A DNA stretch of 64,000 bases, taken from positions 444,405 through 508,404 of the forward strand of contig NZ_JABBXB010000002.1 in assembly GCF_013387485.1 (NCBI RefSeq), in the 5' to 3' direction. The position numbers were made by a program, and so were the translations under genes. Below are positions 1-64,000 of the stretch, one piece after another (positions within the stretch are counted from its first letter, which is position 1; each line of letters starts with the position of its first letter). The notes beneath the pieces were generated by a model. It saw nothing but the letters and a program-made list of their open reading frames with translations, was not told where the DNA came from and searched no databases. This DNA is from Stenotrophomonas sp. SAM-B (GTDB lineage Bacteria; Pseudomonadota; Gammaproteobacteria; Xanthomonadales; Xanthomonadaceae).

Positions 1-525
1 CCCTCGATCTTCGAGCACATGGAAGACATCACCGGCCTGATCGGCTGGTACGCGCACGGCAACGAGCCCAGCCACCACGTGGCCTACCTGTATGCCCACG
101 CCGGCCAGCCGTGGCGCACCCAGGCCCGCCTGAAACAGATCATGGACACCCAGTACGCCGACCGTCCCGATGGCCTGGCCGGCAATGACGACCTGGGCCA
201 GATGTCGGCGTGGTACGTGTTCACCGCGCTGGGCTTCTACCCGGTGGCACCAGGTAGTGGCGAATACATCATCGGCCGCCCGTTCCTGCCCAAGGCGGCG
301 CTGCACCTGCCCAACGGCAAGACCTTCACCATCGTCACCGACGGGCTGGGCAAGGGCCACGACTACGTCGGCTCGGTGACGCTCAATGGCCAGCCGCTGC
401 AGCGCACCTTCCTGCGCCACGAGGAAATCCTGGCCGGTGGCGAGCTGCGCTTCACCCTCCAGGCCGAGCCGAACAAGGCCTGGCCGGGGCAGGGCGCGGA
501 ACAGCCGTACTCGATGTCCCGCTGA
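1..525 (+). CDS. GH92 alpha-mannosidase, C-terminal part (5' end outside window)
   Basis: The reading frame is open from base 1, so only the last 174 residues are present. The motif GNDDLGQMSAWYVF (about residues 61-74 of the fragment) followed by LGFYPVAPGSGEY, and the earlier HGNEPSHH, are hallmarks of the catalytic domain of family 92 glycoside hydrolases, calcium-dependent exo-alpha-mannosidases usually exported to the periplasm or outer membrane. The Asp residues of the GNDD motif include the proposed general base. The remaining part is the C-terminal beta-sandwich segment ending in TGA. The protein probably trims mannose from N-glycans or yeast-type mannans. Xanthomonadaceae often carry several GH92 genes in glycan-use clusters. 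Signal peptide and general acid lie outside the window. Confidence 0.93.
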   Translation, partial: PSIFEHMEDITGLIGWYAHGNEPSHHVAYLYAHAGQPWRTQARLKQIMDTQYADRPDGLAGNDDLGQMSAWYVFTALGFYPVAPGSGEYIIGRPFLPKAALHLPNGKTFTIVTDGLGKGHDYVGSVTLNGQPLQRTFLRHEEILAGGELRFTLQAEPNKAWPGQGAEQPYSMSR

Positions 526-544
526 CCGGCTGCCGGGGCGCCCT

Positions 545-592
545 TCTGGCCAAAATGGGATTTATGTCCAATTTGGCCAGAGGGGGTATAGT
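545..592 (+). promoter_or_regulatory. Palindromic operator and -10 box of the toxin-antitoxin operon
   Basis: TCTGGCCAAA (545-554) and TTTGGCCAGA (572-581) form a perfect 10-bp inverted repeat around 17 bp, with further partial symmetry inward. A TATAGT -10-like box follows at 587-592, 26 bp ahead of the antitoxin ATG. An operator overlapping the promoter fits autoregulation by a Phd-type antitoxin. No clear -35 hexamer is visible. Confidence 0.6.
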
Positions 593-618
593 AGGGCCAT
601 CCCGTCCTGGAGCGTGCC

Positions 619-960
619 ATGACCCTGCCACTGGATCTGCCCGGCCTTGAAAAGGCCACGGCGTCGTCGGTGAAAACCCGCGGCTGGCCCAGCCTGATGC
701 GGACCGTCCGCGAGAAACAGGCCCTGGTGATCACCAACCACAATCACCCCGAAGCGGTGATCGTGGACATCAAGACCTACCAGGAGCTGCTGGCCAAGGC
801 TGCCGGTGGCGACGCCGACGAGCGGCTGGGCGAGCTGGAACGCCTGCGCGCCGCGTTCGATACCGCGCTGGCCAGCCTGGGCCGCGATGGCGGGCTGGGC
901 AAGGTGCTGGGTCAGCCGATCCGCCGTGGCCGCAAGGTCGCCCTCGGCAGCCCCCTCTGA
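619..960 (+). CDS. Phd/YefM-type antitoxin
   Basis: The product has 113 residues. The first 60 follow the Phd/YefM antitoxin pattern: a short beta strand, a helix (PSLMRTVREKQ), then VITNHNHPEAVIVDIKTYQELL, the strand-helix signature of the DNA-binding half. The C-terminal tail is charged and probably wraps the toxin. The start is supported by GGAG at 609-612. The toxin gene begins 3 bp after its stop, so the two are co-transcribed and probably translationally linked. It should neutralise the downstream P-loop kinase and repress its own promoter through the palindrome at 545-581. Phd-type antitoxins usually pair with Doc, RelE or PIN toxins, so the zeta-type partner is less usual. Confidence 0.8.
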   Translation: MTLPLDLPGLEKATASSVKTRGWPSLMRTVREKQALVITNHNHPEAVIVDIKTYQELLAKAAGGDADERLGELERLRAAFDTALASLGRDGGLGKVLGQPIRRGRKVALGSPL

Positions 961-963
961 CCG

Positions 964-1587
964 ATGGGGCGCATTCTGGTACTGGCCGGTGTCAATGGCG
1001 CCGGCAAGAGTTCGCTGCTGGGCATGTGGCTGGAAGAAGAAGGCCTGACCTGGTTCAACCCGGATACGTTCACCCGCCGCCTGGTGGAGACGGGGTGGTC
1101 GTTGGGCGAGGCCAACGCTGCGGCCTGGAATGAAGGCGCGCGCCGGCTGCGGCAGGCGATCGACGAGGGTACCGACTTCGCGTTCGAAACCACGTTGGGC
1201 GGCAACACCATCCCGCGCCTGCTGCGCGAGGCGTGCGGGCAGCACGACGTGGCGATCTGGTTCTGCGGCCTGCAGAGCGTGGAGCTGCACATGCAACGCG
1301 TCGCCGCGCGGGTCAGTCGCGGTGGGCACGATATCCCCGCCGACAAAATCCGCGCCCGCTACGACTCCTCCCGCGAGAACCTGCTGGCCCTGTTGCCGCA
1401 TCTGGCGGAACTGCACGTCTACGACAACAGCGCCCCGGCCGACGCCCACGGCGCCGAACCGCTGCCGGTGCTGCAGCTGGATCGCAACGGGCTGCACTAT
1501 CCGGCCTCGGCGATCGAGTTGCTGCAGACCCCCGACTGGGCCAAGCCCATCGTGATGCGGGCCATGGAGCTGCATACCCCGGTGTAA
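964..1587 (+). CDS. Zeta-type toxin (P-loop kinase)
   Basis: The 207-residue product starts with a strand and Walker A loop (AGVNGAGKSS, residues 8-17). FNPDTFTRRL and the later FAFETTLGG motif are typical of zeta/PezT toxins and related small kinases. Characterised zeta toxins phosphorylate UDP-N-acetylglucosamine and block cell-wall synthesis. That activity is known for the family, not shown here. SRGGHDIPADKIRARY in the middle resembles the lid and substrate region. The gene lies 3 bp downstream of a Phd-type antitoxin and shares its promoter. The protein is smaller than epsilon/zeta plasmid toxins (about 270-290 residues) but matches the short chromosomal zeta-like group. Confidence 0.8.
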   Translation: MGRILVLAGVNGAGKSSLLGMWLEEEGLTWFNPDTFTRRLVETGWSLGEANAAAWNEGARRLRQAIDEGTDFAFETTLGGNTIPRLLREACGQHDVAIWFCGLQSVELHMQRVAARVSRGGHDIPADKIRARYDSSRENLLALLPHLAELHVYDNSAPADAHGAEPLPVLQLDRNGLHYPASAIELLQTPDWAKPIVMRAMELHTPV

Positions 1588-1590
1588 GCG

Positions 1591-2208
1591 TTACTGCAGG
1601 GGCCTGAGCAGCAACAGCACGCTCAGCGTCAGCATGAACACCGCGATGCCCGCGTCCAGCAAGCGCCACGCCTTGGCATGCGCGAACCACGGTTGCAGCC
1701 AGCGCGCCCCGACGCCCAGCAGGGTGAACCACGACACGCTGGCCAGGCACGCGCCTGCCGCGAACAGCCACCGGGCATCGCCCGGGTAGCGGGTCGAGAG
1801 GCTGCCGAGCAGCACCATCGTGTCCAGGTAGACGTGCGGATTGAGGAAGGTGAATGCCAGGCAGACCAGCAGCGTGCGCTGCCATCCCGCCTGGATGTCA
1901 GAAGCTGCATCGAGCCCGCCACCGCAGGACCACGCCCGGCGCGCGGCCATAAGGCCGTATACCGCGAGAAAGGCCGCCCCACCGAAGCGCAGGACCTCGA
2001 GCAGCAATGGGAAACGCGCCACGGCTGCGCCGATGCCGGCCACCCCCAGCAGTATCAGGGCGATGTCGCCGGCCGCGCAGACCGCGACCACCAGCGCGAC
2101 GTGCTGCTGTTTCAGGCCCTGGCGGAGCACGAAGGCGTTCTGGGCGCCGATGGCGATGATGAGACCGGCGCCGGTGAGAAATCCGGCGAGGGCGGCAGCT
2201 GGCTGCAT
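1591..2208 (-). CDS. argO: LysE/ArgO-family amino-acid exporter
   Basis: The 205-residue inner-membrane protein has about six hydrophobic segments. The N-terminal motif AIGAQNAFVLRQGL and the mid-protein FLNPHVYLDT are signature sequences of LysE/ArgO exporters, which extrude L-arginine, lysine or toxic analogues such as canavanine. ATG at 2208 was chosen because the protein then starts just before the first membrane helix (MQPAAALAGFLTGAG) and has the family length. It is divergent from an ArgP-like LysR gene with 102 bp between the starts, the classic arrangement of a LysE exporter and its activator. Expression is therefore probably induced by intracellular arginine or lysine through that regulator. 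Confidence 0.9.
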   Translation of the reverse strand: MQPAAALAGFLTGAGLIIAIGAQNAFVLRQGLKQQHVALVVAVCAAGDIALILLGVAGIGAAVARFPLLLEVLRFGGAAFLAVYGLMAARRAWSCGGGLDAASDIQAGWQRTLLVCLAFTFLNPHVYLDTMVLLGSLSTRYPGDARWLFAAGACLASVSWFTLLGVGARWLQPWFAHAKAWRLLDAGIAVFMLTLSVLLLLRPLQ

Positions 2209-2310
2209 GGGGAAATCCACGGAAGGGGGCGTGCAGGGTGGCCGCAGGAGCGGGATAAGCCCAGCTACATTTCCTGTGTCACGATAAGCATTCCTGATGC
2301 CGAGATCGCC
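2209..2310. promoter_or_regulatory. Divergent argO/argP control region
   Basis: These 102 bp separate the start codons of the exporter and its LysR regulator and should hold both promoters and the ArgP site. GATAAGC occurs twice in direct orientation (2254-2260 and 2283-2289), 29 bp apart, close to three helical turns. This may be part of the activator site, but I see no clear T-N11-A palindrome. Confidence 0.45.
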
Positions 2311-3204
2311 ATGAGCCTGCTCCATCCCCAACTCGCCGCGTTCTCCGCCGTGCTGGAGGAGGGCAGCTTCGAGGCTGCCGCCCGGCGGCTCAACCTCACC
2401 CAGTCCGCGATCTCCCAGCGGATCAAGGCGCTGGAGGACCGGCTCGGCCAGGTACTGATCGTGCGCCAGGCACCGTGCCGCCCCACACCCGCCGGTGAAC
2501 AGCTGCTGCGCCGCGTGCGTCCGATGCAGACCCTGGAAGAAGAGGTGCTCGCCGACTTCCTGCCGGATGCGGAGGTGCAGCACCGCAACGTCTGCCTGGC
2601 GGTCAACGACGACTCGCTGGAAACCTGGTTTCTTCCCGCGTTGGCCGCCTTGCATGCTGCACATGGCTACACCTTCGACCTGCGCGTGGACGATCAGGAC
2701 CACACGTTGGATCTGCTCCGGGACGGCTCGGCACTGGGCGCGGTGACGGCGGATGCCAAGGCCCTGCAGGGCTGCAATGTCCATCCGCTGGGCACGATGC
2801 GCTATCTGGCGATCGCGGCGCCGGCATTCAAAGCGACGCATTTTGGCGCAGGCGTGAGCGCGGCCTCCCTGGCCACTGCCCCGATGATCGTCTTCAACCG
2901 CAAGGACCGCCTGCAGGCGCGGTATCTACGCACTGTCACGCGCGCCACGCTGGCCCCGCCGGTGCACTACCTGCCTACATCGACAGGTTTTGTCGAGGCC
3001 GCCGCACTTGGGTTGGGCTGGTGCCTGGTGCCCGAGTCACTCGCCATCACTGCGCTGAAGACAAACGCGGTGGACGAGCTTGATCCAGCGCGCTGGATCG
3101 ACGTGCCGCTTTACTGGCAGCACGCCGCGATCCGCTCGACCACGCTTCAGCGCATCACGGCTGCGATGCGAGACGCGGCAAGCAAAGTACTTCGCGATCC
3201 GTAA
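2311..3204 (+). CDS. argP: ArgP-like LysR-family regulator
   Basis: The 297-residue length equals that of ArgP (IciA). The N-terminal winged helix-turn-helix (AFSAVLEEGSFEAAARRLNLTQSAISQRIKAL, given here as two halves: AFSAVLEEGSFEAAARR and LNLTQSAISQRIKAL) is typical of LysR proteins, with a periplasmic-binding-type effector domain behind. ATG at 2311 begins MSLLHPQLAAFSAV, the usual ArgP start. The divergent LysE/ArgO exporter is the expected target. ArgP-type proteins sense arginine and lysine and activate export. The 3' end is convergent with the catalase-like gene, 14 bp away. Confidence 0.88.
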   Translation: MSLLHPQLAAFSAVLEEGSFEAAARRLNLTQSAISQRIKALEDRLGQVLIVRQAPCRPTPAGEQLLRRVRPMQTLEEEVLADFLPDAEVQHRNVCLAVNDDSLETWFLPALAALHAAHGYTFDLRVDDQDHTLDLLRDGSALGAVTADAKALQGCNVHPLGTMRYLAIAAPAFKATHFGAGVSAASLATAPMIVFNRKDRLQARYLRTVTRATLAPPVHYLPTSTGFVEAAALGLGWCLVPESLAITALKTNAVDELDPARWIDVPLYWQHAAIRSTTLQRITAAMRDAASKVLRDP

Positions 3205-3218
3205 TGCGGCCGAGTGTC

Positions 3219-4298
3219 TCAGCCCACCGGCTCGTGGATCGGGCATCCATTGAATCGCGAGCGGAACTGACGCGAGGCGGCCATCACCACGCGCCGCGCC
3301 CGGTTCAATCCACCGAGCGGACGATGCTCGGCCAGCGCGTGCCACGGCGCGAACGCGAGCGCATCCTCGACGCCCGGCGAGGCGTCAGGCTGCCACGCCT
3401 CCTGCTGCGCCACGCTCAGGCGTGCGACCGGCAGGAACGGGCTGTCCTCCTCGGGCCAGGCAACCGATGCATCTTCGATCGGCATGCGCTCCACATATCG
3501 GCACAGCTGCACGCGCAGCTCCCATTCGACGGGGTTGGGCAGGTCGGTGAAGAAGGCCACCACCGCGTCACGCTGCGCATCTTCGTCCGAACCGATTCTG
3601 TCGCCGGTCAGTGCGAGCAGGGCAGGTGAGACCGGCGCCAACGAGAACTTGGCCATGTACGGACCGTAGAGAAACGGCACCTGGCTGAAGAAGGTCTCCC
3701 CCAGCGGATGGTGCTGTGGCTCGCCACCCATGCCTTTGAGCAGGGCACTCTGGCCACCGACCGCCTCCAGTGCCGCCTCCGCACCCCGCAGCGTGGCCGA
3801 GATCATCCGCTTGGTGCGCGGCATCCGCTCGGTGGTTGCGGCGAGCAGCTTGGCCGAACGCAGGAAGCCGGCCACGCCGGGGGTATTGAACGCGGGGCCG
3901 TTGACCATCAGGAAGTCCTGCGTGTGCTGCTCCTCGGCGCCTTCCGCACGCGGGCCCTGCACGCCGATCACCTTGAGCGCCATCGCGCGCGGAGTGGAGA
4001 CCGAATCAGGCAGCTGCTCGGCGGGCGGCGAGGACAGCCGCACCCGTGCGTCGTAGCTGCCGGGCCGCGCAAACAGGCCGTGGCGCAGCTCGGCGGGCAG
4101 GTCATCCAGCACGCGCAGCCGACCCCGCAGCAGGCCTTGACCCTTGGCGTGCACCGCGCGGTGCGCGTGGCCTTCCTGTTCGGCCACCGTCAGTGCCATG
4201 CGCGCGAACACTTCGGTCAGCTCACGGATGTGGGTCGCCTCGTCCGCATCGGCGTGCTCGAGCGAGGCGTGGTAGAGAACGGGTGGGCGCAGCGTCAT
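3219..4298 (-). CDS. Catalase-family haem protein
   Basis: The 359-residue product lacks a signal peptide and belongs to the short catalase-related group often annotated 'catalase family protein'. It keeps a distal-side motif (HAKGQGLLRGRLRVLDDLP, with the candidate distal His), a following ARVRLSSPPAEQLPDS stretch, and DFLMVNGPAFNTP. It is far shorter than monofunctional catalases (about 480 or more residues) and lacks their NADPH and flavodoxin regions. Peroxidase or catalase activity is plausible but not certain. The neighbouring YciF-like gene is on the same strand 91 bp upstream, so both may serve stress defence. Confidence 0.75.
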   Translation of the reverse strand: MTLRPPVLYHASLEHADADEATHIRELTEVFARMALTVAEQEGHAHRAVHAKGQGLLRGRLRVLDDLPAELRHGLFARPGSYDARVRLSSPPAEQLPDSVSTPRAMALKVIGVQGPRAEGAEEQHTQDFLMVNGPAFNTPGVAGFLRSAKLLAATTERMPRTKRMISATLRGAEAALEAVGGQSALLKGMGGEPQHHPLGETFFSQVPFLYGPYMAKFSLAPVSPALLALTGDRIGSDEDAQRDAVVAFFTDLPNPVEWELRVQLCRYVERMPIEDASVAWPEEDSPFLPVARLSVAQQEAWQPDASPGVEDALAFAPWHALAEHRPLGGLNRARRVVMAASRQFRSRFNGCPIHEPVG

Positions 4299-4389
4299 GG
4301 AGGCTCCTGTGTGATCAAGGTGGACATCGAAGACTGGAACGCGCTGCGCAGGGAGACAGGCTCCCCGCGCAACGGGTCACTCGCTGGAG

Positions 4390-4887
4390 TCAGGCTGCAG
4401 CGGCCTTGGCATTGAAACCACCGGACAAGGCCAGCAGGGTCAGCTTCTCGTCCGTGTCTTTCTCCTCCTTGAGCGTCTCCAGCAGCAACGGCACGGCCGC
4501 CTTGTAGCCCAGCTGTTTGGCCAGCGCGGCGATGGTGCCGTAGGAGGCGATCTCGTAGTGCTCCACTTTCTGCGCGCCACCGATCAGCGCTGCGTCGCGC
4601 ACCGGCCCTTCCTCGATGCTTTCGATCGCGTCCTTTCCTTCTTCAACCAGCCCTTCCATCGCGGCGCACTTGATGCGCTTGAGCCGGATACCCAGCAGCT
4701 CCACCACCTGGTCGATGCGCTCGATCTGGCCCTGGGTTTCCTCCAGATGCGTGGTGAAGGCGGCGGCCAGGTCGGGATTGGAGGCGGCGCGCGCCAGCCT
4801 GGGCAACGCCTTGGTCAGCTGCTTTTCTGCGCTGTAGATATCCGAGAGCTCGTGGATGAACAGGTCTTCTGCGGTCTTGATCGCCAT
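4390..4887 (-). CDS. YciE/YciF-type ferritin-like protein (DUF892)
   Basis: The 165-residue protein is almost entirely helical. It starts MAIKTAEDLFIHELSDIYSA, the standard opening of DUF892 (YciE/YciF) proteins. Glu and His in HELSDIYSAEKQL, THLEETQGQIERI and KVEHYEIASYGT occupy positions of a four-helix-bundle di-metal site. YciF-type proteins are stress-induced in enterobacteria and their substrate is unknown. ATG at 4887 was chosen by family alignment. An upstream extension in frame is Pro-rich and unlike the family. The gene lies between the catalase-like and M23 peptidase genes, all on the minus strand. Confidence 0.88.
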   Translation of the reverse strand: MAIKTAEDLFIHELSDIYSAEKQLTKALPRLARAASNPDLAAAFTTHLEETQGQIERIDQVVELLGIRLKRIKCAAMEGLVEEGKDAIESIEEGPVRDAALIGGAQKVEHYEIASYGTIAALAKQLGYKAAVPLLLETLKEEKDTDEKLTLLALSGGFNAKAAAA

Positions 4888-4980
4888 GGGAGGTACTGCC
4901 GGTGGGTGTCGAGTGACCGACGCTAGGCGCGTGGGTGTTAGGCCGGTGCGCTTTGTTGTGAAGGGCCCCTGCACGCGCGC

Positions 4981-5565
4981 TCAAGGCGCGTCCGGCCATG
5001 CCTTCAGCAGGGGCAGCGGATCGTAAGCACCGTCGGCACCGTAGATGCCCCAGTGCAGATGCGGTGGCGTGCCCTTCGCGTTGCCGGTATCGCCGACGTA
5101 GCCCAGCACGGCGCCCTGTTCGATGACATCGCCGCGCGCCAGGCTTTCGCGCCAGTCGTCCAGATGCGCGTAGTAGTAGCGCTCACGCGCCGGGCCCATC
5201 ACCCACACCTGGCGGCCACCCAGGCCACTCTCACGAATATCCGCGACGATGCCGGGTGTCGCGCTGCGCACTTCGGTGCCACGTTTGGCGAAGATGTCCA
5301 CGCCGGCATGCGTACGATCGCGTCCCCGGGGTGCGCCGAAGGTATCGGCCACCTGGCGTGCCGAAACACCGGCCACGGGAACGGGCAACGCTGTCGGGGC
5401 TGGCATCTGCGACAGCCGCCAGAGCGCCCGTGGCGATTCCGCGATGGGGCTGTTCCACAGCACGCCGGCTACGACGATGCACACGACGAGGACGAGCAAC
5501 CGGAGCAGCCAGCGGCGCAGCCGGCGTGCAGGCGAGGAGCGCAGGGGCGGCGTCACGGCACTCAC
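4981..5565 (-). CDS. Membrane-anchored M23 (LytM-type) peptidase
   Basis: The 194-residue protein has a short basic N-terminus, one membrane helix at about residues 19-37, then a periplasmic M23 domain. All LytM zinc and catalytic residues are present: H86 and D90 (THAGVD), H134 (YAHLDD), H169 and H171 (PHLHWG). It probably cleaves peptidoglycan cross-bridges. The chosen start is GTG at 5563-5565, which overlaps the TGA of the DNA glycosylase gene in a GTGA, so translation is coupled. A second in-frame GTG lies at 5554-5556. Pairing with a DNA repair gene has no obvious functional logic. Confidence 0.88.
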   Translation of the reverse strand: MSAVTPPLRSSPARRLRRWLLRLLVLVVCIVVAGVLWNSPIAESPRALWRLSQMPAPTALPVPVAGVSARQVADTFGAPRGRDRTHAGVDIFAKRGTEVRSATPGIVADIRESGLGGRQVWVMGPARERYYYAHLDDWRESLARGDVIEQGAVLGYVGDTGNAKGTPPHLHWGIYGADGAYDPLPLLKAWPDAP

Positions 5566-6182
5566 GAGACGGGCTCCCGCGACTTCTTCGCAGCCGTGCG
5601 TCCCGACACATGCAGATGCTCCGGCACATGCCAACGCCACGGAAACTCGATCGCCTTGCTGATGCCGATCCGAGGCCCGACCACCGGCGCTTCTGGCGGC
5701 GCCATCCCATCGGACACAATGCGGATGCCACGGTCATTACGCACCAGATCCGCACCATCCAGCGCCTTGGTGATGCCCATCGCCTGCGACAACCGCCCCG
5801 GGCCACTGGCCAGATCGCGATCACGCCGGATGGCCGGCCGCGCTTCGCGGATCAGCTCCAGCCCCGCCACCGGCTCGAGCGCCCGCAGCAGCACGCCCCA
5901 GCCCTGGCCGACCTCACCGCACACGGCATTCGACCCCCAGTGCATGCCGTAGCTGAAATACACGTAGAGGTGCCCGGCCTCACCGAACATCGTGGCGGTG
6001 CGCGCGGTCATGCCGCGGTACGAGTGCGCCGCAGGATCCTGGTCACCGGCGTACGCCTCCACCTCGACGATGCGGCCGGCTCGACCGTCATCGCGCACCA
6101 GCAGCTTGTTCAGCAGCTCGGGCGCCACGTCGGTCGGGTGCCGCTGGTAGAAGCGTCGCGGCAGAACGGTCCACTTCTTCAT
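5562..6182 (-). CDS. mpg: 3-methyladenine DNA glycosylase (AAG/MPG family)
   Basis: The 206-residue protein matches bacterial AAG/MPG glycosylases over its whole length. It shows IVEVEAYAGDQDPAAHSYRG, with the Glu that activates water, then MFGEAGHLYVYFSYGMHW and the later GPGRLSQAMGI. The enzyme removes alkylated purines such as 3-methyladenine and hypoxanthine to start base excision repair. Exonuclease III (an AP endonuclease family) is encoded divergently 176 bp away, so two consecutive repair steps are neighbours. The 3' end overlaps the M23 peptidase gene by 4 bp. Confidence 0.95.
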   Translation of the reverse strand: MKKWTVLPRRFYQRHPTDVAPELLNKLLVRDDGRAGRIVEVEAYAGDQDPAAHSYRGMTARTATMFGEAGHLYVYFSYGMHWGSNAVCGEVGQGWGVLLRALEPVAGLELIREARPAIRRDRDLASGPGRLSQAMGITKALDGADLVRNDRGIRIVSDGMAPPEAPVVGPRIGISKAIEFPWRWHVPEHLHVSGRTAAKKSREPVS

Positions 6183-6358
6183 GCCAATCCACGCAATGGA
6201 GATACCTTTGCCGAAACGAGCCCTTACTGTGACGCGCCGGCGGTCAATGCGCGATCAACGCCTTGCGATCATCACGCCATGCTCGCCCGACATTCGCGGC
6301 AGGTTGATCGATACAGGGCAATCCTCGGCTACGTATCCGCCGCGACGAAGCACGCGCC

Positions 6359-7165
6359 ATGCCCGCCAGAAAACGCCTGAAGATCGCGACCTTCAACGTC
6401 AACGGCGTGCTGACCCGGCTGCCGCATCTGCTCGCGTGGCTGGAGCGCGAACAACCGGACATCGTCGCCCTGCAGGAACTCAAGGCCATCCAGGAGGCAT
6501 TCCCGGAGGCCGCCATCCGCGATGCAGGCTACGGGTGCATCTGGCAGGGACAGCGCGCATGGAACGGTGTCGCGCTGCTGGCGCGCGGCCAGGACCCGAT
6601 CGAAAGCCGGCGTGGCTTGCCCGGCGATCCGAAAGACGACCAGAGCCGCTATCTGGAGGCGGCCGCACACGGTGTGATCGTGGGCGGCCTGTACCTGCCC
6701 AATGGCAACCCGCAGCCCGGCCCGAAGTTCGACTACAAGCTGAAGTGGATGCAGCGCCTGCACAAGCACGCGAAGAGCCTGGTCGCGCTGCCGCATCCCG
6801 TCGCACTGATCGGCGATTTCAACGTCGTGCCCACCGATGCGGACATCTACGATCCCAAGTCGTGGCGGAAGGACGCGCTGCTGCAGCCCGAGGTGCGCGA
6901 GGCGTACCAGGCGCTGCTCGGGCAGGGCTGGACCGACAGCCTGCGCGCGGTCCACGGCGACGCGCAGATCTTCACTTTCTGGGACTACTTCCGCGAGCAC
7001 TTCGCCCGCGACCGCGGACTGAGGATCGACCATCTGCTGCTCAATCCCGTGCTCGCGCCCAATCTGAAAGACGCGGGCGTGGACAGGTGGGTCCGCGCTC
7101 TCGAAAAGCCCAGCGACCACGCACCCACCTGGATCGAGGTGCTGGCGCCCACCAAACCCCGATAG
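6359..7165 (+). CDS. xth: Exonuclease III / AP endonuclease
   Basis: The 268-residue protein is a full-length ExoIII/APE-type endonuclease. Landmarks are IATFNVNGVLTRLPHLLAWL, ALQELK (metal-binding E40), GDFNVVPTDADI (catalytic Asp/Asn near residue 152), and SDHAPTW (D253, H254) near the C-terminus. It nicks DNA 5' of abasic sites and trims 3' ends, the step after a glycosylase such as the divergent Mpg. The start at 6359 gives the usual N-terminus with a short basic leader (MPARKRLKI). Confidence 0.93.
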   Translation: MPARKRLKIATFNVNGVLTRLPHLLAWLEREQPDIVALQELKAIQEAFPEAAIRDAGYGCIWQGQRAWNGVALLARGQDPIESRRGLPGDPKDDQSRYLEAAAHGVIVGGLYLPNGNPQPGPKFDYKLKWMQRLHKHAKSLVALPHPVALIGDFNVVPTDADIYDPKSWRKDALLQPEVREAYQALLGQGWTDSLRAVHGDAQIFTFWDYFREHFARDRGLRIDHLLLNPVLAPNLKDAGVDRWVRALEKPSDHAPTWIEVLAPTKPR

Positions 7166-7239
7166 CTGGCCGGCGCCGATACCGAAAATGCGCCTGAGGC
7201 GGTACAGTCGCCTGGCAGGTTGTTTTGAAGGGTATTGCC

Positions 7240-8037
7240 ATGCCATATCGAAGAAGGGACATCGCCCCGGGCGTCGGCGAGGGCAAGCGACTGCCGGCCG
7301 GCCCGGAGACCCCGGTGTTCTGCCGGGCGCGCGAGTATCCGGCGGGCACGATCATCGCGCTGCATCACCACCCGGACCGCCATCAACTGGTCTACGCCGA
7401 ATCCGGCGTGCTGGTGGTGCAGGCCGGGGCAGGGCGCTGGGTGGTACCCAGCACGCGCGCGATCTGGATTCCGGCCGGCATGGGGCACAAGGTCAGCTGC
7501 ATCGGCGCGGTCGGCATGCGCAGCCTGTACATCCTGCCGCAGGCGATTGCCCAGCCGCCGGCCAGCGGATCCACGGTCTCGGTGACGCCGTTGCTGGCTG
7601 CACTGATCCACGCCGCCATGGACGTACCGACGCCGTATCAGGCCCAGTCGCGCAACGGGCGGCTGATGCAGTTGATCCTGGATGAGCTGCAGATGTTGCC
7701 GGTGCTGCCGCTGCACCTGCCGCAGCCGACCGATCCGCGCCTGCGGGTGATCGGCCGGCAGCTGGACTCCACTCCGGAAGATCCGTCCACGCTGCAGGAC
7801 TGGGCCACCCGGTTGGGTGTGGACGTGAAAACCATCCAGCGCCTGTGTGCGCGCGAACTGGGCATGACCTTCGGGCAATGGCGCCAACAGGCGCGCCTGC
7901 TGCGTGCGCTGGAGCAGCTGGCGCACGGTGACAAGGTGATCGACGTGGCGCTCTCGCTGGGCTATGCCAGTCCGAGCGCGTTTACTGCGATGTTCAAGAA
8001 GCGCTTCGGGCAGCTGCCGAGTCAGTTCTTCCATTGA
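7240..8037 (+). CDS. AraC-family regulator with N-terminal cupin
   Basis: The 265-residue protein has a cupin-type sensor half (IALHHHPDRHQLVYAESG, then IPAGMGHKVS) and a C-terminal AraC double helix-turn-helix. The C-terminal half contains LQDWATRLGVDVKTIQRLC and the second motif ALSLGYASPSAFTAMFKKRF. ATG at 7240 is preceded by GAAGGG with 7-nt spacing. Regulators of this shape often control a neighbouring MFS efflux or uptake gene, but no adjacent target is evident. It may act on a distant promoter or only its own. Confidence 0.88.
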   Translation: MPYRRRDIAPGVGEGKRLPAGPETPVFCRAREYPAGTIIALHHHPDRHQLVYAESGVLVVQAGAGRWVVPSTRAIWIPAGMGHKVSCIGAVGMRSLYILPQAIAQPPASGSTVSVTPLLAALIHAAMDVPTPYQAQSRNGRLMQLILDELQMLPVLPLHLPQPTDPRLRVIGRQLDSTPEDPSTLQDWATRLGVDVKTIQRLCARELGMTFGQWRQQARLLRALEQLAHGDKVIDVALSLGYASPSAFTAMFKKRFGQLPSQFFH

Positions 8038-8118
8038 GGCATCAACCCATCCTGATAGGCCCGAAGCTCCAGGGCGAACGTGGATGACCAGGTACTGGTG
8101 ATCGATGGTGAAGTAGTT

Positions 8119-8496
8119 CTAGAAGTCGTGGTCCGCGTAGCGATCCTTTCCATCCAGTCGCTCTTGGGCCTCTGCGTGCCCGCCCTCGGCAGCAACATGA
8201 AACCAGTGCCGGGCCAGCATACGACTGATCGGCGCTTGATGGAGGCCCGCTTCATACATGGTCCCCAGCGCAAACGCCGCGTCAATGTCGCCCTGATCGC
8301 CAGCGGCTTCCAGCCCCTGAATGCACTGAACCGCCTCCAGGCGAGTACGGGATTCAGCGCAGCCGCACTCACTCCCTGCGCATCCAGCGATAGACGTGCC
8401 AGCAGGAAGCAATGAAGTCGCACCATAGGCCTGCGTCTGCTTTCCTGGGCCTGGCAGCAGAAGGATCAACAGGGCCAGTGATCGGGCAGCGTGCAT
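8119..8496 (-). CDS. Small secreted Sel1-repeat protein
   Basis: ATG at 8496 has a good GGAG site upstream and gives 125 residues with a signal peptide (MHAARSLALLILLLPGPG). One Sel1-like helix pair is clear: GDIDAAFALGTMYEAGL followed by SRMLARHWFHVAAEGGHAEAQERL. Such repeats form alpha-alpha solenoids for protein binding. A Cys cluster (CAGSECGC, plus one further Cys) suggests disulfides in the periplasm. It lies 117 bp downstream of a larger secreted protein with Sel1-like Cys motifs on the same strand, so the two may work together. Partner and function are unknown. Confidence 0.7.
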   Translation of the reverse strand: MHAARSLALLILLLPGPGKQTQAYGATSLLPAGTSIAGCAGSECGCAESRTRLEAVQCIQGLEAAGDQGDIDAAFALGTMYEAGLHQAPISRMLARHWFHVAAEGGHAEAQERLDGKDRYADHDF

Positions 8497-8613
8497 GTTT
8501 GAGCTCCAGGTCGGCACTTTCGGCGTATTGCGTCGTGGCCCAGCTAGTCGGCCAGATTTGCGAGGACGCGTTTGCAACAGGATGGCGCACGGGCCGCAGA
8601 CGCCTCGGCGGCA

Positions 8614-10281
8614 CTACTTATGGTTGGGTGTCCGCTTTCCTGGACCAGTTCCCTCGTCGGCATCCGCGTCCATGCCCTCGTCGCGGAGCGTCTCCTCCAA
8701 TGCGCGCTGCAAGGCTCCGCCAATGACCATCAGCCCCCAATTGCGCGTCTCCAGCAGATCGCACGCGACATGGCGACCACTGGAGTCAGCCTGGCATACC
8801 TCTTGAAGCATGCTGTGCGCATCGACCGTGCTGCTGTTCTCCTGCACGCTGGCCAGGTTCTCGCAGCCCTCGCGAATGCCTGCACGGCAGACCTTGAGAT
8901 ACTGTTCGGCTGCGTGCTGCCACTGACCGTTCAATCCCAGCCGCGTACCAAGCACGTTGCAGCCCTGCAACTTGCCGCTTGCGCAGCAGGCCTCGGCACC
9001 CCCATCGACCAGGGCCTTCGGGCAATCCTGCACCAGGGGTACCTCGTTGAAATCAACCGGTGGCATGCAACGAGCCTGCCCGCCCTGATCAGGCTGGCGC
9101 TTGAACCGCTGGAAACGGGTCCACTCGTCCATCCCCAGCAGATCGCCGTTGGGCAACGGTTTCAGAACGAAATCTCCGCCTCGCTCATGCCGGATGCGGA
9201 TAGCGCCATCCTCAACCCGGGCACGCAGCTGGCCGAAGCCCGCCTTGACCAGGCCCCGATCGCCGAATGACAGGGTATCCATGAGCGCACGTTGCGAAAC
9301 ATACTCGCCGCAGGGGACGGTCTCGGCTGCCTGCGGAACCAGTTCTGCCCCCAGTTGCTGAAGTGCAGGCGCCATGGTGCAGGCACTGCTGCTCCCCCCT
9401 GTGCACGCCAGCGCCAGTGCGGACGTGGCGTCTACCAGCTTGTTCGCATTCCAGTGCTGCTTGGCCACTTCAGTGCAGAAATCACCATCCTTGGTCTGTT
9501 CGCAGAATGCGAGAAGATTGGCCAAGTGTTTAGGCGACAAGGGCGGCTGTGAGGTCCGGGACAGCACCCCCACCATCCCCGCCGCTGCAGATGCACCGAG
9601 AAGAGCATCGTTGACCTTCTGCACAAGCTCCGGAGAAGCCTCCATGACTTTCCGGCATGCAGCCTCGTCGGCGTGCTCAGACTCTTCGCGGCAACTTGCC
9701 GGGATATCGATTTCCGCCATGGCCTTCTCCATATAGGCACGTGCGGCGGCAATCTGCATTTCCGAAAGTCCCCCATCCTCGTCGGATTGTTCCAGTTGCC
9801 TGTACTTCTCCACCAAGCGGGAACACAGTGCAGGCACGCCTTCATTGCAGCCCGCTTCAAGATCCGTGATGTCCTTCTCGTGGAGATCAGCAAGACAGCC
9901 GGCGGGATCGGCCAGGCAGCTTCCCTCGGGATGGGGGACGACCGCCTGACATTGCGCAGGCTTGCTCAAACGGTAGTGCCTGTCATCCACACTCAGCTCA
10001 CGACCGTTCCTGCTGATCATCACGGTACTGATCAGACCGTACCTGAGATTGACCAGGCTCAGTTGGCCGTCGATCGGCTGGAGTGCAAACGCCTTGTCAG
10101 AGTCGTAGTCGGAAAGTTCCCGTCCACGATCGGGAGCGTCCAGCTGCAGCTTGGCACTCCCGGTTTCACTCACGAAGAGTCCACATTTCACGGTCTGTGC
10201 AAAGCTGCTGGGAGCGAGCGCCAGCAGTGCAAGAGTAGCCAGGGCGCGCAGGCCTCGACGTCGCAGGTGGTGATACCGCAT
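8614..10281 (-). CDS. Large secreted Cys-rich protein with Sel1/Hcp-like repeats
   Basis: The 555-residue product begins with a signal peptide (ALATLALLALAPSSFA, about residues 13-28). Many cysteines come in pairs about 7-8 residues apart within helix-pair motifs, such as CNEGVPALC, CCASGKLQGC, CRAGIREGC and CTGGSSSAC. This resembles the disulfide-locked Sel1-like repeats of Helicobacter cysteine-rich (Hcp) proteins. Between the repeat blocks lie two regions that look alike, with CG followed by a beta-rich stretch (about residues 33-110 and 325-390), suggesting an internal duplication. The protein should be periplasmic or exported. The small Sel1 protein gene follows on the same strand. No enzymatic motif was recognised. 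Confidence 0.65.
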   Translation of the reverse strand: MRYHHLRRRGLRALATLALLALAPSSFAQTVKCGLFVSETGSAKLQLDAPDRGRELSDYDSDKAFALQPIDGQLSLVNLRYGLISTVMISRNGRELSVDDRHYRLSKPAQCQAVVPHPEGSCLADPAGCLADLHEKDITDLEAGCNEGVPALCSRLVEKYRQLEQSDEDGGLSEMQIAAARAYMEKAMAEIDIPASCREESEHADEAACRKVMEASPELVQKVNDALLGASAAAGMVGVLSRTSQPPLSPKHLANLLAFCEQTKDGDFCTEVAKQHWNANKLVDATSALALACTGGSSSACTMAPALQQLGAELVPQAAETVPCGEYVSQRALMDTLSFGDRGLVKAGFGQLRARVEDGAIRIRHERGGDFVLKPLPNGDLLGMDEWTRFQRFKRQPDQGGQARCMPPVDFNEVPLVQDCPKALVDGGAEACCASGKLQGCNVLGTRLGLNGQWQHAAEQYLKVCRAGIREGCENLASVQENSSTVDAHSMLQEVCQADSSGRHVACDLLETRNWGLMVIGGALQRALEETLRDEGMDADADEGTGPGKRTPNHK

Positions 10282-10634
10282 GTCGTCTCCTTGACGATGG
10301 ACAGCACGGAGGACGACGAGCTGATCAAATACGTCTTGGCTTTGGTCTCGCCCCCCCCTGCCTTATAGGGGCCGCGAGGATAGGGGAGACAAGCGATTGG
10401 GCCAACAGCGAGGCTGTGGTCCACGGCACTGTAAAGTACGCCGGGTAGCGCAGGAGGTGGCGAACGCGTCAGTCAGTGACAGAGCTACCCTGCTCGCGAG
10501 TGTGCGAATGCAAGTCTTTGTGCATACACCGGTGTCCAGTGGTTGTCGGCATTGCCTGCATGTGCGCGGCAACCGTGCCTCCAGCCGCTACCAAGCGAGC
10601 CTGGTGCTGCCGCTGCACGTGCCAGGCAGACGCC
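10282..10634. other. Intergenic region without a recognised gene
   Basis: These 353 bp separate the 5' end of the large Cys-rich protein gene from the 3' end of fsr. A small inverted repeat CCCCT/AGGGG (10355-10359 and 10367-10371) lies about 75-90 bp upstream of the Cys-rich protein start, and a perfect palindrome ACACCGGTGT lies at 10526-10535. No open frame resembles a known protein. Confidence 0.5.
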
Positions 10635-11858
10635 TCAGTGCATGTTCGTCTTCGGCAGAAACGCAGTGGCCAGCCCAAGCAGTGGCAGGTACGAGGTGAA
10701 GTGGTAGACCCACACCAGACCGTGCACGTCGGCCAGATTGCCCAGCCCCGCGGCACCGATACCGCCGATGCCGAACATCAGGCCGAACATCAGCCCCGAG
10801 ACCATGCCCACGCGGCCCGGCACGGCTTCCTGCGCATACACCACGAGCGCCGCGAACGCCGAGGACATCACCAGCCCGATCACCACCGCCAGCACCGCCG
10901 TGCCCATCAGGTTGGCATAGGGCAGGGCGATCGCGAACGGGGCCACGCCCAGGAAGGAAATCCAGATCACCGCTTTGCGCCCGATCCGGTCCCCGACCGG
11001 ACCCCCGATGAAGGTGCCGAGCGCGACCGAGGCCAGGAAGATGAAGAGGTATATCTGGCTCTGCTGCACGCTCAGGCCGAAACGTTCCATCAGGTAAAAG
11101 GTGAAGTAGTTGGTGAACGAGGCGATGTAGACGAACTTGGCGAACATCAGCACCGCGATGACCGCGATCGCTTGGATCACCTTGCCGCGGCTCAAGCCGA
11201 TGCCGTGGCTTCTGGCCAGGCCCTTCATCTTGGCCTGGCCGTGCTGGATGGTCCAACCCGTCAGGCGGAACAGCACAGTGATGGCGAGCGCGGCGGCGAG
11301 CATGAACCAGGCGATCGCCCGCTGCCCGTGCGGAATCACGATCGCCGCCGCCAGCAGCGGGCCGATCGCCGAGCCGGTGTTGCCGCCGACCTGGAAGGTG
11401 GACTGCGCGGTACCGAAGCGACCGCCCGAGGCCATCCGCGCCACGCGCGAGGCCTCCGGATGGAAGGTGGCCGAACCGATGCCGACCACGGCCGCGGCGA
11501 CAAGCAGCATTTCGTAACGGGTCGCCGTCGCCATCAGGGCAATGCCGACGAAGGTCGCGATCATGCCGGACGGCAGCAGATAGGGCAGCGGCCGTTTGTC
11601 GGTGTACATGCCCACCCAGGGCTGCAGCAGCGAAGCGGTGACCTGGTAGACCAGCGCGATGATGCCGATCTGCCCGAAGGTCAGCGAGAACTGGGCCTTG
11701 AACATCGGATAGACCGCCGGCAGCACCGCCTGGATCATGTCGTTGAGCAGGTGCGCGAAGGCGGCGGCGCCGACGATGCGGATCGCGAAGCCCTGGTTCG
11801 GCGCGGGGCTGAGTGGTTCGGCGGGAATGACGGGGGCGGCAGCGGTTTCGGGGGTCAT
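10635..11858 (-). CDS. fsr: Fsr-type MFS efflux transporter (fosmidomycin resistance family)
   Basis: The 407-residue length matches E. coli Fsr (406). Twelve hydrophobic segments are visible. Family sequences include GAAAFAHLLNDMIQAVLPAVYP near the N-terminus (quoted as GAAAFAHLLNDMIQ and AVLPAVYP), TFHPEASRVARMASGGR, and the cytoplasmic GGPVGDRIGRKAVI loop of the second half. The protein exports fosmidomycin in enterobacteria; the natural substrate is unclear. ATG at 11858 starts the usual soluble leader of about 25 residues. A 9-bp palindrome lies 27-61 bp upstream. A 27-bp piece of this gene (11752-11778) recurs at 13222-13248 beside the gene remnants. Confidence 0.92.
   Translation of the reverse strand: MTPETAAAPVIPAEPLSPAPNQGFAIRIVGAAAFAHLLNDMIQAVLPAVYPMFKAQFSLTFGQIGIIALVYQVTASLLQPWVGMYTDKRPLPYLLPSGMIATFVGIALMATATRYEMLLVAAAVVGIGSATFHPEASRVARMASGGRFGTAQSTFQVGGNTGSAIGPLLAAAIVIPHGQRAIAWFMLAAALAITVLFRLTGWTIQHGQAKMKGLARSHGIGLSRGKVIQAIAVIAVLMFAKFVYIASFTNYFTFYLMERFGLSVQQSQIYLFIFLASVALGTFIGGPVGDRIGRKAVIWISFLGVAPFAIALPYANLMGTAVLAVVIGLVMSSAFAALVVYAQEAVPGRVGMVSGLMFGLMFGIGGIGAAGLGNLADVHGLVWVYHFTSYLPLLGLATAFLPKTNMH
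11752..11778 (+). repeat. 27-bp direct repeat, copy inside fsr
   Basis: These 27 bp in the 5' coding part of fsr (minus-strand reading IVGAAAFA) are identical, in the same orientation, to 13222-13248. Flanks on both sides differ at once. The sequence is GC-rich but too long to match by chance. Confidence 0.85.
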
Positions 11859-11884
11859 GGGAGCACGATCGGGAACGGGGGTTA

Positions 11885-11919
11885 GCCACGGGGTTGGGCT
11901 AGAAAACGTGCCCCGTGGC
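11885..11919. promoter_or_regulatory. Palindrome upstream of fsr
   Basis: GCCACGGGG (11885-11893) and CCCCGTGGC (11911-11919) form a perfect 9-bp inverted repeat with 17 bp between, 27-61 bp before the fsr start. It could be an operator or a 5' UTR hairpin. No regulator gene is adjacent. Confidence 0.5.
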
Positions 11920-12020
11920 GCGAAACAGGACGCCAAGCGTAGGCCGGAGGGAATGCCCCGTCTCTCGCGAATTGGGCGGTGCTCGTCGCGATTAGGACAT
12001 GGGCGTTGCGGTTCCCCCGA

Positions 12021-12161
12021 TTACCTGGCTGCGGGCGCCCGGAACGATGGGGCGTCCAATGGCAGGTTTTCCTCGATCACCCTCAGGGCGCCCAGCAGCA
12101 GCGTGTGCATGCCCCACCCGAACTCCGCCTCGATCAGGTGCACGCAACTGTTTTCGACAAC
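12021..12161 (-). pseudogene. Unidentified coding remnant downstream of the Rhs fragment
   Basis: A short frame between two stops reads HLIEAEFGWGMHTLLLGALR and VIEENLPLDAPSFRAP. It looks like the end of a real protein because it is hydrophobic-helical with a natural ending, but it has no start codon context. I do not recognise the family. It lies in the same minus orientation as the Rhs remnant and may be part of the same decayed locus. Confidence 0.3.
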
Positions 12162-12215
12162 CTAGCCTTGGTGCACAGCGCACGTATCTGCTCTCGGCGG
12201 CAGCGGACCTCTGAG

Positions 12216-12635
12216 TCACGGATCGTGCCGAGGACGCAGGACAGGACGTTGCCGAAGCAGTCTGTCGTCATTGACCGGCGTGGTCGGGCGAATGCTGCCG
12301 GGTCGCTGGATCTGGGTCAGGATCTCGGTCGCCAGGTTGTGGCTGGCGTCGTACTGATCGTCCTTCTGCAACAGCGACAGTACCGCGCGGGCCACCTGCT
12401 GGCCGTGCAGCGCCTTGTGGTGGAGGTGGCCATTGCGGTCTTAGGGCGTATGGGTCAGCAGGCTCTCCTGAGTGCGCAAAACCTCGTCATGCAGTTGGTC
12501 GCGCACGAAGTCGATGATCACCCGGCTGTTTAGGTTTAGCTGATGCAGGTGGCCGCTGCCGTAGCATAGGTGGTTCAGCTGACGCTTATCGGGCAGGGTC
12601 AGGGTTTGCAGATTGCCCAACGCATCGCAGTCATA
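12216..12635 (-). pseudogene. Rhs-repeat protein fragment with in-frame stop
   Basis: Reading the minus strand from 12635 gives YDCDALGNLQTLTLPDKRQL, then NHLCYGSGHLHQLNL, VIIDFVRDQLHDEVLRTQ and DRNGHLHHKALHGQQVA. These are the YD/Rhs repeat sequences found near the end of the Rhs core. TAA at 12441-12443 (minus) interrupts the frame where intact Rhs proteins normally have Tyr before DRNG. TAG (12636-12638) stands immediately upstream and TGA at 12216-12218 ends the frame. The core start, the DPxGL-type cleavage motif and the toxic tip are missing. Rhs proteins deliver polymorphic C-terminal toxins, often through type VI secretion. Here only a piece remains next to immunity-type genes. Confidence 0.85.
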
Positions 12636-12685
12636 CTAAAAAAGACCGGCACTGCTGGTTTCGCTGAGACGTTAGGTCGAACGCT

Positions 12686-13153
12686 TTACAGGTGTGGTCG
12701 GCGGCAAAGTGATCGTAAATTATCGTCTTCTACGATAGATTTAATAACAGTATTTTTCTCTGGATTGGCTTTTGAGAAATTTATCAGGAATCTTCTTATT
12801 GCGTCGCTGTTTGGGTGCGTTTTCAATAAGGCTTTGTATGTGTTGGAGTAATCTTCCGAGTTGGTAATGCGATACGTGATGTGCTCCAGCCAATCAGGAG
12901 CAAACTTATTGAGAGCCTCGATGTTGTCAAGCACACATTGCACGTAGTCTACGGAATTAAACGATTCTGCCATGCCAATTAGAACATTCATCAGGTCGAT
13001 GTGTTCTGACTCGTCATCCAGGTATAACAAAATTACCGAGATATATCTATTGTTCTTCGAAGCCGCCATTTTTCGCACAATGTCTGAAAAGCATTTCATA
13101 TCGGCTTCGGATTTCAATTTGGAATATTTTTTTAGTTCTGAAATCAAGGACAT
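12686..13153 (-). CDS. Orphan immunity protein (Imm30-like)
   Basis: The 155-residue cytoplasmic, mostly helical protein contains LNKFAPDWLEHITYRITNSE and a following TYKALLKTHPNSDAIRRFL, resembling Imm30-type immunity proteins of polymorphic toxin systems. I base this on remembered sequence pattern, so the family number is tentative. Codon use is AT-rich compared with its neighbours, a usual sign of a horizontally acquired immunity gene. ATG at 13153 has a weak upstream GGAT. On the minus strand it precedes the Rhs fragment and no toxin tip is left beside it. It may still protect against a sibling's Rhs toxin. Confidence 0.65.
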   Translation of the reverse strand: MSLISELKKYSKLKSEADMKCFSDIVRKMAASKNNRYISVILLYLDDESEHIDLMNVLIGMAESFNSVDYVQCVLDNIEALNKFAPDWLEHITYRITNSEDYSNTYKALLKTHPNSDAIRRFLINFSKANPEKNTVIKSIVEDDNLRSLCRRPHL

Positions 13154-13221
13154 GGTTTTCTTATCCGTGGAGGTTTATTGAATAGACCTGAAGAAGTCTC
13201 TTTGTTTTGAACTGTTGCATC

Positions 13222-13248
13222 TGCGCGAAGGCGGCGGCGCCGACGATG
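13222..13248 (+). repeat. 27-bp direct repeat, copy beside gene remnants
   Basis: Identical to 11752-11778 inside fsr. It marks the sharp boundary between the AT-rich immunity gene and the GC-rich serine hydrolase remnant. Confidence 0.85.
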
Positions 13249-13409
13249 TCGAGCAACGCCAGTATGGCCACGAGGGCGGGGCGCCGGGTGCGAATGCCGC
13301 ACTCATCGTGCTGCCCAGCCAGGGCTACGTAGTGATCGGGTTGAGCAATGTCGATCCGGATGCGATGGAGAACGTGGTCAACTTCGTCGGCAATCGTCTG
13401 CCGCTGTAA
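13241..13409 (+). pseudogene. Serine hydrolase (beta-lactamase family) C-terminal remnant
   Basis: The plus-strand frame reads QYGHEGGAPGANAALIVLPS, then YVVIGLSNVDPDAMENVV and a natural stop. This is the C-terminal GHxGGxPG...LSN segment of class C beta-lactamase-like serine hydrolases. The rest of the enzyme, including SxxK and YxN, is absent. Upstream the frame runs into the 27-bp repeat shared with fsr. A second copy of the last 35 bp lies at 14093-14127, so this gene's 3' end was once a recombination point. Confidence 0.75.
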
Positions 13410-13411
13410 CC
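13377..13411 (+). repeat. 35-bp imperfect direct repeat, left copy (hydrolase 3' end)
   Basis: Covers the last codons and stop of the serine hydrolase remnant (reading VGNRLPL then stop). It matches 14093-14127 at 32 of 35 positions in the same orientation. The two copies bracket the 681-bp segment that carries the immunity-like gene at 13463-13924. Confidence 0.8.
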
Positions 13412-13462
13412 GTATTGGGCCAGCACCAAGGCGAGCCAAGAGCACTTTGGCCGCCTTCGCAG

Positions 13463-13924
13463 CTATCTGACCGGCTTCAGAAATGGGTCCTCGGGCGTCC
13501 ACTGCCCTTCGCTAAAAGCGGTAATGGACTTGCCACCGCCATCCTCATCCTGGAACCCTGAAACAGCTATGCCGTACTTGAAGAAAACTGTAATTCCAAC
13601 AGTTGTCATGGCTGAAGGATCCAAATCCATCAATGACTCATATGTTGACGTTGACTGGCTCCAGTCAAGTGCAATTCCCGGCAGCGATACATCGCTTATA
13701 TTTGAATACATGCTGATAGATGCAAGAGAACTGCTGCACTTCAGGAAAGTGAGCTGCAAGCCATTGTCATGCCAGTACTGAGTAGTGGCGTCGGCATCCG
13801 TGTCGTAACAAGAGAATCGCGGCTTTCCAATCATGGTTGCCACCATGGATGGAGACATTCCAAATCTCAATTTGCCTACGCCCACATAAGGCAGGATTTC
13901 GTAACTCATCATTGTTAGCCGCAT
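13463..13924 (-). CDS. Hypothetical cytoplasmic protein, possible orphan immunity gene
   Basis: The 153-residue protein has no signal peptide or membrane segment. It starts MRLTMMSYEILPYVGVGKLR followed by FGMSPSMVATMIGKP. This 'gvG.lrfGms...v...lGkP' pattern is common in small proteins beside polymorphic toxins, which is why I suspect an immunity role. The exact family is not recognised. In-frame ATGs at 13912 and 13909 are alternative starts. GC content is lower than the surroundings. The gene sits alone within a 681-bp segment bounded by direct repeats of a hydrolase gene end, with the Rhs fragment about 0.8 kb downstream on the same strand. Confidence 0.55.
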   Translation of the reverse strand: MRLTMMSYEILPYVGVGKLRFGMSPSMVATMIGKPRFSCYDTDADATTQYWHDNGLQLTFLKCSSSLASISMYSNISDVSLPGIALDWSQSTSTYESLMDLDPSAMTTVGITVFFKYGIAVSGFQDEDGGGKSITAFSEGQWTPEDPFLKPVR

Positions 13925-13954
13925 CTACTCACAACACACTGCCACAAGTTGATG

Positions 13955-13992
13955 CCCGAGGCATCCGAGCATGGCGTCAGTCATGCCTCGGG
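13955..13992. repeat. 10-bp perfect inverted repeat (hairpin)
   Basis: CCCGAGGCAT (13955-13964) and ATGCCTCGGG (13983-13992) can form a 10-bp stem with an 18-nt loop. It lies 31 bp upstream of the orphan immunity-like gene. There is no T-run on either side, so it is not a standard terminator. It may be a boundary element or the terminator of a lost upstream gene. Confidence 0.5.
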
Positions 13993-14092
13993 TGCCTTGG
14001 ATACATCGGACACGATGCTGCCGGCCGTTCATTTGCCCTGATTGTGGGTTATGACGTCATTCGCCATCTTTGCGCGTCGATCCCGATTCACG

Positions 14093-14127
14093 GTCAACGT
14101 TGTCGGCAATCGCCTGCCGCTGTAACC
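14093..14127 (+). repeat. 35-bp imperfect direct repeat, right copy (hydrolase 3' end)
   Basis: Again encodes the hydrolase ending VGNRLPL and stop, 32 of 35 identical to 13377-13411. No other part of the hydrolase lies upstream of this copy. It ends 8 bp before the TSUP gene. Confidence 0.8.
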
Positions 14128-14135
14128 CGGCCGGC

Positions 14136-14888
14136 TCAGCGCCAGCCCAGCAGCACCGGCAGCGACGACGCCAGCAACACAATCCCCGAGACCGTCAGCA
14201 GACTCAGCACGATCTGCCGGAACCGCACGTCGCTGATGCCGATGTAAAGGCGGGTACCGAGCAGGGTCGGGATCAACATGGCCGGCGCGACGATGGCGAA
14301 CATCGGCAGCATCTCGCGGGTGACGATGCCGGTGCCCACGTAGGTGCCCATGGTTACCAGCAGCATCGACAGGTTGAAGTTCTGCACGATGGAGCGCTGC
14401 ACATCGCGCTCGTAGCCGCGCAGCGTGCACCACAGCGTCGGCAGGGTGCCGGTGAAGCCACCGAGCCCGCCCATGATGCCGCCGGCAAACCCGACCACGC
14501 CATCCGCCGCGCGCCCGCCCGCGGTGACCCGTGGCAGCTGGCGGGACAGCAGCATGGCGGGACACCACAGCACCAGCAGGGTGCCCAGGATGGCCTTGAG
14601 CCAGTTCATGTCGAGCATCGGCAGCAGGTAGACGCCCAGCGGAATCCCGGCCAGTCCGCCCAGAACGAAGGGCAGCAGGGTCTTCAGATTGAAGCCGCGG
14701 CGCACGGTGAAGGCCGCCAGCAGCTGGCCGGTCAGGGCACCGAACACCGAGAGGGTAGCCGCGAGCTTGGGGTCGAGCACCCACGCCCAGAAGGAGAGCG
14801 CCACCAGCCCGAACGCGAAGCCCGACAGTCCCTGCACAAAGCCCGCAACGATGGCACCCAGCGCCACCACCACGTAGATCGAATCCAC
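14136..14888 (-). CDS. TSUP-family permease (TauE/SafE type)
   Basis: The 250-residue protein has about eight hydrophobic helices. It shows two Gly-rich repeats typical of TauE/SafE/TSUP permeases: GAIVAGFVQGLSGFAFGLV near the N-terminus and VGFAGGIMGGLGGFTGTLP in the middle. The family exports or imports sulfite, sulfoacetate, thiosulfate and related anions; the substrate here cannot be read from sequence. The start is GTG at 14888, with AGGAGG at 14893-14898 just upstream. That ribosome site overlaps the stop of pip, so the two genes form an operon. Confidence 0.88.
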   Translation of the reverse strand: MDSIYVVVALGAIVAGFVQGLSGFAFGLVALSFWAWVLDPKLAATLSVFGALTGQLLAAFTVRRGFNLKTLLPFVLGGLAGIPLGVYLLPMLDMNWLKAILGTLLVLWCPAMLLSRQLPRVTAGGRAADGVVGFAGGIMGGLGGFTGTLPTLWCTLRGYERDVQRSIVQNFNLSMLLVTMGTYVGTGIVTREMLPMFAIVAPAMLIPTLLGTRLYIGISDVRFRQIVLSLLTVSGIVLLASSLPVLLGWR

Positions 14889-14897
14889 TACGCCTCC

Positions 14898-15845
14898 TTA
14901 CTGACGGTCTGCGAACGCATCCGTCGCGCGCACCAGGGCATCGGCGGTCGCCGGTTCCATCGCGCTGTGGCCGGACAGCACCATCTGCAGCGAGGCCTCC
15001 GGCCAGGCACAGGCCAGGTCCCACGCGCTGCGTGCCGGGCAGATGATGTCGTAGCGGCCCTGCACGATCACGCCCGGCAGATGCCGGATGCGGTCGACAT
15101 CACGCAGCAGCTGCCCATGATCGAGGAAGGCATGGTTGCGGAAGTAGTGTGCTTCGATGCGCGCCTTGGCCAGCGTGTGCAGCGGATCATCACCGGACAC
15201 TGCATCGACGTCATGCACCAGGGTGGCGGCGTGGTCTTCCCAGCCGAGCCAGGCCTGCGCCGCGGCGATACGGGTCGCCTGGTCGGGGCTGTCCAGCCGC
15301 CGCCAGTAGGCCTCGATCATGTCGCCGCGCTCGTCTTCGGGGATATGCGCCTCGTAGCGCGCCCAACGTTCCGGGAACACCCATCGCGCACCGCCATCAG
15401 CCTCGGCGAACCAGCGGTTTTCCTCGGCACGGCCGAGATACACGCCCCGCACGATCACGCCCGTCGCGCGGTCCGGGTGCGCCTGTGCATAGGCCAGCGC
15501 CAGGGTGGACCCCCACGAGCCACCAAACACCAGCCAGCGCTCGATGCCGAGCAGGGCGCGGATGATCTCGACGTCGGCCACCAGGTGCTGGGTGGTGTTG
15601 TCGCGCAGCTCACCGAACGGCGTGGAGCGGCCACTGCCGCGCTGGTCGATCAGCACGATACGGTAGCGCGCCGGATCGAAGAAGCGACGATGGACCGGCG
15701 ATACGCCTGCACCCGGGCCCCCATGCAGGAACACCACCGGGATGCCGTCCGGGTTGCCGCACTCCTCGATGAACAGGGTATGCAGGGCATCGACCGGCAC
15801 CTGATGCGTGCGGAAGGGCGTGATCGCGGGGTAGAGCGTGCGCAT
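14898..15845 (-). CDS. pip: Prolyl iminopeptidase
   Basis: The 315-residue alpha/beta hydrolase fits the S33 prolyl aminopeptidase family. It has the oxyanion motif HGGPGAG, the family's DQRGSGRS, and the nucleophile elbow GGSWGSTLALAYAQ. The catalytic Asp is in QGRYDIICP and the His in SGHSAMEP. The enzyme releases N-terminal proline from peptides in the cytoplasm. Xanthomonas Pip is structurally characterised and similar in length (about 313). The gene leads an operon with the TSUP permease. Some plant-associated relatives of Pip sense plant signals, but those are LuxR-linked PipA-type proteins and not indicated here. Confidence 0.95.
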   Translation of the reverse strand: MRTLYPAITPFRTHQVPVDALHTLFIEECGNPDGIPVVFLHGGPGAGVSPVHRRFFDPARYRIVLIDQRGSGRSTPFGELRDNTTQHLVADVEIIRALLGIERWLVFGGSWGSTLALAYAQAHPDRATGVIVRGVYLGRAEENRWFAEADGGARWVFPERWARYEAHIPEDERGDMIEAYWRRLDSPDQATRIAAAQAWLGWEDHAATLVHDVDAVSGDDPLHTLAKARIEAHYFRNHAFLDHGQLLRDVDRIRHLPGVIVQGRYDIICPARSAWDLACAWPEASLQMVLSGHSAMEPATADALVRATDAFADRQ

Positions 15846-15914
15846 GGGGGCGTCCTACGGAAAACTGACGCCACATGATACCGCCCGGGTTCGTCGAGAC
15901 GCGCCCGTGACGCG

Positions 15915-16181
15915 TCACAAGGGTGGCGGGCTGTCCCTGTCGCGCTGCACCCGTGTCCGATAGGCACCGACATTGTCACCCCGGATGCGTCGCTCCTGCG
16001 TCCCCGTCACGGTATCGACCTTGCGGTCCGCGCCCGTCACCGGCTTGGCTTCAATGGTCGTTTCATGCTCGAACGCATGCGACTTGTCGGTGTTGCGGTA
16101 GTACCGGTACAACGCCCAGTACAACGCCGTCGCACCGGCCGGGCCGGCGGCAAGCAGCCAGAGTCCACTGTCATCGCTCAT
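15915..16181 (-). CDS. Small membrane protein of the SPFH/zinc-ribbon operon (YdjH-like position)
   Basis: The 88-residue protein has one N-terminal membrane helix (LWLLAAGPAGATALYWALY, residues 7-25). A charged cytoplasmic tail rich in Asp, Arg and Thr follows. It starts within the stop of the zinc-ribbon gene (ATGA overlap) and so is translated from the same mRNA. No family was recognised from sequence. Its place after SPFH and zinc-ribbon genes matches the small membrane protein of Bacillus ydjFGHI, but that is a positional argument only. Confidence 0.65.
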   Translation of the reverse strand: MSDDSGLWLLAAGPAGATALYWALYRYYRNTDKSHAFEHETTIEAKPVTGADRKVDTVTGTQERRIRGDNVGAYRTRVQRDRDSPPPL

Positions 16182-17524
16182 GAGGCAGCTACCAGGAAGA
16201 AGAGAACGAGGGCTTCAATGATCGTGCCGGTGGTGAGCGCCGCCAGCAGCAGCTTCCACTGCTGCACGGGCACGCTGCCCATGGTTTCACCGGTGCGGCC
16301 ATTCACCGCGATGTAGTGCAGCATGCCGCCGTTGCGGCCAGGCTGGTGATACGAGTAAAGCCACACGGGCAGGTACATCGACACCCAGCGGGTACCGTGC
16401 ACATCCACGCGCTCGCGCTCCCAGCGCACACCGCGATCGTAGCGGCGCACCGAGCCCTCGACCTGCGCCCGGGCGATCGACAGCAGCTGATCTTCCAGTC
16501 GCGGCCGCAGCTTCTCCACGTCGAGGTTGCGTTTTTCCGAGGTGAAGCCCGCCAGATAAGAGGCGTTCCACTTCAGCGCGTTCTTGGTATCGAACGGCAG
16601 GATCGCATTGATGATGTTGTTGGTGTTGGCCTGCGTATCCAGGTTGCCGCGTTCGGCCGAGGATTCCATGGTGAGATCGTCCACGGTGAAATCCACCTGG
16701 CGATCCACCTGGTAGACATCGGCGTCGTAGTAGGTCTGCTTGTTCTTCTCGGTGCCCCGCGTGTACTGCCGGGTCTGGATTTCGCCCTTGCCGGACACGC
16801 TGGCGCTGACGTTGCTGTCCACGATCATGTAGGGCAGGTAGACGCCGGTAACGTTCTCCGGCGTGAACTGGTCCTTGAACGCCTTGAGTGCGAACAGGCG
16901 GCGCTTGTCCACGAACTGGCGGATCCGCGCGACGGCATCGTCCTTGCTGATATGGAACGGCAGCACCGCATCCGGCACCGCGCCATTGGAAATCTGCTCG
17001 TTGACCCCGAACACATGGCGGCACCAGTGGCAGCGTGCCGTCATGGTGCTCTCGGTGTTGATGGTGACTTCGGCACCGCAGCCGGTGCATTTGAAGCTCA
17101 TCAGGCTGGCGGTATCGGCCTCGATGTCGCGCGCACCGGAGGCGACGACCGTGCCGCGCAGCTCGCCAATGCCTTCGCCGAACCCGAAGGCTTCCTCCAC
17201 GCGGTCGCCATGCCATTCGTGACGGCAGAACTGGCAGACCAGCAGATCGCTGCCCAGCTTCAACCGGATATCGCTGGAGCCGCACTTCGGGCAGCGGTTG
17301 AGGCCGTCCTTGAGCTCGGCCGCCGAGGTGTCCAGCGCGACCGGGTCGGGCGCCTGCACCTCATCGCGGATGGGCTGGGGCAGGGTCTCCGGGTCCAGTG
17401 GAAAACTGCCGGGCAGGGGTGGCACGTCCCGGGGCGAGCCCGGGCCGGTGACCGGTGCTGCCGGGGAAGGCGGCAACGGCGGCGGAGCCGCCGGGATCGG
17501 CGGTGGGATCTTGGGGTCGGACAT
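16178..17524 (-). CDS. TFIIB-type zinc-ribbon membrane protein (YdjG-like)
   Basis: The 448-residue protein has four parts. The first 65 residues are very Pro-rich. Two zinc ribbons follow, CPKCGSSDIRLK...CQFC at about 78-100 and CTGCGAEV...CHWC at about 145-170. A long beta-rich domain with YLPYMIVDSNVSASVSGKGE and PVWLYSYHQPG comes next. A single C-terminal helix (LLLAALTTGTIIEALVLFFL) anchors it in the inner membrane. Bacillus YdjG has the same zinc ribbon plus membrane layout and works with PspA and YdjH at the membrane. Here it lies between an SPFH gene (21 bp upstream) and a small membrane protein gene (4-bp overlap). Confidence 0.78.
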   Translation of the reverse strand: MSDPKIPPPIPAAPPPLPPSPAAPVTGPGSPRDVPPLPGSFPLDPETLPQPIRDEVQAPDPVALDTSAAELKDGLNRCPKCGSSDIRLKLGSDLLVCQFCRHEWHGDRVEEAFGFGEGIGELRGTVVASGARDIEADTASLMSFKCTGCGAEVTINTESTMTARCHWCRHVFGVNEQISNGAVPDAVLPFHISKDDAVARIRQFVDKRRLFALKAFKDQFTPENVTGVYLPYMIVDSNVSASVSGKGEIQTRQYTRGTEKNKQTYYDADVYQVDRQVDFTVDDLTMESSAERGNLDTQANTNNIINAILPFDTKNALKWNASYLAGFTSEKRNLDVEKLRPRLEDQLLSIARAQVEGSVRRYDRGVRWERERVDVHGTRWVSMYLPVWLYSYHQPGRNGGMLHYIAVNGRTGETMGSVPVQQWKLLLAALTTGTIIEALVLFFLVAAS

Positions 17525-17545
17525 GGTGTCGGTGCGCTCGGTGTC

Positions 17546-18685
17546 TTACAGCCCCAGCGCCTTGGCCTTGAGCTTGTCGTAGTCGTCCTGGGTGATCAGG
17601 CCGAGGTCGAGCATCTCCTTGGCCTTCTTCAGCTTGGCGACCGGATCGTCCGCTGCGGGAGCGACCGGCTGCTGCATGCCACCGACCCCGAGCATGCCCG
17701 AGGCCATGCCCACGCCGACCAGGCCCGCCGCGCCGCCATTCTCACCGGCCGACTGGATGCCTTGGGCCACGCTGGCCTGCAGGTTGGAATTGCCGCGCGA
17801 GCCGGCCAGGGCATCGGCGCGCTGCACGGTCTTGAGCAGTTCGCGGGTGTTGGCGTCGTACTCGATCGAGACGATGGCGGTCTTGACGATGGCCAGGCCA
17901 CGATCGGACTCCCACTGGTAGCCCTGCTCGACGGCAGCGGACAGGCTCTGCGCGAAGCCCAGCGAATCCTGCTGCAGCTTGGTGATGCGGTTGCCCTTGC
18001 CGGGATCGTTCGTATACAGGCTGAAGGCCGGGGCCAGCGAGCCGACCACTTCATTGAACAGCTGGCTGGCGGCGGCGTTGTCCAGATCGGTGAAATCGAA
18101 CACCTGGCCCGGCTGCAGGTAGCTGGCCGGCACGAAGTTCTTCACGAACAGGATCGGATCGACGATCTTCAGCGTGTACGAGCCGCGCGTGACCGCGCCG
18201 ACCTGGGTGCCGAGGAAGCCGTCGTCCCAATAGATCTCGGACTGCGTACCGAAGCGGTTGTCCGGCAGTTCCTTCAGCGAGACGAAGAAGGCCGCCTGCT
18301 GGGACCCGGGCTGGCCGCCGAACTTGAAGCGTTCCCAGCTCTGCTTGATCAGGGGGCTGACGAAGCCGTCGCCGGCGAAGATCGACTGCGAGTTGGCATC
18401 GTCGGAGCGCCACTCGTAGCCGCCCGGTTCGGCGACGAAGCCGGTGATCGCGCCGTCCTGGAACAGCAGCAGGCCATAGCCTTCCGGAACGACGATCTTC
18501 GAGCCGTTGGTGATGATGTTCGAGGAGGCGCTGGTGTTCGACCCGCGACCGGCATTGGTGCCGCGCGGCACGGCCGCGAACAGCGCTGCCGTGGAGGGCA
18601 GGCCCGTCGGCACGGTGTAGAAGTCCTTCCACTGGTCGGCCAGAACGCCACCGACTGCCCCTGCCACTGCCTGACGAAGACCCAT
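17546..18685 (-). CDS. SPFH-domain protein with C-terminal SHOCT (YdjI / virion-core-like)
   Basis: The 379-residue protein starts at ATG 18685, preceded by GGGAG. The SPFH core spans about residues 60-290 (IVVPEGYGLLLFQDGAITGF, then SYTLKIVDPILFVKNFVP and the helical SLSAAVEQGYQWESDRGLAI). After a Gly/Ala linker, a C-terminal SHOCT motif (DDPVAKLKKAKEMLDLGLIT...YDKLKAKALGL) ends the protein. Such proteins assemble at membranes. The genes behind it make this a YdjI-YdjG-YdjH-like envelope-protection operon. A PspA gene, which heads the Bacillus operon, is absent. An in-frame stretch upstream of 18685 lacks family similarity. Confidence 0.83.
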   Translation of the reverse strand: MGLRQAVAGAVGGVLADQWKDFYTVPTGLPSTAALFAAVPRGTNAGRGSNTSASSNIITNGSKIVVPEGYGLLLFQDGAITGFVAEPGGYEWRSDDANSQSIFAGDGFVSPLIKQSWERFKFGGQPGSQQAAFFVSLKELPDNRFGTQSEIYWDDGFLGTQVGAVTRGSYTLKIVDPILFVKNFVPASYLQPGQVFDFTDLDNAAASQLFNEVVGSLAPAFSLYTNDPGKGNRITKLQQDSLGFAQSLSAAVEQGYQWESDRGLAIVKTAIVSIEYDANTRELLKTVQRADALAGSRGNSNLQASVAQGIQSAGENGGAAGLVGVGMASGMLGVGGMQQPVAPAADDPVAKLKKAKEMLDLGLITQDDYDKLKAKALGL

Positions 18686-18899
18686 GACCCGCTCCCTGTG
18701 ATTCGTGGCCGGACACCGTGCCCGCCATGCCCGGCTGACTATATCAGCAGCCAGGGCACCGGCAGGAGGCGCCTGCATCCAATCCGCCCCGTTGCCCGTA
18801 CAACCGGCCATGAACCCCAAGTCGCCGATCGCCCGGAACTGGCCTAGGATGGACGCCGACCCCTCTGCTGCAAGGTTGACGCCTTTCGAGGCGGCCCGG

Positions 18900-19475
18900 A
18901 TGAGTGCCATTCCCGCGCAACACACTGCGGAGCTGAAGACCTGGGCTGCGGATGTGGCCGCGGTGGCCGGCGCGCGTGACCGTGAGTGTTTCATGCGCAT
19001 CTACGACCACTTCATGCCGCGCCTGTGCCGGTATCTCAGTGGACTGGGAGCGCCTCAGGCGGTGGCGGAGGACCTCGCCCAGGAGGTTCTGCTGAAACTG
19101 TGGAACCGCGCCGATCTCTACGATCCTTCCCGAAGCGGCCTGGGCACCTGGCTGTACCGGATCGCCCGCAACCTGCATATCGACCGCGTGCGGCGGGAAC
19201 ACATCTGGGTGCATGCCCACGAGGTGGTCGAGCAGGCTGCCGAGCAGGATGACGGGCGGGGCTCCCTGGCCGAGCTGCACACCGAGCACGTCCGGCTCAA
19301 GCAACGGCTGGACGAACTTTCCGCCACACAGGCACGGCTGATCCGGATGTCGTACTTCGAAGCAAAGACCCATTCCGAGATCGCCGACGAATTGAACATG
19401 CCCCTGGGAACGGTCAAATCACACATCCGGCGGGCGTTCCTGCAACTGCAGTCGCTGATGGGAGAGAAGCGGTGA
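18900..19475 (+). CDS. ECF-family RNA polymerase sigma factor
   Basis: The 191-residue protein has a sigma-2 region (AEDLAQEVLLKLWNRADLYD, with GLGTWLYRIARNLHIDRVRR) and a sigma-4 helix-turn-helix (LSATQARLIRMSYFEAKTHS, then EIADELNMPLGTVKSHIRRA). The stop overlaps the GTG of the downstream ChrR-type anti-sigma gene (GTGA). This arrangement is that of the RpoE-ChrR (ECF11-like) systems that answer singlet oxygen and organic peroxides in Rhodobacter and Caulobacter. ATG at 18900 gives the family length. I could not identify its autoregulatory promoter in the 214 bp upstream. Confidence 0.9.
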   Translation: MSAIPAQHTAELKTWAADVAAVAGARDRECFMRIYDHFMPRLCRYLSGLGAPQAVAEDLAQEVLLKLWNRADLYDPSRSGLGTWLYRIARNLHIDRVRREHIWVHAHEVVEQAAEQDDGRGSLAELHTEHVRLKQRLDELSATQARLIRMSYFEAKTHSEIADELNMPLGTVKSHIRRAFLQLQSLMGEKR

Positions 19476-20146
19476 ATCCTCGCCACCACCTGGATCCGGC
19501 CACCGTGCTCGCGTTTGCGACCGGCACGCTGGCAGCGGAGATGTCCGTGGTTGCCGCCGCGCACCTAGAGTCCTGCCCCCAGTGCCGGGAGCAGCTGCGC
19601 TCGGCCGAGCGCTTGGGCGGGGTGCTGCTTGAGCAGCAAGGGTCGCCGCCAGCGGAAGAACATCGGCAGGCGGCGCTGCGGGAGGCAATGCTGGGCAGGC
19701 TGGATGCGCCGACGCCGCCCGCGGTGGCGCCGGTTGAGGTCGAGCGCAGCCGGGTGGGCACGCACGATCCGGATCGGCTGCCCTCCGCGCTTGCACCGCA
19801 TTTCGGGACGTCTTACCGCTCGCTCAAATGGCGGTGGATGGCGCCGGGTGTGCACTGCATCCGCGCCCCGGACCTGCCGTCGCTGATCATGCTGAAGATC
19901 GCGCCCGGTAAATGCCTGCCCATGCACAGCCATGGCAACAGCGAGCTGACCCAGATCCTCCGCGGTGCCTATGACGATTCACTGGGGCACTTCGCACCGG
20001 GCGATGTGGCCGATCTGGACAGTGAGGTCGAACATCAGCCGGTGACCACCCCCGGGGTGGCGTGCATCTGCGTTTCAGCGCTGGATGCGCCGCTGGTCTT
20101 CAGTGGCTGGTTCGCCCGCAAGCTGCAGCAGGTGTTCAAGCTCTGA
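19472..20146 (+). CDS. chrR: ChrR-family zinc anti-sigma factor with cupin domain
   Basis: The 224-residue protein begins with a zinc anti-sigma (ZAS) domain: HH at residues 5-6 and HLESCPQC (H31, C35, C38). A C-terminal cupin follows with its own metal motif PGKCLPMHSHGNSELTQILR and a later His in EVEHQP. In Rhodobacter ChrR the ZAS half holds the sigma factor and the cupin half is needed for release by singlet oxygen. The gene starts with GTG inside the sigma stop (GTGA), preceded by GGAGAG. The 3' end overlaps the convergent EAL gene by 11 bp. Confidence 0.88.
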   Translation: MNPRHHLDPATVLAFATGTLAAEMSVVAAAHLESCPQCREQLRSAERLGGVLLEQQGSPPAEEHRQAALREAMLGRLDAPTPPAVAPVEVERSRVGTHDPDRLPSALAPHFGTSYRSLKWRWMAPGVHCIRAPDLPSLIMLKIAPGKCLPMHSHGNSELTQILRGAYDDSLGHFAPGDVADLDSEVEHQPVTTPGVACICVSALDAPLVFSGWFARKLQQVFKL

Positions 20147-21911
20147 CGCCCGCGCCCTGTTCGAACACCTGCCTCACCGCGGGCGGGGACATGGGCCGCG
20201 CAAGCAGATAGCCTTGGACTTCGTCGATCCCCATGTCGGCCAGAACGTCCATCTGCGCTTCCTGCTCGACCGCTTCGGCCACTGTCAGATAGCCCAGCTC
20301 ATGGGCCAGATGATGGATGGCGGACACCTTGGCGCGTGCGCGCCGATTGTCAGCGATGCCATCGATCAGCGACTTGTCCAGCTTTACGGTGTGGATAGGA
20401 AGGTCTGACAGGTAGCTGAAGTTGCTGTAGCCACTGCCAAAGTCATCAATCGCCACCTTGATGCCGGCCTCCGCCATCGCCGCGATGTGGTCGATCGCCG
20501 GTGACCCCGGACGCAGCCATTCGCCCTCGGTGATCTCCAGTTCGATCATCGAGAACGGCAGCGCCCTGTGCTCGAGCTTGCTGCGGATGTCATGCCATGC
20601 CGATGCGTTGGACAGATAACTGCTGGACAGATTGATCGAGACTGGAATGTCCTGTCCCTGGGCGCGCCACGCTTGGACTTGATCCAGCGCAGTGTCCAGC
20701 ACCCAGGTCGTCACCTCGTCCATCAATGCGGTCCGCTCGAAGACCGGAATGAACTCGCCCGGGTTGATCGGCCCCAGGGTGGGGTGGCTCCAGCGGATCA
20801 AGGCTTCTGCCGAGACCGGGCGCCGACCGTCGAGGGTGAAACGGGGCTGGTAGTCGAGATGGAAGTCACCGTTCTGCAGCCCGCGCTCGGCATCCGAGGC
20901 CAGCCGGTAGGCGCGGTGCATCCGTTCGTCGCGTTGTTCGGAGTACCAGCAAAGCGCCTGGCGAGCGTCGAACGCGCCCTGCATGCTGACCAGCAGTCGT
21001 CGCAGCACGTCGTGACTGTCCTGCTCATCCGCATCGACGGCACAGATGCCGGCATGGAAGCGGGGGGACATCGGTACCGCGGCAGCCATCAACGGGCGCA
21101 GCATTCGCGTCCTCAGCTCCAGGACCAGGCTCTCGACATGGCCTGCTGCCGGCATGTCGACCACGAACGCGAAGCGGGTCACCCCGACGTGGTACACCGT
21201 TGCGGCGTCCTCCAGCGCGGTGCGCAGACGGACGCCGGCACGCCGGATCAGTGCTTCCAACGGGCGCAGCCCCAGCACTTGGCCCACCTGGTTGGCGCGC
21301 GGAATATCCAGCACGTCCACCGCGACGGCGTAAGCCCTTCCATCCGCACAGCGCGAGAGAATGCCCGGCAGATCCGCATGAAACTGGTGCCGGCTGGGCA
21401 GGCCACTGACCGGATCGAGGTTGCCGGAGAGGTTGCGCAGCTCCAGTTGTGCGATCACCAGCTCCGCCAAGGTGGCCAACTGTTCCTGATCGCGCGGGTC
21501 AAAGGTGCGCGGACGAGTGTCCATGACGCACAGCGCACCGATGGCGACGCCATTCTTGGCTACCAGCGGCGCGCCCGCATAGAAACGCAGGTGGGGACTG
21601 TGGGTCACCAGCGGGTTGTCCCGGAAACGAGCGTCCTGCTCGAGATCCGGGACGACCAGGACACCGTCGGAGGTGACGGCGTGGGCGCAGATCGACGAAC
21701 GGATATCGGTCTGCGCCATGGGCAGACCGATCCGGGAAAGGAAGCGCTGCTTCACATCCCCCAGGACCGAGACGAACGCCACCGGCGCGTTGAAGGTGTA
21801 GCCAACAAGCGCGGTGAGCCGGTCCAGCGCAGGCAGCGACGCGACGCTGTCGACCTGCATGGCGCTCAGCACCGCGCGTCTTTCATCCAGGGGGGAGGGT
21901 GGGGGACTCAT
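20136..21911 (-). CDS. GAF - degenerate GGDEF - EAL protein (c-di-GMP phosphodiesterase)
   Basis: ATG at 21911 gives 591 residues; a GTG at 21953 would add 14. The N-terminal GAF domain (ICAHAVTSDGVLVVPDLEQD, RFYAGAPLVAKNGVAIGALC) covers about 20-160. The middle is GGDEF-like but reads RFAFVVD where GGDEF should be, so it is not a cyclase. The EAL domain (about 345-585) keeps SAEALIRW, the NLS loop, EITE, DDFGSG, KLDKSLI, AEAVE and QGYLLARP, so metal and catalytic residues are intact and it should cleave c-di-GMP. There is no membrane segment. The GAF domain presumably senses a small ligand. Confidence 0.9.
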   Translation of the reverse strand: MSPPPSPLDERRAVLSAMQVDSVASLPALDRLTALVGYTFNAPVAFVSVLGDVKQRFLSRIGLPMAQTDIRSSICAHAVTSDGVLVVPDLEQDARFRDNPLVTHSPHLRFYAGAPLVAKNGVAIGALCVMDTRPRTFDPRDQEQLATLAELVIAQLELRNLSGNLDPVSGLPSRHQFHADLPGILSRCADGRAYAVAVDVLDIPRANQVGQVLGLRPLEALIRRAGVRLRTALEDAATVYHVGVTRFAFVVDMPAAGHVESLVLELRTRMLRPLMAAAVPMSPRFHAGICAVDADEQDSHDVLRRLLVSMQGAFDARQALCWYSEQRDERMHRAYRLASDAERGLQNGDFHLDYQPRFTLDGRRPVSAEALIRWSHPTLGPINPGEFIPVFERTALMDEVTTWVLDTALDQVQAWRAQGQDIPVSINLSSSYLSNASAWHDIRSKLEHRALPFSMIELEITEGEWLRPGSPAIDHIAAMAEAGIKVAIDDFGSGYSNFSYLSDLPIHTVKLDKSLIDGIADNRRARAKVSAIHHLAHELGYLTVAEAVEQEAQMDVLADMGIDEVQGYLLARPMSPPAVRQVFEQGAGVRA

Positions 21912-21985
21912 GTCGTATCGGAGGGGGGCGGGGGCCAGCGGCCTTCTGTCCACTCCATACGCGTCAAACGCCGTTCCGGATGCAG

Positions 21986-23572
21986 TTACCAGTCCGTGGG
22001 CGCGTAATCCTTCAGGAACTGACCCCAGACGTGCTCGCCGGTGTTGATGCCGTGGATGATCGGATCGACGATGCGCGCGGCGCCATCGACGATATCCAGC
22101 GGCGGGTGGAAGCGCTCTTCCTTGACCTTCTTGGCCGCGATATCCGCCGGATCCTCGTCGGTCACCCAGCCGGTGTCGACGCTGTTCATGTGGATGCCGT
22201 CGTTCTGGTAATCGGCCGCCGAGGTGCGCGTCATCATGTTCAGCGCGGCCTTGGCCATGTTGGTATGCGGGTGGCGGGTGGTCTTGAAGTTGCGGTAGAA
22301 CTGCCCCTCCATCGCCGAGACGTTGACGATGTGCTTGTCGCGTCCCGGCGTGCGCAGCATCAGCGGCTTCAGGCGCGCATTGATGATGAACGGCGCGATG
22401 GCGTTGACCAGCTGGGTTTCCAGCAGTTCCACCGAGGGCACTTCGGCCATCAGCATGCGCCAGGAGTTGCGGCCGCGCAGATCGACCTGCTGCAGATCCT
22501 GATCCAGGCGCCCGTCCGGGAACAGGTGCTGCTGGGCCACCAGCTCATCGTCCAGCAGCGGGACCTGGGACAGCTCGGCCGCACGAGTCAGGCCATTGGC
22601 GGCGTTGAAGTCGCGGCCCTGGACCACCGGCAGCGCGGCCGACCCGGTGGTGCCGAGCAGCTCGGCGCTGCGCAGCCCCTCGTAATCGCCGATCAACCTG
22701 CGCAGCGTATCGGGCACCTCCTGGAGCGGAGCGGTTTCACCCGCCATCATGTGCGCGTAGAACTGCGGCGGCCGACGCACGGTCTGGCAGGCGTTGTTGA
22801 TGATGAAATCCAGATGCGACCGCGTGGCCAGCAGTTCGTTGCAGAAGGCTTCCACGCTCGGCGTGTGGCGCAGGTCCAGGCCGTAGACCTGCAGGCGGTG
22901 ACCCCATTCGGCGAAATCCGGCTCTTCGGCGTACCGGGCGGCCGAGTCACGCGGGAAGCGCGTGGTCACGATCAGTTCCGCACCGGCACGCAACAGCTTC
23001 AGGCCGGCCTGGTAGCCGATCTTGACCCGCCCACCGGTCAGCAGCGCGACACGACCGGTCAGGTCGGCGGTCTCGGTGCGCTTGAAGAAGTTCAGCTCGG
23101 CGCAGGCCGGGCACATCTGGTCGTAGAAGTGATGCAGCTGGGTGAACTTCTGCTTGCAGACATAGCAGTGGCGCAGCTCCGGCGAATGCACCGGCTCAGG
23201 CGTGGCGTCGGCATGCTCACCGTTGGAGGCATCGTGCAGGCCCGCGGCGTGCGGCGGGAAATAGTTCGGGGTGCTGAACACCGGCTTGCGGCGCAGGGCG
23301 CGGATGCCGGTCTGCTCCAGCAGTGCCTCGGCCTTGGCCACCTTCTCCTGATGACGCGCCTTGGCCTGCTGCTTCAGCTTCGCCCGGCGGGCTTTGGGCT
23401 CGGGGTGGTAGACCTTGGCGACGACCTGGTGAAGGCGGACGCGGTCGGCTTCCGGCAGCGTATCGAGCACGCTGCGGTCGGCTTCGATGGCCTCCAGCAG
23501 GTCCAGCGCGGTGCGCAGGCGGTCGGTCAGGGGCAGGTCGTCATCGGCAAGGGGCAGGGCGGTGGTATTCAA
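21986..23572 (-). CDS. SDR-fold protein with embedded zinc ribbon
   Basis: The 528-residue protein starts with a helical domain (about 1-110), then a CxxC...CxxC zinc site (CYVCKQKFTQLHHFYDQMCP followed by AC). A Rossmann domain follows with an atypical nucleotide loop (LLTGGRVKIGYQAGLKLLRA) and NNACQTVRRP where classic SDRs have NNAG. The usual active-site Tyr (YxxxK) is replaced: the Lys lies in HTNMAKAALNMM with Thr four positions before it. Catalysis is therefore doubtful. TTG at 23572 was chosen because the protein then starts with the usual NTTALPLADDDL; TTG at 23620 is an alternative. Function unknown; it is conserved in Xanthomonadaceae as far as I recall. Confidence 0.7.
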   Translation of the reverse strand: MNTTALPLADDDLPLTDRLRTALDLLEAIEADRSVLDTLPEADRVRLHQVVAKVYHPEPKARRAKLKQQAKARHQEKVAKAEALLEQTGIRALRRKPVFSTPNYFPPHAAGLHDASNGEHADATPEPVHSPELRHCYVCKQKFTQLHHFYDQMCPACAELNFFKRTETADLTGRVALLTGGRVKIGYQAGLKLLRAGAELIVTTRFPRDSAARYAEEPDFAEWGHRLQVYGLDLRHTPSVEAFCNELLATRSHLDFIINNACQTVRRPPQFYAHMMAGETAPLQEVPDTLRRLIGDYEGLRSAELLGTTGSAALPVVQGRDFNAANGLTRAAELSQVPLLDDELVAQQHLFPDGRLDQDLQQVDLRGRNSWRMLMAEVPSVELLETQLVNAIAPFIINARLKPLMLRTPGRDKHIVNVSAMEGQFYRNFKTTRHPHTNMAKAALNMMTRTSAADYQNDGIHMNSVDTGWVTDEDPADIAAKKVKEERFHPPLDIVDGAARIVDPIIHGINTGEHVWGQFLKDYAPTDW

Positions 23573-23799
23573 TTCGGATCCGGAAAAGCGGCAGGAAGGC
23601 AGGCATGGACGGCCGCGCAATGGCCGCCTGGGCGGGCATTCACCGGCAGGCCGGGGCAGACGGTGGGCGGGTATTGTCCCTGATCCTGGGATTTGATGCC
23701 GGATCGGGTGTTCAGCAGCCGAAAACGGACGCCGGCCACGGGGTTCCCGGGACCAGTGGCGATTCTGAATGCACCAGATGAAATGCGTGCGTCTCCCGC

Positions 23800-25683
23800 T
23801 CAGCCCGCCGGGCTTGCACGGGCGGCAGCCGCCTGCACCGCGCCTGGCTGCAGCAGCTGCATCTGGTCGAGGATGACGGCACTCGTGTGGTCAGGCGGGC
23901 GTGCATTTTCGACCGGCAGGTAGTCGTTGCCGAGCACATCGATGCCGTACGGGCGTATCAGGAGTGTTTGCGAGCCGGCGCGTACCGCACGGGTCGTCCA
24001 TGATTCGACCAGCAGGGGGCGCTCCGCCGGCAGGTCCGTGAACAGGTCGAGCCCGGCGGAGAACTCCGCCGGCGGGTTGGTGCAGGACAACAGGTGCCGC
24101 ATCAGGGTGGGTGCGATGTCCATGTGGCTGGTGACGGCCGACTCCAATATCGGGGTGCGGCCGGGCCAGCGTACCAACATCGGCACGCGGGTCTGCACAT
24201 CGCTGAAGTTGCTGTTGTGCCCCCAATCGTTCTGGCCCAGGTCGTTGAACGATTCGCCGTGGTCGCTCGTAATGATCACCACCGTGTCCTCGCTTAGACC
24301 GGTGTCATCCAAGGTCTTCAATAGACTGCCGATAAGCGTATCGGCCTTGAGCACGGCATTGCGATACCGATTGAATAATGGAACTGGATCGGTGGAACGT
24401 CCCGTCTTCAGGTGAGCCCCTGTTGCGGCCTGCGGCATGTACCGCTGCTCTGCGTCCGCAGGCACGGCGTAGGGCGTGTGTGCGCTGTCCAGGAGGATGA
24501 AGCCAAAGAACGGCTGACTCGACGGCTGTGCATGCAGAGCGGTGACCATCTGTGCGACCACATGGCGGTCGCGCATATCCTGCGGAACATGGCTTGGCGC
24601 GGTATGCAACGGCGCGTCGGTTTCGACGAACACAGCACGGTCCATGCGGGCACCATGCAGTGAGGCACCCCCATACAGATGGTAGGCATATCCGTGCCGC
24701 TTTAACTGACGCAGCAGTTCCGGTCCACGCCGGTGGTGGATCATGGTGTTGGTATGCATCGCCGGCAGGCCATAGAACAACCCGAACAGGCCGTGCATTG
24801 TGTTGTTGCCGGTGCTGTAGTGCTGTCCGGCCTGCCATGCGGTAGCGGCAAAGCTGAACGTATGCGGCATCTGCTCGCCGGTGACCATGTCGTAGCGGAG
24901 CGAGTCGACCACGATCATCAGTACATTGAGAGGTTGCTGCGCCTGACACTGGAGTGGCCTGCGGGGATAGAGCAGGGCGGCACCTTGGGACGGCTGCTCC
25001 GCTAACGAGCGCTGCGAACGATCATCGACCGCCCAGCCCAGCTCGACCAGATGTCGACGCGCCGTTGCAGTGTGAAGCCAAGGAATGGCGCGAAGGCCAG
25101 CCATTGCATCTGTACGCCCTCGTGCGTCATACCAGATGCCCAAAGCCTGGGTAGCAAGCACCAGTGGCAGTAGCACGAGCACAAGCCATCGCCCGCGTAG
25201 CCGAAGGACACGTGGGTCCCGCAGGCAGCGGGCGAAAAAGAGCTGCGCCATCCCGAAGGTAACTGTCCCGACCATTGCGGCGAGCCAGAACCCCGGGGAC
25301 AGCCCGAGCTGTCCCAGCAGTCCACCATTCAGCACCAAGGCAATTACCAAGCTGTTGATATGGAAGCCGAACTGATGGAAGACACGTGCATCGATCAGTA
25401 GCGCCACCCACCACAAGGTAGTAAGGGTGACGACGGCTGGCAGCGCCCAGGCGCGAAGTGGCCTGATCATTCCAATCAGGAGACCTGGCAGGCCGCATAT
25501 TGCCATTGCCGTGCCGACCTGCGCAGCCAGTGCAACAACGGTAAATACCCGCGCGTCCATCGCGGTGGGCCACTGCAGATTCGTGATCACCGGGATCGCG
25601 GACAGCGCGGCATTGACCACCAGAAACATCGGTAGCCACTCGGCCTGACGCGAAGAAAGAGCAGCGTTAGTCGTGTCAGCCAT
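23800..25683 (-). CDS. YejM/LtaS-type inner-membrane sulfatase-fold protein
   Basis: The 627-residue protein has five to six N-terminal membrane helices (to about residue 190), a linker, then a periplasmic alkaline-phosphatase-fold domain. Sequence marks are LMIVVDSLRYDM, YSTGNNTMHGLFGLFYGLPA (very close to YejM's 'GIFGLFYG' loop), ITSDHGESFNDLGQNDWGHN and SHMDIAPTLMRHLL. YejM (PbgA/LapC) of E. coli binds lipid A and controls LpxC turnover through LapB. LtaS and phosphoethanolamine transferases share the fold. The DUF3413-like N-terminus favours the YejM group. It stands alone, with no lipid A genes nearby. Confidence 0.8.
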   Translation of the reverse strand: MADTTNAALSSRQAEWLPMFLVVNAALSAIPVITNLQWPTAMDARVFTVVALAAQVGTAMAICGLPGLLIGMIRPLRAWALPAVVTLTTLWWVALLIDARVFHQFGFHINSLVIALVLNGGLLGQLGLSPGFWLAAMVGTVTFGMAQLFFARCLRDPRVLRLRGRWLVLVLLPLVLATQALGIWYDARGRTDAMAGLRAIPWLHTATARRHLVELGWAVDDRSQRSLAEQPSQGAALLYPRRPLQCQAQQPLNVLMIVVDSLRYDMVTGEQMPHTFSFAATAWQAGQHYSTGNNTMHGLFGLFYGLPAMHTNTMIHHRRGPELLRQLKRHGYAYHLYGGASLHGARMDRAVFVETDAPLHTAPSHVPQDMRDRHVVAQMVTALHAQPSSQPFFGFILLDSAHTPYAVPADAEQRYMPQAATGAHLKTGRSTDPVPLFNRYRNAVLKADTLIGSLLKTLDDTGLSEDTVVIITSDHGESFNDLGQNDWGHNSNFSDVQTRVPMLVRWPGRTPILESAVTSHMDIAPTLMRHLLSCTNPPAEFSAGLDLFTDLPAERPLLVESWTTRAVRAGSQTLLIRPYGIDVLGNDYLPVENARPPDHTSAVILDQMQLLQPGAVQAAAARASPAG

Positions 25684-25937
25684 TTACAGCAATCCCGCAA
25701 CAAAGGAGGCGAGACCGTACAAGGCTGCGCACCACCAATGCCTCGATATAGAGAAAAACAATAGAGGCAGCAGAACAAATAGACTATTAGTTGAAAATGC
25801 TGTCGCAAGCAACCTGTTTCGCGGACGCAACTATCGCAACTAGCACCCAGAAGCTGTGGAATCAGCACGCAGCTGCGATTCAGTCACCGTCAGCGTGCCG
25901 AGAGACGGTAACGCAGCACGCTCACTGCCTAACCAAT

Positions 25938-26132
25938 TCAATTCGCGGAAACCGAAGCCTGCAGCGCCGTGGCCAGCGCCGCATCACCGTTCACCAGTTC
26001 CGTCCACTTCAGGGTCAAACCGTTCCGCTTGCCCTTGGGCACCAGCTTCATGCCCTCCGGGTCGATCGTGAGCGTGTAGCTCTCGTCGCCGATCTGGACT
26101 TCCCGGCGCAGTGGCTTATCGAGCGGCGTCAT
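25938..26132 (-). CDS. Small hemin-uptake-like/unknown basic-acidic protein
   Basis: The 64-residue product (MTPLDKPLRREVQIGDESYT and onward, ending in ALATALQASVSAN) has no signal or membrane segment. It looks like a small beta-rich protein with GDESYTLTIDPEGMKLVPKG followed by a basic stretch KRNGLTLKW. This is a pattern I associate with short conserved hypotheticals. It begins 5 bp after the stop of a small lipoprotein gene on the same strand, so it is probably co-expressed. The function is unknown and the name is only descriptive. Confidence 0.55.
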   Translation of the reverse strand: MTPLDKPLRREVQIGDESYTLTIDPEGMKLVPKGKRNGLTLKWTELVNGDAALATALQASVSAN

Positions 26133-26137
26133 GAGCG

Positions 26138-26389
26138 TTACGGCTTCGGTGGTGACGCGTGTTTCGGCTCCGCGGAGGTCTCGGTGCCATGGCCGGAGTC
26201 CTGCTCTTCGGAAGCCGCCGTGCCACTGCCGCCCCCGGGCACATTGCGGGCGGATGCGTTGTCGGCAGGCGCGGTGGCCGCTGCAGGCTGCTCGATCGCA
26301 TCGGCATGCTTGCCTTGCTCGGTACGCTCGCCCTGGCTGCAGGCCGACAGCGCGAGCGCCGCGAGGGCACTCAACAACACGATTCGCAT
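26138..26389 (-). CDS. Small lipoprotein
   Basis: The 83-residue product has a typical lipoprotein signal, MRIVLLSALAALALSAC, with the lipobox Cys at residue 17. The rest is low-complexity, hydrophilic and rich in Ala, Glu, Ser and Pro, without a fold I recognise. It is followed 5 bp later by the 64-residue protein gene. It may be a disordered envelope lipoprotein. Confidence 0.65.
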   Translation of the reverse strand: MRIVLLSALAALALSACSQGERTEQGKHADAIEQPAAATAPADNASARNVPGGGSGTAASEEQDSGHGTETSAEPKHASPPKP

Positions 26390-26571
26390 GGCGATTCTCC
26401 GGCATTGATGACGAACCCGGTTTGTAACGCTGACGCCGTTGGCGATGCGTGATCAACCCGATGATCACTCTGTGATGACAACCGCATGGAGTACCCTTGC
26501 CGCCGTCGATGCTTAGCCGTTCCGTGGTCTACGGGCGGGGAGCCGGCGTGTTACGGAGCAGAGTTCACATC

Positions 26572-27117
26572 ATGAGTATTCCCGAGGGACTGGACGAGAA
26601 TCGGCGGGGGCACGGCCTCACACGAAGAGGCTTCCTGCTGGCGGTCAGTTCGGTGTCGCTGCTCGCGGCCTGCGGTGACAAAGCGCCTCCTGCAGCAACC
26701 TTTGCTGCGACGGCCCCTGCGGCCAAGGCCGATACCGCTTTCCTCGACCTCTCCCATGCCCTCACCGGCAAGACCGATCTGGATCCGGCCACGGCCGACC
26801 GGATCGAAAAGGCGTTCGCCCACCTTCAGCCTGAGCTGCATGCGCAGTTCCCCGCGCTAGTTACGCTGGCCGGGCAGGTGAGTGGTGCCACTGCGCTGGT
26901 CGCCGCCGCGGGCGAGGCCAGGCCCGCAGCGCTGGCGATCATTACCGCGTGGTACACCGGCACCGTGGGCAAGGGCGTGCATGCCGTGACCGTGTCCTAT
27001 CGCGATGCGCTGATGCAGCGCTGCGTGGACGATGGCCTCTCCCCGCCGACCTACGTCCAGGGCGGACCCGCCTGGTGGACCGCCGCGCCGCCGGCCCCGA
27101 TTCGAGCCCACGCATAA
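26572..27117 (+). CDS. Small (Tat-exported) subunit of FAD-dependent sugar/polyol dehydrogenase
   Basis: The 181-residue protein carries a twin-arginine signal (LTRRGFLLAVSSVSLLAACG, residues 16-35), also a possible lipobox. The mature part (AFLDLSHALTGKTDLDPATA, then AITAWYTGTVG and SYRDALMQ) resembles the sorbitol dehydrogenase small-subunit family (FAD-SLDH). These subunits escort the flavoprotein through Tat. It heads a four-gene run with the GMC subunit (46 bp on), cytochrome c and porin, the last three overlapping by ATGA. An ATCAC/GTGAT inverted repeat lies upstream at 26464-26476. GGAG at 26555 is rather distant from the ATG. Confidence 0.85.
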   Translation: MSIPEGLDENRRGHGLTRRGFLLAVSSVSLLAACGDKAPPAATFAATAPAAKADTAFLDLSHALTGKTDLDPATADRIEKAFAHLQPELHAQFPALVTLAGQVSGATALVAAAGEARPAALAIITAWYTGTVGKGVHAVTVSYRDALMQRCVDDGLSPPTYVQGGPAWWTAAPPAPIRAHA

Positions 27118-27163
27118 GCCTGCGCGGTTCTCTTACACTTTTCATAGCTCTGGAATCCCTCTC

Positions 27164-28804
27164 ATGAAAGCTCCGGTTTTCCGTGATGGCGACGCCGATG
27201 CCGACGTCGTGATCGTCGGTTCGGGCGTCGTCGGTGCGTTGATCGCCCACCAGCTGGTGCGTGCCGGTAAATCCGTCCTGGTCCTGGAGGCCGGGCCGCG
27301 CTTGAACCGTTCCGATGTGGTCGAGAACTGGCGCAACGCCAGCTTCGAACGGCGCATCGGCAGCGACTTCCAGGGGCCGTATCCGCAATCGAAGTTCGCG
27401 ACGGCCCCCCTGTATTTTCCCGCCAACGATTACGTCGGCCTGACCGGCCCCGATGCCAGCAGCTTCCACCAGGGCTTCATCAAAGCAGTCGGTGGCACCA
27501 CCTGGCACTGGGCGGCCTCCTGCTGGCGCCATCTGCCCGTCGACTTCAAGATGCAGTCCGCGTACGGCGTCGGCCGCGATTGGCCGATCAGCTACGAGGA
27601 CATCGAGCCGTATTACTGCCGCGCGGAAGAGGCCATGGGTGTCTCCGGGCCGAACGATCCGGCGCAGCAGAGCCCATCGGAACGCTCCAAGCCCTACCTG
27701 GCCGACATGATTCCCTGGGGCAACGGTGACAAGGTATTCGCCGAGGTGGTCAATCCGCACGGCTACAACCTGGTGCCGATCCCGCAGGGGCGCATGATCA
27801 AGCCTTGGAACGATCGCCCCGCCTGCTGTGGCAACAACAACTGCCAGCCGATCTGCCCGATCGGGGCGATGTACAACGGCGTGCATACCGTCGAGGCCGC
27901 CGAGGCACTGGGCGCCAAGGTGCTGGCCGAAGCGGTGGCGTACAAAATCGACACCGACGCGCAGAACCGGGTCACCGCCATCCACTGGTATGACAGCGAC
28001 AAGGTCAGCCACAAGGCCACCGGCCGCAGTTTCGTGATCGCCTGCAACGCGCTGGAAACGCCGCGCCTGCTCCTGCTTGCGGCCAACGAACAGAACCCGA
28101 ACGGCATCGCCAACTCGTCCGACCAGGTCGGGCGCAACATGCTGGACCACTCCGGCTTCCACTGCTCGTTCATTGCGGATCGGCCGATCTGGCTGGGGCG
28201 CGGGCCGGCGCAGTCCAGCTGCATGGTCGGGCCGCGCGATGGGGCGTTCCGCTCCGAGTACTCGGCCACCAAGATCATCCTCAACAACATCAGCCGGGTG
28301 GCGATCGCCACCGACCAGGCGCTGAAGATGGGGCTGGCCGGTGAGGCGCTGGACGCGGAAATCCGCCGCCGCGCGATCTACGGGGTGGACCTGTCGATCA
28401 GCCTCGAGCCGCTGCCCGACCCGACCAACCGACTGACGCTGTCCAAGACCCGTGTCGACGGCCACGGCCTGGCCTGCCCGGACATCCATTACTCGCTGGG
28501 CGATTACGCGCGCAAGGGCTACGACAGATCGTGCGAGCAGCTGCGGCATATCGGCACGCTGTTCAATGCGGAAGAGTTCGTGATCACCACGGCGCTCAAC
28601 GCCAACAACCACATCATGGGCTCGACCATCATGGGCGCCGATCCGCGTGACTCGGTGGTCGACGGCGATTGCCGCGCGCATGATCACCCGAACCTGTGGC
28701 TGCCGGGCGGCAGCGCGATGGTCTCGGCCAGCGTGGTCAACAGTACCCTGACCATGGCCGCGCTGGCCCTGCGCGCGGCCGATGCCATCGAGCGTGCGGC
28801 ATGA
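27164..28804 (+). CDS. GMC-family flavoprotein subunit with Fe-S cysteine cluster
   Basis: The 546-residue protein starts with an FAD-binding Rossmann motif (DVVIVGSGVVGALIAHQLVR, about residues 14-33). It has the GMC-type C-terminus with LNANNHIMGSTIMG and PGGSAMVSASVVNSTLTM. The motif CCGNNNCQPICPIGA at about residues 223-237 matches the cysteines that hold a 3Fe-4S cluster in the FAD glucose dehydrogenase of Burkholderia cepacia and in related sorbitol and gluconate enzymes. The enzyme should oxidise a sugar, polyol or aldonate in the periplasm and pass electrons to the tri-haem cytochrome encoded next (4-bp overlap). It has no own signal peptide, which fits co-transport with the Tat subunit. 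Substrate not decidable. Confidence 0.9.
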   Translation: MKAPVFRDGDADADVVIVGSGVVGALIAHQLVRAGKSVLVLEAGPRLNRSDVVENWRNASFERRIGSDFQGPYPQSKFATAPLYFPANDYVGLTGPDASSFHQGFIKAVGGTTWHWAASCWRHLPVDFKMQSAYGVGRDWPISYEDIEPYYCRAEEAMGVSGPNDPAQQSPSERSKPYLADMIPWGNGDKVFAEVVNPHGYNLVPIPQGRMIKPWNDRPACCGNNNCQPICPIGAMYNGVHTVEAAEALGAKVLAEAVAYKIDTDAQNRVTAIHWYDSDKVSHKATGRSFVIACNALETPRLLLLAANEQNPNGIANSSDQVGRNMLDHSGFHCSFIADRPIWLGRGPAQSSCMVGPRDGAFRSEYSATKIILNNISRVAIATDQALKMGLAGEALDAEIRRRAIYGVDLSISLEPLPDPTNRLTLSKTRVDGHGLACPDIHYSLGDYARKGYDRSCEQLRHIGTLFNAEEFVITTALNANNHIMGSTIMGADPRDSVVDGDCRAHDHPNLWLPGGSAMVSASVVNSTLTMAALALRAADAIERAA

Positions 28805-30198
28805 AGACCCTCCTGCTCATCACGATGACTTTGCTGGGTGGCATCAGCCAGACCGTGCGCGCCGACGATACAGTGGAGCGCGGGCGCTACCTGTCCGTCG
28901 CGGCGGACTGCGTGGCCTGCCATACCAGCCCGAAGCAGGGCAAACCGTATGCGGGCGGCTACGCGATCGCCTCGCCGCTGGGCGAGATCTGGGCCAGCAA
29001 CATCACCCCGTCCAAGAGCCACGGCATCGGCACCTACAGCGAGGCCGATTTTGCCAAGGCGGTCCGCGAGGGCGTGCGCAAGGACGGGGCCCATCTGTAT
29101 CCGGCGATGCCGTACACCTCGTATGCCAAGCTGACCGACGAGGACATCCACGCGCTGTACGTCTACTTCATGCAGGCGGTGGCGCCGGTCGACGAGGAGG
29201 CCCACGCGACCGAACTGCCGTTCCCCTTCAGCGTCCGCTCGTCCATGGCGGTGTGGAATCTGCTGTTCCTGGACAAAAAACCCTTCCAGACCGATCCAGC
29301 AAAAGGCGCGCAGTGGAATCGCGGCGCGTATCTGGTGGAAGGGCTGGCGCACTGCTCGAGCTGCCACAGTCCGCGCGGCTTGATGATGCAGGAAGTGGGC
29401 GGCAAGGCGTTCGCTGGCGGCTCGCTGGGCGACTGGTACGCGCCGAACATCACCTCGCACCCGATCAGTGGCATCGGCGGCTGGACCGATGACGAGCTCG
29501 CCCAGTACCTGAAAACCGGCCGTGTGGCCGGCAAGGGACAGGCGGGCGGTGGCATGGCCGAGGCGGTGACCAACAGCCTCTCCAAACTGCGCGATGAGGA
29601 CATCCGTGCCATCGTGACCTACTTGCGCACCGTGCCGGCGGTGGCGGACAAGGACACCACCCGTGCTGCGTTTGCCTGGGGCGACGCCGCCAACACACCG
29701 GGCGAGCAGCCGGTTCGTGGCACGGACGCCCCCCTCGCGTCCGGTGCGGTGCTGTACTCCGGCCTCTGCGCGAGCTGCCACGGTTCGCGAGGCGAGGGCA
29801 GCCAGGACGGCTACTACCCGTCGCTGGTGCACAACAGCACCGTGGGCATGGCCCGTCCACAGAATCTCGTGGCCACCATCATCGGCGGCATCGACCGCGA
29901 AGTGGATGGCGAGCATGTGGTGATGCCGCATTTCTCTGAAGGCTCGTTCGTCCAGGCTTTGAGCGATGCCGACGTCGCGGCCGTCGCGAGCTACGTGCGG
30001 ACGAGCTTTGGCCCCGGCGACCAGGTCACGGAAGCCCAGGTCGCGCTGATCCGCGACGGCGGCGAGAAGCCGCTGCTGGCCAAGATCGCACGCCTCTGGC
30101 TGCCGCTGCTCATCCTGGGGCTTGCGGCCTTCATAGGGGGGATCCTGCTGCTGCGACGCGCCTGGAAAAAACGCACGCAGCGGAGGGCCTCGGCATGA
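28801..30198 (+). CDS. Membrane-bound tri-haem cytochrome c subunit
   Basis: The 465-residue protein has a signal peptide (cut near VRADD), three c-type haem sites, CVACH (37-41), CSSCH (185-189) and CASCH (323-327), and a C-terminal membrane helix (LWLPLLILGLAAFIGGILLL). This is the layout of the cytochrome subunit of gluconate, sorbitol and alcohol dehydrogenases, which sends electrons to ubiquinone. It overlaps the flavoprotein gene and the porin gene by ATGA at each end, so the complex is made from one message. Confidence 0.93.
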   Translation: MKTLLLITMTLLGGISQTVRADDTVERGRYLSVAADCVACHTSPKQGKPYAGGYAIASPLGEIWASNITPSKSHGIGTYSEADFAKAVREGVRKDGAHLYPAMPYTSYAKLTDEDIHALYVYFMQAVAPVDEEAHATELPFPFSVRSSMAVWNLLFLDKKPFQTDPAKGAQWNRGAYLVEGLAHCSSCHSPRGLMMQEVGGKAFAGGSLGDWYAPNITSHPISGIGGWTDDELAQYLKTGRVAGKGQAGGGMAEAVTNSLSKLRDEDIRAIVTYLRTVPAVADKDTTRAAFAWGDAANTPGEQPVRGTDAPLASGAVLYSGLCASCHGSRGEGSQDGYYPSLVHNSTVGMARPQNLVATIIGGIDREVDGEHVVMPHFSEGSFVQALSDADVAAVASYVRTSFGPGDQVTEAQVALIRDGGEKPLLAKIARLWLPLLILGLAAFIGGILLLRRAWKKRTQRRASA

Positions 30199-31466
30199 AG
30201 CGCATCTCTCTCCTGGCCAGCCTCGCGCTGGCGGCAGTCGCGGCCAGCGTGCCGGCGTCGGCGGCCGACCCGGACGCCCCGAAACCCAAACCCGTCGACA
30301 CCATTGCCCAGACGCCGCTCAGTGCCGACTGGGCGGCCCGGATCTGGCTGCAGGACCGTGGCGTGACGCCGAGCGCCCGCATCGTGATCGCCACGGGTGT
30401 CAACAGCGATGGCTACAAGGGGACCGGCTGGTCCACCGCCGAACACGTCGATGTTGGCGCCATGATCGATACCGGCAAGGCCTTCGGCTTCGACGGCACG
30501 ATGCGCGTGGTGCTCTCCGACCGTTTCGGCAATGCGGTCAATGACCGTTCGACCGGCTCCTATGTGCAGAACCAGGCCTTCTATGGCCAGGGGCAGAACC
30601 TGCGCTTCAACGAGCTCTCCTACGAGCGGTGGCTGCTGGACAAGCGGCTGAGCCTGAAGGGTGGGTTCTACTCGATGGGCAACGACTTCGGCGGCTTGCC
30701 GTACACCTGCAATTTCAACAACAACGGCCAATGCGGCCATCCGCTGGGACCGATCTACAGCTCCGGCTGGCTGGACAATCCGACCGGCCAGTGGGGCCTG
30801 CGGGTGAAGTGGGCCGATCCCTCGGGCTGGTACGCGCAGACCGGCATCTACGATGTCGTTCCGATGCGCAAACAGGCCAACAGCGGGTTCCGCGTATCCG
30901 ATCGTGGCAAGACCGGCCTGTTCCTGCCCGTGGAAGTGGGCTACAGCCACGGCAACACCGGGGAGCATTACGGCGGCACCTACAAGGTCGGCTATTACCT
31001 GGATACGTCCAACGCGGACGACATCGGTAATCCGGCCGCACCGCGCGCGTCCCATCGCAGCGGCTCGTACATCCAGCTGGCGCAGCGCGTTCTGAAGCCC
31101 GAGGGCGACACGGTGCGCGGGCTGTCAGTGTTCGGGGTGGCGACACGTGCGGATGCCAGGACCGGCCTGATGCGGTACTCGTGGGAAGCCGGACTGAGCT
31201 GGCGCGGCGTGGTGGCATCGCGCGAGGATGATGTCCTCAGCCTGGCGTGGACCCGCCTGGATATTTCCGATCGGCTCGCCCAGTACCAGCGCATCACCGG
31301 CAAGGACGTGCAGAGCAACGAGCAGTTCGTTGAAATGAACTACGGCGTGCAGGTCACACCGTGGCTGATCCTGCGGCCCGCGGTGCAGTACGTCGCGCGC
31401 CCCGGGGCGTATGAAAGTCGGCCGGACAGCTGGGTGTTCACGCTGCAGGCGCAGGCGACGCTGTGA
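30195..31466 (+). CDS. oprB: OprB-family carbohydrate porin
   Basis: The 423-residue protein has a signal peptide (LLASLALAAVAASVPASA) and the beta-strand pattern of OprB porins. Marks are YVQNQAFYGQGQNLRFNELS, CNFNNNGQCGHPLGPIYSSG and the final WVFTLQAQATL strand. OprB lets glucose and other sugars through the outer membrane. Coupling by a 4-bp overlap to the cytochrome gene shows it feeds the periplasmic dehydrogenase. Oxidation products would enter through a carrier not encoded here. Confidence 0.92.
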   Translation: MKRISLLASLALAAVAASVPASAADPDAPKPKPVDTIAQTPLSADWAARIWLQDRGVTPSARIVIATGVNSDGYKGTGWSTAEHVDVGAMIDTGKAFGFDGTMRVVLSDRFGNAVNDRSTGSYVQNQAFYGQGQNLRFNELSYERWLLDKRLSLKGGFYSMGNDFGGLPYTCNFNNNGQCGHPLGPIYSSGWLDNPTGQWGLRVKWADPSGWYAQTGIYDVVPMRKQANSGFRVSDRGKTGLFLPVEVGYSHGNTGEHYGGTYKVGYYLDTSNADDIGNPAAPRASHRSGSYIQLAQRVLKPEGDTVRGLSVFGVATRADARTGLMRYSWEAGLSWRGVVASREDDVLSLAWTRLDISDRLAQYQRITGKDVQSNEQFVEMNYGVQVTPWLILRPAVQYVARPGAYESRPDSWVFTLQAQATL

Positions 31467-31494
31467 TTGTCAAGGCCGGTTTGCTCAACTGCGC

Positions 31495-31731
31495 TCAACG
31501 CGTGAGAAGAACGCCTATCACCGCGAGCAAGGCGACGCCGCTCAGCGCCGACCACCAGATATCACCGATGACGCGCGAATTCCTGAGTAAGAGAAGTGCA
31601 ATAAAGGCAGCCGAAAGCAGCAGCCCTTGAGTGGCGCCTGCCTGATTGTGCCGCAGCAGCTGCCATCCGCCAAAAGCGAGGCCCAGCCAAGCGCCGGCTG
31701 TGCCCGCGTAGAAAACCAGTTCCGTGCGCAT
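31495..31731 (-). CDS. Small integral membrane protein, unknown
   Basis: The 78-residue product has three hydrophobic stretches (TAGAWLGLAFGGWQLL, GLLLSAAFIALLLL and WWSALSGVALLAVIGVLLT). It should be an inner-membrane protein. No family was recognised. It lies between the porin gene and the autotransporter, opposite in direction to the first. Confidence 0.55.
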   Translation of the reverse strand: MRTELVFYAGTAGAWLGLAFGGWQLLRHNQAGATQGLLLSAAFIALLLLRNSRVIGDIWWSALSGVALLAVIGVLLTR

Positions 31732-31798
31732 GTCGAGTTTGATTGAGTAGAGGTGCCCGTCTCACCGTGCCTGCAGCACAGGAGATGAGCGTGGATCA

Positions 31799-31830
31799 GC
31801 CGCCAACTGTCTCGACGGGCAGTTGGCGGC
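31799..31830. terminator. Hairpin downstream of the autotransporter gene
   Basis: GCCGCCAACTG (31799-31809) and CAGTTGGCGGC (31820-31830) form a perfect 11-bp stem with a 10-nt loop, 15 bp past the autotransporter stop. No T-run follows on either strand, so it may act as an mRNA end stabiliser or an intrinsic terminator without a U-tract, which is common in GC-rich genomes. Confidence 0.6.
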
Positions 31831-31844
31831 GTCAGCCTGCTGCT

Positions 31845-34508
31845 TTAGTAGGCGTAGCCCAGATGCAGCTGCGCCTGGGTGTCAGTAACGGCAAACTGGC
31901 GCTGGGCCATCAGTGCGGTTCCGATCGTCAGCCGTGCCCGCCGGTAATCAGCGCCCAGCATGAGCCGATAGTCCATTCCCCGGGGCATGGCGCTCGCAAG
32001 TTCGAACGCCTGGTTACCCGCACCGTGGAGACGGGCGAGGCGAGTGCTGGCATTGCTCACTACTGAACCAAGCAGGGCGATGTCACCTCGCAGTTGCCAA
32101 TTCGCACCGAGTCTCGCATTCATCATGGAACCCAGTTCCAGTTGCACCCCGCTGCGCGTGCCTGCACCTACCGAAAGACCGAAGGCATGAGCACCATATT
32201 CCTCGAAGCCCTGTTCGCGGCTATGGTAGGCATTGGCAGCGATGCGAGGCTGCCAATGCACGCCATGTGCGTGAACGTCGCGGCTGAGCGTGCTGCCAAA
32301 CCGGGTACGTGACAGGCTGCGACGGCTATGCGATTCAAGCTGGGTGCCCCCCCAGCGCAGGCTACGCTGGCCGTCCAGCTGGTGCCATTCGTTTCCCAGG
32401 CTGTGCTGAAGGGTGAACGCGCCCAACGACTGACCCATTCCCAGGCCGGCGAAACGGGACTGATTGCGCGTCTGGCCGCCATCGCTGGAGAAATCAGACC
32501 CAAGCATGCCCGAGATCAGCTGCAGCTGTCGGCCACCCGCCATTGGAATCGCTACCTGCATGCCTGCACCGGAGCCGCGCACGCCGTAGGTGGTTTCCGC
32601 GCCCGGACCGAATGCCACGACACGATGCCCATTGACCGGAGCGGCTCGCGCCAAGCTGGACCAGAAGGCGTCACCGTCAGCGGCCAAGCGCATGCTCGTG
32701 GCGGCCATCTCGCTCCCGGAAAGCTGTTGCAGAGCGCGATTGAATTCGGCTGCATCCGCCACCTCCAGACTGTGGAACAACGCGTTGTTATCGTAGCCCG
32801 CTTCCAGCGCCCCGGCGACGCCCTGAAGGGAGGTATCGGCGAGTTCACGGTAGTCATTTCGGGTCATGACCACGTCGACGATGCCCTGATCGTCGCGTTC
32901 CGCGCGCGCGCGCCAAACCACGCTGGCGCTTCGAATGTTCTGCTCACCTCCTTCAGCACCAGAGAACACCTGGGTCAGTCGCACCTGCGAAGAGGCGGTA
33001 CCTCGGGTGAAGCCGGTGTCCACGGCAACATCAGACAGCTGCCCTCCCTGGTGGAGCACCATGCGGCCGGAGCTGCCATCGGCATTGGTGCCTACCGTAT
33101 ACCCGCTGATCCCCCTCGGGGCCTGCCAGCCAACGTCTGAACCGGGCCGATTGGCGTGTGCGGTCGTTTCATCGGCGTCGATGCTGCTGCCACTACCATA
33201 AACGTGAACCACACCATTGTTGATCAGCTGACCGCCTGCACCCGGCCCCATGCGGAATGCATGGGAATTGTCAGCATGGATATTGATCACGCCGCCGCGG
33301 CGGTTGTTGATGGTCGCTGAACCGTCGGACTGCATGGCGACCATATTCTGCCCGTTGATGTTGCCGGCCACACCAACATTGATGGTGCCGTCATTGATGA
33401 GAGTGGCCCCCCGACCACCGGACATCGCTACCGCGTTGTCCCCCGTGATGGTAATCGTGCCCTGATTCAAGAGGGTTGCATGGAGGCCTTCAGCATGAAG
33501 CGCCGCCTGACCACGGGCTCCGCTGGAAATCAGCGCTCCCAGGCGATTGATGCCTGTGCTTGCGTGACTATCTGCAATCAGATTGAGGACGCGAGCATCG
33601 GCCATCATCTCGATCGTGCCGCGGTTGTTGAAACTCTCGATGACCTCGCGCTCGTTACCGACCTGTGCCGTCACCGCAGTCACCAGCGCGCTCTGATGCA
33701 GAGCTCCAGATGCGCTGACCATGCCATGGTTATCGAACTCAGACATGCCACCGAGGATGAAGCCACCTCCGTGGACGCTCAGCCTTGCATTGCGCCGCCG
33801 CTCCCCATTGTCAAATTCGCTTTCGTCCTGCAGGGTCAGCACAGTATTGCGCAGCTCCATCTCCCCCAGATTCTCGATGTCCGAGTCACCGTTGAGGGTG
33901 ATGTTGGCGTTGCGCGCCAGCAGACCGCCGAAGTTGTCCAAACTGCCGTCACGCTGCAGGAGGAGTTGCCCGCTCAGCTCGAGGCGGCCATGGTTCTCCA
34001 TATCGGCGTCATTCTCCAGCACGAGTCGCGCCTGCTCGCCGATGGCAATGGTGCCGACATTGTGCAGGTCACCGCCATTGAGAACACGAAGGCTTCCCGC
34101 TGTCAGCTGCAGCTGCCCGTCATTACGCACCTTCCCCGTAATCCGCGTATCGACATTCTGACTCCATACGGCATTGACGCCAGAGGCTGTCAGAGCCTGC
34201 AAGTCGCCAAACTGACCTCCTTCCCGACCGGGTGCCGTGCCGCCGTTGTCGCCCCCGCCACCGCTGTCGCTGTTGGAGCCTCCGCTACCCCCGGCGGCCG
34301 CAGCGCCACCAACCAGGACGGCGAGGCCGCCGATCAGCCAACCTTTCACGCTGCTGGTGCTGTCGTCATCCGCTGGACAGCTGTCGTCTACGGAAAGGCC
34401 ATCGCATTCCGGGTCGGAACTGGCATGGGCAGCCCATGGTGAGGCAGCGCACAGCGCCAATGACACCATGATAGAAAGGGGTCGTTGGGTAAATGGGGGG
34501 CAACGCAT
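31845..34508 (-). CDS. Autotransporter with beta-barrel domain
   Basis: ATG at 34508 (GGAG 9 nt upstream) gives 887 residues. After the signal peptide (SIMVSLALCAASPWAAHA) comes an acidic Cys-containing stretch, then a second hydrophobic, Gly-rich segment (GWLIGGLAVLVGGAAAAGGS, about 53-72). The passenger (about 95-600) is a repeat-rich beta-helix with phrases such as NHGRLELSGQLLL, NFGGLLARNANITL and NNRGTIEMMADARV. The final 280 residues form an outer-membrane barrel ending in LHLGYAY. Type V secretion to the cell surface is expected. The role could be adhesion or aggregation; no protease triad was seen. A hairpin follows the gene. Confidence 0.88.
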   Translation of the reverse strand: MRCPPFTQRPLSIMVSLALCAASPWAAHASSDPECDGLSVDDSCPADDDSTSSVKGWLIGGLAVLVGGAAAAGGSGGSNSDSGGGGDNGGTAPGREGGQFGDLQALTASGVNAVWSQNVDTRITGKVRNDGQLQLTAGSLRVLNGGDLHNVGTIAIGEQARLVLENDADMENHGRLELSGQLLLQRDGSLDNFGGLLARNANITLNGDSDIENLGEMELRNTVLTLQDESEFDNGERRRNARLSVHGGGFILGGMSEFDNHGMVSASGALHQSALVTAVTAQVGNEREVIESFNNRGTIEMMADARVLNLIADSHASTGINRLGALISSGARGQAALHAEGLHATLLNQGTITITGDNAVAMSGGRGATLINDGTINVGVAGNINGQNMVAMQSDGSATINNRRGGVINIHADNSHAFRMGPGAGGQLINNGVVHVYGSGSSIDADETTAHANRPGSDVGWQAPRGISGYTVGTNADGSSGRMVLHQGGQLSDVAVDTGFTRGTASSQVRLTQVFSGAEGGEQNIRSASVVWRARAERDDQGIVDVVMTRNDYRELADTSLQGVAGALEAGYDNNALFHSLEVADAAEFNRALQQLSGSEMAATSMRLAADGDAFWSSLARAAPVNGHRVVAFGPGAETTYGVRGSGAGMQVAIPMAGGRQLQLISGMLGSDFSSDGGQTRNQSRFAGLGMGQSLGAFTLQHSLGNEWHQLDGQRSLRWGGTQLESHSRRSLSRTRFGSTLSRDVHAHGVHWQPRIAANAYHSREQGFEEYGAHAFGLSVGAGTRSGVQLELGSMMNARLGANWQLRGDIALLGSVVSNASTRLARLHGAGNQAFELASAMPRGMDYRLMLGADYRRARLTIGTALMAQRQFAVTDTQAQLHLGYAY

Positions 34509-34879
34509 ACAGCAGTTCTCCGGGGGTGCAATTGAATTGAGGCGCAGGGCGCCTGCCTTGGCGTAGGGGAGCCTTGGGCGGGTCGCATGATCGGGGAGAA
34601 CCGCTCGCATGTACCTGCAATTAGTTTCAATAGTGCAAAATTGTGACGCGCTCCTCTGGCGTTATCTCCCGTTTATATGAGCGTGATAAGCGAACCTGCT
34701 GATTGGCGCTGTCCGCTCGCGTGAAATGTCTTGTCCGGTCACGGGTTGTGACCCGTCCGCCGCAAGGACCAGGCACGTCCCCGTGCTCTACGGGCGAGCG
34801 ACTGGCCAAGGTCGGATCCAGCGTCGGTACAGATGCGGTTCGCGGCGCTACACTTTCGCGCTTTCTTTCGCCCACCGAA
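34509..34879. other. Divergent intergenic region
   Basis: These 371 bp separate the autotransporter from the secreted protein gene. An AT-rich core at about 34618-34690 should hold the promoters. I see no clear operator palindrome and no conserved open frame, although in-frame extension of the plus-strand gene back to 34703 is open. Confidence 0.4.
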
Positions 34880-35479
34880 ATGGACCATGCCGCGTTGAAA
34901 ACCCACACTCTGACGTCCGCGATGCTTCTGGCCGCCATTGGACTCGCCTTGGCACCAGCCGCGCTGGCCTCGAACCCCGCCCGCACCTCGGTCCCCACCC
35001 GGTCGCAGATCAATCAGGCGCTGAAGCTGGTCGACTGCAAGGCTGATCGCAAGGCCTTCAGGACGCTGGCGTTCGCCATGCGCGACGTTCAGGAGAGCGG
35101 GGAGCCGAAGGCAGGCTGGCAACCGATCGCCACGGAAGGTGAGGCCGATGGCATGCCGCCGGGCGGCATGATGGGTGTCATCGCGGAAATGCGGCTGCCG
35201 GCCCCTGTGCGCGTCTTCGGCCATGAGACCACCCGGTTGATCCTGTCGCGCATTTCCATCGTCGCGGCGTTCGATGATCCGGACGTTGCCAGGGAGCTCA
35301 CCGGGACGCTGGAACTGGAGGGCCGGGGAGCAGACGCACCGCCGGGCGGGATGCGAGTGGTCCAATCCGCGCCCGAGGAGCACGGTGATGGCATCGAGGT
35401 CATCGCGCTGGTAGCGGATCGGATCGAGAGCGACCCGTCGCCGATCTCAGTCGCCGGCTGCCTTTACACCACCCGATGA
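34880..35479 (+). CDS. Secreted protein of unknown function
   Basis: ATG at 34880 gives 199 residues with a signal peptide (TSAMLLAAIGLALAPAALAS). The mature part contains two copies of the unusual pattern 'PPGGM' (MPPGGMMGVIAEMRLPAPVR and APPGGMRVVQSAPEE) and a Cys at each end of the domain (about residues 54 and 194), which could form a disulfide. No family recognised. It converges on, and overlaps by 33 bp, the response-regulator gene. Confidence 0.6.
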   Translation: MDHAALKTHTLTSAMLLAAIGLALAPAALASNPARTSVPTRSQINQALKLVDCKADRKAFRTLAFAMRDVQESGEPKAGWQPIATEGEADGMPPGGMMGVIAEMRLPAPVRVFGHETTRLILSRISIVAAFDDPDVARELTGTLELEGRGADAPPGGMRVVQSAPEEHGDGIEVIALVADRIESDPSPISVAGCLYTTR

Positions 35480-35857
35480 CGCCGGCCGCCTGGCCAGTGC
35501 CTCCTCGACGCGCTGCTGCAGCACCTTGACGTCGAACGGCTTGCTCACGAACGGCACCTGTTGATGCGCGCGTGGCACGACCTGGTAATACACCGCCGAG
35601 GCAAACAGGAAGGGCGTTCCAAGGGCCGCCAGGCGGTCTGCCACCGGAAACACCGGGCCGTCCCGGAGCTCGACATCCAGAATGGCGGCATCGAAGCGCT
35701 GGTGGGCGATGACGCTGAGCGCATCGCTCACGGAATAGGCGGGAATCGCCGTATGACCCGACTCGTTCAGCACTTCGATGAACAGCCGGGAGAGCTCGAT
35801 CTCGTCTTCGACGACCAGTACGGTACGACCAGCAGAAGCAACAGCAGAACGGTTCAT
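35447..35857 (-). CDS. Stand-alone response regulator (receiver domain only)
   Basis: The 136-residue product is a single CheY-like receiver. VVEDEIELSR holds the acidic pair, AILDVELRDG the phospho-acceptor Asp, LFASA the Ser switch and FVSKPFD the conserved Lys. There is no output domain, so it acts by protein contact, like the single-domain regulators in phosphorelays. No histidine kinase gene is adjacent. The 3' end overlaps the secreted protein gene on the other strand. Confidence 0.85.
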   Translation of the reverse strand: MNRSAVASAGRTVLVVEDEIELSRLFIEVLNESGHTAIPAYSVSDALSVIAHQRFDAAILDVELRDGPVFPVADRLAALGTPFLFASAVYYQVVPRAHQQVPFVSKPFDVKVLQQRVEEALARRPASSGGVKAAGD

Positions 35858-36024
35858 GGGGGTGGGGGCGGAGAAGGAGAGGGGTATGGTCTGCCTTCGG
35901 GTGTCAACGACGGGCCAAGGCCGTTTTCCTGTTTGTTGACACGGGTCCGGCCGGCGCCTGATGCGTGCCCCGGGCGCCACGGTTGTAAAATGACCTCCCG
36001 TTGATGCCGCCGAGGCCCATCCCG

Positions 36025-36381
36025 ATGCCCTATACCAACCGCGACGCGATACAGCGGTTGCGCGAGCAGATTCCCTCGTTCCGCTGCGTGGTGGGATGCC
36101 ACGACTGCTGTGGCCCGGTCACCGCCTCCAGCGAGGAAGTGGCGCGCCTGCCGGTCAAGAGCGATGCCGAGCATGCCGCCGCGCTGGCCGAGCTGAGCTG
36201 CCCGTATCTGGGCAAGAACGGCTGCGAGGTCTACGAAGAGCGGCCGTTGATCTGCCGCATGTTCGGCACCACGCCGACGCTTCGCTGCCCCAATGGCCAG
36301 CGGCCTGTGTACATGCTGGACGAGGCGGTCGAGAAGGAGATTCATCAGTTCCTGCGCAGTACCCGGCAGGTGCTGATCTAG
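36025..36381 (+). CDS. YkgJ-type Cys-cluster (metal-binding) protein
   Basis: The 118-residue protein has the CxxxCxxCC-like cluster at its start (FRCVVGCHDCCGPVT) followed by CPYLGKNGCEVYEERPLICR and a last Cys in LRCPNGQ. This is the YkgJ pattern (zinc or Fe-S binding, role unknown). ATG at 36025 is preceded by GAGG at 36012-36015. An upstream in-frame ATG at 36004 would add seven residues. It may bind a metal cluster used in enzyme maturation. Confidence 0.82.
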   Translation: MPYTNRDAIQRLREQIPSFRCVVGCHDCCGPVTASSEEVARLPVKSDAEHAAALAELSCPYLGKNGCEVYEERPLICRMFGTTPTLRCPNGQRPVYMLDEAVEKEIHQFLRSTRQVLI

Positions 36382-36409
36382 CCGGCAGCGGACCCGGGCG
36401 CGCCTCCCA

Positions 36410-37522
36410 TCAGTTTGACCGACGTGCGCCAAGGCGCCACACCGCCAGGCCGCCATACAGGACCAGCAGCGCCACCAGCGTCCACAGTTCGTGACTGACT
36501 TCGCCCAGGCTCGCATCCATCTGGTTCAGGCGCACCATCAGGTTGATGCCGGGCGTGGTGGGCAGCAGGTGGGCCAGTGCCACCAGCGCAGGCGGCGAGG
36601 TGACCGCCGGCCAGGACAGGTTGGCCAGGAAGAACAGCGGGATCGAGCAGGCGATGACCACCTGGAACGCACGCTCGCGGGTGGCGAAAAAGCTGCCGAC
36701 GAACAGCCCGAACGCCACGGAGGCGGCGATGAACAACGTGCCGCCCAGCAACTGGCCGATGGGATTGCCGCCGCGCGGATAGTCCTGCACCCAGGCGGTG
36801 AATCCCGCGTAGTAGAGCAGCCCGAGCAGGCCGATCGTGCCGAAGCCCACCGCCATGCCGGCCAGCGTCGGCAGGTCGAAGCGCAGGCGGCGGCCCAGCG
36901 CCAGCCGACGGGCGCCAAGCAGCACGCCGATGCCCATGAGCAGGGTCTGGTGCACGATCAGTTCGGCCACGCCGGGCACGATGGCACTGCCGTAGCCCTC
37001 CTGGGTGTTGAACAGCGGGCGCTGCACCAGGGTGATCGGCGGGGCCTGTGGCGCGCCCATGAACGCCGCCTGGGACACCGCCGCCTCGCGGGCGAAGGCG
37101 GTCAGGGCATCGGCCACGCCGCCCAGCACCCAGCTGGCTCGGCCCAGGTATGCCCCGTTGCCCATCAGTACCAGGTAGCCATGGCCGCCGCGCAGGATGT
37201 CGCGTTCGAGGTTGGCCGGGATCAGCAGGATTCCCTCGGCCCGGCCGGCCTCCATCTCTTCGCGCGCCTCGTCGACGCTGGCCGGCTGGTCGACGATGCG
37301 GACCGTGCGCAGGGCATCGACCCGGCGCAGCAGTTCCCGGCTGGTGGCGCTCTGGTCATGGTCGACCACCACGATGGGCAGGTTGCTGGCCACCTGGTGG
37401 CGGTAGGCGGCGGGGTAGAAGAACGAGTAGAGCACCACCGCGCCCACCATCAGCACCACCGCATAGCGGTCGGTGAGCACCGTGCGCAGGGTCAAGCGCA
37501 GGCTGGCGGCGAAACGGTTCAT
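36410..37522 (-). CDS. ABC-2 type permease (second of pair)
   Basis: The 370-residue protein has one N-terminal membrane helix, a large periplasmic loop (LPIVVVDHDQSATSRELLRR, EEMEAGRAEGILLIP) and five C-terminal helices, the DrrB/YhhJ-type ABC-2 permease layout. It is last in an outer-membrane factor, fusion protein, permease, permease operon. Neither it nor its partner has an ATP-binding domain. The gene starts within the stop of the preceding permease (ATGA). Confidence 0.85.
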   Translation of the reverse strand: MNRFAASLRLTLRTVLTDRYAVVLMVGAVVLYSFFYPAAYRHQVASNLPIVVVDHDQSATSRELLRRVDALRTVRIVDQPASVDEAREEMEAGRAEGILLIPANLERDILRGGHGYLVLMGNGAYLGRASWVLGGVADALTAFAREAAVSQAAFMGAPQAPPITLVQRPLFNTQEGYGSAIVPGVAELIVHQTLLMGIGVLLGARRLALGRRLRFDLPTLAGMAVGFGTIGLLGLLYYAGFTAWVQDYPRGGNPIGQLLGGTLFIAASVAFGLFVGSFFATRERAFQVVIACSIPLFFLANLSWPAVTSPPALVALAHLLPTTPGINLMVRLNQMDASLGEVSHELWTLVALLVLYGGLAVWRLGARRSN

Positions 37523-38706
37523 GCGCCGGCCTCGTTCTGCGCAGCCGGCGGTAGCGGATCCGGGCTGCGGGCGGCGGCGATCAAGCGCCAGCCACCGATG
37601 CCGCCGGCCACGAGCACCATCAGCAGCAAGGTGCCCAACGGCCACAGCGAGACGCTCCAGGGCGCGCCGACGAATTGTTGCTGGGTCTGAACCTTGACGT
37701 AAGCGGTGAGCGGCAGCAGCACGTTCCAGATCCGGGTGAACAACGGCGCGTCCACCACCGGGAAAGTGGCGCCCGAGAATGCCAAGGCCGTGCCGATGCT
37801 CAGGCCGATCGCGGAGAGGGACGTACCCATGTCGCGGGTGAGCCCGACAAACAGCAGCCCCACCGCCGCACAGGCCAGATAGAACAGCGGCTGGGCCAGC
37901 ATCAGCAGCAGCGCACTGCCGGCGATGCCGTCGCCGCGGAGCAGGGCCAGGTAGAGCACGCCCAGCGCACCGTAGAGCGAGAAAAGCGCGACATACGGCG
38001 CGATCTTGCCGGCGATGGCCGCCCACGGTGCGGCGCCCAGCCAGTCGCGCAGGTGACCGTCACGGACTTCACGGCCGAGGCTGGCCGCCACGGCAAGCGC
38101 GAGCCCCAGCGACAGGACCGCAGGGAACAGCAACGGCAGCAGGAACAGCTCATAGCTGCGTGCCGGGTTGTGCAGGATGTCCGATTGCACCGCGATCGGC
38201 GGCGCGCGCAGCGTGGCCGGGCCCACCTGTTTGGCGATGCGCTCGCCCAGCAACCGCGCATTCCAGGCGCTGACCGCTTCAACGATATCGCGCACGGCCG
38301 ACTGGCCGGTGGTGAGGTACGTGGCGTTGTAGTACGCAAACACCGCGCCCTGGCGGCCGCGCAGCGCATTGCGTGTCGCATCGCGCGGTACCAGGACCAC
38401 CGCGAATACCTCCAGCCGGCGTATCTCTGATTGCGCATCGGCCAGGCTGGACGGCTGGCTGGTCACGCGCACGCCGGGGCTGGCATCGAGCATCCGCGTC
38501 AGCTGGCGGCTCTCGGCACTGCGATCGAGGTCGACCACCGCGATCGGAATATCACGCATCACCGAGGCGGCGAACAACCAGGCCATCACGCCCAGCATCA
38601 GCGCCGGCAGCAGGGTGACCAGCAGCAGATCGGCGCGGTCCCGACGCAGGTGGTGCAGTTCGCGCTGCAGCGAGGCGGTCATGCCCGCCCACACCGGGCG
38701 GTTCAT
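37519..38706 (-). CDS. ABC-2 type permease (first of pair)
   Basis: The 395-residue protein has the same topology as its neighbour, with IPIAVVDLDRSAESRQLTRM in the periplasmic loop and five C-terminal membrane helices. The pair probably forms the inner-membrane channel of a drug or lipid exporter. It overlaps both the fusion protein gene (ATGA) and the second permease gene by 4 bp, so subunit ratios are kept by coupled translation. Confidence 0.86.
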   Translation of the reverse strand: MNRPVWAGMTASLQRELHHLRRDRADLLLVTLLPALMLGVMAWLFAASVMRDIPIAVVDLDRSAESRQLTRMLDASPGVRVTSQPSSLADAQSEIRRLEVFAVVLVPRDATRNALRGRQGAVFAYYNATYLTTGQSAVRDIVEAVSAWNARLLGERIAKQVGPATLRAPPIAVQSDILHNPARSYELFLLPLLFPAVLSLGLALAVAASLGREVRDGHLRDWLGAAPWAAIAGKIAPYVALFSLYGALGVLYLALLRGDGIAGSALLLMLAQPLFYLACAAVGLLFVGLTRDMGTSLSAIGLSIGTALAFSGATFPVVDAPLFTRIWNVLLPLTAYVKVQTQQQFVGAPWSVSLWPLGTLLLMVLVAGGIGGWRLIAAARSPDPLPPAAQNEAGA

Positions 38707-39719
38707 CCCTGCGGCCACGCGAACAGCACGCTCATCCCCGGTCGGAAGCCTTCGATACGGGCGACCGGGCGCAGCCGGATCTCGAAGCTGCGCACGTCAT
38801 AGCCGGAGGATTGGCGGGTGGCGCGCCAGGTGGCGTAGTCGCCGGCCGGATTGATGAAATACACCTCGAACTCGGCATCGCGATCCAGCGCGGGCACGCT
38901 GCCGCGCAGCCGGCTGCCCACCTTCAGGCCGCGCATCTGCGACTCACGCAGGTTCACCGAGACCCACATGTGATCGATGTCGACCAGGGTGAACACCGGG
39001 TAGCCGGCCGGCACCAGCTCGCCGATGTCGGACATGCGTTTGTTGATCTCGCCCGCCACCGGTGCGCGTCCGTTGACCTCGTCGCGGGCGGCGTTGACTT
39101 CGGCCACCGCGCCTTGTGCCTGGCGCACCTGGCCCTGCGCGGCGCGCTTGTCCTGGTCGCGGGCACCCGCCAGCGCCTGGTCGTACTGCGCACGCGCCGC
39201 GTTGGACAGCTCGCGCGAACTGCGCGCCTGGGCCAGGGCTTCGTCACGTTTCTGCCGCGTCATCACCCCTTCGTTGAAGAGGTTCTGCACCCGCTGATAG
39301 GTGGCGTCGGCGAGGGTGGCACCGGCCTCGGCGCGTTTCCAGTTGGCCTGCGCGGCGCGGATATCCTCGCTGCGGGCGCCTTCGTCGGCCTTGTCGGCCA
39401 CGGCGCGCGCCGCGTCCAGCGCGCCATGCGCCTGTTCTTCCTTGGCGGCGACTTCCGGGCTGTCCAGCACGAACAGCACCTGGCCGGCCTTGACCCGGTC
39501 GCCCTCGCGCACCTTCAGTTCGGCCAGCCGCGCGGTAATCTTGGCGGCGACGTTGACGGTGTCGGCGTCGGCCATGCCCTGCAACTGTTCGGCCGGGGTA
39601 CGCCAGGCCAGCCACAGGCCGACCACCACCACGATCGCCAACACCAGCACGATAAGGATGCCGAGCTTGCGCTTCTTCGGCGGCGGCGCGTCGGCCGGTG
39701 CCTGCAATGTGTCATTCAT
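38703..39719 (-). CDS. HlyD-family membrane fusion protein
   Basis: The 338-residue protein has an N-terminal inner-membrane helix (LGILIVLVLAIVVVVGLWLA, about residues 19-38), a biotinyl-lipoyl half-domain (AKITARLAELKVREGDRVKA), a helical hairpin with strong coiled-coil character (about 90-210) and a beta-barrel domain. It links the permeases to the TolC-like protein encoded just upstream, overlapping that gene by 8 bp. Together they build a channel across the envelope. Confidence 0.9.
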   Translation of the reverse strand: MNDTLQAPADAPPPKKRKLGILIVLVLAIVVVVGLWLAWRTPAEQLQGMADADTVNVAAKITARLAELKVREGDRVKAGQVLFVLDSPEVAAKEEQAHGALDAARAVADKADEGARSEDIRAAQANWKRAEAGATLADATYQRVQNLFNEGVMTRQKRDEALAQARSSRELSNAARAQYDQALAGARDQDKRAAQGQVRQAQGAVAEVNAARDEVNGRAPVAGEINKRMSDIGELVPAGYPVFTLVDIDHMWVSVNLRESQMRGLKVGSRLRGSVPALDRDAEFEVYFINPAGDYATWRATRQSSGYDVRSFEIRLRPVARIEGFRPGMSVLFAWPQG

Positions 39720-41133
39720 GCGCGATCACCTCGTCGCCGCGGCGGCGGAATTCTTCATATCGATCCATCTGTCCACTGATCTCCAGCAGCTGTGCCAGTG
39801 CCACGTCATACTGATAGGCCGCCTGCGCGCGTTCGACCTGCGCGCCGCCCAGCCCCAGGCGTGCATCGATCACGTCCAGCGAGGTCGCCTGGCCTTCGCG
39901 GAACGCCAGCTCCTGCAGGCGCAGGTTCTCACGGTTCTGTTCGATGCTGCTGTCCAGCAGCAGGTACTGCTGGCGGGCGGTGTCCAGTTCGTACCACGCC
40001 TTGCGGACGCCGAGCGTCACCTGGTTCTCGGCCTCGCGCAGGCCGGCTTCGGCCTGCTCCTGCTGCGCGCGGGCGGCGCTGATCTGCGCCGGACGCGAAC
40101 TCGGCGACAGGAAGGTGTACTTGAGGCCGATGCCGAACGCCCAGTCCGGATCCGTCAGCATTTCATCGCGACGACGGAAATCGTACTGGCCGAACAGGAA
40201 GACGGTGGGCTTGAGCTTGGCCTGCTGCACCCGCACGCCTTGCTCGGCCTGCGCAACCAGGGCGCGCAGCCGCGCGATCTGGGGCTGCCGGGCCTGCGCA
40301 TCGCGTTCGAACGTGGGCAGCGCCCCGATCGGCGCCCGGTGCACGAACAGGGGCGACAGCGGCCGGACTTCGCCGCCACTTCGGAGCAGGGTGGCCAGCG
40401 CCGCCTTCAGGGTCTGGAGATCATTGAGCGATTTCTGGTACTCGCGCTCGGCCTTGTCACGGGCCACGTTGGCCTGCAGGCGCTGGGCACGGGTGGCGAA
40501 GCCTTCGCGCTCCAGTTTCAGGGCATCGTCGAGGTGACGCTGCAGGCCATCGCGCACGTCACGGCGCACGTCCACCGCCTGTTCCGCCAGGCGCTGGCCG
40601 AAATAGGCCTGGGCCAACTGCACGCTCAAGGATTGCCGTTGCGATTCGCGCTCGGCGCTGGCCTGGTCGGTGGCACCGGCCGCAGCCTGCTGCGCGGCCG
40701 GGATCAGGCCGCCGGTGTACAGCGGCAGCACCGCGGTCACCACCGGACGGGTGCGCCAGTCACGCTCGGTGAACTGCAGGGGCGAGTCGATGCCGAAGGC
40801 CTCAGCGACGGGCGCCAACGAACCCAGCGGCAGGGTGAGCGTCTTCTGGAACTGCAGGCGACGCACTTCCCCGGTGATCTCCGGCAGGCGCAGCAGGCGG
40901 GTGGCGTCCTGCAGGTCCTGCTTGTTGCGCACCGAGGCATCCGCAGCGGCGAGGGCATTGGACACCTGTTCCAGGCGTTGCTGGGACTGCTGCCAATCCA
41001 AGGCGGGGACCGCGGCGCCGTCCGGTGCGGGCTGGGCGATGGCAGCGCCACTCAACAGAAGCAGGGAAAAACAGGTAACTCCTTTTAACGCGCGCGTTGG
41101 CGGCCAATGCCGGCTCACGAGGGGCAGCTCCAT
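39712..41133 (-). CDS. TolC-family outer-membrane factor
   Basis: ATG at 41133 gives 473 residues with a signal peptide (GVTCFSLLLLSGAAIA) and the two helical repeats of OEP/TolC proteins (e.g. QSQQRLEQVSNALAAADASV and EQAEAGLREAENQVTLGVRK). A GTG at 41175 could extend it by 14 residues. First gene of the exporter operon. The upstream DNA shows no TetR- or MarR-type regulator gene. Confidence 0.88.
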   Translation of the reverse strand: MELPLVSRHWPPTRALKGVTCFSLLLLSGAAIAQPAPDGAAVPALDWQQSQQRLEQVSNALAAADASVRNKQDLQDATRLLRLPEITGEVRRLQFQKTLTLPLGSLAPVAEAFGIDSPLQFTERDWRTRPVVTAVLPLYTGGLIPAAQQAAAGATDQASAERESQRQSLSVQLAQAYFGQRLAEQAVDVRRDVRDGLQRHLDDALKLEREGFATRAQRLQANVARDKAEREYQKSLNDLQTLKAALATLLRSGGEVRPLSPLFVHRAPIGALPTFERDAQARQPQIARLRALVAQAEQGVRVQQAKLKPTVFLFGQYDFRRRDEMLTDPDWAFGIGLKYTFLSPSSRPAQISAARAQQEQAEAGLREAENQVTLGVRKAWYELDTARQQYLLLDSSIEQNRENLRLQELAFREGQATSLDVIDARLGLGGAQVERAQAAYQYDVALAQLLEISGQMDRYEEFRRRGDEVIAHE

Positions 41134-41203
41134 GGGGTGTGACGGCAAGAGGGTAGTGTGCGCCGCGTGAAGCACGAGTCTTCACGCGGGCACCTCCTGC
41201 GGG

Positions 41204-41692
41204 TCACACCACCTTGCAGCGCCCGGCCAATCCGGAGAGCGCGATGCCACTGATCATCGCGGTCGGCGCAGCGCAGCCCGCACCAATGATCGTGACGTCA
41301 ACGCCCGCCGCTTCCGGCGACAGTGCCGTATGCGTGATGCAGTGCTGGGTCATCATCCCGACCAGTCGAATGGCCGAGACGTTCCGGGCGGCGAGTGTTT
41401 CGCCCAGCGCAGTGCCGAGGAAGCTGTCGGCCTGATGCTTCTCGATCACTGGACAGCCCTCCAGCGCCTCGGCAATGGCCGGATGCAGTTCCGCGCCCTG
41501 GGTTCCTGCGGCCATGAACGGACCATCGCTCGGTGCGATGTGCTGGATGCCCACGACCAGCTCACCGGCCTGCCTGGCCTGCGCGATCACGTCCAGCGCT
41601 GCAGCCAAGGCCTGTTCGCTGTTTTCCAGCGGGAAGCGGCCGCCTGCGAAGTAGTCGTTCTGGATGTCGACCACGATCAGTGCAGTTTTCAT
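41204..41692 (-). CDS. Isochorismatase-like cysteine hydrolase
   Basis: The 162-residue protein has the full triad of the family: D9 (VVDIQNDY), the Lys in IEKHQADSF and the nucleophile Cys in MMTQHCITHTAL. Such enzymes hydrolyse isochorismate, nicotinamide or other amides. It is slightly short (usual 180-200) and ends soon after the core. AAGGAG before the ATG overlaps the stop of the metallo-beta-lactamase gene, so they share a message. The divergent GlxA-type regulator may control both. Confidence 0.85.
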   Translation of the reverse strand: MKTALIVVDIQNDYFAGGRFPLENSEQALAAALDVIAQARQAGELVVGIQHIAPSDGPFMAAGTQGAELHPAIAEALEGCPVIEKHQADSFLGTALGETLAARNVSAIRLVGMMTQHCITHTALSPEAAGVDVTIIGAGCAAPTAMISGIALSGLAGRCKVV

Positions 41693-41703
41693 GTTGTGCT
41701 CCT

Positions 41704-42573
41704 TCAGAAGTTCAGGGTTTCGCCATCTTCAGGAATCAGCACGCTGTCCTGGAGTGCTTTCTCACGGACGTAGCGGCGCAGGTCCGCACGGGAGACGGTC
41801 ATGTGATTCACCGCATCCATGTGGACGGCGACGATCTTCGCCGTCGGCGCCAACGCATGGACACGCGAGGTGTCCTCCACCCCCATGATGATGCCGGTAT
41901 CGAAGCCCTTGACCCGTGCATCGCCCGTGTTGAGCACGATGACATCGGGGGCATACCGCTTGATCGCGTCCCGTACGTCGCCGGTCCACACGGTGTCGCC
42001 GGCGAGGTAGATGGTCGGCTCACCAGCCTTCTGGAAGACGAAGCCGGTCACACTGCCGAGCAGCGTTGCCAGCGGCTCCACCTGGAACATGGCCGCCGAC
42101 CCGTGCTGGGCGGCGACGCGCGATATCTTCACGCCGCCAAAGGTGACGTGCGCGGGGAGGATACGGACATCAGCGAACCCTTTGCCGCGCAGCAGGGCCG
42201 CGTCGGCCTCATGCTGAACGAACATCGTCATCTTCCGCGGGATCAGCGTCTCGGCGGCCGGGTCCCAGTGATCGAGGTGGGTGTGGGTTAGCAGGACAGC
42301 ATCCACGTCCTTGAGCACCTGGCCCACATCGAAGGGGAGTTCGACGGTTGGATTGCGCAGTTCGCTGCGATATGTATCCGGGAAGCCGGGATATGCGCCC
42401 TTTGCGGCCAGCATCGGGTCCACCAGCAACACGGTGTCGCCATAGGTGATCTTGGCCGTGGCATTGCGGATCTGCTGGATCGACGTGGTGGTGGATGCCG
42501 GGCCTGCCGCGTTTGCGCTGGTCTGGATACCCAAGGCCAACACCGAGGCAAGTGCGAGGGACAGGAATTTCAT
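41704..42573 (-). CDS. Periplasmic metallo-beta-lactamase-fold hydrolase
   Basis: The 289-residue protein has a signal peptide (FLSLALASVLALGIQTSANA) and the motif THTHLDHWD that binds two metals, with further His and Asp in AQHGSAA, LAGDTVWTGD and VAVHMDAVNH. The fold resembles the L-ascorbate-6-phosphate lactonase/UlaG-like group. Substrate unknown. It is divergent from a GlxA-type AraC regulator with 95 bp between starts. Confidence 0.83.
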   Translation of the reverse strand: MKFLSLALASVLALGIQTSANAAGPASTTTSIQQIRNATAKITYGDTVLLVDPMLAAKGAYPGFPDTYRSELRNPTVELPFDVGQVLKDVDAVLLTHTHLDHWDPAAETLIPRKMTMFVQHEADAALLRGKGFADVRILPAHVTFGGVKISRVAAQHGSAAMFQVEPLATLLGSVTGFVFQKAGEPTIYLAGDTVWTGDVRDAIKRYAPDVIVLNTGDARVKGFDTGIIMGVEDTSRVHALAPTAKIVAVHMDAVNHMTVSRADLRRYVREKALQDSVLIPEDGETLNF

Positions 42574-42668
42574 GCGTTTCTCTCAGTCTGAGCGGATGGC
42601 GCCCAGATTGACGTGGAAGTGAACCTGTGAATACTGGCCTGCGAGACCAACAACGATGGAATCGGGCC

Positions 42669-43652
42669 ATGGCCAGCTACTGTTCATCCCAGCAACGCAG
42701 CACGCCCATCCGGGTCGTGGTGGTAGCGCCAGAAGGCGTCAGCGCCTTCCACCTGTCCGTCCCGCTGATGATCTTCGACGTGCATGCAGATGACCCGCCG
42801 CTGTTCCAACTGCGGATCGCCGCGGAGCGGAGAGGGGTCACGTTATCGGGTGGGCAGGTGGCGGTGACACCTCACGGCGGGCTGGAATTGCTTGACCAGG
42901 CCGAGGTGGTGATCATCCCCGGCTGGGCCAATCTGGATCACCCGCCGAGTGCCGCGCTGAGCGCCACGCTGGTTGCGGCACACCAACGTGGCGCCCACGT
43001 CGTGGGCCTGTGTTATGGCGCCTACGCGCTTGCGTACGCAGGCTTGCTCGATGGGCACGCCGCGTCAACACACTGGCTCGCCGAAGCGGATTTCCACGCG
43101 CGCTTTCCGGCGGTCACACTCGACATGAATGCCCTGTACGTCGACGAAGACCGCATCGTGACGTCGGCAGGCACCGGGGCGGCATTGGATTGCTGCATGT
43201 ACCTGGTCAGGAAGCTCTGCGGTGCACGCGAGGCAAACCGCATCGCCCGCATGATGGTCCTGCCGCCGCACCGCGAAGGCGGCCAATCCCAATACATCGA
43301 CCAACCGGTACCGGCTTCACCTCAGGATGCACTGCTCAGCAGGTTGCTGGACTACATGCGCGAAGATCTGCAACGCGATCATTCGCTGGATGAACTCGCC
43401 GAACGCGTGGCCATGAGCCGGCGATCGTTTACCCGTCGCTTCCTCAAGGCGACCGGCATGACGGTCGGCGGCTGGCTGGATGCCGAGCGCCTGCGCAGGG
43501 CGAAGGATCTGCTCGAGTCCACTTCTCTGTCCATCGATCAGGTGGCCGAGCGCTCCGGGTACCGCACGGCCGTATCGTTCCGTCAGAGCTTCAACCGCGC
43601 ATTCCAGGTGAGCCCGCGTGAGTGGCGGCGGGCATTCGCGCTCACGGAGTGA
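42669..43652 (+). CDS. GlxA-type AraC regulator (DJ-1/PfpI domain)
   Basis: ATG at 42669 gives 327 residues. The N-terminal half is a DJ-1/PfpI (amidotransferase-like) fold (VVVVAPEGVSAFHLSVPLMI, elbow GLCYGAYALAYAG). The C-terminal half is an AraC helix-turn-helix (LDELAERVAMSRRSFTRRFL, then QVAERSGYRTAVSFRQSFNR). Such regulators often repress or activate a divergent catabolic unit, here the metallo-hydrolase and isochorismatase-like genes. A GTG at 42627 is an alternative start. Confidence 0.9.
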   Translation: MASYCSSQQRSTPIRVVVVAPEGVSAFHLSVPLMIFDVHADDPPLFQLRIAAERRGVTLSGGQVAVTPHGGLELLDQAEVVIIPGWANLDHPPSAALSATLVAAHQRGAHVVGLCYGAYALAYAGLLDGHAASTHWLAEADFHARFPAVTLDMNALYVDEDRIVTSAGTGAALDCCMYLVRKLCGAREANRIARMMVLPPHREGGQSQYIDQPVPASPQDALLSRLLDYMREDLQRDHSLDELAERVAMSRRSFTRRFLKATGMTVGGWLDAERLRRAKDLLESTSLSIDQVAERSGYRTAVSFRQSFNRAFQVSPREWRRAFALTE

Positions 43653-43963
43653 GCCGGACGCTGGTCAACCGCGTGATTGCGTGCGAAGCCAGCGGTGGAG
43701 GAGGGGCGCACGAACCGGCCCCGCTTTTGCGCCATTGCGACGGTTTGTCGCCGCCTCGCGTTGGCCAGGTGCCCGCCGGAGCAGGTCATGGGCAGCCGAC
43801 AGCCCCGCACTGCACATTGACAATTCTCCATATAGGACGTTTATATCCTACATGGGTCTGCTCCAATCCTTGAGCTTGTGCATTGGCTGGCGGGCAGGTC
43901 ACAGGATTCTCAACCGCCTGCATCGTAACGCAGGCCTCAGCACGCCATTCAAGAGAGCACGAC
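43653..43963. other. Intergenic region with promoter of the hydrolase operon
   Basis: These 311 bp hold no gene. The second half contains the shared 40-bp promoter block (43817-43856), leaving an untranslated leader of about 110 nt before the alpha/beta hydrolase ATG. The first half shows nothing recognisable. Confidence 0.6.
43817..43856 (+). promoter_or_regulatory. Shared regulon promoter, copy 1
   Basis: TTGACA at 43817-43822, then 17 bp, then TTTATA (43840-43845) make a good sigma-70 promoter. TAGGA (43833-43837) and TCCTA (43846-43850) form an inverted repeat across the -10 box. The block ends TCCTACATGGG. It aligns without gaps to 49362-49401 (31 of 40 identical) and more loosely to 48165-48204. 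Confidence 0.75.
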
Positions 43964-45022
43964 ATGACAGCAGTAAAGGGTTGGCGGCGGTTTTGGCGAT
44001 GGGTGAAGTGGATCCTGCTGGGTCTGCTCGCGCTCGTGATCCTTCTCACCCTGATCGGGGTGGTGTACGAGGCGCTCGCGCGCCGCAGCGCGGCGACCGA
44101 CCATCCGCTGCGTGGGCAGATGGTCGATATCGGCGGGCGCCAGATGCATATCGAGTGCCGCGGCAGCGGCTCGCCGACCGTGATCTTCGAATCCGGGCTG
44201 GGCACGGGCGGGACGATGGATTGGACGCGCGTACACGACCGGATCGCCGGCTTCACCCGTGCCTGCGCCTACGATCGCGCCGGCATCATGCGCAGCGACG
44301 CCAAGGACACCCCGCAGCGTGCGTCGGCCGTGGCCGATGACCTGCATGCCCTGTTGAAAGGCGCCGGCATCACCGATCCCCTGGTGTTGGTCGGTCACTC
44401 CATCGGCGGGCCGTACATCCGGACCTATGTCGGGCGTTACGGCGGGCAGGTGGCCGGCCTGGTGATGGTCGACCCCTCGCACCCCGACCAGATCGCCCGG
44501 CTCGGCAGTGTGGTGAGCATCGATGTCCACCCGAAGAAGGTGTCGCTGTTGATGCACACCGCGACGGCGCTGTCGCGGACGGGCCTGGTCCGCTTCCTGT
44601 TCTCGCGCGCCGATCATGGCCCGCGACCCAAGGATGAGGCCGCAGAGATCACGGCCTTCTCCAGCGCCTCGGTCACCGGCGCGACCGCCGAACTCGACGG
44701 CTTCGACAGCACCATGGACGATGCCCGCGCGGTCACGTCGTTTGGCGACCGCCCGGTGATCGTGTTGACCGCGTTGAAACCGTTCAAGCCCGATGAGCTG
44801 GAGAAGATGGGCCTGTCGGCAGAGGAGGGCGCCCGGTTCAAGCAGGAATGGCGCACGCTGCATGCCGAGCAGGCCGCCCTGTCCAGCCGCGGGCAGCAAC
44901 AGATCGTGAGCGACTCGGGCCACTACATCCAGATCGACCAGCCGGATCGCGTGGTCGCTGCGGTCCGCGAGGTGGTGGATGACGTGCGCGCTGAGGCGCG
45001 TACCGACAAGGAGATGAAATGA
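43964..45022 (+). CDS. Membrane-anchored alpha/beta hydrolase
   Basis: The 352-residue protein has an N-terminal membrane helix (WILLGLLALVILLTLIGVV, about residues 17-35) and then a periplasmic alpha/beta hydrolase. The nucleophile elbow is VGHSIGGPY, the oxyanion strand VIFESGLGTGG, and a late SDSGHYIQIDQP holds the catalytic His. AGAGAG precedes the ATG. It starts a three-gene operon; its stop overlaps the amidohydrolase start (ATGATG). In this setting it could cleave an ester or amide of a peptide substrate, but this is inference. Confidence 0.85.
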   Translation: MTAVKGWRRFWRWVKWILLGLLALVILLTLIGVVYEALARRSAATDHPLRGQMVDIGGRQMHIECRGSGSPTVIFESGLGTGGTMDWTRVHDRIAGFTRACAYDRAGIMRSDAKDTPQRASAVADDLHALLKGAGITDPLVLVGHSIGGPYIRTYVGRYGGQVAGLVMVDPSHPDQIARLGSVVSIDVHPKKVSLLMHTATALSRTGLVRFLFSRADHGPRPKDEAAEITAFSSASVTGATAELDGFDSTMDDARAVTSFGDRPVIVLTALKPFKPDELEKMGLSAEEGARFKQEWRTLHAEQAALSSRGQQQIVSDSGHYIQIDQPDRVVAAVREVVDDVRAEARTDKEMK

Positions 45023-46641
45023 TGAAGCGCACCCTGCTCTGGGCGGGCCTGTCGATGCTGCTGGCCACCCACGCAGCCGCTGCCGACCATGACCTGGTGA
45101 TCCGTGGTGGCCGCGTGCTCGACGGCGCCGGCAATCCGTGGGTCCGCGCCGATGTGGCGATCAAGGACGGCCGGGTGGTCCAGGTCGGCCAGGTCCCCGG
45201 ACACGGCACCCGCGAGATCGACGCCACCGGGCGCTATGTATCACCCGGCTTCATCGACATGATGGACCAGTCCGGTGCGGCGCTGCTCAAGGACGGCGCC
45301 GCGGAAAACAAGCTGCGCATGGGCGTGACCACGCTGATCGGCGGCGAGGGTGGCCCGCCGGTGCCTGCGTCCGGGATGCCCGGCTACTTCAAGCAGCTGG
45401 AAACGCAGGGTATCGCGGTGAACTTCGGCACCTACTACTCCTCGACCCAGGCCCGCGTGCATGTGATGGGTGATGCCGCGGGCGCGCCCACGCGCAAACA
45501 GCTCGATGCCATGGGCGAGCAGGTCAAGATCGCGATGGAGGCCGGCGCGTTCGGCATCTCCAGTGCGCTGATCTATGCGCCCAGCAGCTTCCAGAGCACC
45601 TCGGACCTGATCTCGCTGGCCAAGGTCGCCGCCCAATGCGATGGCTTCTATGCAACGCATATGCGTGACGAGAGCGAGGGCGTGGTCAAGGCGATCGAGG
45701 AAGCCATCGAGATCGGCGAGAAGGGCGGGGTCAAGGTGGAGATCTTCCACCTCAAGGCGGCCTACGCGCCGGAATGGGGCAAGCTGATGCCGCAGGCGCT
45801 GGCGACGATCAATGCCGCACGCGACCGTGGCGTCGATGTCGCCGCCGATCTGTATCCCTACACCGCGGGCGGCACCGGCCTGGAAATCATCGCGCCCAGC
45901 TGGGTCTGGGCCGAGGGTCTCGAGAAAGGCATTGAACGCGTGCGTGACCCCAAGGTGCGCGAGCGGATGAAGAAAGAGGTCGCGGCGGGTTCCATGCCCG
46001 GCTGGTCGAACCTGGTGCATGCCTCGGGCGGCTTCGAGAATGTGCGCCTGGCCAACAGCTTCAGCGTCAAATATCGGCGGTTCCACGGCAAGACGCTGGC
46101 CGATATCGGCAAGGAACTGAATCTCGATCCCGCGGACGCGGCCTGGGACATCGCGCTCGAAGGGCTGCCCAATCGCGCGGTTGCGCTGTACTTCATGATC
46201 AGCGAACAGGACGTGCAGCTCGCCCTGCGCCAACCGTGGGTCAGCATCGGCAGTGATGCCGCGGCGGCGGTGAACTACGGCAGCGACGGCGCCATCGGCC
46301 TGCCGCACCCGCGGGCCTATGGCACCTTCCCGCGCATCCTCGCCGAGTATGTGAAGCGACAGCACGTGCTGACGTTGGAGGATGCGGTGCGCAAGATGAC
46401 CAGCTGGCCGGCGCAGCGGATGGGGCTGAGCGATCGCGGGTTGATCCGCGAGGGCATGCGCGCGGACATCGTGCTGTTCGATCTGGACACACTGGATGAT
46501 GTAGCGAGCTGGGATGCACCTGCTGGCGCGCCGACCGGCATCGAGACCGTGATCGTCAACGGCGTGGTCAGCTTCGAGGGCGGCAAGCACACCGGCGCCA
46601 GGGCCGGCTCGGCGCTGCGCCATCAATGCCGCACGCGCTGA
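45019..46641 (+). CDS. D-aminoacylase-like amidohydrolase lacking HxH
   Basis: The 540-residue protein has a signal peptide (ending near HAAAAD) and the TIM-barrel amidohydrolase fold of N-acyl-D-amino-acid deacylases. Conserved sites seen are H214 (YATHMRDES), H244 (EIFHLKAA) and D413 (SIGSDAAA). The usual HxH after 'PGFID' is replaced by M82 and Q84 (PGFIDMMDQSG), and E110 (GGEGG) stands where D-aminoacylase has its zinc Cys. Only one metal site seems possible. The start could be ATG at 45022 instead, since AAGGAG is 8 nt from it. It sits between an alpha/beta hydrolase and a serine hydrolase gene. Confidence 0.82.
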   Translation: MMKRTLLWAGLSMLLATHAAAADHDLVIRGGRVLDGAGNPWVRADVAIKDGRVVQVGQVPGHGTREIDATGRYVSPGFIDMMDQSGAALLKDGAAENKLRMGVTTLIGGEGGPPVPASGMPGYFKQLETQGIAVNFGTYYSSTQARVHVMGDAAGAPTRKQLDAMGEQVKIAMEAGAFGISSALIYAPSSFQSTSDLISLAKVAAQCDGFYATHMRDESEGVVKAIEEAIEIGEKGGVKVEIFHLKAAYAPEWGKLMPQALATINAARDRGVDVAADLYPYTAGGTGLEIIAPSWVWAEGLEKGIERVRDPKVRERMKKEVAAGSMPGWSNLVHASGGFENVRLANSFSVKYRRFHGKTLADIGKELNLDPADAAWDIALEGLPNRAVALYFMISEQDVQLALRQPWVSIGSDAAAAVNYGSDGAIGLPHPRAYGTFPRILAEYVKRQHVLTLEDAVRKMTSWPAQRMGLSDRGLIREGMRADIVLFDLDTLDDVASWDAPAGAPTGIETVIVNGVVSFEGGKHTGARAGSALRHQCRTR

Positions 46642-46678
46642 AAGACGTGCGCGCACCAACACACACAGGACACACCTC

Positions 46679-48121
46679 ATGATCCGACATTCCACCGGCG
46701 GGAGCCTTCTCGCCCTGGCGCTGGCCACGTCTGCGCCGGCATTCGCTGCCGCGCCCCCGATTGCCAGCGCGGATGACCTGGGCACGGCCGTCTCGGCGCA
46801 GATCGCCTGCGCGGGCATTTTCGTGGCCAACCGCGCCGAGGCCGACGTGCTGCGTGATGACATCCACTCGTTGGCGCCCTTCACCAAGGCGGTGACGCTG
46901 TCGGTGGACCGCAGGGCGGGTACCGTCACCGCCTCCGCGCCCGGCACGCCCACCCGCACGGCGCTGCATCGTCCGGCAGTCGGCTGCACGCTGACCACCG
47001 GCGACGTGCCGCTCACCGCACTCAAGGCCCAGACGGCCCGGCTCAAGCCGCTGTCGCCGCTGTCGTCACGCCCGTGGCCGCAGGGCGACCAGCCCGTGCC
47101 GGCACTGCAGGCCGCCGCTGAAACGCACCTCGACCGGGCCGCACTCGATGCAGCGGTGCAGGCCGCCTTCGATGAGCAGAACGTGGATGGTTATCCGGAC
47201 ACCCGCGCAATCCTGGTCGTGCAGGGTGGCGCGATCGTCGCCGAACGCTATGCGCCCGGCTTCGACCAGGACACCCGCATGCTCGGCTGGTCGGCGACCA
47301 AGAGCTTCATGGGCACGCTGGTCGGCCTGCTGGTCGATGATGGCGTGCTCAAGCTGGATGAGCCTGCGCCGGTGCCGGAGTGGAAGGGTGCGGGCGATCC
47401 GCGTGGCGCCATCACGCTGCGCCAGCTGCTGACGATGTCGAGCGGGCTGGCGTTCGTCGAAAGTTACAAGCCGGGCAATGACTCGATCAAGATGCTCTTC
47501 GAGGCAGGCGACATGGGCGCACTGGCGGCTGCTTCGCCGCTGGAGCACGCCCCGGGGACGTTCTGGAGCTATTCGTCGGGCACGACCAACCTGCTGTCGC
47601 GGATCGTCTTCGAGGCGACCGGCGGCACCCTGGAGGGCATGACCCGTTTCGCGCAGCAGCGGCTGTTCGAGCCCGCCGGCATGCGCAGTACCCTGATCGA
47701 ACCGGACGAATCCGGCGTGCTGGTCGGCAGTTCCTATGGCTATGCGACGGCGCGCGACTGGGCACGCTACGGGCTGCTGCACCTGAACCACGGCCAGGCC
47801 GGCGGCAAGCGGTTGCTGTCGCAGGAATGGCTCGACTTCGCGCTGACGCCGACCCCTGCATCGCCGCGACCATCCTACGGCGCGCAGCTGTGGTTGAACC
47901 GCGCAGAAGCCACGGAAGCGGGGCGCAAGGTGCTGCAGGATGTGCCACCCGATGCGTTCATGGCGATGGGCCACAACCACCAGATCGTGGCGGTGATCCC
48001 CTCGCAGGATGCCGTGATCGTGCGTCTGGGCTGGACCCCGGAAGGGCAGAAGTTCGACTGGAACAAGCACCTGTCGCGGATCGCGGCGGCGCTCGCTCCG
48101 GCCGTCGCACCGACGGAGTAG
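46679..48121 (+). CDS. Exported serine hydrolase (class C beta-lactamase family)
   Basis: The 480-residue protein has a signal peptide (LLALALATSAPAFAA). About 120 residues unlike other family members precede the hydrolase domain. Active-site motifs are SATK (S205, K208) and YSSG (Y298); the third motif is HNH in MGHNHQIVAV instead of KTG. Related enzymes are D-amino-acid amidases, D-peptidases and esterases (DmpB/EstB and 6-aminohexanoate dimer hydrolase types). AGGA lies before the ATG. It ends the operon; a hairpin follows at 48144-48163. Confidence 0.87.
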   Translation: MIRHSTGGSLLALALATSAPAFAAAPPIASADDLGTAVSAQIACAGIFVANRAEADVLRDDIHSLAPFTKAVTLSVDRRAGTVTASAPGTPTRTALHRPAVGCTLTTGDVPLTALKAQTARLKPLSPLSSRPWPQGDQPVPALQAAAETHLDRAALDAAVQAAFDEQNVDGYPDTRAILVVQGGAIVAERYAPGFDQDTRMLGWSATKSFMGTLVGLLVDDGVLKLDEPAPVPEWKGAGDPRGAITLRQLLTMSSGLAFVESYKPGNDSIKMLFEAGDMGALAAASPLEHAPGTFWSYSSGTTNLLSRIVFEATGGTLEGMTRFAQQRLFEPAGMRSTLIEPDESGVLVGSSYGYATARDWARYGLLHLNHGQAGGKRLLSQEWLDFALTPTPASPRPSYGAQLWLNRAEATEAGRKVLQDVPPDAFMAMGHNHQIVAVIPSQDAVIVRLGWTPEGQKFDWNKHLSRIAAALAPAVAPTE

Positions 48122-48143
48122 CCGGAATCGAAGAGAAGAAGGA

Positions 48144-48163
48144 GGGCGCCCACAGCGGCGCCC
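48144..48163 (+). terminator. Hairpin terminator of the hydrolase operon
   Basis: GGGCGCC (48144-48150) and GGCGCCC (48157-48163) pair with a 6-nt loop, 22 bp past the serine hydrolase stop. The next promoter's TTGACA begins 1 bp later. There is no long T-run. Confidence 0.65.
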
Positions 48164-48164
48164 A

Positions 48165-48204
48165 TTGACAGTTCTCTTGATAGAGAACTACTGTCTCAAT
48201 GTGA
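48165..48204 (+). promoter_or_regulatory. Shared regulon promoter, copy 2
   Basis: TTGACA (48165-48170) and TACTGT (48189-48194) with an 18-bp spacer. The spacer is a perfect inverted repeat, GTTCTCT (48171-48177) and AGAGAAC (48182-48188). GAGA/TCTC symmetry continues into the -10 region. It matches copies 1 and 3 best over TTGACAGTTCTCT, after which it drifts. Confidence 0.68.
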
Positions 48205-48234
48205 GAATTACTCACCTTCAGGCAGGGAAACGAG

Positions 48235-48306
48235 ATGTACTCGATCAAGCTGTTGGCGATGCCCCCGATCACGCCTGACCCTGCCGCCGACGGGGCAAAC
48301 GGCTGA
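48235..48306 (+). CDS. 23-codon ORF upstream of and coupled to the epimerase gene
   Basis: An ATG at 48235 has an AGGGAAACGAG ribosome site. The frame reads MYSIKLLAMPPITPDP and ends in TGA (48304-48306). The TGA overlaps the epimerase ATG (TGATG), the standard geometry for translational coupling. The peptide has no family. It may be a leader peptide that couples translation, or a small peptide in its own right. Conservation of this frame in relatives would decide. Confidence 0.45.
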   Translation: MYSIKLLAMPPITPDPAADGANG

Positions 48307-49304
48307 TGGCCCGCCTGAAACTCGGCATTGCGGTAGATGCCCTGCGTCTCGCAGCCCCCTTCCGTATCGCCAGTCACGTATTCGACTCCCGGCTGGCCTG
48401 CCTGGTCACCCTGGATGACGGCACGCATGTCGGCCGCGGTGAGGCGACCGGGGTTTATTACCTCGGCGAAGACATCGAGACCATGCGCGCCCAACTGGAA
48501 GCGGCGCGCGATGCGCTCGAAGCCCATCCGACACGCGAGGAGCTGCGTGCGATCCTGCCCGCTGGCGGCGCACGCAACGCGGTCGATGCCGCGCTGTGGG
48601 AGCTGGAATCCAAGCAGACCGGCACACCCGTCTGGGCGCTGGCCGGGCTCGCTGCGCCACGGCCGCTGCCGACGACATTCACGGTGGGTGCCGACGACCC
48701 CGCAGCCATGGCGGCGGCCGCAGTTGCTTATCGGCAGGCGCGCTCCATCAAGGTCAAATTGACCGGTGACCTGGACCTCGACATCGCGCGCGTCGCCGCC
48801 ATTCGTGCGGTGCGCCCGGATGTCTGGCTGGGCGTGGACGCCAACCAGGGCTATCTGATCGGCGATCTCGACCGCCTCGTGACGGCCATGCTTGCAGCCG
48901 ATGTGTCACTGATCGAACAGCCACTGGCGCGCGGGCGCGAAGCCGATCTCGATGGATTCGTGTCGCCCATCCCGCTCGCCGCGGACGAGAGCGCGCTCAC
49001 CTTCGCGGACGTGGAAGGACTGAAGGGCCGCTTCAAGGTATTCAACATCAAGCTCGATAAATGCGGCGGCCTGACCGAAGCCCTGTTGATCGCGGCCGCG
49101 GCGCGCGAAGCGGATCTGGGCGTGATGGTCGGTTGCATGGTGTGCAGCAGCCTGGGGGCCGCGCCGGGTTTCGTGGTCGGGCAGCTCTGTGACCTCGTCG
49201 ACCTGGACGGTCCGACCTTCCTCAAGCAGGACCGTAGCCCGGGGGTCGTTTATCGCGACGGCACGATCTGGTGCGACGACGCGGTCTGGGGCGCCGGGAG
49301 CTGA
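48306..49304 (+). CDS. Dipeptide (Ala-Glu type) epimerase, enolase superfamily
   Basis: The 332-residue protein has all catalytic residues of the L-Ala-D/L-Glu epimerase group: K149 and K151 (SIKVKL), metal ligands D178 (VDANQG), E204 (IEQP) and D227 (ADES), and K249 (NIKLDK). The enolase capping domain spans about 1-110. The enzyme inverts the C-terminal residue of a dipeptide, as YkfB/YcjG do for murein-derived Ala-Glu. Other substrates are possible in this family. There is no signal peptide, so it acts in the cytoplasm. It is translated through the upstream 23-codon frame and driven by the shared promoter. Confidence 0.9.
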   Translation: MARLKLGIAVDALRLAAPFRIASHVFDSRLACLVTLDDGTHVGRGEATGVYYLGEDIETMRAQLEAARDALEAHPTREELRAILPAGGARNAVDAALWELESKQTGTPVWALAGLAAPRPLPTTFTVGADDPAAMAAAAVAYRQARSIKVKLTGDLDLDIARVAAIRAVRPDVWLGVDANQGYLIGDLDRLVTAMLAADVSLIEQPLARGREADLDGFVSPIPLAADESALTFADVEGLKGRFKVFNIKLDKCGGLTEALLIAAAAREADLGVMVGCMVCSSLGAAPGFVVGQLCDLVDLDGPTFLKQDRSPGVVYRDGTIWCDDAVWGAGS

Positions 49305-49361
49305 GGCGCGGGGGGCGGGGGCGCCTGGCGCACGAAATGATGTCAATGCTGCGACGCAGGA

Positions 49362-49401
49362 TTGACAGTTCTCTGAACAGGACTATTGTGTCCTACATGG
49401 G
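49362..49401 (+). promoter_or_regulatory. Shared regulon promoter, copy 3
   Basis: TTGACA (49362-49367), then AGGAC (49379-49383) and GTCCT (49390-49394), a perfect 5-bp inverted repeat with 6 bp between, over a TATTGT -10-like box (49384-49389). It ends TCCTACATGGG, as copy 1 does. It is 133 bp ahead of the TonB receptor start. Confidence 0.75.
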
Positions 49402-49533
49402 CTTGTAAGTAGCCATTCATCCCAGGAGCGTCATTGCCAGGCCGGCACCACCCCAGCACGACGGGGTGCCCTGACTGCCGCATTCCGTGCCCATTGCCGT
49501 GGGCGTCCAGCTTCGCTACCGAGGTCTCATCAC

Positions 49534-51786
49534 ATGAGTCACTGTTCGCTCCGAATGAACGCGTTGTCGCTGGCCTGCACTGCAGGCATCCTGGCCTTGG
49601 GCTGCAGCGCCACGGCACTGGCACAGGTCGCCGCCGAGAACCCCAACCGCGACGAGGTACATACCCTGGGCACCGTGACCGCGACCGCGCAGAAACGCGT
49701 GGAAGTGGTGACCGATATCCCGATGTCCATCAGCGTCATCAGCGAAGAGCAGCTCGACCGCCTCCAGGTCAACAACATGAATGACCTGGCCGGACTGGTC
49801 CCCGGTCTGCAGATCACCAGCCTCGGCGCGCCGGGCCGCTCGACGATCTCGATCCGCGGCATCACCCCGATGGGCAACACCGCCTCGACCTCGATCTATG
49901 TCGACGATGTGCCGCTGACCGCCAACGGCTCGCTGTCCGGTGCCACCTCCGGCATGTTCGATCTGCTGCCTTACGACGTGCAGAACGTGGAAGTGCTGCG
50001 CGGGCCGCAGGGCACGCTGTACGGTGCCAGTGCCCTGGGCGGCGTGGTCAAGTACGTCACCAAACGGCCGGACCTGGAGGACTTCTCGGGCCGCGTCGGC
50101 GCCACGATGCGCGTTGTCGACGATGGCGGCCGGGTCGGTCACTCCGAGCGTGCCGCCGTCAACGTGCCGCTGGTGGAGGGTCAGCTGGCCCTGCGCGCCA
50201 GCTACGCCGAGCAGACCAGCCCGGGCTGGATCGACAACAGCGTCCTGCATCGCCGCGACACCAACGATGTGTACCAGAACGCCGGCCGCCTTTCGCTGTT
50301 GTGGAAGGCGTCGGACACGGTGGATGTCCTGCTCACCGCGATGCGCCAGGAAAACAAGGGCGACAATTTCGCGACGGTCGCACTGGACCCGGCCACCTTC
50401 AAACCGAAGCTGCCCGGCTACGCCAATGAATACCTGTTCCTGCAGCCCAGCACGATCAAGTACGACGTGTACGGCCTGACGGTGGACTGGGATCTGGGCT
50501 GGGCCGATTTCACCTCTGCCAGCAGCTGGATGAAATCCAACTCGTGGCGCCTGCAGGACCAGTCGGTGGAGTACATCCCGCTGCTCGGCCAGAAGCCGGG
50601 CGTCGGTCCGGTGATGGCCTATGCCGGCCTGGACACGGATATCGAACTGAAGAAGTGGACCCAGGAACTGCGCCTGACGTCCAAGGGCGACAGCCGCCTG
50701 GAGTGGCAGCTCGGCGCGTTCTACACCGATGAGGATGCCACCTACACCGAGCGTGGCAGTGCATTGAGCCCGGCGTTCATCCCGGTGCTCGATCTGTTCA
50801 CCGCCTCGGTGCTGACCACCTATAAAGAGAAGGCCCTGTTCGGCAACGCCACCTGGAAATTCACCGACCGCTTCGACTTGGCCTTGGGCGTGCGCCATGC
50901 GCGCAACGACCAGGAGTTCCGCCAGACGCTCGGCGGTCCGTTGGGCGGCGACGGGGTGCAGCGCATCACCGAATCCTCGGAAAGCGTGACCACCTGGAGC
51001 GCCAGTCCGCGGCTGTTCCTGGGCGAGGACACCATGGCCTACGTGCGCGTGGCCACCGGCTATCGCGCCGGCAGCCCGAACCCCATCCTGCCGGCCGCCC
51101 CCGATGTGCCTTCGCAGGTGAAGTCGGACACGCTGATCAACTACGAAGCCGGCCTCAAGACCCACTTCTGGGATCGGCGTGCGCTGGTGGAAGTGGCGGC
51201 CTTCCGGATCGACTGGGACGACATCCGCCTGAACCTGCTCACGCCCCAGGGCATCTCCTACGGCGTCAATGGTGGCGAAGCACGCAGCCAGGGCGTTGAA
51301 TTCACCGGCGCGCTGATGCCGGTCGACGGCCTGCGCCTGAGCAGCAGCCTGACCTACACCGATGCGAAGCTGACCGCGCCGATTCCGCCGGCCCGCCCGG
51401 GCGGCCCCAACCAGGCCGAATCCGGTGCACAGCTGCCGCAGGTGCCCGAATGGTCAGGCAGCCTGCAGGCCGACTACCAGTTCCCGACGAGTGGCGAGTG
51501 GGGCTGGAGCGTCGGTGGCGCGCTGCGCTATTACGGCGAGCGCGCGGCCTCGGTGGCGTCGACGCAGTCCTTTGATCTGCCCAGCTACACCACGGTCGAC
51601 CTGACCGCGGAAGTGAGCAGCCAGAACACGACCGTGCGCTTCTTCATCACCAACCTCACCAACAAGGACATCTACGTGGCGGCAGGCAGGACGATTCCTG
51701 CGGCAGGCGCGCAGGAGTACCGGCGCTGGAATGCGGTGATGATGCAACCGCGCACGGTGGGTGTGTCGCTCGATTACAGCTTCTGA
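49534..51786 (+). CDS. TonB-dependent outer-membrane receptor
   Basis: The 750-residue protein has a signal peptide (ACTAGILALGCSATALA), a TonB-box-like EVHTLGTVTATAQKR, a plug domain (VISEEQLDRLQVNNMNDLAG, VEVLRGPQGTLYGASALGG) and a 22-strand barrel ending RTVGVSLDYSF. It is of the CirA/FecA-like type used for siderophores, but in Xanthomonadaceae also for plant carbohydrates and peptides. The shared promoter links it to the peptide-type hydrolases and epimerase upstream, which makes a peptide or amide ligand more likely than iron. Confidence 0.93.
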   Translation: MSHCSLRMNALSLACTAGILALGCSATALAQVAAENPNRDEVHTLGTVTATAQKRVEVVTDIPMSISVISEEQLDRLQVNNMNDLAGLVPGLQITSLGAPGRSTISIRGITPMGNTASTSIYVDDVPLTANGSLSGATSGMFDLLPYDVQNVEVLRGPQGTLYGASALGGVVKYVTKRPDLEDFSGRVGATMRVVDDGGRVGHSERAAVNVPLVEGQLALRASYAEQTSPGWIDNSVLHRRDTNDVYQNAGRLSLLWKASDTVDVLLTAMRQENKGDNFATVALDPATFKPKLPGYANEYLFLQPSTIKYDVYGLTVDWDLGWADFTSASSWMKSNSWRLQDQSVEYIPLLGQKPGVGPVMAYAGLDTDIELKKWTQELRLTSKGDSRLEWQLGAFYTDEDATYTERGSALSPAFIPVLDLFTASVLTTYKEKALFGNATWKFTDRFDLALGVRHARNDQEFRQTLGGPLGGDGVQRITESSESVTTWSASPRLFLGEDTMAYVRVATGYRAGSPNPILPAAPDVPSQVKSDTLINYEAGLKTHFWDRRALVEVAAFRIDWDDIRLNLLTPQGISYGVNGGEARSQGVEFTGALMPVDGLRLSSSLTYTDAKLTAPIPPARPGGPNQAESGAQLPQVPEWSGSLQADYQFPTSGEWGWSVGGALRYYGERAASVASTQSFDLPSYTTVDLTAEVSSQNTTVRFFITNLTNKDIYVAAGRTIPAAGAQEYRRWNAVMMQPRTVGVSLDYSF

Positions 51787-51864
51787 TCGAGCGGGCCGGG
51801 GCGGTGCGGCACCGAAGCAGATATGCTTGCACGGGTCCGCCCCACACCCGCAGGCCGCAGCGCG

Positions 51865-52785
51865 ATGAGCTTCAGACTGGATTCCCTCCTGCGTTCCGCC
51901 GCACTGTTGCTGTGTGCGGCGCCGCTGTTGACGGGATGTGCCCGGACCCACCGGGAAACCGTGCTGTCCTCGGACACGCTGAAGGTCGTGGCCGTGACCG
52001 AAAGCCGACTGGACATCAACGTCAGCCGGTATCAGCACTACACGACGTACGTGCTGTACGTGGACGGCAACAGGCTGTCCGATCAGGGATTCTCCGCGCT
52101 CCTGCAGGATCGTGACGCAGCGGGCGATCAGTTCGTGCATACCGATGCTGTGGTGCTGGACGAAGACGCGGTGCTGATCGCCTCGCATAACCGTGACGGC
52201 TCACGCTGCTGGACGACGCGGCTTGCCGCACGCAATGGCACGCCGACACTGGACACGATCATGAAAGGGACGGCCGACTGCAGCATCCGCCCGGCCGCTC
52301 CGGGCTGGCGGGCGCTTTACAGAGATCCCGGCGATCTGATCCTGGTCCGTGAACGACCTTTCCAGGTCCATCCCATCGCGGGGTACTGGTATGCGCTGTG
52401 GATCGACGGCGACACCGTCGCCCTGTACCGGAAGGACCGGGACCATGAGCGCCTCGTCGTCAGGCTGGCACGGATTTCTTCGGATACCCCGCTTGCCGAG
52501 CAGACCCTGCCGATGCAGACCTATGCGGAGCCCGACCTGCTGCATGCCTCGCCCGAGCAGCGACGGCAATGGCTGTTCGACAACTTCACGGTCTCCACGG
52601 GCGCCTCTCCCTCGATCGCGCTGCGTTCCGACCATCGACTCGACACGATCACACCCGAGGTATGGGCGGAGTATCAGGAGATCGAGCGGCAGAACAAGGA
52701 ACTGGATGCCCAGGCACGTGCCGCCGGCGACGCATGGATCGAGGCCCAGCGCCGGGAGCTGATGGAAGCGGAGACGCCCCGGTGA
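51865..52785 (+). CDS. Lipoprotein of unknown function
   Basis: The 306-residue product has a lipoprotein signal (LLLCAAPLLTGC, Cys at about residue 26). The body is beta-rich, with conserved-looking YTTYVLYVDGNRLSDQG and HPIAGYWYALWIDGDTVALY, and the C-terminus is a charged helix (EYQEIERQNKELDAQARAAG). No family recognised. The stop overlaps the LysR start (GTGA), so it is translated with that regulator, an odd pairing. Confidence 0.65.
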   Translation: MSFRLDSLLRSAALLLCAAPLLTGCARTHRETVLSSDTLKVVAVTESRLDINVSRYQHYTTYVLYVDGNRLSDQGFSALLQDRDAAGDQFVHTDAVVLDEDAVLIASHNRDGSRCWTTRLAARNGTPTLDTIMKGTADCSIRPAAPGWRALYRDPGDLILVRERPFQVHPIAGYWYALWIDGDTVALYRKDRDHERLVVRLARISSDTPLAEQTLPMQTYAEPDLLHASPEQRRQWLFDNFTVSTGASPSIALRSDHRLDTITPEVWAEYQEIERQNKELDAQARAAGDAWIEAQRRELMEAETPR

Positions 52786-53687
52786 TCGAGACCCGCCTGC
52801 TCCAGCAGTTCATCGCCGTGGCCGAGGAGCTGCATTTCAATCGCGCGGCCGAGCGGCTGCACATGGCACAGCCGCCGCTGAGCCAGGCCATCCGCCGGCT
52901 CGAGGGCCTCGTGGGCGCGCCGTTGTTCGAACGGACCAATCGCAGCGTGGCGCTGACCCCGGCCGGCGCAGCCTTCCTTGAAACCGCCCGCCGCACGGTG
53001 CAGTCCCTCGAAGAGGGCGTGGCGCAGACGCGCCGGGTCGCACAGGGCATCGAAGGTCACCTCACCCTGACCTTCATCAACATCGCCCCGTATGTCCCGT
53101 TGCTGCGCGTGCTGCGCACGTTTCGACAGGCCAACCCCGGTATCAACTTCACGATGCGGGAGGCCACTACCCAGGAGCAGATCAACGCGCTGGAGCAGGG
53201 CAGGGCGGACATCGCCTTCATGCGGGCACCGGGAACGACGACACCGCACCTGCGCCTGGCCGCGGTGTTGAGCGAACCCATCTGCGTGGCGCTGCCCGTT
53301 GGCCATCGCCTTGAAGCAAGCCCGACCGTCGACCTGGCTTCCCTCAGGGACGAGGCGTTCGTTGCATCGCCGAGGAGCTTGGGCAAGGGCTTTCATGACC
53401 AGCTCATCAGCCTGTGCCAGGGCGCCGGGTTCGTGCCCGACATCGTGCAGCACGGCCGGCAGATGCAGACCTTGATCGCCTTGGTGGCCGCGGGGTTCGG
53501 CATCGCGCTGCTGCCCGCCTCGTTGGCGACGGATGCACGGCCGGATGTTGTGTTCCGTCCGCTCCGTGTCGATGCGCCCGAAGCCATGACACGGCTGGAT
53601 CTGTTCATGGCATGGAACGCGAACCGTGCCTCTGCGATCCGCGACCGGTTGATCGATGCCGTGCTGCAGGCGCTGCCACCGCCGTGA
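52782..53687 (+). CDS. LysR-family regulator
   Basis: The 301-residue protein begins with the winged helix (LLQQFIAVAEELHFNRAAER, then LHMAQPPLSQAIRRLEGLVG). An effector-binding domain follows, containing GFGIALLPASLA. Its start is GTG within the lipoprotein TGA. The closest characterised LysR type is the BenM/CatM-like group, judged by the 'LHFnRAAerLhmaQPPLSqaIRrLE' pattern. It is divergent from nothing. It may control the downstream MFS gene or the shared-promoter regulon, whose palindrome could be its target. Confidence 0.9.
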   Translation: MIETRLLQQFIAVAEELHFNRAAERLHMAQPPLSQAIRRLEGLVGAPLFERTNRSVALTPAGAAFLETARRTVQSLEEGVAQTRRVAQGIEGHLTLTFINIAPYVPLLRVLRTFRQANPGINFTMREATTQEQINALEQGRADIAFMRAPGTTTPHLRLAAVLSEPICVALPVGHRLEASPTVDLASLRDEAFVASPRSLGKGFHDQLISLCQGAGFVPDIVQHGRQMQTLIALVAAGFGIALLPASLATDARPDVVFRPLRVDAPEAMTRLDLFMAWNANRASAIRDRLIDAVLQALPPP

Positions 53688-53788
53688 AGCGGTGAGACGC
53701 GCCGCATCTTGCCGCGGTACGCAGACGGTCCTTCACCCACCTCCCGGCAGGCACTAGTCTTCGGCAGCTCCGCCGTCGAGGATCCGCA

Positions 53789-54970
53789 ATGCCTGCTGCC
53801 ATCTATGTGTTTTCGCTGTGCGCCTTCGCGTTCGGTCTGTCTGAATTCGTTGTCGCGGGCCTGTTGACCGCCATTGCCGATGATCTCGATGCGCGGATCT
53901 CCCTCGTCGGCACGGCCATCGCGGCCTATGCACTGGGCGCGGCCATCGGTGCACCCTTCATCACCGCCCTGGTCGCCCACTGGCGGGACCGGCAGATCCT
54001 GCTGCTGGCCACCGCATTGCTCGGGCTGGGCAGCCTGTTGATGAGTGCGTCGCCGAATCTGGTGACCCTGCTGGTGATCCGCTTCGTGGTCGGCCTCGGC
54101 CACGGCGTGTTCATGGCGGTGGCCTCCGACGCAGCTACCCGGCTGGTCGAGCCGCAGCGGTCCGGCCGGGCGCTGTCGGTGGTCTGGATCGGACTGACGC
54201 TTGCCCTGGCGTTCGGCGTTCCGATCGGAACCTACCTCGGCAGCGTGTGGTCGTGGCGGGTGGTCTTCCTGACCATCGGGGCGCTCAGCGTGGCCGGCAT
54301 GTTGGGCCTTGCGCTGTGCATGCCGCGGGGTGGGACCGCTGCGCCGTCCGCCCGAGGCGGCGCATGGAAGGGCATCCAGGCCATCACCCACCCGCAGCTG
54401 CTGATGACGGCGGGCATCGGCGCGCTGGTCAGCGTCGCCACGTTCTCGTTCTTCACCTTCGTCTCGCCCTATCTGCAGCAGATCACCGGCGTGGACGTGC
54501 AGTGGCTGAGCCTGGGCATGCTGCTGTTCGGTGTCTGCGCCATCGCAGGCAATCTGCTCGGCGGATTCCTCGGCGATGCCATGGACGGGGATCGCAGCCT
54601 CCGGCTGGCGCTGGTCGCATTGGCGGTGAATCTGCTAGGGCTGTACGGCTTCGCAGGTGTGCCGGCCATGATGATGCTCCTGATCGGCACGCTGGGCATC
54701 TGCTTCTTCTCCATCGTGACGCTGCTGACCCTGCGCCTGCTCAAGCAGGCCCAGCACTTCATTCCCGGCTACAGCTCGGTGGCGGCCGGACTGAACATCG
54801 CCTCGTTCAACCTGGGCACCGCGCTGGGCGGCGCCGTGGGTAGCCTGACGATCAGCTACGCGACGCTCGCATCGGTGCCGCTGGCAGGGGCCGTGGCCGC
54901 GCTCCTGGCGGGCATCGTGCTGTATCTGCAGCGGCGACGGATGAGCGCCATCATCCACATACGTCCGTGA
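53789..54970 (+). CDS. MFS transporter (DHA1-like)
   Basis: The 393-residue protein has twelve membrane helices. It resembles the AraJ/YdhP/PbuE group of drug or metabolite exporters (FAFGLSEFVVAGLLTAIADD, then RFVVGLGHGVFMAVASDAAT with the motif-B-like stretch). It follows the LysR gene by 101 bp, and its 3' end overlaps the convergent M19 gene by 20 bp. Direction of transport and substrate are unknown. A carrier for amino acids or peptides would fit the neighbourhood. Confidence 0.88.
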   Translation: MPAAIYVFSLCAFAFGLSEFVVAGLLTAIADDLDARISLVGTAIAAYALGAAIGAPFITALVAHWRDRQILLLATALLGLGSLLMSASPNLVTLLVIRFVVGLGHGVFMAVASDAATRLVEPQRSGRALSVVWIGLTLALAFGVPIGTYLGSVWSWRVVFLTIGALSVAGMLGLALCMPRGGTAAPSARGGAWKGIQAITHPQLLMTAGIGALVSVATFSFFTFVSPYLQQITGVDVQWLSLGMLLFGVCAIAGNLLGGFLGDAMDGDRSLRLALVALAVNLLGLYGFAGVPAMMMLLIGTLGICFFSIVTLLTLRLLKQAQHFIPGYSSVAAGLNIASFNLGTALGGAVGSLTISYATLASVPLAGAVAALLAGIVLYLQRRRMSAIIHIRP

Positions 54971-56144
54971 ACAGCCGTGCGTAGTTGCTGCCCAGGATCT
55001 TCTCGATGCGGGCGTCACTGTGCCCGCGCCGGGACAGCAGGAACGCCAGGCGGTCGAAGCGATCGGGTTGGTTGAGGTCGGGCAGGAAGGTGACCACATC
55101 GCCGCTTTCACCGGGCGCGGAGATGCCGAGTCTGATGCGCTCCTCGACGACGGCGCGCAGGCGCTCGCGGTACGCCGGGGTCAGGTCGATCGAGGAGATC
55201 ATGCCATCGGTGCCCAGGCAGACGTGTTCCTCCCCACAGACGTTGATGGCGTGTTCGATGTGGCGGATCAGGTCCTCTGCCGTCGGCTGCCCCTGCTGGC
55301 GCAGGAACGGCATCAGGTAGATGCCCGCGACACCGCCCCGTGCCGCAAGCTGGCGCAGTTCCTGATCGCTCTTGTTGCGCGGGTTCTCGGCGAGGGCGGC
55401 GCAGCCGGTATGACTGATCGTGACCGGGTGCCTGGACGCTGCGATCGCATCCAGCGTGGTGCGCTGGCCAGCATGCGAGAGATCGACCAGCCCTCGGCCG
55501 GCATCGATCTTCTCGACCAGCTCGCGACCGAATCGACTCAGCCCTGCATTGGCCGGCTCGAGGCAGCCGTCACCGACCAGATTGCGGCGATTGTAGGTGA
55601 GCTGGTAGACGCGTACGCCCAGGCCATGGAAGGTATCGAAGCGTTCACTGTCTTCGCCGAACGGCGTCGCATCCTGGAAGCCGTAGATCATGCCGAGGCG
55701 CCCGCTGCGTTTGGCATCGACAAGGTCCGCACCGGTGCGCACGAGGCTCAGGGCGTCCTCATGCAGTGCCTGCTGCGCATTCCAGTAGGCGATGTTGCGC
55801 ATCGTCAACGCATAGTCGTTGAGGTAGCTGCCGACGCCACTGACGGTAATGGTGCAGGCGGTCAGCCCGGAGGCGCGCGCGTCGGCCAGGGAACGTGCAC
55901 TCAGCGGCGCATACTCGGTTTCTTCTCGTACATCGAGTGGCCCGCCACTGAGCGCATCGATCACGGTGGCGCGCCGATACCCCGGCCACTGCGGGCGTGC
56001 GGAAGCCGCCGGGGCAGCGGCGCCCGCCTGCGCCGGCAGCAGCAGGGCCCCGGCGGCACCGAGCGCACAGGCACCGAGAAAATGTCGCCGCGACCGCTCG
56101 ACGTCAGAGGGGTCGTTCGTCATCGCGTCCGTGTGGAAATTCAT
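54951..56144 (-). CDS. Tat-exported M19-like dipeptidase with altered metal site
   Basis: The 397-residue protein carries a Tat-like signal (RSRRHFLGACALGAAGALLL) and belongs to the membrane (renal) dipeptidase family M19. H224 (DLSHAG), H245 (ISHTG) and D313 (GTDG) align with H198, H219 and D288 of human renal dipeptidase. The N-terminal H-x-D (expected after VID, near residue 65) reads ALSGG, and the bridging Glu is Gln in GFQDA. So the alpha-metal site looks lost. Typical M19 enzymes cleave dipeptides with a C-terminal D-residue. AGGGA precedes the ATG at 56144; ATG 56123 is an alternative. Confidence 0.8.
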   Translation of the reverse strand: MNFHTDAMTNDPSDVERSRRHFLGACALGAAGALLLPAQAGAAAPAASARPQWPGYRRATVIDALSGGPLDVREETEYAPLSARSLADARASGLTACTITVSGVGSYLNDYALTMRNIAYWNAQQALHEDALSLVRTGADLVDAKRSGRLGMIYGFQDATPFGEDSERFDTFHGLGVRVYQLTYNRRNLVGDGCLEPANAGLSRFGRELVEKIDAGRGLVDLSHAGQRTTLDAIAASRHPVTISHTGCAALAENPRNKSDQELRQLAARGGVAGIYLMPFLRQQGQPTAEDLIRHIEHAINVCGEEHVCLGTDGMISSIDLTPAYRERLRAVVEERIRLGISAPGESGDVVTFLPDLNQPDRFDRLAFLLSRRGHSDARIEKILGSNYARLFTDVCG

Positions 56145-56271
56145 CGGGTCTGTCCCTGCTTGCGTGGCTGGAGGCCGAGTGATGGCGCGATGGCGGCTGG
56201 ATCGAAGACTCGGCCACCCGGAAGCACCCTGTCAACCGTGCCGAGCACGTCGACGCCTGATCCTCGTCCCT

Positions 56272-57480
56272 TTACTGCAGTCCGGCTGCCTTGCAGGCTT
56301 CGACGAACGTCGCGCCCTGTTTATCCATCGCCGTTTTCACGATCTGATTGGCTTTCACAAGCGCGGCGCTGGGCTGGGCCCACTGCGCTTCCGGCAGTGC
56401 CTGGGACCAGGCCACCACTGCTTCCGGAAGCACAGGCCGGTCCCGGCGGTGGACCCATTCGGCCAGCAGATAAGGCGCCTTCCAGAACGTCAGTACGCGC
56501 CAGAGGTACCAGCGACGAAGCGGCCAGTAGGAGCGCGTGCTGTATCCGTACTTCTCCCGTTGCTCCGGGGTCAGATCGTCGCCGCCATCGTCCAGCGAAC
56601 CCATCGCGCGGGCATCCTCACGCTCGATCTCGAACGTGTGCATGCCCTCGTAGGTCTTCAGGCGATCCGCGCTCGGCGTGAGGCCCAGCGCCTTGAACCA
56701 CGGGTTCGGCGCATTGAACTGCTGATGGTCTTCCATGTAGTTGCGGATCGCCGTCCACATGCCCAGAGAGTGCGAATCACTCGCCTGGGACAACAGGATG
56801 AACTGCACTCTGTCCTGTTCTTCATCCTCCAGCCCCATGCCGAAGGTGTACTGGCGGATCGCGCCATAACCGGTCACGCCCTGGGAATTGGAGACCCAGG
56901 CGACCACGCTTTCCCAAGGCACGATAAGGACGCGGTGGGTCTTGCGGTCGATGTAGCAGACTTCGCGGCGCTGGCGGTTGAAGCGCACGGGGTAGGGCTT
57001 GTCACGCTTGAATGTGTCACCGAGCAGGCCGTAGGCGTAAGCCCCCAAGGGAAGCAGGCCGCCGAGCGACCCCAGCGCAAAGACCTGGATGAACGATTTC
57101 AACTCCCCCCAGGGATCCGGCCAGTTCTGCGGATAAGCGAGCACGCTGTACAGAACGATGAGGGCGGGTACGCCAACGACGACGAACAGGAAAACCGAGA
57201 TGGCCCCGGCCAAGATTTTTCCCCCTTCAACCGTTCCCCAGTTGTTTCCTCCCATCTCCAGGAACACATCATTCACGTCCGAGAAGTTTCGACGGGATGC
57301 CTGGACCTGGCCGGTGTGGACCGGCAACGGGGACAGGAAGAGGGTTTCGCTCAGACCTTGGACGCGGATTTCACCCGCTGAAGGACGTTGACTGCGGACG
57401 TCGAGACCCTGCTCGGCCGCAACCTCCTTGTTGCTTTTCTTGAAGAGACGTTTGAACACGCGCTGTTGCCGGATGGACAA
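56272..57480 (-). CDS. DUF6708-like membrane protein
   Basis: The 402-residue product has two membrane helices (AGAISVFLFVVVGVPALIVL and FALGSLGGLLPLGAYAYGLL) at about 90-160. A cytoplasmic domain follows with RFNRQRREVCYIDR, VLIVPWESVVAWVSNSQGV and QYTFGMGLEDEEQDRVQ. From memory this fits the DUF6708 family. I recall relatives encoded near type VI or Rhs effectors, but nothing of that kind is close here. The start is uncertain: TTG 57480, or GTG 57459. Function unknown. Confidence 0.6.
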   Translation of the reverse strand: MSIRQQRVFKRLFKKSNKEVAAEQGLDVRSQRPSAGEIRVQGLSETLFLSPLPVHTGQVQASRRNFSDVNDVFLEMGGNNWGTVEGGKILAGAISVFLFVVVGVPALIVLYSVLAYPQNWPDPWGELKSFIQVFALGSLGGLLPLGAYAYGLLGDTFKRDKPYPVRFNRQRREVCYIDRKTHRVLIVPWESVVAWVSNSQGVTGYGAIRQYTFGMGLEDEEQDRVQFILLSQASDSHSLGMWTAIRNYMEDHQQFNAPNPWFKALGLTPSADRLKTYEGMHTFEIEREDARAMGSLDDGGDDLTPEQREKYGYSTRSYWPLRRWYLWRVLTFWKAPYLLAEWVHRRDRPVLPEAVVAWSQALPEAQWAQPSAALVKANQIVKTAMDKQGATFVEACKAAGLQ

Positions 57481-57573
57481 CGTTGCATGATTTCACACGG
57501 GATATCGACTGTCACCGGGCGGGAAAACAACCCGGCGTATAGTGAGCCCATCCTCACGACAAGGATCAATGCT

Positions 57574-59229
57574 ATGCGGAAGGGCTCGGATCTACTGGTC
57601 AAGGCGCTGGAAAACGAAGGCGTGGACCGCATCTTTGGTGTGCCGGGCGAGGAGAACCTGGACTTCCTGGAGTCGCTGCGGAACTCGCGCATCCAGCTGG
57701 TCCTCACCCGCCACGAGCAGGCGGCCGCGTTCATGGCCGCCACCCACGGCCGGCTCACCGGCCGGCCCGGCGTGTGCCTGGCGACGCTCGGCCCGGGCGC
57801 ACTGAACTTCTCGACCGGCGCGGCCTATGCCCACCTTGGGGCATGGCCGATGATTCTGATCACCGGCCAGAAGGCCGTGATGAGCGCCAAGCAGGCGCGC
57901 TTCCAGATCGTGGACATCGTGGCGTCGATGAAGCCGCTCACGAAAATGACACGCCAGATCGTCAGCCCGGCCGCGATTCCCGCCACGGTGCGGGATGCGT
58001 TCCGCGTGGCAATGGAAGAACGCCCCGGCCCGGTACACCTGGAGCTACCGGAGGATGTCGCCGGTGAGGAAGTGGACGATGTGCCCGTCATTCCGGTGCA
58101 TCCCCTGGAACGCCCCATCGCGCCCGCTGCCGCACTGGATCGGGCGGAAGCCGCCATCCTCGCTGCCAAGCGACCGCTGGTGATGATCGGCGCGGCCGCA
58201 AGCCGGCCGTGGCTCACCGAGGCGCTGTCCGCGTTCGTGGCGCGCACGCGGCTGCCGTTCTTCAACACGCAGATGGGCAAGGGTGCGGTGACCGGTGGCT
58301 CCAACCTCTACATGGGTACGGCCGCGCTCTCCGAGGGCGACTATGTACATGAGGCCGTCGCCCGCGCGGACCTGATCATCGCCATCGGCCATGACACCGT
58401 TGAAAAGCCCCCGTTCCTGATGAAGAGCGGCGGTGGCCCCAAGGTCATCCATATCAGCTTCCAGTCGGCCACGGTCGAGCAGGTCTACCACCCCGATATC
58501 GAGGTGCTGGGCGACATCGGCCCCTCGGTGGATGCACTGGCCGAGCGCCTGGAGGGGCGCCTGACGGCCGATGAGGGCATGATCGAGCTGCGCCAGAACA
58601 TCCTGGCCCGGCTCAACGACCGCGCGGAGGAGGATCGTTTCCCGGTCACGCCGCAGCGGCTGGTGCATGACGTGCGCCAGTCCATGCCGGACGACGGCAT
58701 CGTCTGCCTCGACAATGGCATGTACAAGATCTGGTTCGCGCGCAACTACCGCACGCATGTCGCCAACACGCTGCTGGTCGACAACGCGCTGGCCACGATG
58801 GGGGCCGGCCTGCCGTCCGCCATGATGGCCGCGATGCTGTACCCGAAGCGGCGCGTCATGGCCGTGTGCGGCGATGGCGGTTTCATGATGAACTCGCAGG
58901 AGATGGAAACCGCCGTCCGGCTCGGGCTCAACCTGGTCGTGGTGATCCTCAACGACAGTGCCTACGGCATGATCCGCTGGAAGCAGGCGGTGGATGGCTT
59001 CGAGGATTTCGGGATGCGCTTTGGCAATCCTGATTTCGTGAAGTATGCCGAGGCCTACGGCGCGAAGGGCAGCCGGGTGACGGCCGTCGACCAGCTGGTG
59101 CCGATGATCGAAGCCGCCTTCGCGGGCGGCGGCGTCCACGTGCTGGACGTGCCCATCGACTATTCCGAGAACACCCGCGTGCTGGTGGATGAACTGCGCA
59201 ACCGCACCCCGAACGTGGGCTGCGCATGA
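57574..59229 (+). CDS. Acetolactate-synthase-type ThDP enzyme
   Basis: The 551-residue protein has three ThDP-enzyme domains. The catalytic Glu is in TRHEQAAAFMA (near residue 50). The ThDP-binding motif is GDGGFMMNSQEMETAVRLGL, followed by NDSAYGMIRWKQ. It resembles AlsS/IlvB-type acetolactate synthases and related 2-oxoacid enzymes. No small regulatory (IlvN) gene is adjacent, so it may act alone in catabolism. AGGA precedes the ATG. A TATAGT box at 57538-57543 and a CCGGG/CCCGG inverted repeat at 57515-57535 lie upstream. An aldehyde dehydrogenase gene follows 34 bp on. Confidence 0.85.
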   Translation: MRKGSDLLVKALENEGVDRIFGVPGEENLDFLESLRNSRIQLVLTRHEQAAAFMAATHGRLTGRPGVCLATLGPGALNFSTGAAYAHLGAWPMILITGQKAVMSAKQARFQIVDIVASMKPLTKMTRQIVSPAAIPATVRDAFRVAMEERPGPVHLELPEDVAGEEVDDVPVIPVHPLERPIAPAAALDRAEAAILAAKRPLVMIGAAASRPWLTEALSAFVARTRLPFFNTQMGKGAVTGGSNLYMGTAALSEGDYVHEAVARADLIIAIGHDTVEKPPFLMKSGGGPKVIHISFQSATVEQVYHPDIEVLGDIGPSVDALAERLEGRLTADEGMIELRQNILARLNDRAEEDRFPVTPQRLVHDVRQSMPDDGIVCLDNGMYKIWFARNYRTHVANTLLVDNALATMGAGLPSAMMAAMLYPKRRVMAVCGDGGFMMNSQEMETAVRLGLNLVVVILNDSAYGMIRWKQAVDGFEDFGMRFGNPDFVKYAEAYGAKGSRVTAVDQLVPMIEAAFAGGGVHVLDVPIDYSENTRVLVDELRNRTPNVGCA

Positions 59230-59263
59230 TCGCCTCCGATGCCACACCCTCAAGGAGTCCAGC

Positions 59264-60646
59264 ATGTTGACCGTCGTACAGGCCTTCGACCGCGCCCCGA
59301 TCGCAGAAATCGGCTTCGACACTGCCACCGCGCTGGAGCACAAGCTCAGCGCCGCCGAGCGGGTGTTCAAGGACCGCGACGGCTGGCTTGCGCCGCACGC
59401 GCGCATCGCGATCCTGCGCAGGCTTGCCGCCTTGATGGACGCCAAGCGCGACCACCTCGCCCTGCAGATTGCCCGCGAGGGTGGCAAGCCGCTGCCGGAT
59501 GCCATCATCGAGACCACGCGCGCCATCGATGGCGTCCACAACGCCGCCGATGAGCTTCGCAACTTTGCCGGCCGCGAAATACCGATGGGGCTGTCGGCAG
59601 CGTCGGAGGGGCGCTGGGCGTTCACCACCCGCGAGCCCATCGGCGTCGTGGCGGCGATCTCGGCGTTCAACCACCCGCTGAACCTCATCGTGCACCAGGT
59701 GGCACCGGCCATCGCGGTCGGTTGCCCGGTCATCATCAAGCCGGCCTCGGCAACGCCGCTGTCCTGCCTGGAATTCGTGGCGATGGTGCATGAGGCCGGG
59801 CTGCCCGAACCGTGGTGCCAGAGCTTCCTCCCGGAAGGCAACGACCTGGCCGAGGCCTTGGCCACGGACCGCCGCGTTGCCTTCCTGAGCTTCATCGGCT
59901 CGGCGCGGGTAGGGTGGTCGCTGCATGCAAAGCTGGCACACGGTGCACGTTCGGCGCTGGAGCATGGCGGCGTTGCGCCGGCCCTCGTCGACCGGAGTGC
60001 CGATCTGGCCAAGGTCATCGAGCCGATCGTCAAGGGCGGCTACTACCATGCGGGTCAGGTGTGCGTCTCCACGCAGCGCATCTTCGTCCATGACGCTGTT
60101 GCCGATGACTTTACCCAGGCACTCATCGCCCGGGTCGAACGCCTGCGCACCGGCGATCCCACGCTGAAGGATACCGAGGTGGGCCCGCTGATCCTGCCAC
60201 GCGAGGCGGACCGCGTCACCGAATGGATTGAGGAGGCCGTGCGCGGCGGCGCGCAGCTCGCCACGGGCGGCAAGCGCCTCTCGGAGACCACACTGCAGCC
60301 CACCGTGCTGCTCGATCCGGCCAGTGACGCGCGGGTGACCACGCAGGAAATCTTCGGCCCGGTGGTGGCGGTCTATCGCTACACCGAACTCGACGAGGCG
60401 ATCGCGCGCGCCAACTCCCTGCCTACCGCCTTCCAGGCCAGTGTGTTCGCCCAGGATATCGACATCGCCCTGCGCGCCGCCAACCGGCTGGATGCCTCGG
60501 CCGTGATGATCAACGACCCCACGGCGTTCCGCACCGACTGGATGCCCTTCGCCGGCCGCCGCGAGTCGGGTTACGGCACCGGCGGCATTCCGTACACGAT
60601 GCGGGACATGTCGCAGGAGAAGATGATCCTGATGCGCAGGAGCTGA
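59264..60646 (+). CDS. Aldehyde dehydrogenase
   Basis: The 460-residue protein has the family landmarks: FNHPLNLIVHQVAPAIAVGC (catalytic Asn region), GSARVGWSLH (cofactor), LEHGG (general base Glu) and GQVCVSTQR (catalytic Cys). The end has the usual FAGRRESGYGTGG. AAGGAG lies 6 nt before the ATG. With the ThDP enzyme just upstream it suggests decarboxylation of a 2-oxoacid to an aldehyde, then oxidation to the acid, although an acetolactate-type reaction is equally possible. Confidence 0.9.
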   Translation: MLTVVQAFDRAPIAEIGFDTATALEHKLSAAERVFKDRDGWLAPHARIAILRRLAALMDAKRDHLALQIAREGGKPLPDAIIETTRAIDGVHNAADELRNFAGREIPMGLSAASEGRWAFTTREPIGVVAAISAFNHPLNLIVHQVAPAIAVGCPVIIKPASATPLSCLEFVAMVHEAGLPEPWCQSFLPEGNDLAEALATDRRVAFLSFIGSARVGWSLHAKLAHGARSALEHGGVAPALVDRSADLAKVIEPIVKGGYYHAGQVCVSTQRIFVHDAVADDFTQALIARVERLRTGDPTLKDTEVGPLILPREADRVTEWIEEAVRGGAQLATGGKRLSETTLQPTVLLDPASDARVTTQEIFGPVVAVYRYTELDEAIARANSLPTAFQASVFAQDIDIALRAANRLDASAVMINDPTAFRTDWMPFAGRRESGYGTGGIPYTMRDMSQEKMILMRRS

Positions 60647-60701
60647 GTGAGTGCTTGGCCGGGGACGCTACCCGTGAATCCATTCTCCGAGAGGTGTTTC
60701 C

Positions 60702-61679
60702 ATGTCGTCGCTGCACCACCTGCGCATGACCGCACTCGCTGACCCTGCGCGCTGGCTTGTACCGCGAAAAGCAGCGACCTCCCTCATCGTTCTTGGACTT
60801 GGGGCCGTACAAGCGATGCTGGCCTTTCCAGCCGGCGCTGAGCCGCGTGTGGTGACCAGCGACGTCGACCGCTTCTATGCGATCTACGAGGCTTCCGATG
60901 GCAAGCCGACAGCAGATCAGCTGCAGCGCGACTATCTGGCGATGGGGTCCGAAGGCTTGAAGCACTTCGCCCGCATCCGCAATATCACCGGGGAGCGCAT
61001 CGCCAAAGCCATCGCCGATAGACCGGAAATCTATGTCGACGCACGCAATTGCGCCACGGTGCTCCCTGCCGCCAGGATTCGCGTGGGCCGCGCGTTGAGT
61101 CTCTTCTCCGAAATGTACGCTGACGCCCGGTTTCCCGCGGTGACGGTTTCGGTAGGGCGCGGGCGCCCCGTTGCTGTCGCGGGCCCGAATGACGGCATCA
61201 ATATCGGATTGGAGGCGCTGTGCGCGACCACCTTCATCAATCCGGATGTCGAAGATCGCTTCGTGCGCGTCATGGTCCATGAATTCGTCCATGTCCAGCA
61301 GAATCCCGCGCTGACCGACAAGCCAGACGCTACGGTCCTTGATGTATCGCTTGTCGAAGGCTCAGCCGAATTCTTGACGGAGCTGCTTACCGGCGATGTC
61401 GCCTACGCTTACATGGCTGACCTGGTGAAGGGGCGGGAGCTGGAAATCGAGTCAAGATTCCAGGCAGAGATGGGATCAACCGATTTCTCAAACTGGTTGT
61501 ACAACTCCTCCGCATCCAATCCACAGGACATCGGTTACTGGGTCGGCTATCGCATCGTCAAAGCATACTATTCCAATGCCAAAGACAAGCGTCAGGCACT
61601 CAAGGAGATCATCACGATGGGTGAGCCCCACACCATCCTGGCAGGCAGTGGCTGGAAGCCGGGCGTGGTGATCGAGTGA
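60702..61679 (+). CDS. DUF2268-type putative zinc peptidase
   Basis: The 325-residue product has a membrane or signal segment (AATSLIVLGLGAVQAMLAFP, about residues 25-45) and the zinc motif HEFVHVQQNP (HExxH) with a later Glu in VEGSAEFLTE, the 'gluzincin' spacing of DUF2268. The periplasmic domain is cysteine-poor. The family contains secreted proteases of unknown substrate. It follows the aldehyde dehydrogenase by 55 bp but may have its own promoter. Confidence 0.75.
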   Translation: MSSLHHLRMTALADPARWLVPRKAATSLIVLGLGAVQAMLAFPAGAEPRVVTSDVDRFYAIYEASDGKPTADQLQRDYLAMGSEGLKHFARIRNITGERIAKAIADRPEIYVDARNCATVLPAARIRVGRALSLFSEMYADARFPAVTVSVGRGRPVAVAGPNDGINIGLEALCATTFINPDVEDRFVRVMVHEFVHVQQNPALTDKPDATVLDVSLVEGSAEFLTELLTGDVAYAYMADLVKGRELEIESRFQAEMGSTDFSNWLYNSSASNPQDIGYWVGYRIVKAYYSNAKDKRQALKEIITMGEPHTILAGSGWKPGVVIE

Positions 61680-61761
61680 TAGCCGTGAGGCCGCGAGCCG
61701 TTCTCCAGAGATGCTCTGATCATCCTCGCAAGATTGGTCGGATGCGGCAGGCCCAGGGCAT

Positions 61762-62322
61762 TCACGCGGTCGGCAACGACACATGCCCGACTGCATATAC
61801 CTGCGCCGCCGCGTCCTCCAGGACAGGAGCCTGCTTCCATAGCTGGAGGCGCAGCTGAGTCCACCCAGCGGGATCGAACCCATTCACCACCGCCAGCGCA
61901 CCGCATGCGATCGCATCGCTCGCCTCGGCAACGGCCTGGGCACGCAGTGCCGCCAGATCTGCATCGGCGCTGATCGGAGTGATGGTGCGGTTGGCGTGGC
62001 GCGCCTGCGCCAGCCCCGGCGCCAGTTCGGCATGCCACGGCAACCAGGTCTGCACCGCCGGCCGGCCCAGGTCGCGGCACAGCGTGGCAAAGGGCGGGCT
62101 GGCCAGAAAGTCGGTTTGACCCTGCGGAGTTGCCCACAGATAGAACGGCGCGTACAGATTGACGCTGCCGGGCACACCCGCCTGCCGGCGCGCACTGAGC
62201 CAGGCTTTCATGCGCAGTTGCGGGTAACCGTCGAACAGCGGCCCCTTGTCGGCGATGCGATGGTCGATCTGCGCCATGTCATGGGGGTCGTCCAGAACGA
62301 CGCTGTATTGCATGGCGATCAT
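61762..62322 (-). CDS. DUF4865-family protein
   Basis: The 186-residue protein begins MIAMQYSVVLDDPHDMAQID and carries YAPFYLWATPQGQTDFLASP and WLPWHAEL. This matches the DUF4865 family as I recall it. The start lies within the stop of the tautomerase-like gene (ATGA). The pair, with a divergent LysR gene, is a recurring unit in proteobacteria. Role unknown. Confidence 0.75.
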   Translation of the reverse strand: MIAMQYSVVLDDPHDMAQIDHRIADKGPLFDGYPQLRMKAWLSARRQAGVPGSVNLYAPFYLWATPQGQTDFLASPPFATLCRDLGRPAVQTWLPWHAELAPGLAQARHANRTITPISADADLAALRAQAVAEASDAIACGALAVVNGFDPAGWTQLRLQLWKQAPVLEDAAAQVYAVGHVSLPTA

Positions 62323-62717
62323 GGTGCTGTCCCGCTGTCATCGGCCGCCGAAATGCCGCCACCGAACGACCAGTCCTCCCAGCCCGATTCGGCGATCACC
62401 ACCATCACATCCTGGGCGGGAATGCCCGGCGCCTGCTCCAGCTCATCAACCAGTCGCCGGAAGAACGCCGCCTTGGTCGCGGCGCTGCGCGGCTTGCCGG
62501 TGGTGATATGGAACAGCACGTACTGGTCCGAGCGCGGGCCGCCACGGTAATGGCGGTCGAACACCAGTTCGCCCGGGGCATGCTGGTGTACGGCCACGAA
62601 CCGGTCGTGTGGCGGTACCTGGAAGCTTTCGACCAGGGCGCGGTCCAGGGCGTTGGTGAGCGCCCCGAGGTAGGCCGGCGAACGGCCGGCGAGGAGCGAG
62701 ATGCGGGTAATGGGCAC
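62319..62717 (-). CDS. Tautomerase-family protein
   Basis: GTG at 62717 is preceded by GGAG and gives 132 residues beginning (M)PITRISLLAGRSPAYLGALT. The Pro after the initiator is the catalytic base of the 4-oxalocrotonate tautomerase superfamily, which strongly supports this start. The two beta-alpha-beta units are complete (second: VLFHITTGKPRSAATKAAFF). The length fits the fused, 'long' tautomerases (MSAD/cis-CaaD-like). Coupled to DUF4865. Confidence 0.83.
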   Translation of the reverse strand: MPITRISLLAGRSPAYLGALTNALDRALVESFQVPPHDRFVAVHQHAPGELVFDRHYRGGPRSDQYVLFHITTGKPRSAATKAAFFRRLVDELEQAPGIPAQDVMVVIAESGWEDWSFGGGISAADDSGTAP

Positions 62718-62783
62718 GGAGAGCTCCGAAACGGGGCGGGGAGGTGTACTCTCGCCTGCCTGAGGCGTCCTGAAAACCGGATT

Positions 62784-62807
62784 ATTCGGGATCGCCAATC
62801 CCGGAAT
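62784..62807. promoter_or_regulatory. LysR-type operator between tautomerase and LysR genes
   Basis: GGGAT (62788-62792) and ATCCC (62798-62802) with 5 bp between, extended by ATTC and GGAAT outside, form an interrupted palindrome 14 bp before the LysR start. The symmetry and position fit an autoregulatory LysR site that also controls the divergent tautomerase operon. Confidence 0.55.
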
Positions 62808-62820
62808 ATGGAACAGTCAT

Positions 62821-63717
62821 ATGCGTCTGACCAATCTCGACATGGATGCGCTGCGCAGTTTCGTGACCGGCCTGGATGCCGGTTCGTACGCGCGCGCCGC
62901 CGACCGGCTGGGCCGCTCCACCTCGGCGGTGAGCGCACAGTTGAAGAAGCTTGAAGAGCAGGCCGGGGCGCCGCTGCTGCGTCGCTCCGGCCGCGGGCTG
63001 GGCCTGACCGGGGAGGGCGAGGTGCTGCTGTCCTACGCGCGGCGCATGCTCGGGCTCAACGATGAGGCGGTCGCGGCGCTACACCGCGAGCCACTGCAGG
63101 GCTGGGTGCGGCTGGGCATCCAGGAGGACTTCGGGCAAAGCGTGCTGCCGCAGGTGCTGGGGCAATTCGCACAGGCCCATCCGCAGGTGCGCATCGAGGG
63201 CCGCATCGCACGCAATGCCGAGCTGCTGGACAAGGTGGCCAGCGGCCAGCTCGACCTGGCACTGGCGTGGGACGAGGGCAATGCCGCAGCGGCGCGGATC
63301 GCGACGGTACCGCTGTGCTGGCTGAGCGCGGCCGACGGCGGCCCACACTGGCACCGCAACAGCGACGAGCCGTTGCCGCTGATCGCACTGGAGGCACCGT
63401 GCCTGATGCGCACCTTGGCCTGCGAGGCGCTGGACCGGCGCGGCATCGCCTGGCGGCTGGCCTTCACCAGCCCCAGCCTGGGCGGGTTGTGGGCAGCCAC
63501 CGCCGCCGGGCTCGGCTTCGCGCTGCGCACGCCGATCGGACTGCCGACCACGCTGCGCGCACTACCACCCGCTGCGCATGGCCTGCCGCCGCTGCCGTCG
63601 CTGGGCTTGGCACTGCACCGCGCGCCGCAGCAGAACAGCGCACCGGCCGCGCACCTGGCCGACATCATCGAGCAGGCATTGCACGCGTCGCTGCCTGGCG
63701 GTTGGCTGCTGCGGTGA
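62821..63717 (+). CDS. LysR-family regulator
   Basis: The 298-residue protein has the winged helix (LRSFVTGLDAGSYARAADRL and STSAVSAQLKKLEEQ) and effector domain with GLWAATAAGLGFALRTPIGL. The divergent tautomerase/DUF4865 operon is the likely target, through the palindrome at 62784-62807. Confidence 0.9.
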   Translation: MRLTNLDMDALRSFVTGLDAGSYARAADRLGRSTSAVSAQLKKLEEQAGAPLLRRSGRGLGLTGEGEVLLSYARRMLGLNDEAVAALHREPLQGWVRLGIQEDFGQSVLPQVLGQFAQAHPQVRIEGRIARNAELLDKVASGQLDLALAWDEGNAAAARIATVPLCWLSAADGGPHWHRNSDEPLPLIALEAPCLMRTLACEALDRRGIAWRLAFTSPSLGGLWAATAAGLGFALRTPIGLPTTLRALPPAAHGLPPLPSLGLALHRAPQQNSAPAAHLADIIEQALHASLPGGWLLR

Positions 63718-63789
63718 GCAGCTATCTGCTGGATCGGGGCATCAGCCGGACCGCGGCGTCGATCCGTGCCCCCGCCCTGCGGCCGAGCC

Positions 63790-64000
63790 TCAGCGGGCGT
63801 TGTTGGCCACGCCCTGGTCATGCAGGCTGCGCAGCTTCTTCTTGTTGATCTTGCCGACGCTGGTGCGTTCTATCGCCTCCACGAAGCTGACCCGGTCCGG
63901 GATCGCGTAGCGGGAGATATCACCTGAGCGGCTGCGGGCTGCGACCAGCTCGATGATCTCGGCTTCGGTCACCGCGCTGTTGGCATGGGTGACCACCAAC
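63790..64000 (-). CDS. Acyl-CoA ligase (AMP-binding), C-terminal end (runs out of window)
   Basis: Only the last 70 residues are inside. ISRYAIPDRVSFVEAIERTS followed by VGKINKKKLR is the C-terminal lid of ANL-type fatty-acyl-CoA ligases; the Lys of GKINKKKLR is the adenylation Lys. The start lies beyond base 64000. Confidence 0.88.
   Translation of the reverse strand, partial: LVVTHANSAVTEAEIIELVAARSRSGDISRYAIPDRVSFVEAIERTSVGKINKKKLRSLHDQGVANNAR

Follow-up and report, generated by a model that had tools for sequence, protein, structure and literature searches.

Three similar promoter-like blocks in one stretch of the Stenotrophomonas sp. SAM-B genome (the window, 64,000 nucleotides, analysed here as a whole) raise the question of whether the genes behind them answer to a common regulator and, if so, to which one. 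The reading that we favour, at a probability of about 0.8, is that a single XRE-cupin repressor would act on promoters carrying two dyads spaced by about 20 bp, and that it would thereby govern two loci devoted to peptides containing D-glutamate.

The blocks and genes of the window

The sequence TTGACARTTCTC is found at three places on the + strand of the window, 43817, 48165 and 49362, which confirms the TTGACA-initiated blocks described in the earlier note. A search of the 64 kb allowing one mismatch returned these three matches, each exact, while 100 dinucleotide shuffles gave a mean of 0.27 and none reached three. With one mismatch allowed, the whole 4.25-Mb genome holds six such places, namely the three window blocks, a fourth at C4:355877, and another two at which the rest of the block does not follow.

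Block 1 (43817..43856, +), a −35 TTGACA with a putative two-dyad operator that was recognized by pattern, matrix and profile R2, begins 147 nt before the start codon of the first gene of a hydrolase operon, for which it would be the promoter. This gene encodes an alpha/beta hydrolase (43964..45022, +; Pfam Abhydrolase_6 and Abhydrolase_1) and is followed by that of an amidohydrolase (45019..46641, +; Pfam Amidohydro_3, 94.3 bits; NCBIfam NF006560, 205.7 bits and thus below its cut-off of 340), which we take to be D-aminoacylase-like, and that of a serine hydrolase of the beta-lactamase family (46679..48121, +; Pfam Beta-lactamase PF00144, 128.5 bits), presumably S12-like. Block 2 (48165..48206, +; TTGACAGTTCTC) starts 141 nt ahead of the gene of a DgcA-like racemase/epimerase of the enolase superfamily (48306..49304, +; NCBIfam racemase_DgcA, 347.6 bits; Pfam MR_MLE_C and MR_MLE_N). 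A 23-codon ORF (48235..48306, +), the length but not the sequence of which is kept in two relatives, overlaps the DgcA start with its stop (TGATG). Block 3 (49362..49401, +), likewise recognized by pattern, matrix and profile R2, is the putative promoter/operator of a TonB-dependent outer-membrane receptor gene (49534..51786, +; Pfam TonB_dep_Rec_b-barrel and Plug) whose start codon lies 172 nt from the block start. Upstream of the M19 gene of the window, no block-like site was found at up to three mismatches.

Blocks 1 and 3 are indeed alike, as had been noted, with 78% identity over 41 nt and inverted-repeat arms that read AGGAC-N6-GTCCT in block 3 and AGGA/TCCT in block 1. The perfect palindrome attributed to block 2 can also be read from the sequence (GTTCTCT-TGAT-AGAGAAC), and GTTCTC-N6-GAGAAC occurs exactly once in the genome, in this block, which contains TCTCA-N3-TGAGA as a further dyad. 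Block 2 is diverged, and its status as a copy is uncertain.

A fourth block beside an XRE-cupin gene

The block at C4:355877 lies between a divergent gene for an XRE-cupin protein and a paralogous cluster that encodes serine hydrolases, a second DgcA-like racemase, a POT peptide transporter, a TonB receptor and a DgcN-like protein. The XRE-cupin protein (211 aa; C4 356106-356738) scores above cut-off with both HTH_19 (38.2 bits) and Cupin_2 (33.0 bits), and so combines the N-terminal XRE-type HTH and the C-terminal cupin by which the family is recognized. Its structure model (pLDDT 81.1, pTM 0.58) leaves the placement of the domains uncertain, and Foldseek matched it to 1y9q with an E of 1.4e-12, yet a TM-score of 0.40; the match to the PuuR model was weak (45.2 bits, cut-off 211). 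The cupin domain retains the positions that form H-x3-E...H in HppE, an iron enzyme, which suggests that ligand sensing may require metal. About 65 bp upstream of the start codon is a perfect TCCTGATCAGGA dyad, through which the protein probably represses its own gene. The exact sequence TCCTRATYAGGA has one place in the genome, ahead of the XRE-cupin gene, and 10 further places with one mismatch; a matching dyad also precedes the XRE-cupin gene in the relatives G013, G019 and G024, while a separate perfect dyad ahead of this gene was not seen in G003.

Since the fourth block stands at the locus that encodes the likely regulator, a repressor elsewhere in the genome, which the earlier note had mentioned as an option, becomes the better guess, whereas a regulon confined to three promoters no longer holds: the C4 locus adds a strong block as well as weaker sites. 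The test that had been set, conservation of the blocks upstream of orthologous genes, came out largely in favour, with blocks ahead of all three orthologues in both G013 and G019 and ahead of the TonB gene in G024, but the orthologous DgcA gene of G024 is without a block of its own. In G003, it is a paralogous TonB gene that is preceded by a block. The fourth block is situated between the divergent XRE-cupin gene and the paralogous DgcA cluster in SAM-B, G013, G019 and G003, and between the XRE-cupin and POT genes in G024, so that in all five genomes the block next to the regulator precedes a divergent hydrolase or POT gene.

Profile R1, which covered the genus genomes (in some of them, scoring reached 146 of up to 194 candidates), detected blocks in five of 41, the same five in which the XRE-cupin gene was present when 37 genus genomes were searched for it, and under stricter filters no block in the remaining 36. 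This co-occurrence is confounded, as genes, blocks and regulator are gained and lost together. Matches to the 12-mer with which the blocks begin numbered 36 in 61 genomes, 17 of them in the five genomes of the genus with the XRE-cupin gene and 19 elsewhere; the whole block was recognized by eye at none of the 18 places inspected among these 19. Partial features were seen outside the XRE-cupin genomes, including an AGGA or GGAGGA stretch (e.g. L063, L064) and CTCTAAT (L087).

Pairing of block and regulator gene

Eighty loci were chosen solely by similarity of the XRE-cupin protein, from Stenotrophomonas, Luteimonas, Lysobacter, Sphingomonas and others. At 69 of them, the divergent strand carries a block with at most one mismatch among the 11 fixed bases, no more than 400 nt away from the regulator gene, while the same strand and the reversed pattern each gave 0/80. 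This coupling of operator and regulator gene is shown by the data, as are the block sequences and how well they are kept. The 12-mer block was not found near the regulator in 11 of the 80 loci; a matrix match of 16 bits was not found near the regulator in seven, nor anywhere in the stretch in three. A perfect dyad ahead of the regulator gene is present at 13 of the 80 loci. Another 63 copies of the block, which were not used for the matrix, occur in 62 of the loci, 30 before TonB, 28 before M19 and four before DgcN-like genes, with one unassigned. In support of the XRE-cupin as regulator of the blocks, six diverged XRE-cupins (31-44% identity) whose loci have neither block nor dyad also deviate at the HDR that follows the recognition helix.

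The earlier note had named the LysR gene at 52782 as a candidate regulator, and it, like the AraC-type gene at 42627, lies close to the blocks; the LysR gene moreover follows the TonB gene in both G013 and G019. A regulator would, however, be expected to stay alongside its target promoters, and for LysR no match above 70 bits was obtained in the G024 locus and a homologue in only one of the 80 XRE-cupin loci. The AraC-type protein has no match above 70 bits in the stretches of G013 and G019; there, a pair of efflux genes lies upstream of block 1. We reject both candidates on synteny and consider regulation by either very unlikely. On C4 and in G003, LysR-type genes also occur at a distance of some kb from the XRE-cupin gene.

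It could further be argued that the blocks are simply strong sigma-70 promoters, duplicated along with their genes and devoid of an operator. All 17 genus sites have TTGACA without variation, although the 12-mer served to pick them. Beyond that 12-mer, however, conservation extends through columns 13-28 with a mean of 1.34 bits in the 61 non-Stenotrophomonas sites, spanning two proteobacterial classes, and drops to 0.16-0.32 bits in the flanking columns when all 68 distinct sites are taken, which makes a promoter without an operator very unlikely.

With the 40-column matrix of regulator-proximal sites from other species, blocks 1 and 3 scored 42.1 and 44.8 bits. When positions were ranked by columns 13-40 of the non-Stenotrophomonas matrix (61 sites), which were not used for picking sites, block 3 came first and block 1 second among 127,922 window positions. 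Profile R2, built without the SAM-B genome though with close relatives of the C4 site and with 150 of 450 first-look candidates scored, hit three places in this genome, C4, block 3 (E 1.2e-5) and block 1 (E 1.4e-4). That blocks 1 and 3 share one operator is therefore well supported. That block 2 carries the same operator, as the earlier note had it, is not supported: it scored −3.5 bits, and although it ranked third with all 40 columns, it fell to rank 48 without the TTGACA columns and to rank 1,246 once the first 12 columns were dropped, and profile R2 did not recover it. Hence, block 2 might belong to another regulator, having only TTGACANTTCTC in common with the other blocks, while its two dyads serve another protein. 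We consider this less likely, since block 2 has the same 12-mer start and promoter position, is flanked within the module by a block on either side and keeps its palindrome arms in G013 and G019, where the centre varies; in addition, the operator of DbuR has a similar AATTCTC...AGAATT form. Block 2 is thus probably a promoter-operator of the same regulon as blocks 1 and 3.

On L037, the C4 stretch, ranking of 35,924 positions by columns 13-40 put the regulator block first, followed by one site upstream of the DgcN-like gene and, third, one upstream of the TonB gene. The TonB-gene site (L037:3248, − strand) is weak at 14.4 bits, with similar sites in G013 and S. rhizophila and none in the aligned G019 stretch; the DgcN-like-gene site is also weak (R1 11 bits, E about 2) and occupies the same place in three genomes, with its sequence read in SAM-B and G019. 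Both are probable operator sites.

The position of the blocks agrees with the core promoter. Pooled dyad symmetry was not significant against column shuffling, since 13 of 300 shuffles reached the best centre and 29 reached the 20-bp pair, and a second such test gave 111 of 300. The dyad reading consequently draws on the perfect dyads upstream of the regulator gene and on the spacing, which is 20 bp in 50 of 67 sites.

A putative regulon for D-glutamate-containing peptides

We propose that the XRE-cupin protein would bind each promoter as dimers at two dyads about 20 bp, or two helical turns, apart, one between −35 and −10 and the other over the transcription start, and would thereby exclude RNA polymerase. 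In the window, the regulon would comprise the alpha/beta hydrolase, the amidohydrolase, the serine hydrolase, the DgcA-like racemase and the TonB receptor, and at C4 the serine hydrolases, the second DgcA-like racemase, the POT transporter, the TonB receptor and the DgcN-like gene. The best NCBIfam matches of the enzymes, racemase_DgcA and DgcN, point to the DgcN-DgcA pathway of D-glutamate (Yu et al. 2023, ISME J, as cited in PMC12363236). They stay below the cut-offs of both equivalogs, with 347.6 bits for the window protein and 366.2 bits for the C4 protein against 400 (NF042940), and 436.3 bits against 480 (NF041892) for the DgcN-like protein of G003; in SAM-B, L037 ends within that gene. 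We therefore infer the D-glutamate substrate, just as we do the binding, the dimers, the repression, the ligand and the pathway; the TonB, hydrolase and peptide-transporter context and the XRE-cupin regulator also set these loci apart from the DgcN-DgcA pathway.

The XRE-cupin protein might conversely bind the blocks and activate. The DgcN-DgcA pathway is presumably under the control of DgcR, which in Pseudoalteromonas is a positive regulator of dgcN and dgcA; NceR of Neisseria is likewise an activating XRE regulator. Yet the −35 is a consensus one and the dyads lie across spacer and start. Furthermore, in P. aeruginosa PAO1 the XRE-cupins whose regulons have been determined are repressors, with most sites in core promoters (PMC7901475), and DbuR of Pseudomonas putida is a repressor, of the dbu operon for D-branched-chain amino acids (PMC12724383). 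We consider activation unlikely, and these parallels support repression.

DbuR resembles the proposed repressor in being a divergent XRE regulator of D-amino-acid catabolism, and its 44-bp footprint, which contains AATTCTCATATATTAGAATT lying across a predicted −10 (PMC12724383), approximates the block in length; the AATTCTC arm with which its palindrome starts matches the block. In contrast, DbuR acts on one adjacent operon with a D-amino-acid oxidase through one palindrome, whereas here several promoters of hydrolase, racemase and TonB genes at two loci mostly carry two dyads about 20 bp apart. PsdR of Pseudomonas aeruginosa, a repressor of mdpA and dppA3, is also an XRE-cupin tied to small-peptide uptake and hydrolysis through direct sites adjoining its own gene (PMC7901475, PMC10965056), but its operator, TTAAG-N5-CTTAA, is unlike the blocks, and a DAP-seq study gave it two direct targets located around its gene, with lasR added later. 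A dispersed multi-site regulon is known for the XRE-cupin polyamine regulators PauR and PuuR, PauR being assigned 29 genes at 12 locations (PMC7901475) and probable self-regulation; their pathway and operator are different, and the regulator here scores far below the PuuR cut-off. An XRE-cupin tied to dgcN/dgcA was not found in the literature searched, which mostly excluded subscription papers, and the regulon may already be described.

Release from the DNA would be brought about by a cupin ligand, probably D-glutamate or a product of peptides containing it; this guess is weak, as no effector was found for DbuR and the induction by D-amino acids in that system seemed independent of DbuR. More broadly, and tentatively, a clade of XRE-cupin repressors in Xanthomonadales and Sphingomonadales, of which the papers searched gave no description, may run the uptake and racemization of D-Glu peptides, by means of a TonB receptor, hydrolases, a peptide transporter and DgcN/DgcA-like enzymes, through an unusually well-kept two-dyad operator and perhaps with metal-dependent sensing, some Stenotrophomonas having captured a second, unlinked locus.

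What was a vague shared promoter is now a testable pair of regulator and operator, and offers a way to trace the regulon in many bacteria of soil and water. From it follows a prediction of when such bacteria would import and dismantle peptides with D-amino acids, such as fragments of peptidoglycan, and, if true, a usually local type of repressor would control two unlinked loci.

Putative operator blocks in the window and on contig C4

The three putative promoter/operator blocks, which the earlier note had read as a single regulon, lie exactly at 43817 (block 1), 48165 (block 2) and 49362 (block 3). Behind block 1 are genes for an alpha/beta hydrolase, an amidohydrolase and a serine hydrolase, behind block 2 a DgcA-like racemase gene and behind block 3 a TonB receptor gene. 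A search of the window's own genome (4.25 Mb in 65 contigs) found TTGACANTTCTC without mismatch at one further place, on contig C4, where a second DgcA-like gene follows about 2 kb downstream. On the other side of the C4 block lies a divergent gene for a 211-aa protein that combines an XRE-type HTH with a cupin domain, the probable regulator of the blocks and below called the regulator, and regulators 92-98% identical to it were found in Stenotrophomonas records. Downstream of the C4 block follow a serine hydrolase, the DgcA-like racemase, a second serine hydrolase, a POT peptide transporter, a TonB receptor and a DgcN-like gene; the labels 'DgcA-like' and 'DgcN-like' are kept because the enzyme scores fall below the NCBIfam cut-offs.

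The C4 layout is the same in two relatives from the genus, G013 and G019, while a third, G003, has one serine hydrolase, with an amidohydrolase following the POT gene in place of the second. In a fourth relative, G024, the divergent block at the XRE-cupin gene stands before a POT gene, and the DgcN-like and TonB genes are each preceded by another block. Because G024 and G003 hold the hydrolase, racemase, TonB and DgcN-like genes all on one stretch, the two loci of the window's genome appear to be one module that was split or duplicated. It counts against so simple a picture that in G024 the orthologous DgcA gene lacks its own block.

Several neighbouring features of the window were also recorded. 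Upstream of block 1 (41204-43652) lie a gene for an AraC-type regulator with a DJ-1/PfpI domain and two further ORFs, presumably hydrolase-like; searches of the G013 and G019 stretches gave no match above 70 bits to any of the three, and upstream of the block these stretches carry an efflux gene pair. Between block 2 and the DgcA-like gene, a 23-codon ORF (48235-48306) ends in a TGATG that overlaps the gene's start codon, and G013 and G019 keep its length and overlap, not its amino-acid sequence. After the TonB gene, a 320-aa ORF (51823-52785) shares 4 nt with the start of the LysR gene; it has no Pfam or NCBIfam match and no match in the G024 locus, and is 96% identical to its G013 counterpart and 75% to that of G019. 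The best NCBIfam match of an MFS transporter (53789-54970) is Cmx/CmrA chloramphenicol efflux, at 216.9 bits, well under the cut-off of 400.

Adjacency of block and regulator

Loci were selected by protein similarity to the regulator only, the best 80 of 268 relatives being taken. In 69 of these 80 loci the divergent strand carried a block no more than 400 nt from the regulator, as compared with 0/80 for the same strand and 0/80 for the reversed pattern; the 11 loci without one weigh against the pairing. Block-bearing loci come from Xanthomonadales (Stenotrophomonas, Luteimonas, Lysobacter, Pseudoxanthomonas, Arenimonas) and from Alphaproteobacteria (Sphingomonas, Sphingopyxis, Sphingosinicella and others). 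Serine hydrolase genes occur in 77 of the 80 loci, DgcA-like in 74, DgcN-like in 70 and TonB in 66. In the Arenimonas daejeonensis locus (L189, 1746-6661), tblastn finds the cluster's TonB and POT genes in two pieces each, and both are possibly broken.

The genes, the block and the regulator are found jointly in 5 of 37 genus genomes, so co-occurrence by itself proves nothing, and it is the adjacency that carries the argument. Away from the regulator, 62 loci hold 63 further copies, none in the matrix training set, standing before TonB (30), M19 dipeptidase (28) and DgcN-like (4) genes, with one lacking an assigned gene. In the 400 nt upstream of six XRE-cupins of 31-44% identity from order-level relatives, both block and dyad were absent.

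Anatomy of the proposed operator and the uncertain second block

The consensus of 57 sites is TTGACAATTCTCTAATCAGGATCATTATnnCCnnATnGGG, and the code is at its clearest in the perfect dyad TCCTGATCAGGA that precedes the regulator gene. Exact TCCTRATYAGGA occurs at one place in the window's genome, before the regulator, and at 10 more with one mismatch; the perfect dyad before the regulator recurs in G013, G019 and G024, not in G003. A mismatch-free dyad within 250 nt upstream of the regulator was found in 13 of the 80 loci, 8 of them Stenotrophomonas, and in none of the shuffles. Among the matches with 2-3 mismatches, some correspond to the first dyad of the block itself. In 50 of 67 sites the block's best dyads have a spacing of 20 bp, and symmetry pooled over the block was not significant against column shuffles. 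A dyad pair 20 bp apart is also readable before the DgcN-like gene, a site that profile R1 ranked at an E of about 2 (three genomes).

Across 68 distinct sites, information per column falls from part to part of the block (1.97, 1.51, 1.28 and 0.69 bits) and is 0.16-0.32 bits in the flanks, the value for the first 12 columns being inflated by their use in picking the sites. Columns 13-28, not so used, average 1.34 bits over 61 sites outside Stenotrophomonas.

The weight-matrix check that the earlier note had proposed recovered blocks 1 and 3, but not block 2 beyond its first 12 bases. A 40-column matrix from 69 regulator-proximal sites, none from the window's genome, gave 136 matches of at least 16 bits in the 1.54 Mb of the 80 loci and zero on one mononucleotide shuffle per locus; 73 of the 136 adjoin the regulator, one per locus, and are mostly the training sites themselves. 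In the window it scored block 3 at 44.8 bits, block 1 at 42.1 and block 2 at -3.5. With Stenotrophomonas sites left out and columns 13-40 only, blocks 3, 1 and 2 ranked 1, 2 and 1,246 among 127,922 window positions, and on the C4 stretch (35,924 positions) the regulator's block ranked first, followed by sites before the DgcN-like gene and before TonB. Profile R2 (57 distinct sites, made without the window's genome but containing near relatives of the C4 site) found three places in that genome, with 150 of 450 first-look candidates scored: C4 (E 1.1e-8), block 3 (1.2e-5) and block 1 (1.4e-4).

Block 2 retains TTGACAGTTCTC, with GAGAAC as its right arm instead; its palindrome occurs once in the window's genome, and G013 and G019 keep the arms, not the centre. 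Past its first 12 bases the matrices lend it no support, and block 2 is probably a member of the regulon, albeit an uncertain one.

Putative ligand and mode of action

When the cupin of the regulator (L037, a stretch of C4, 10107-10742) was aligned with the enzyme HppE, H134, E138 and H173, invariant in 36 aligned regulators, fell on the HppE H-x3-E...H residues, which we take to be the HppE iron ligands. A fold search with the regulator model also lists 1y9q (TM-score 0.40), described elsewhere as an XRE-cupin solved with D-methionine (PMC7901475). A DgcN-DgcA pathway converts D-Glu to L-Glu (PMC12363236, PMC10845958), and given this conversion we infer a putative ligand of the regulator from the genes.

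With TTGACA at -35, the first dyad would occupy the -35/-10 spacer and the second would cover the transcription start. In P. aeruginosa, XRE-cupin sites are mostly located in core promoters and the targets rise in mutants (PMC7901475), the PsdR operator is TTAAG-N5-CTTAA (PMC10965056), and DbuR protects 44 bp containing AATTCTCATATATTAGAATT, with a left arm, AATTCTC, equal to that of the block; no effector was found for DbuR there, and induction seemed DbuR-independent (PMC12724383). From the dyad positions and these precedents, it is likely that the regulator acts by repression through promoter occlusion, and that it also regulates itself.
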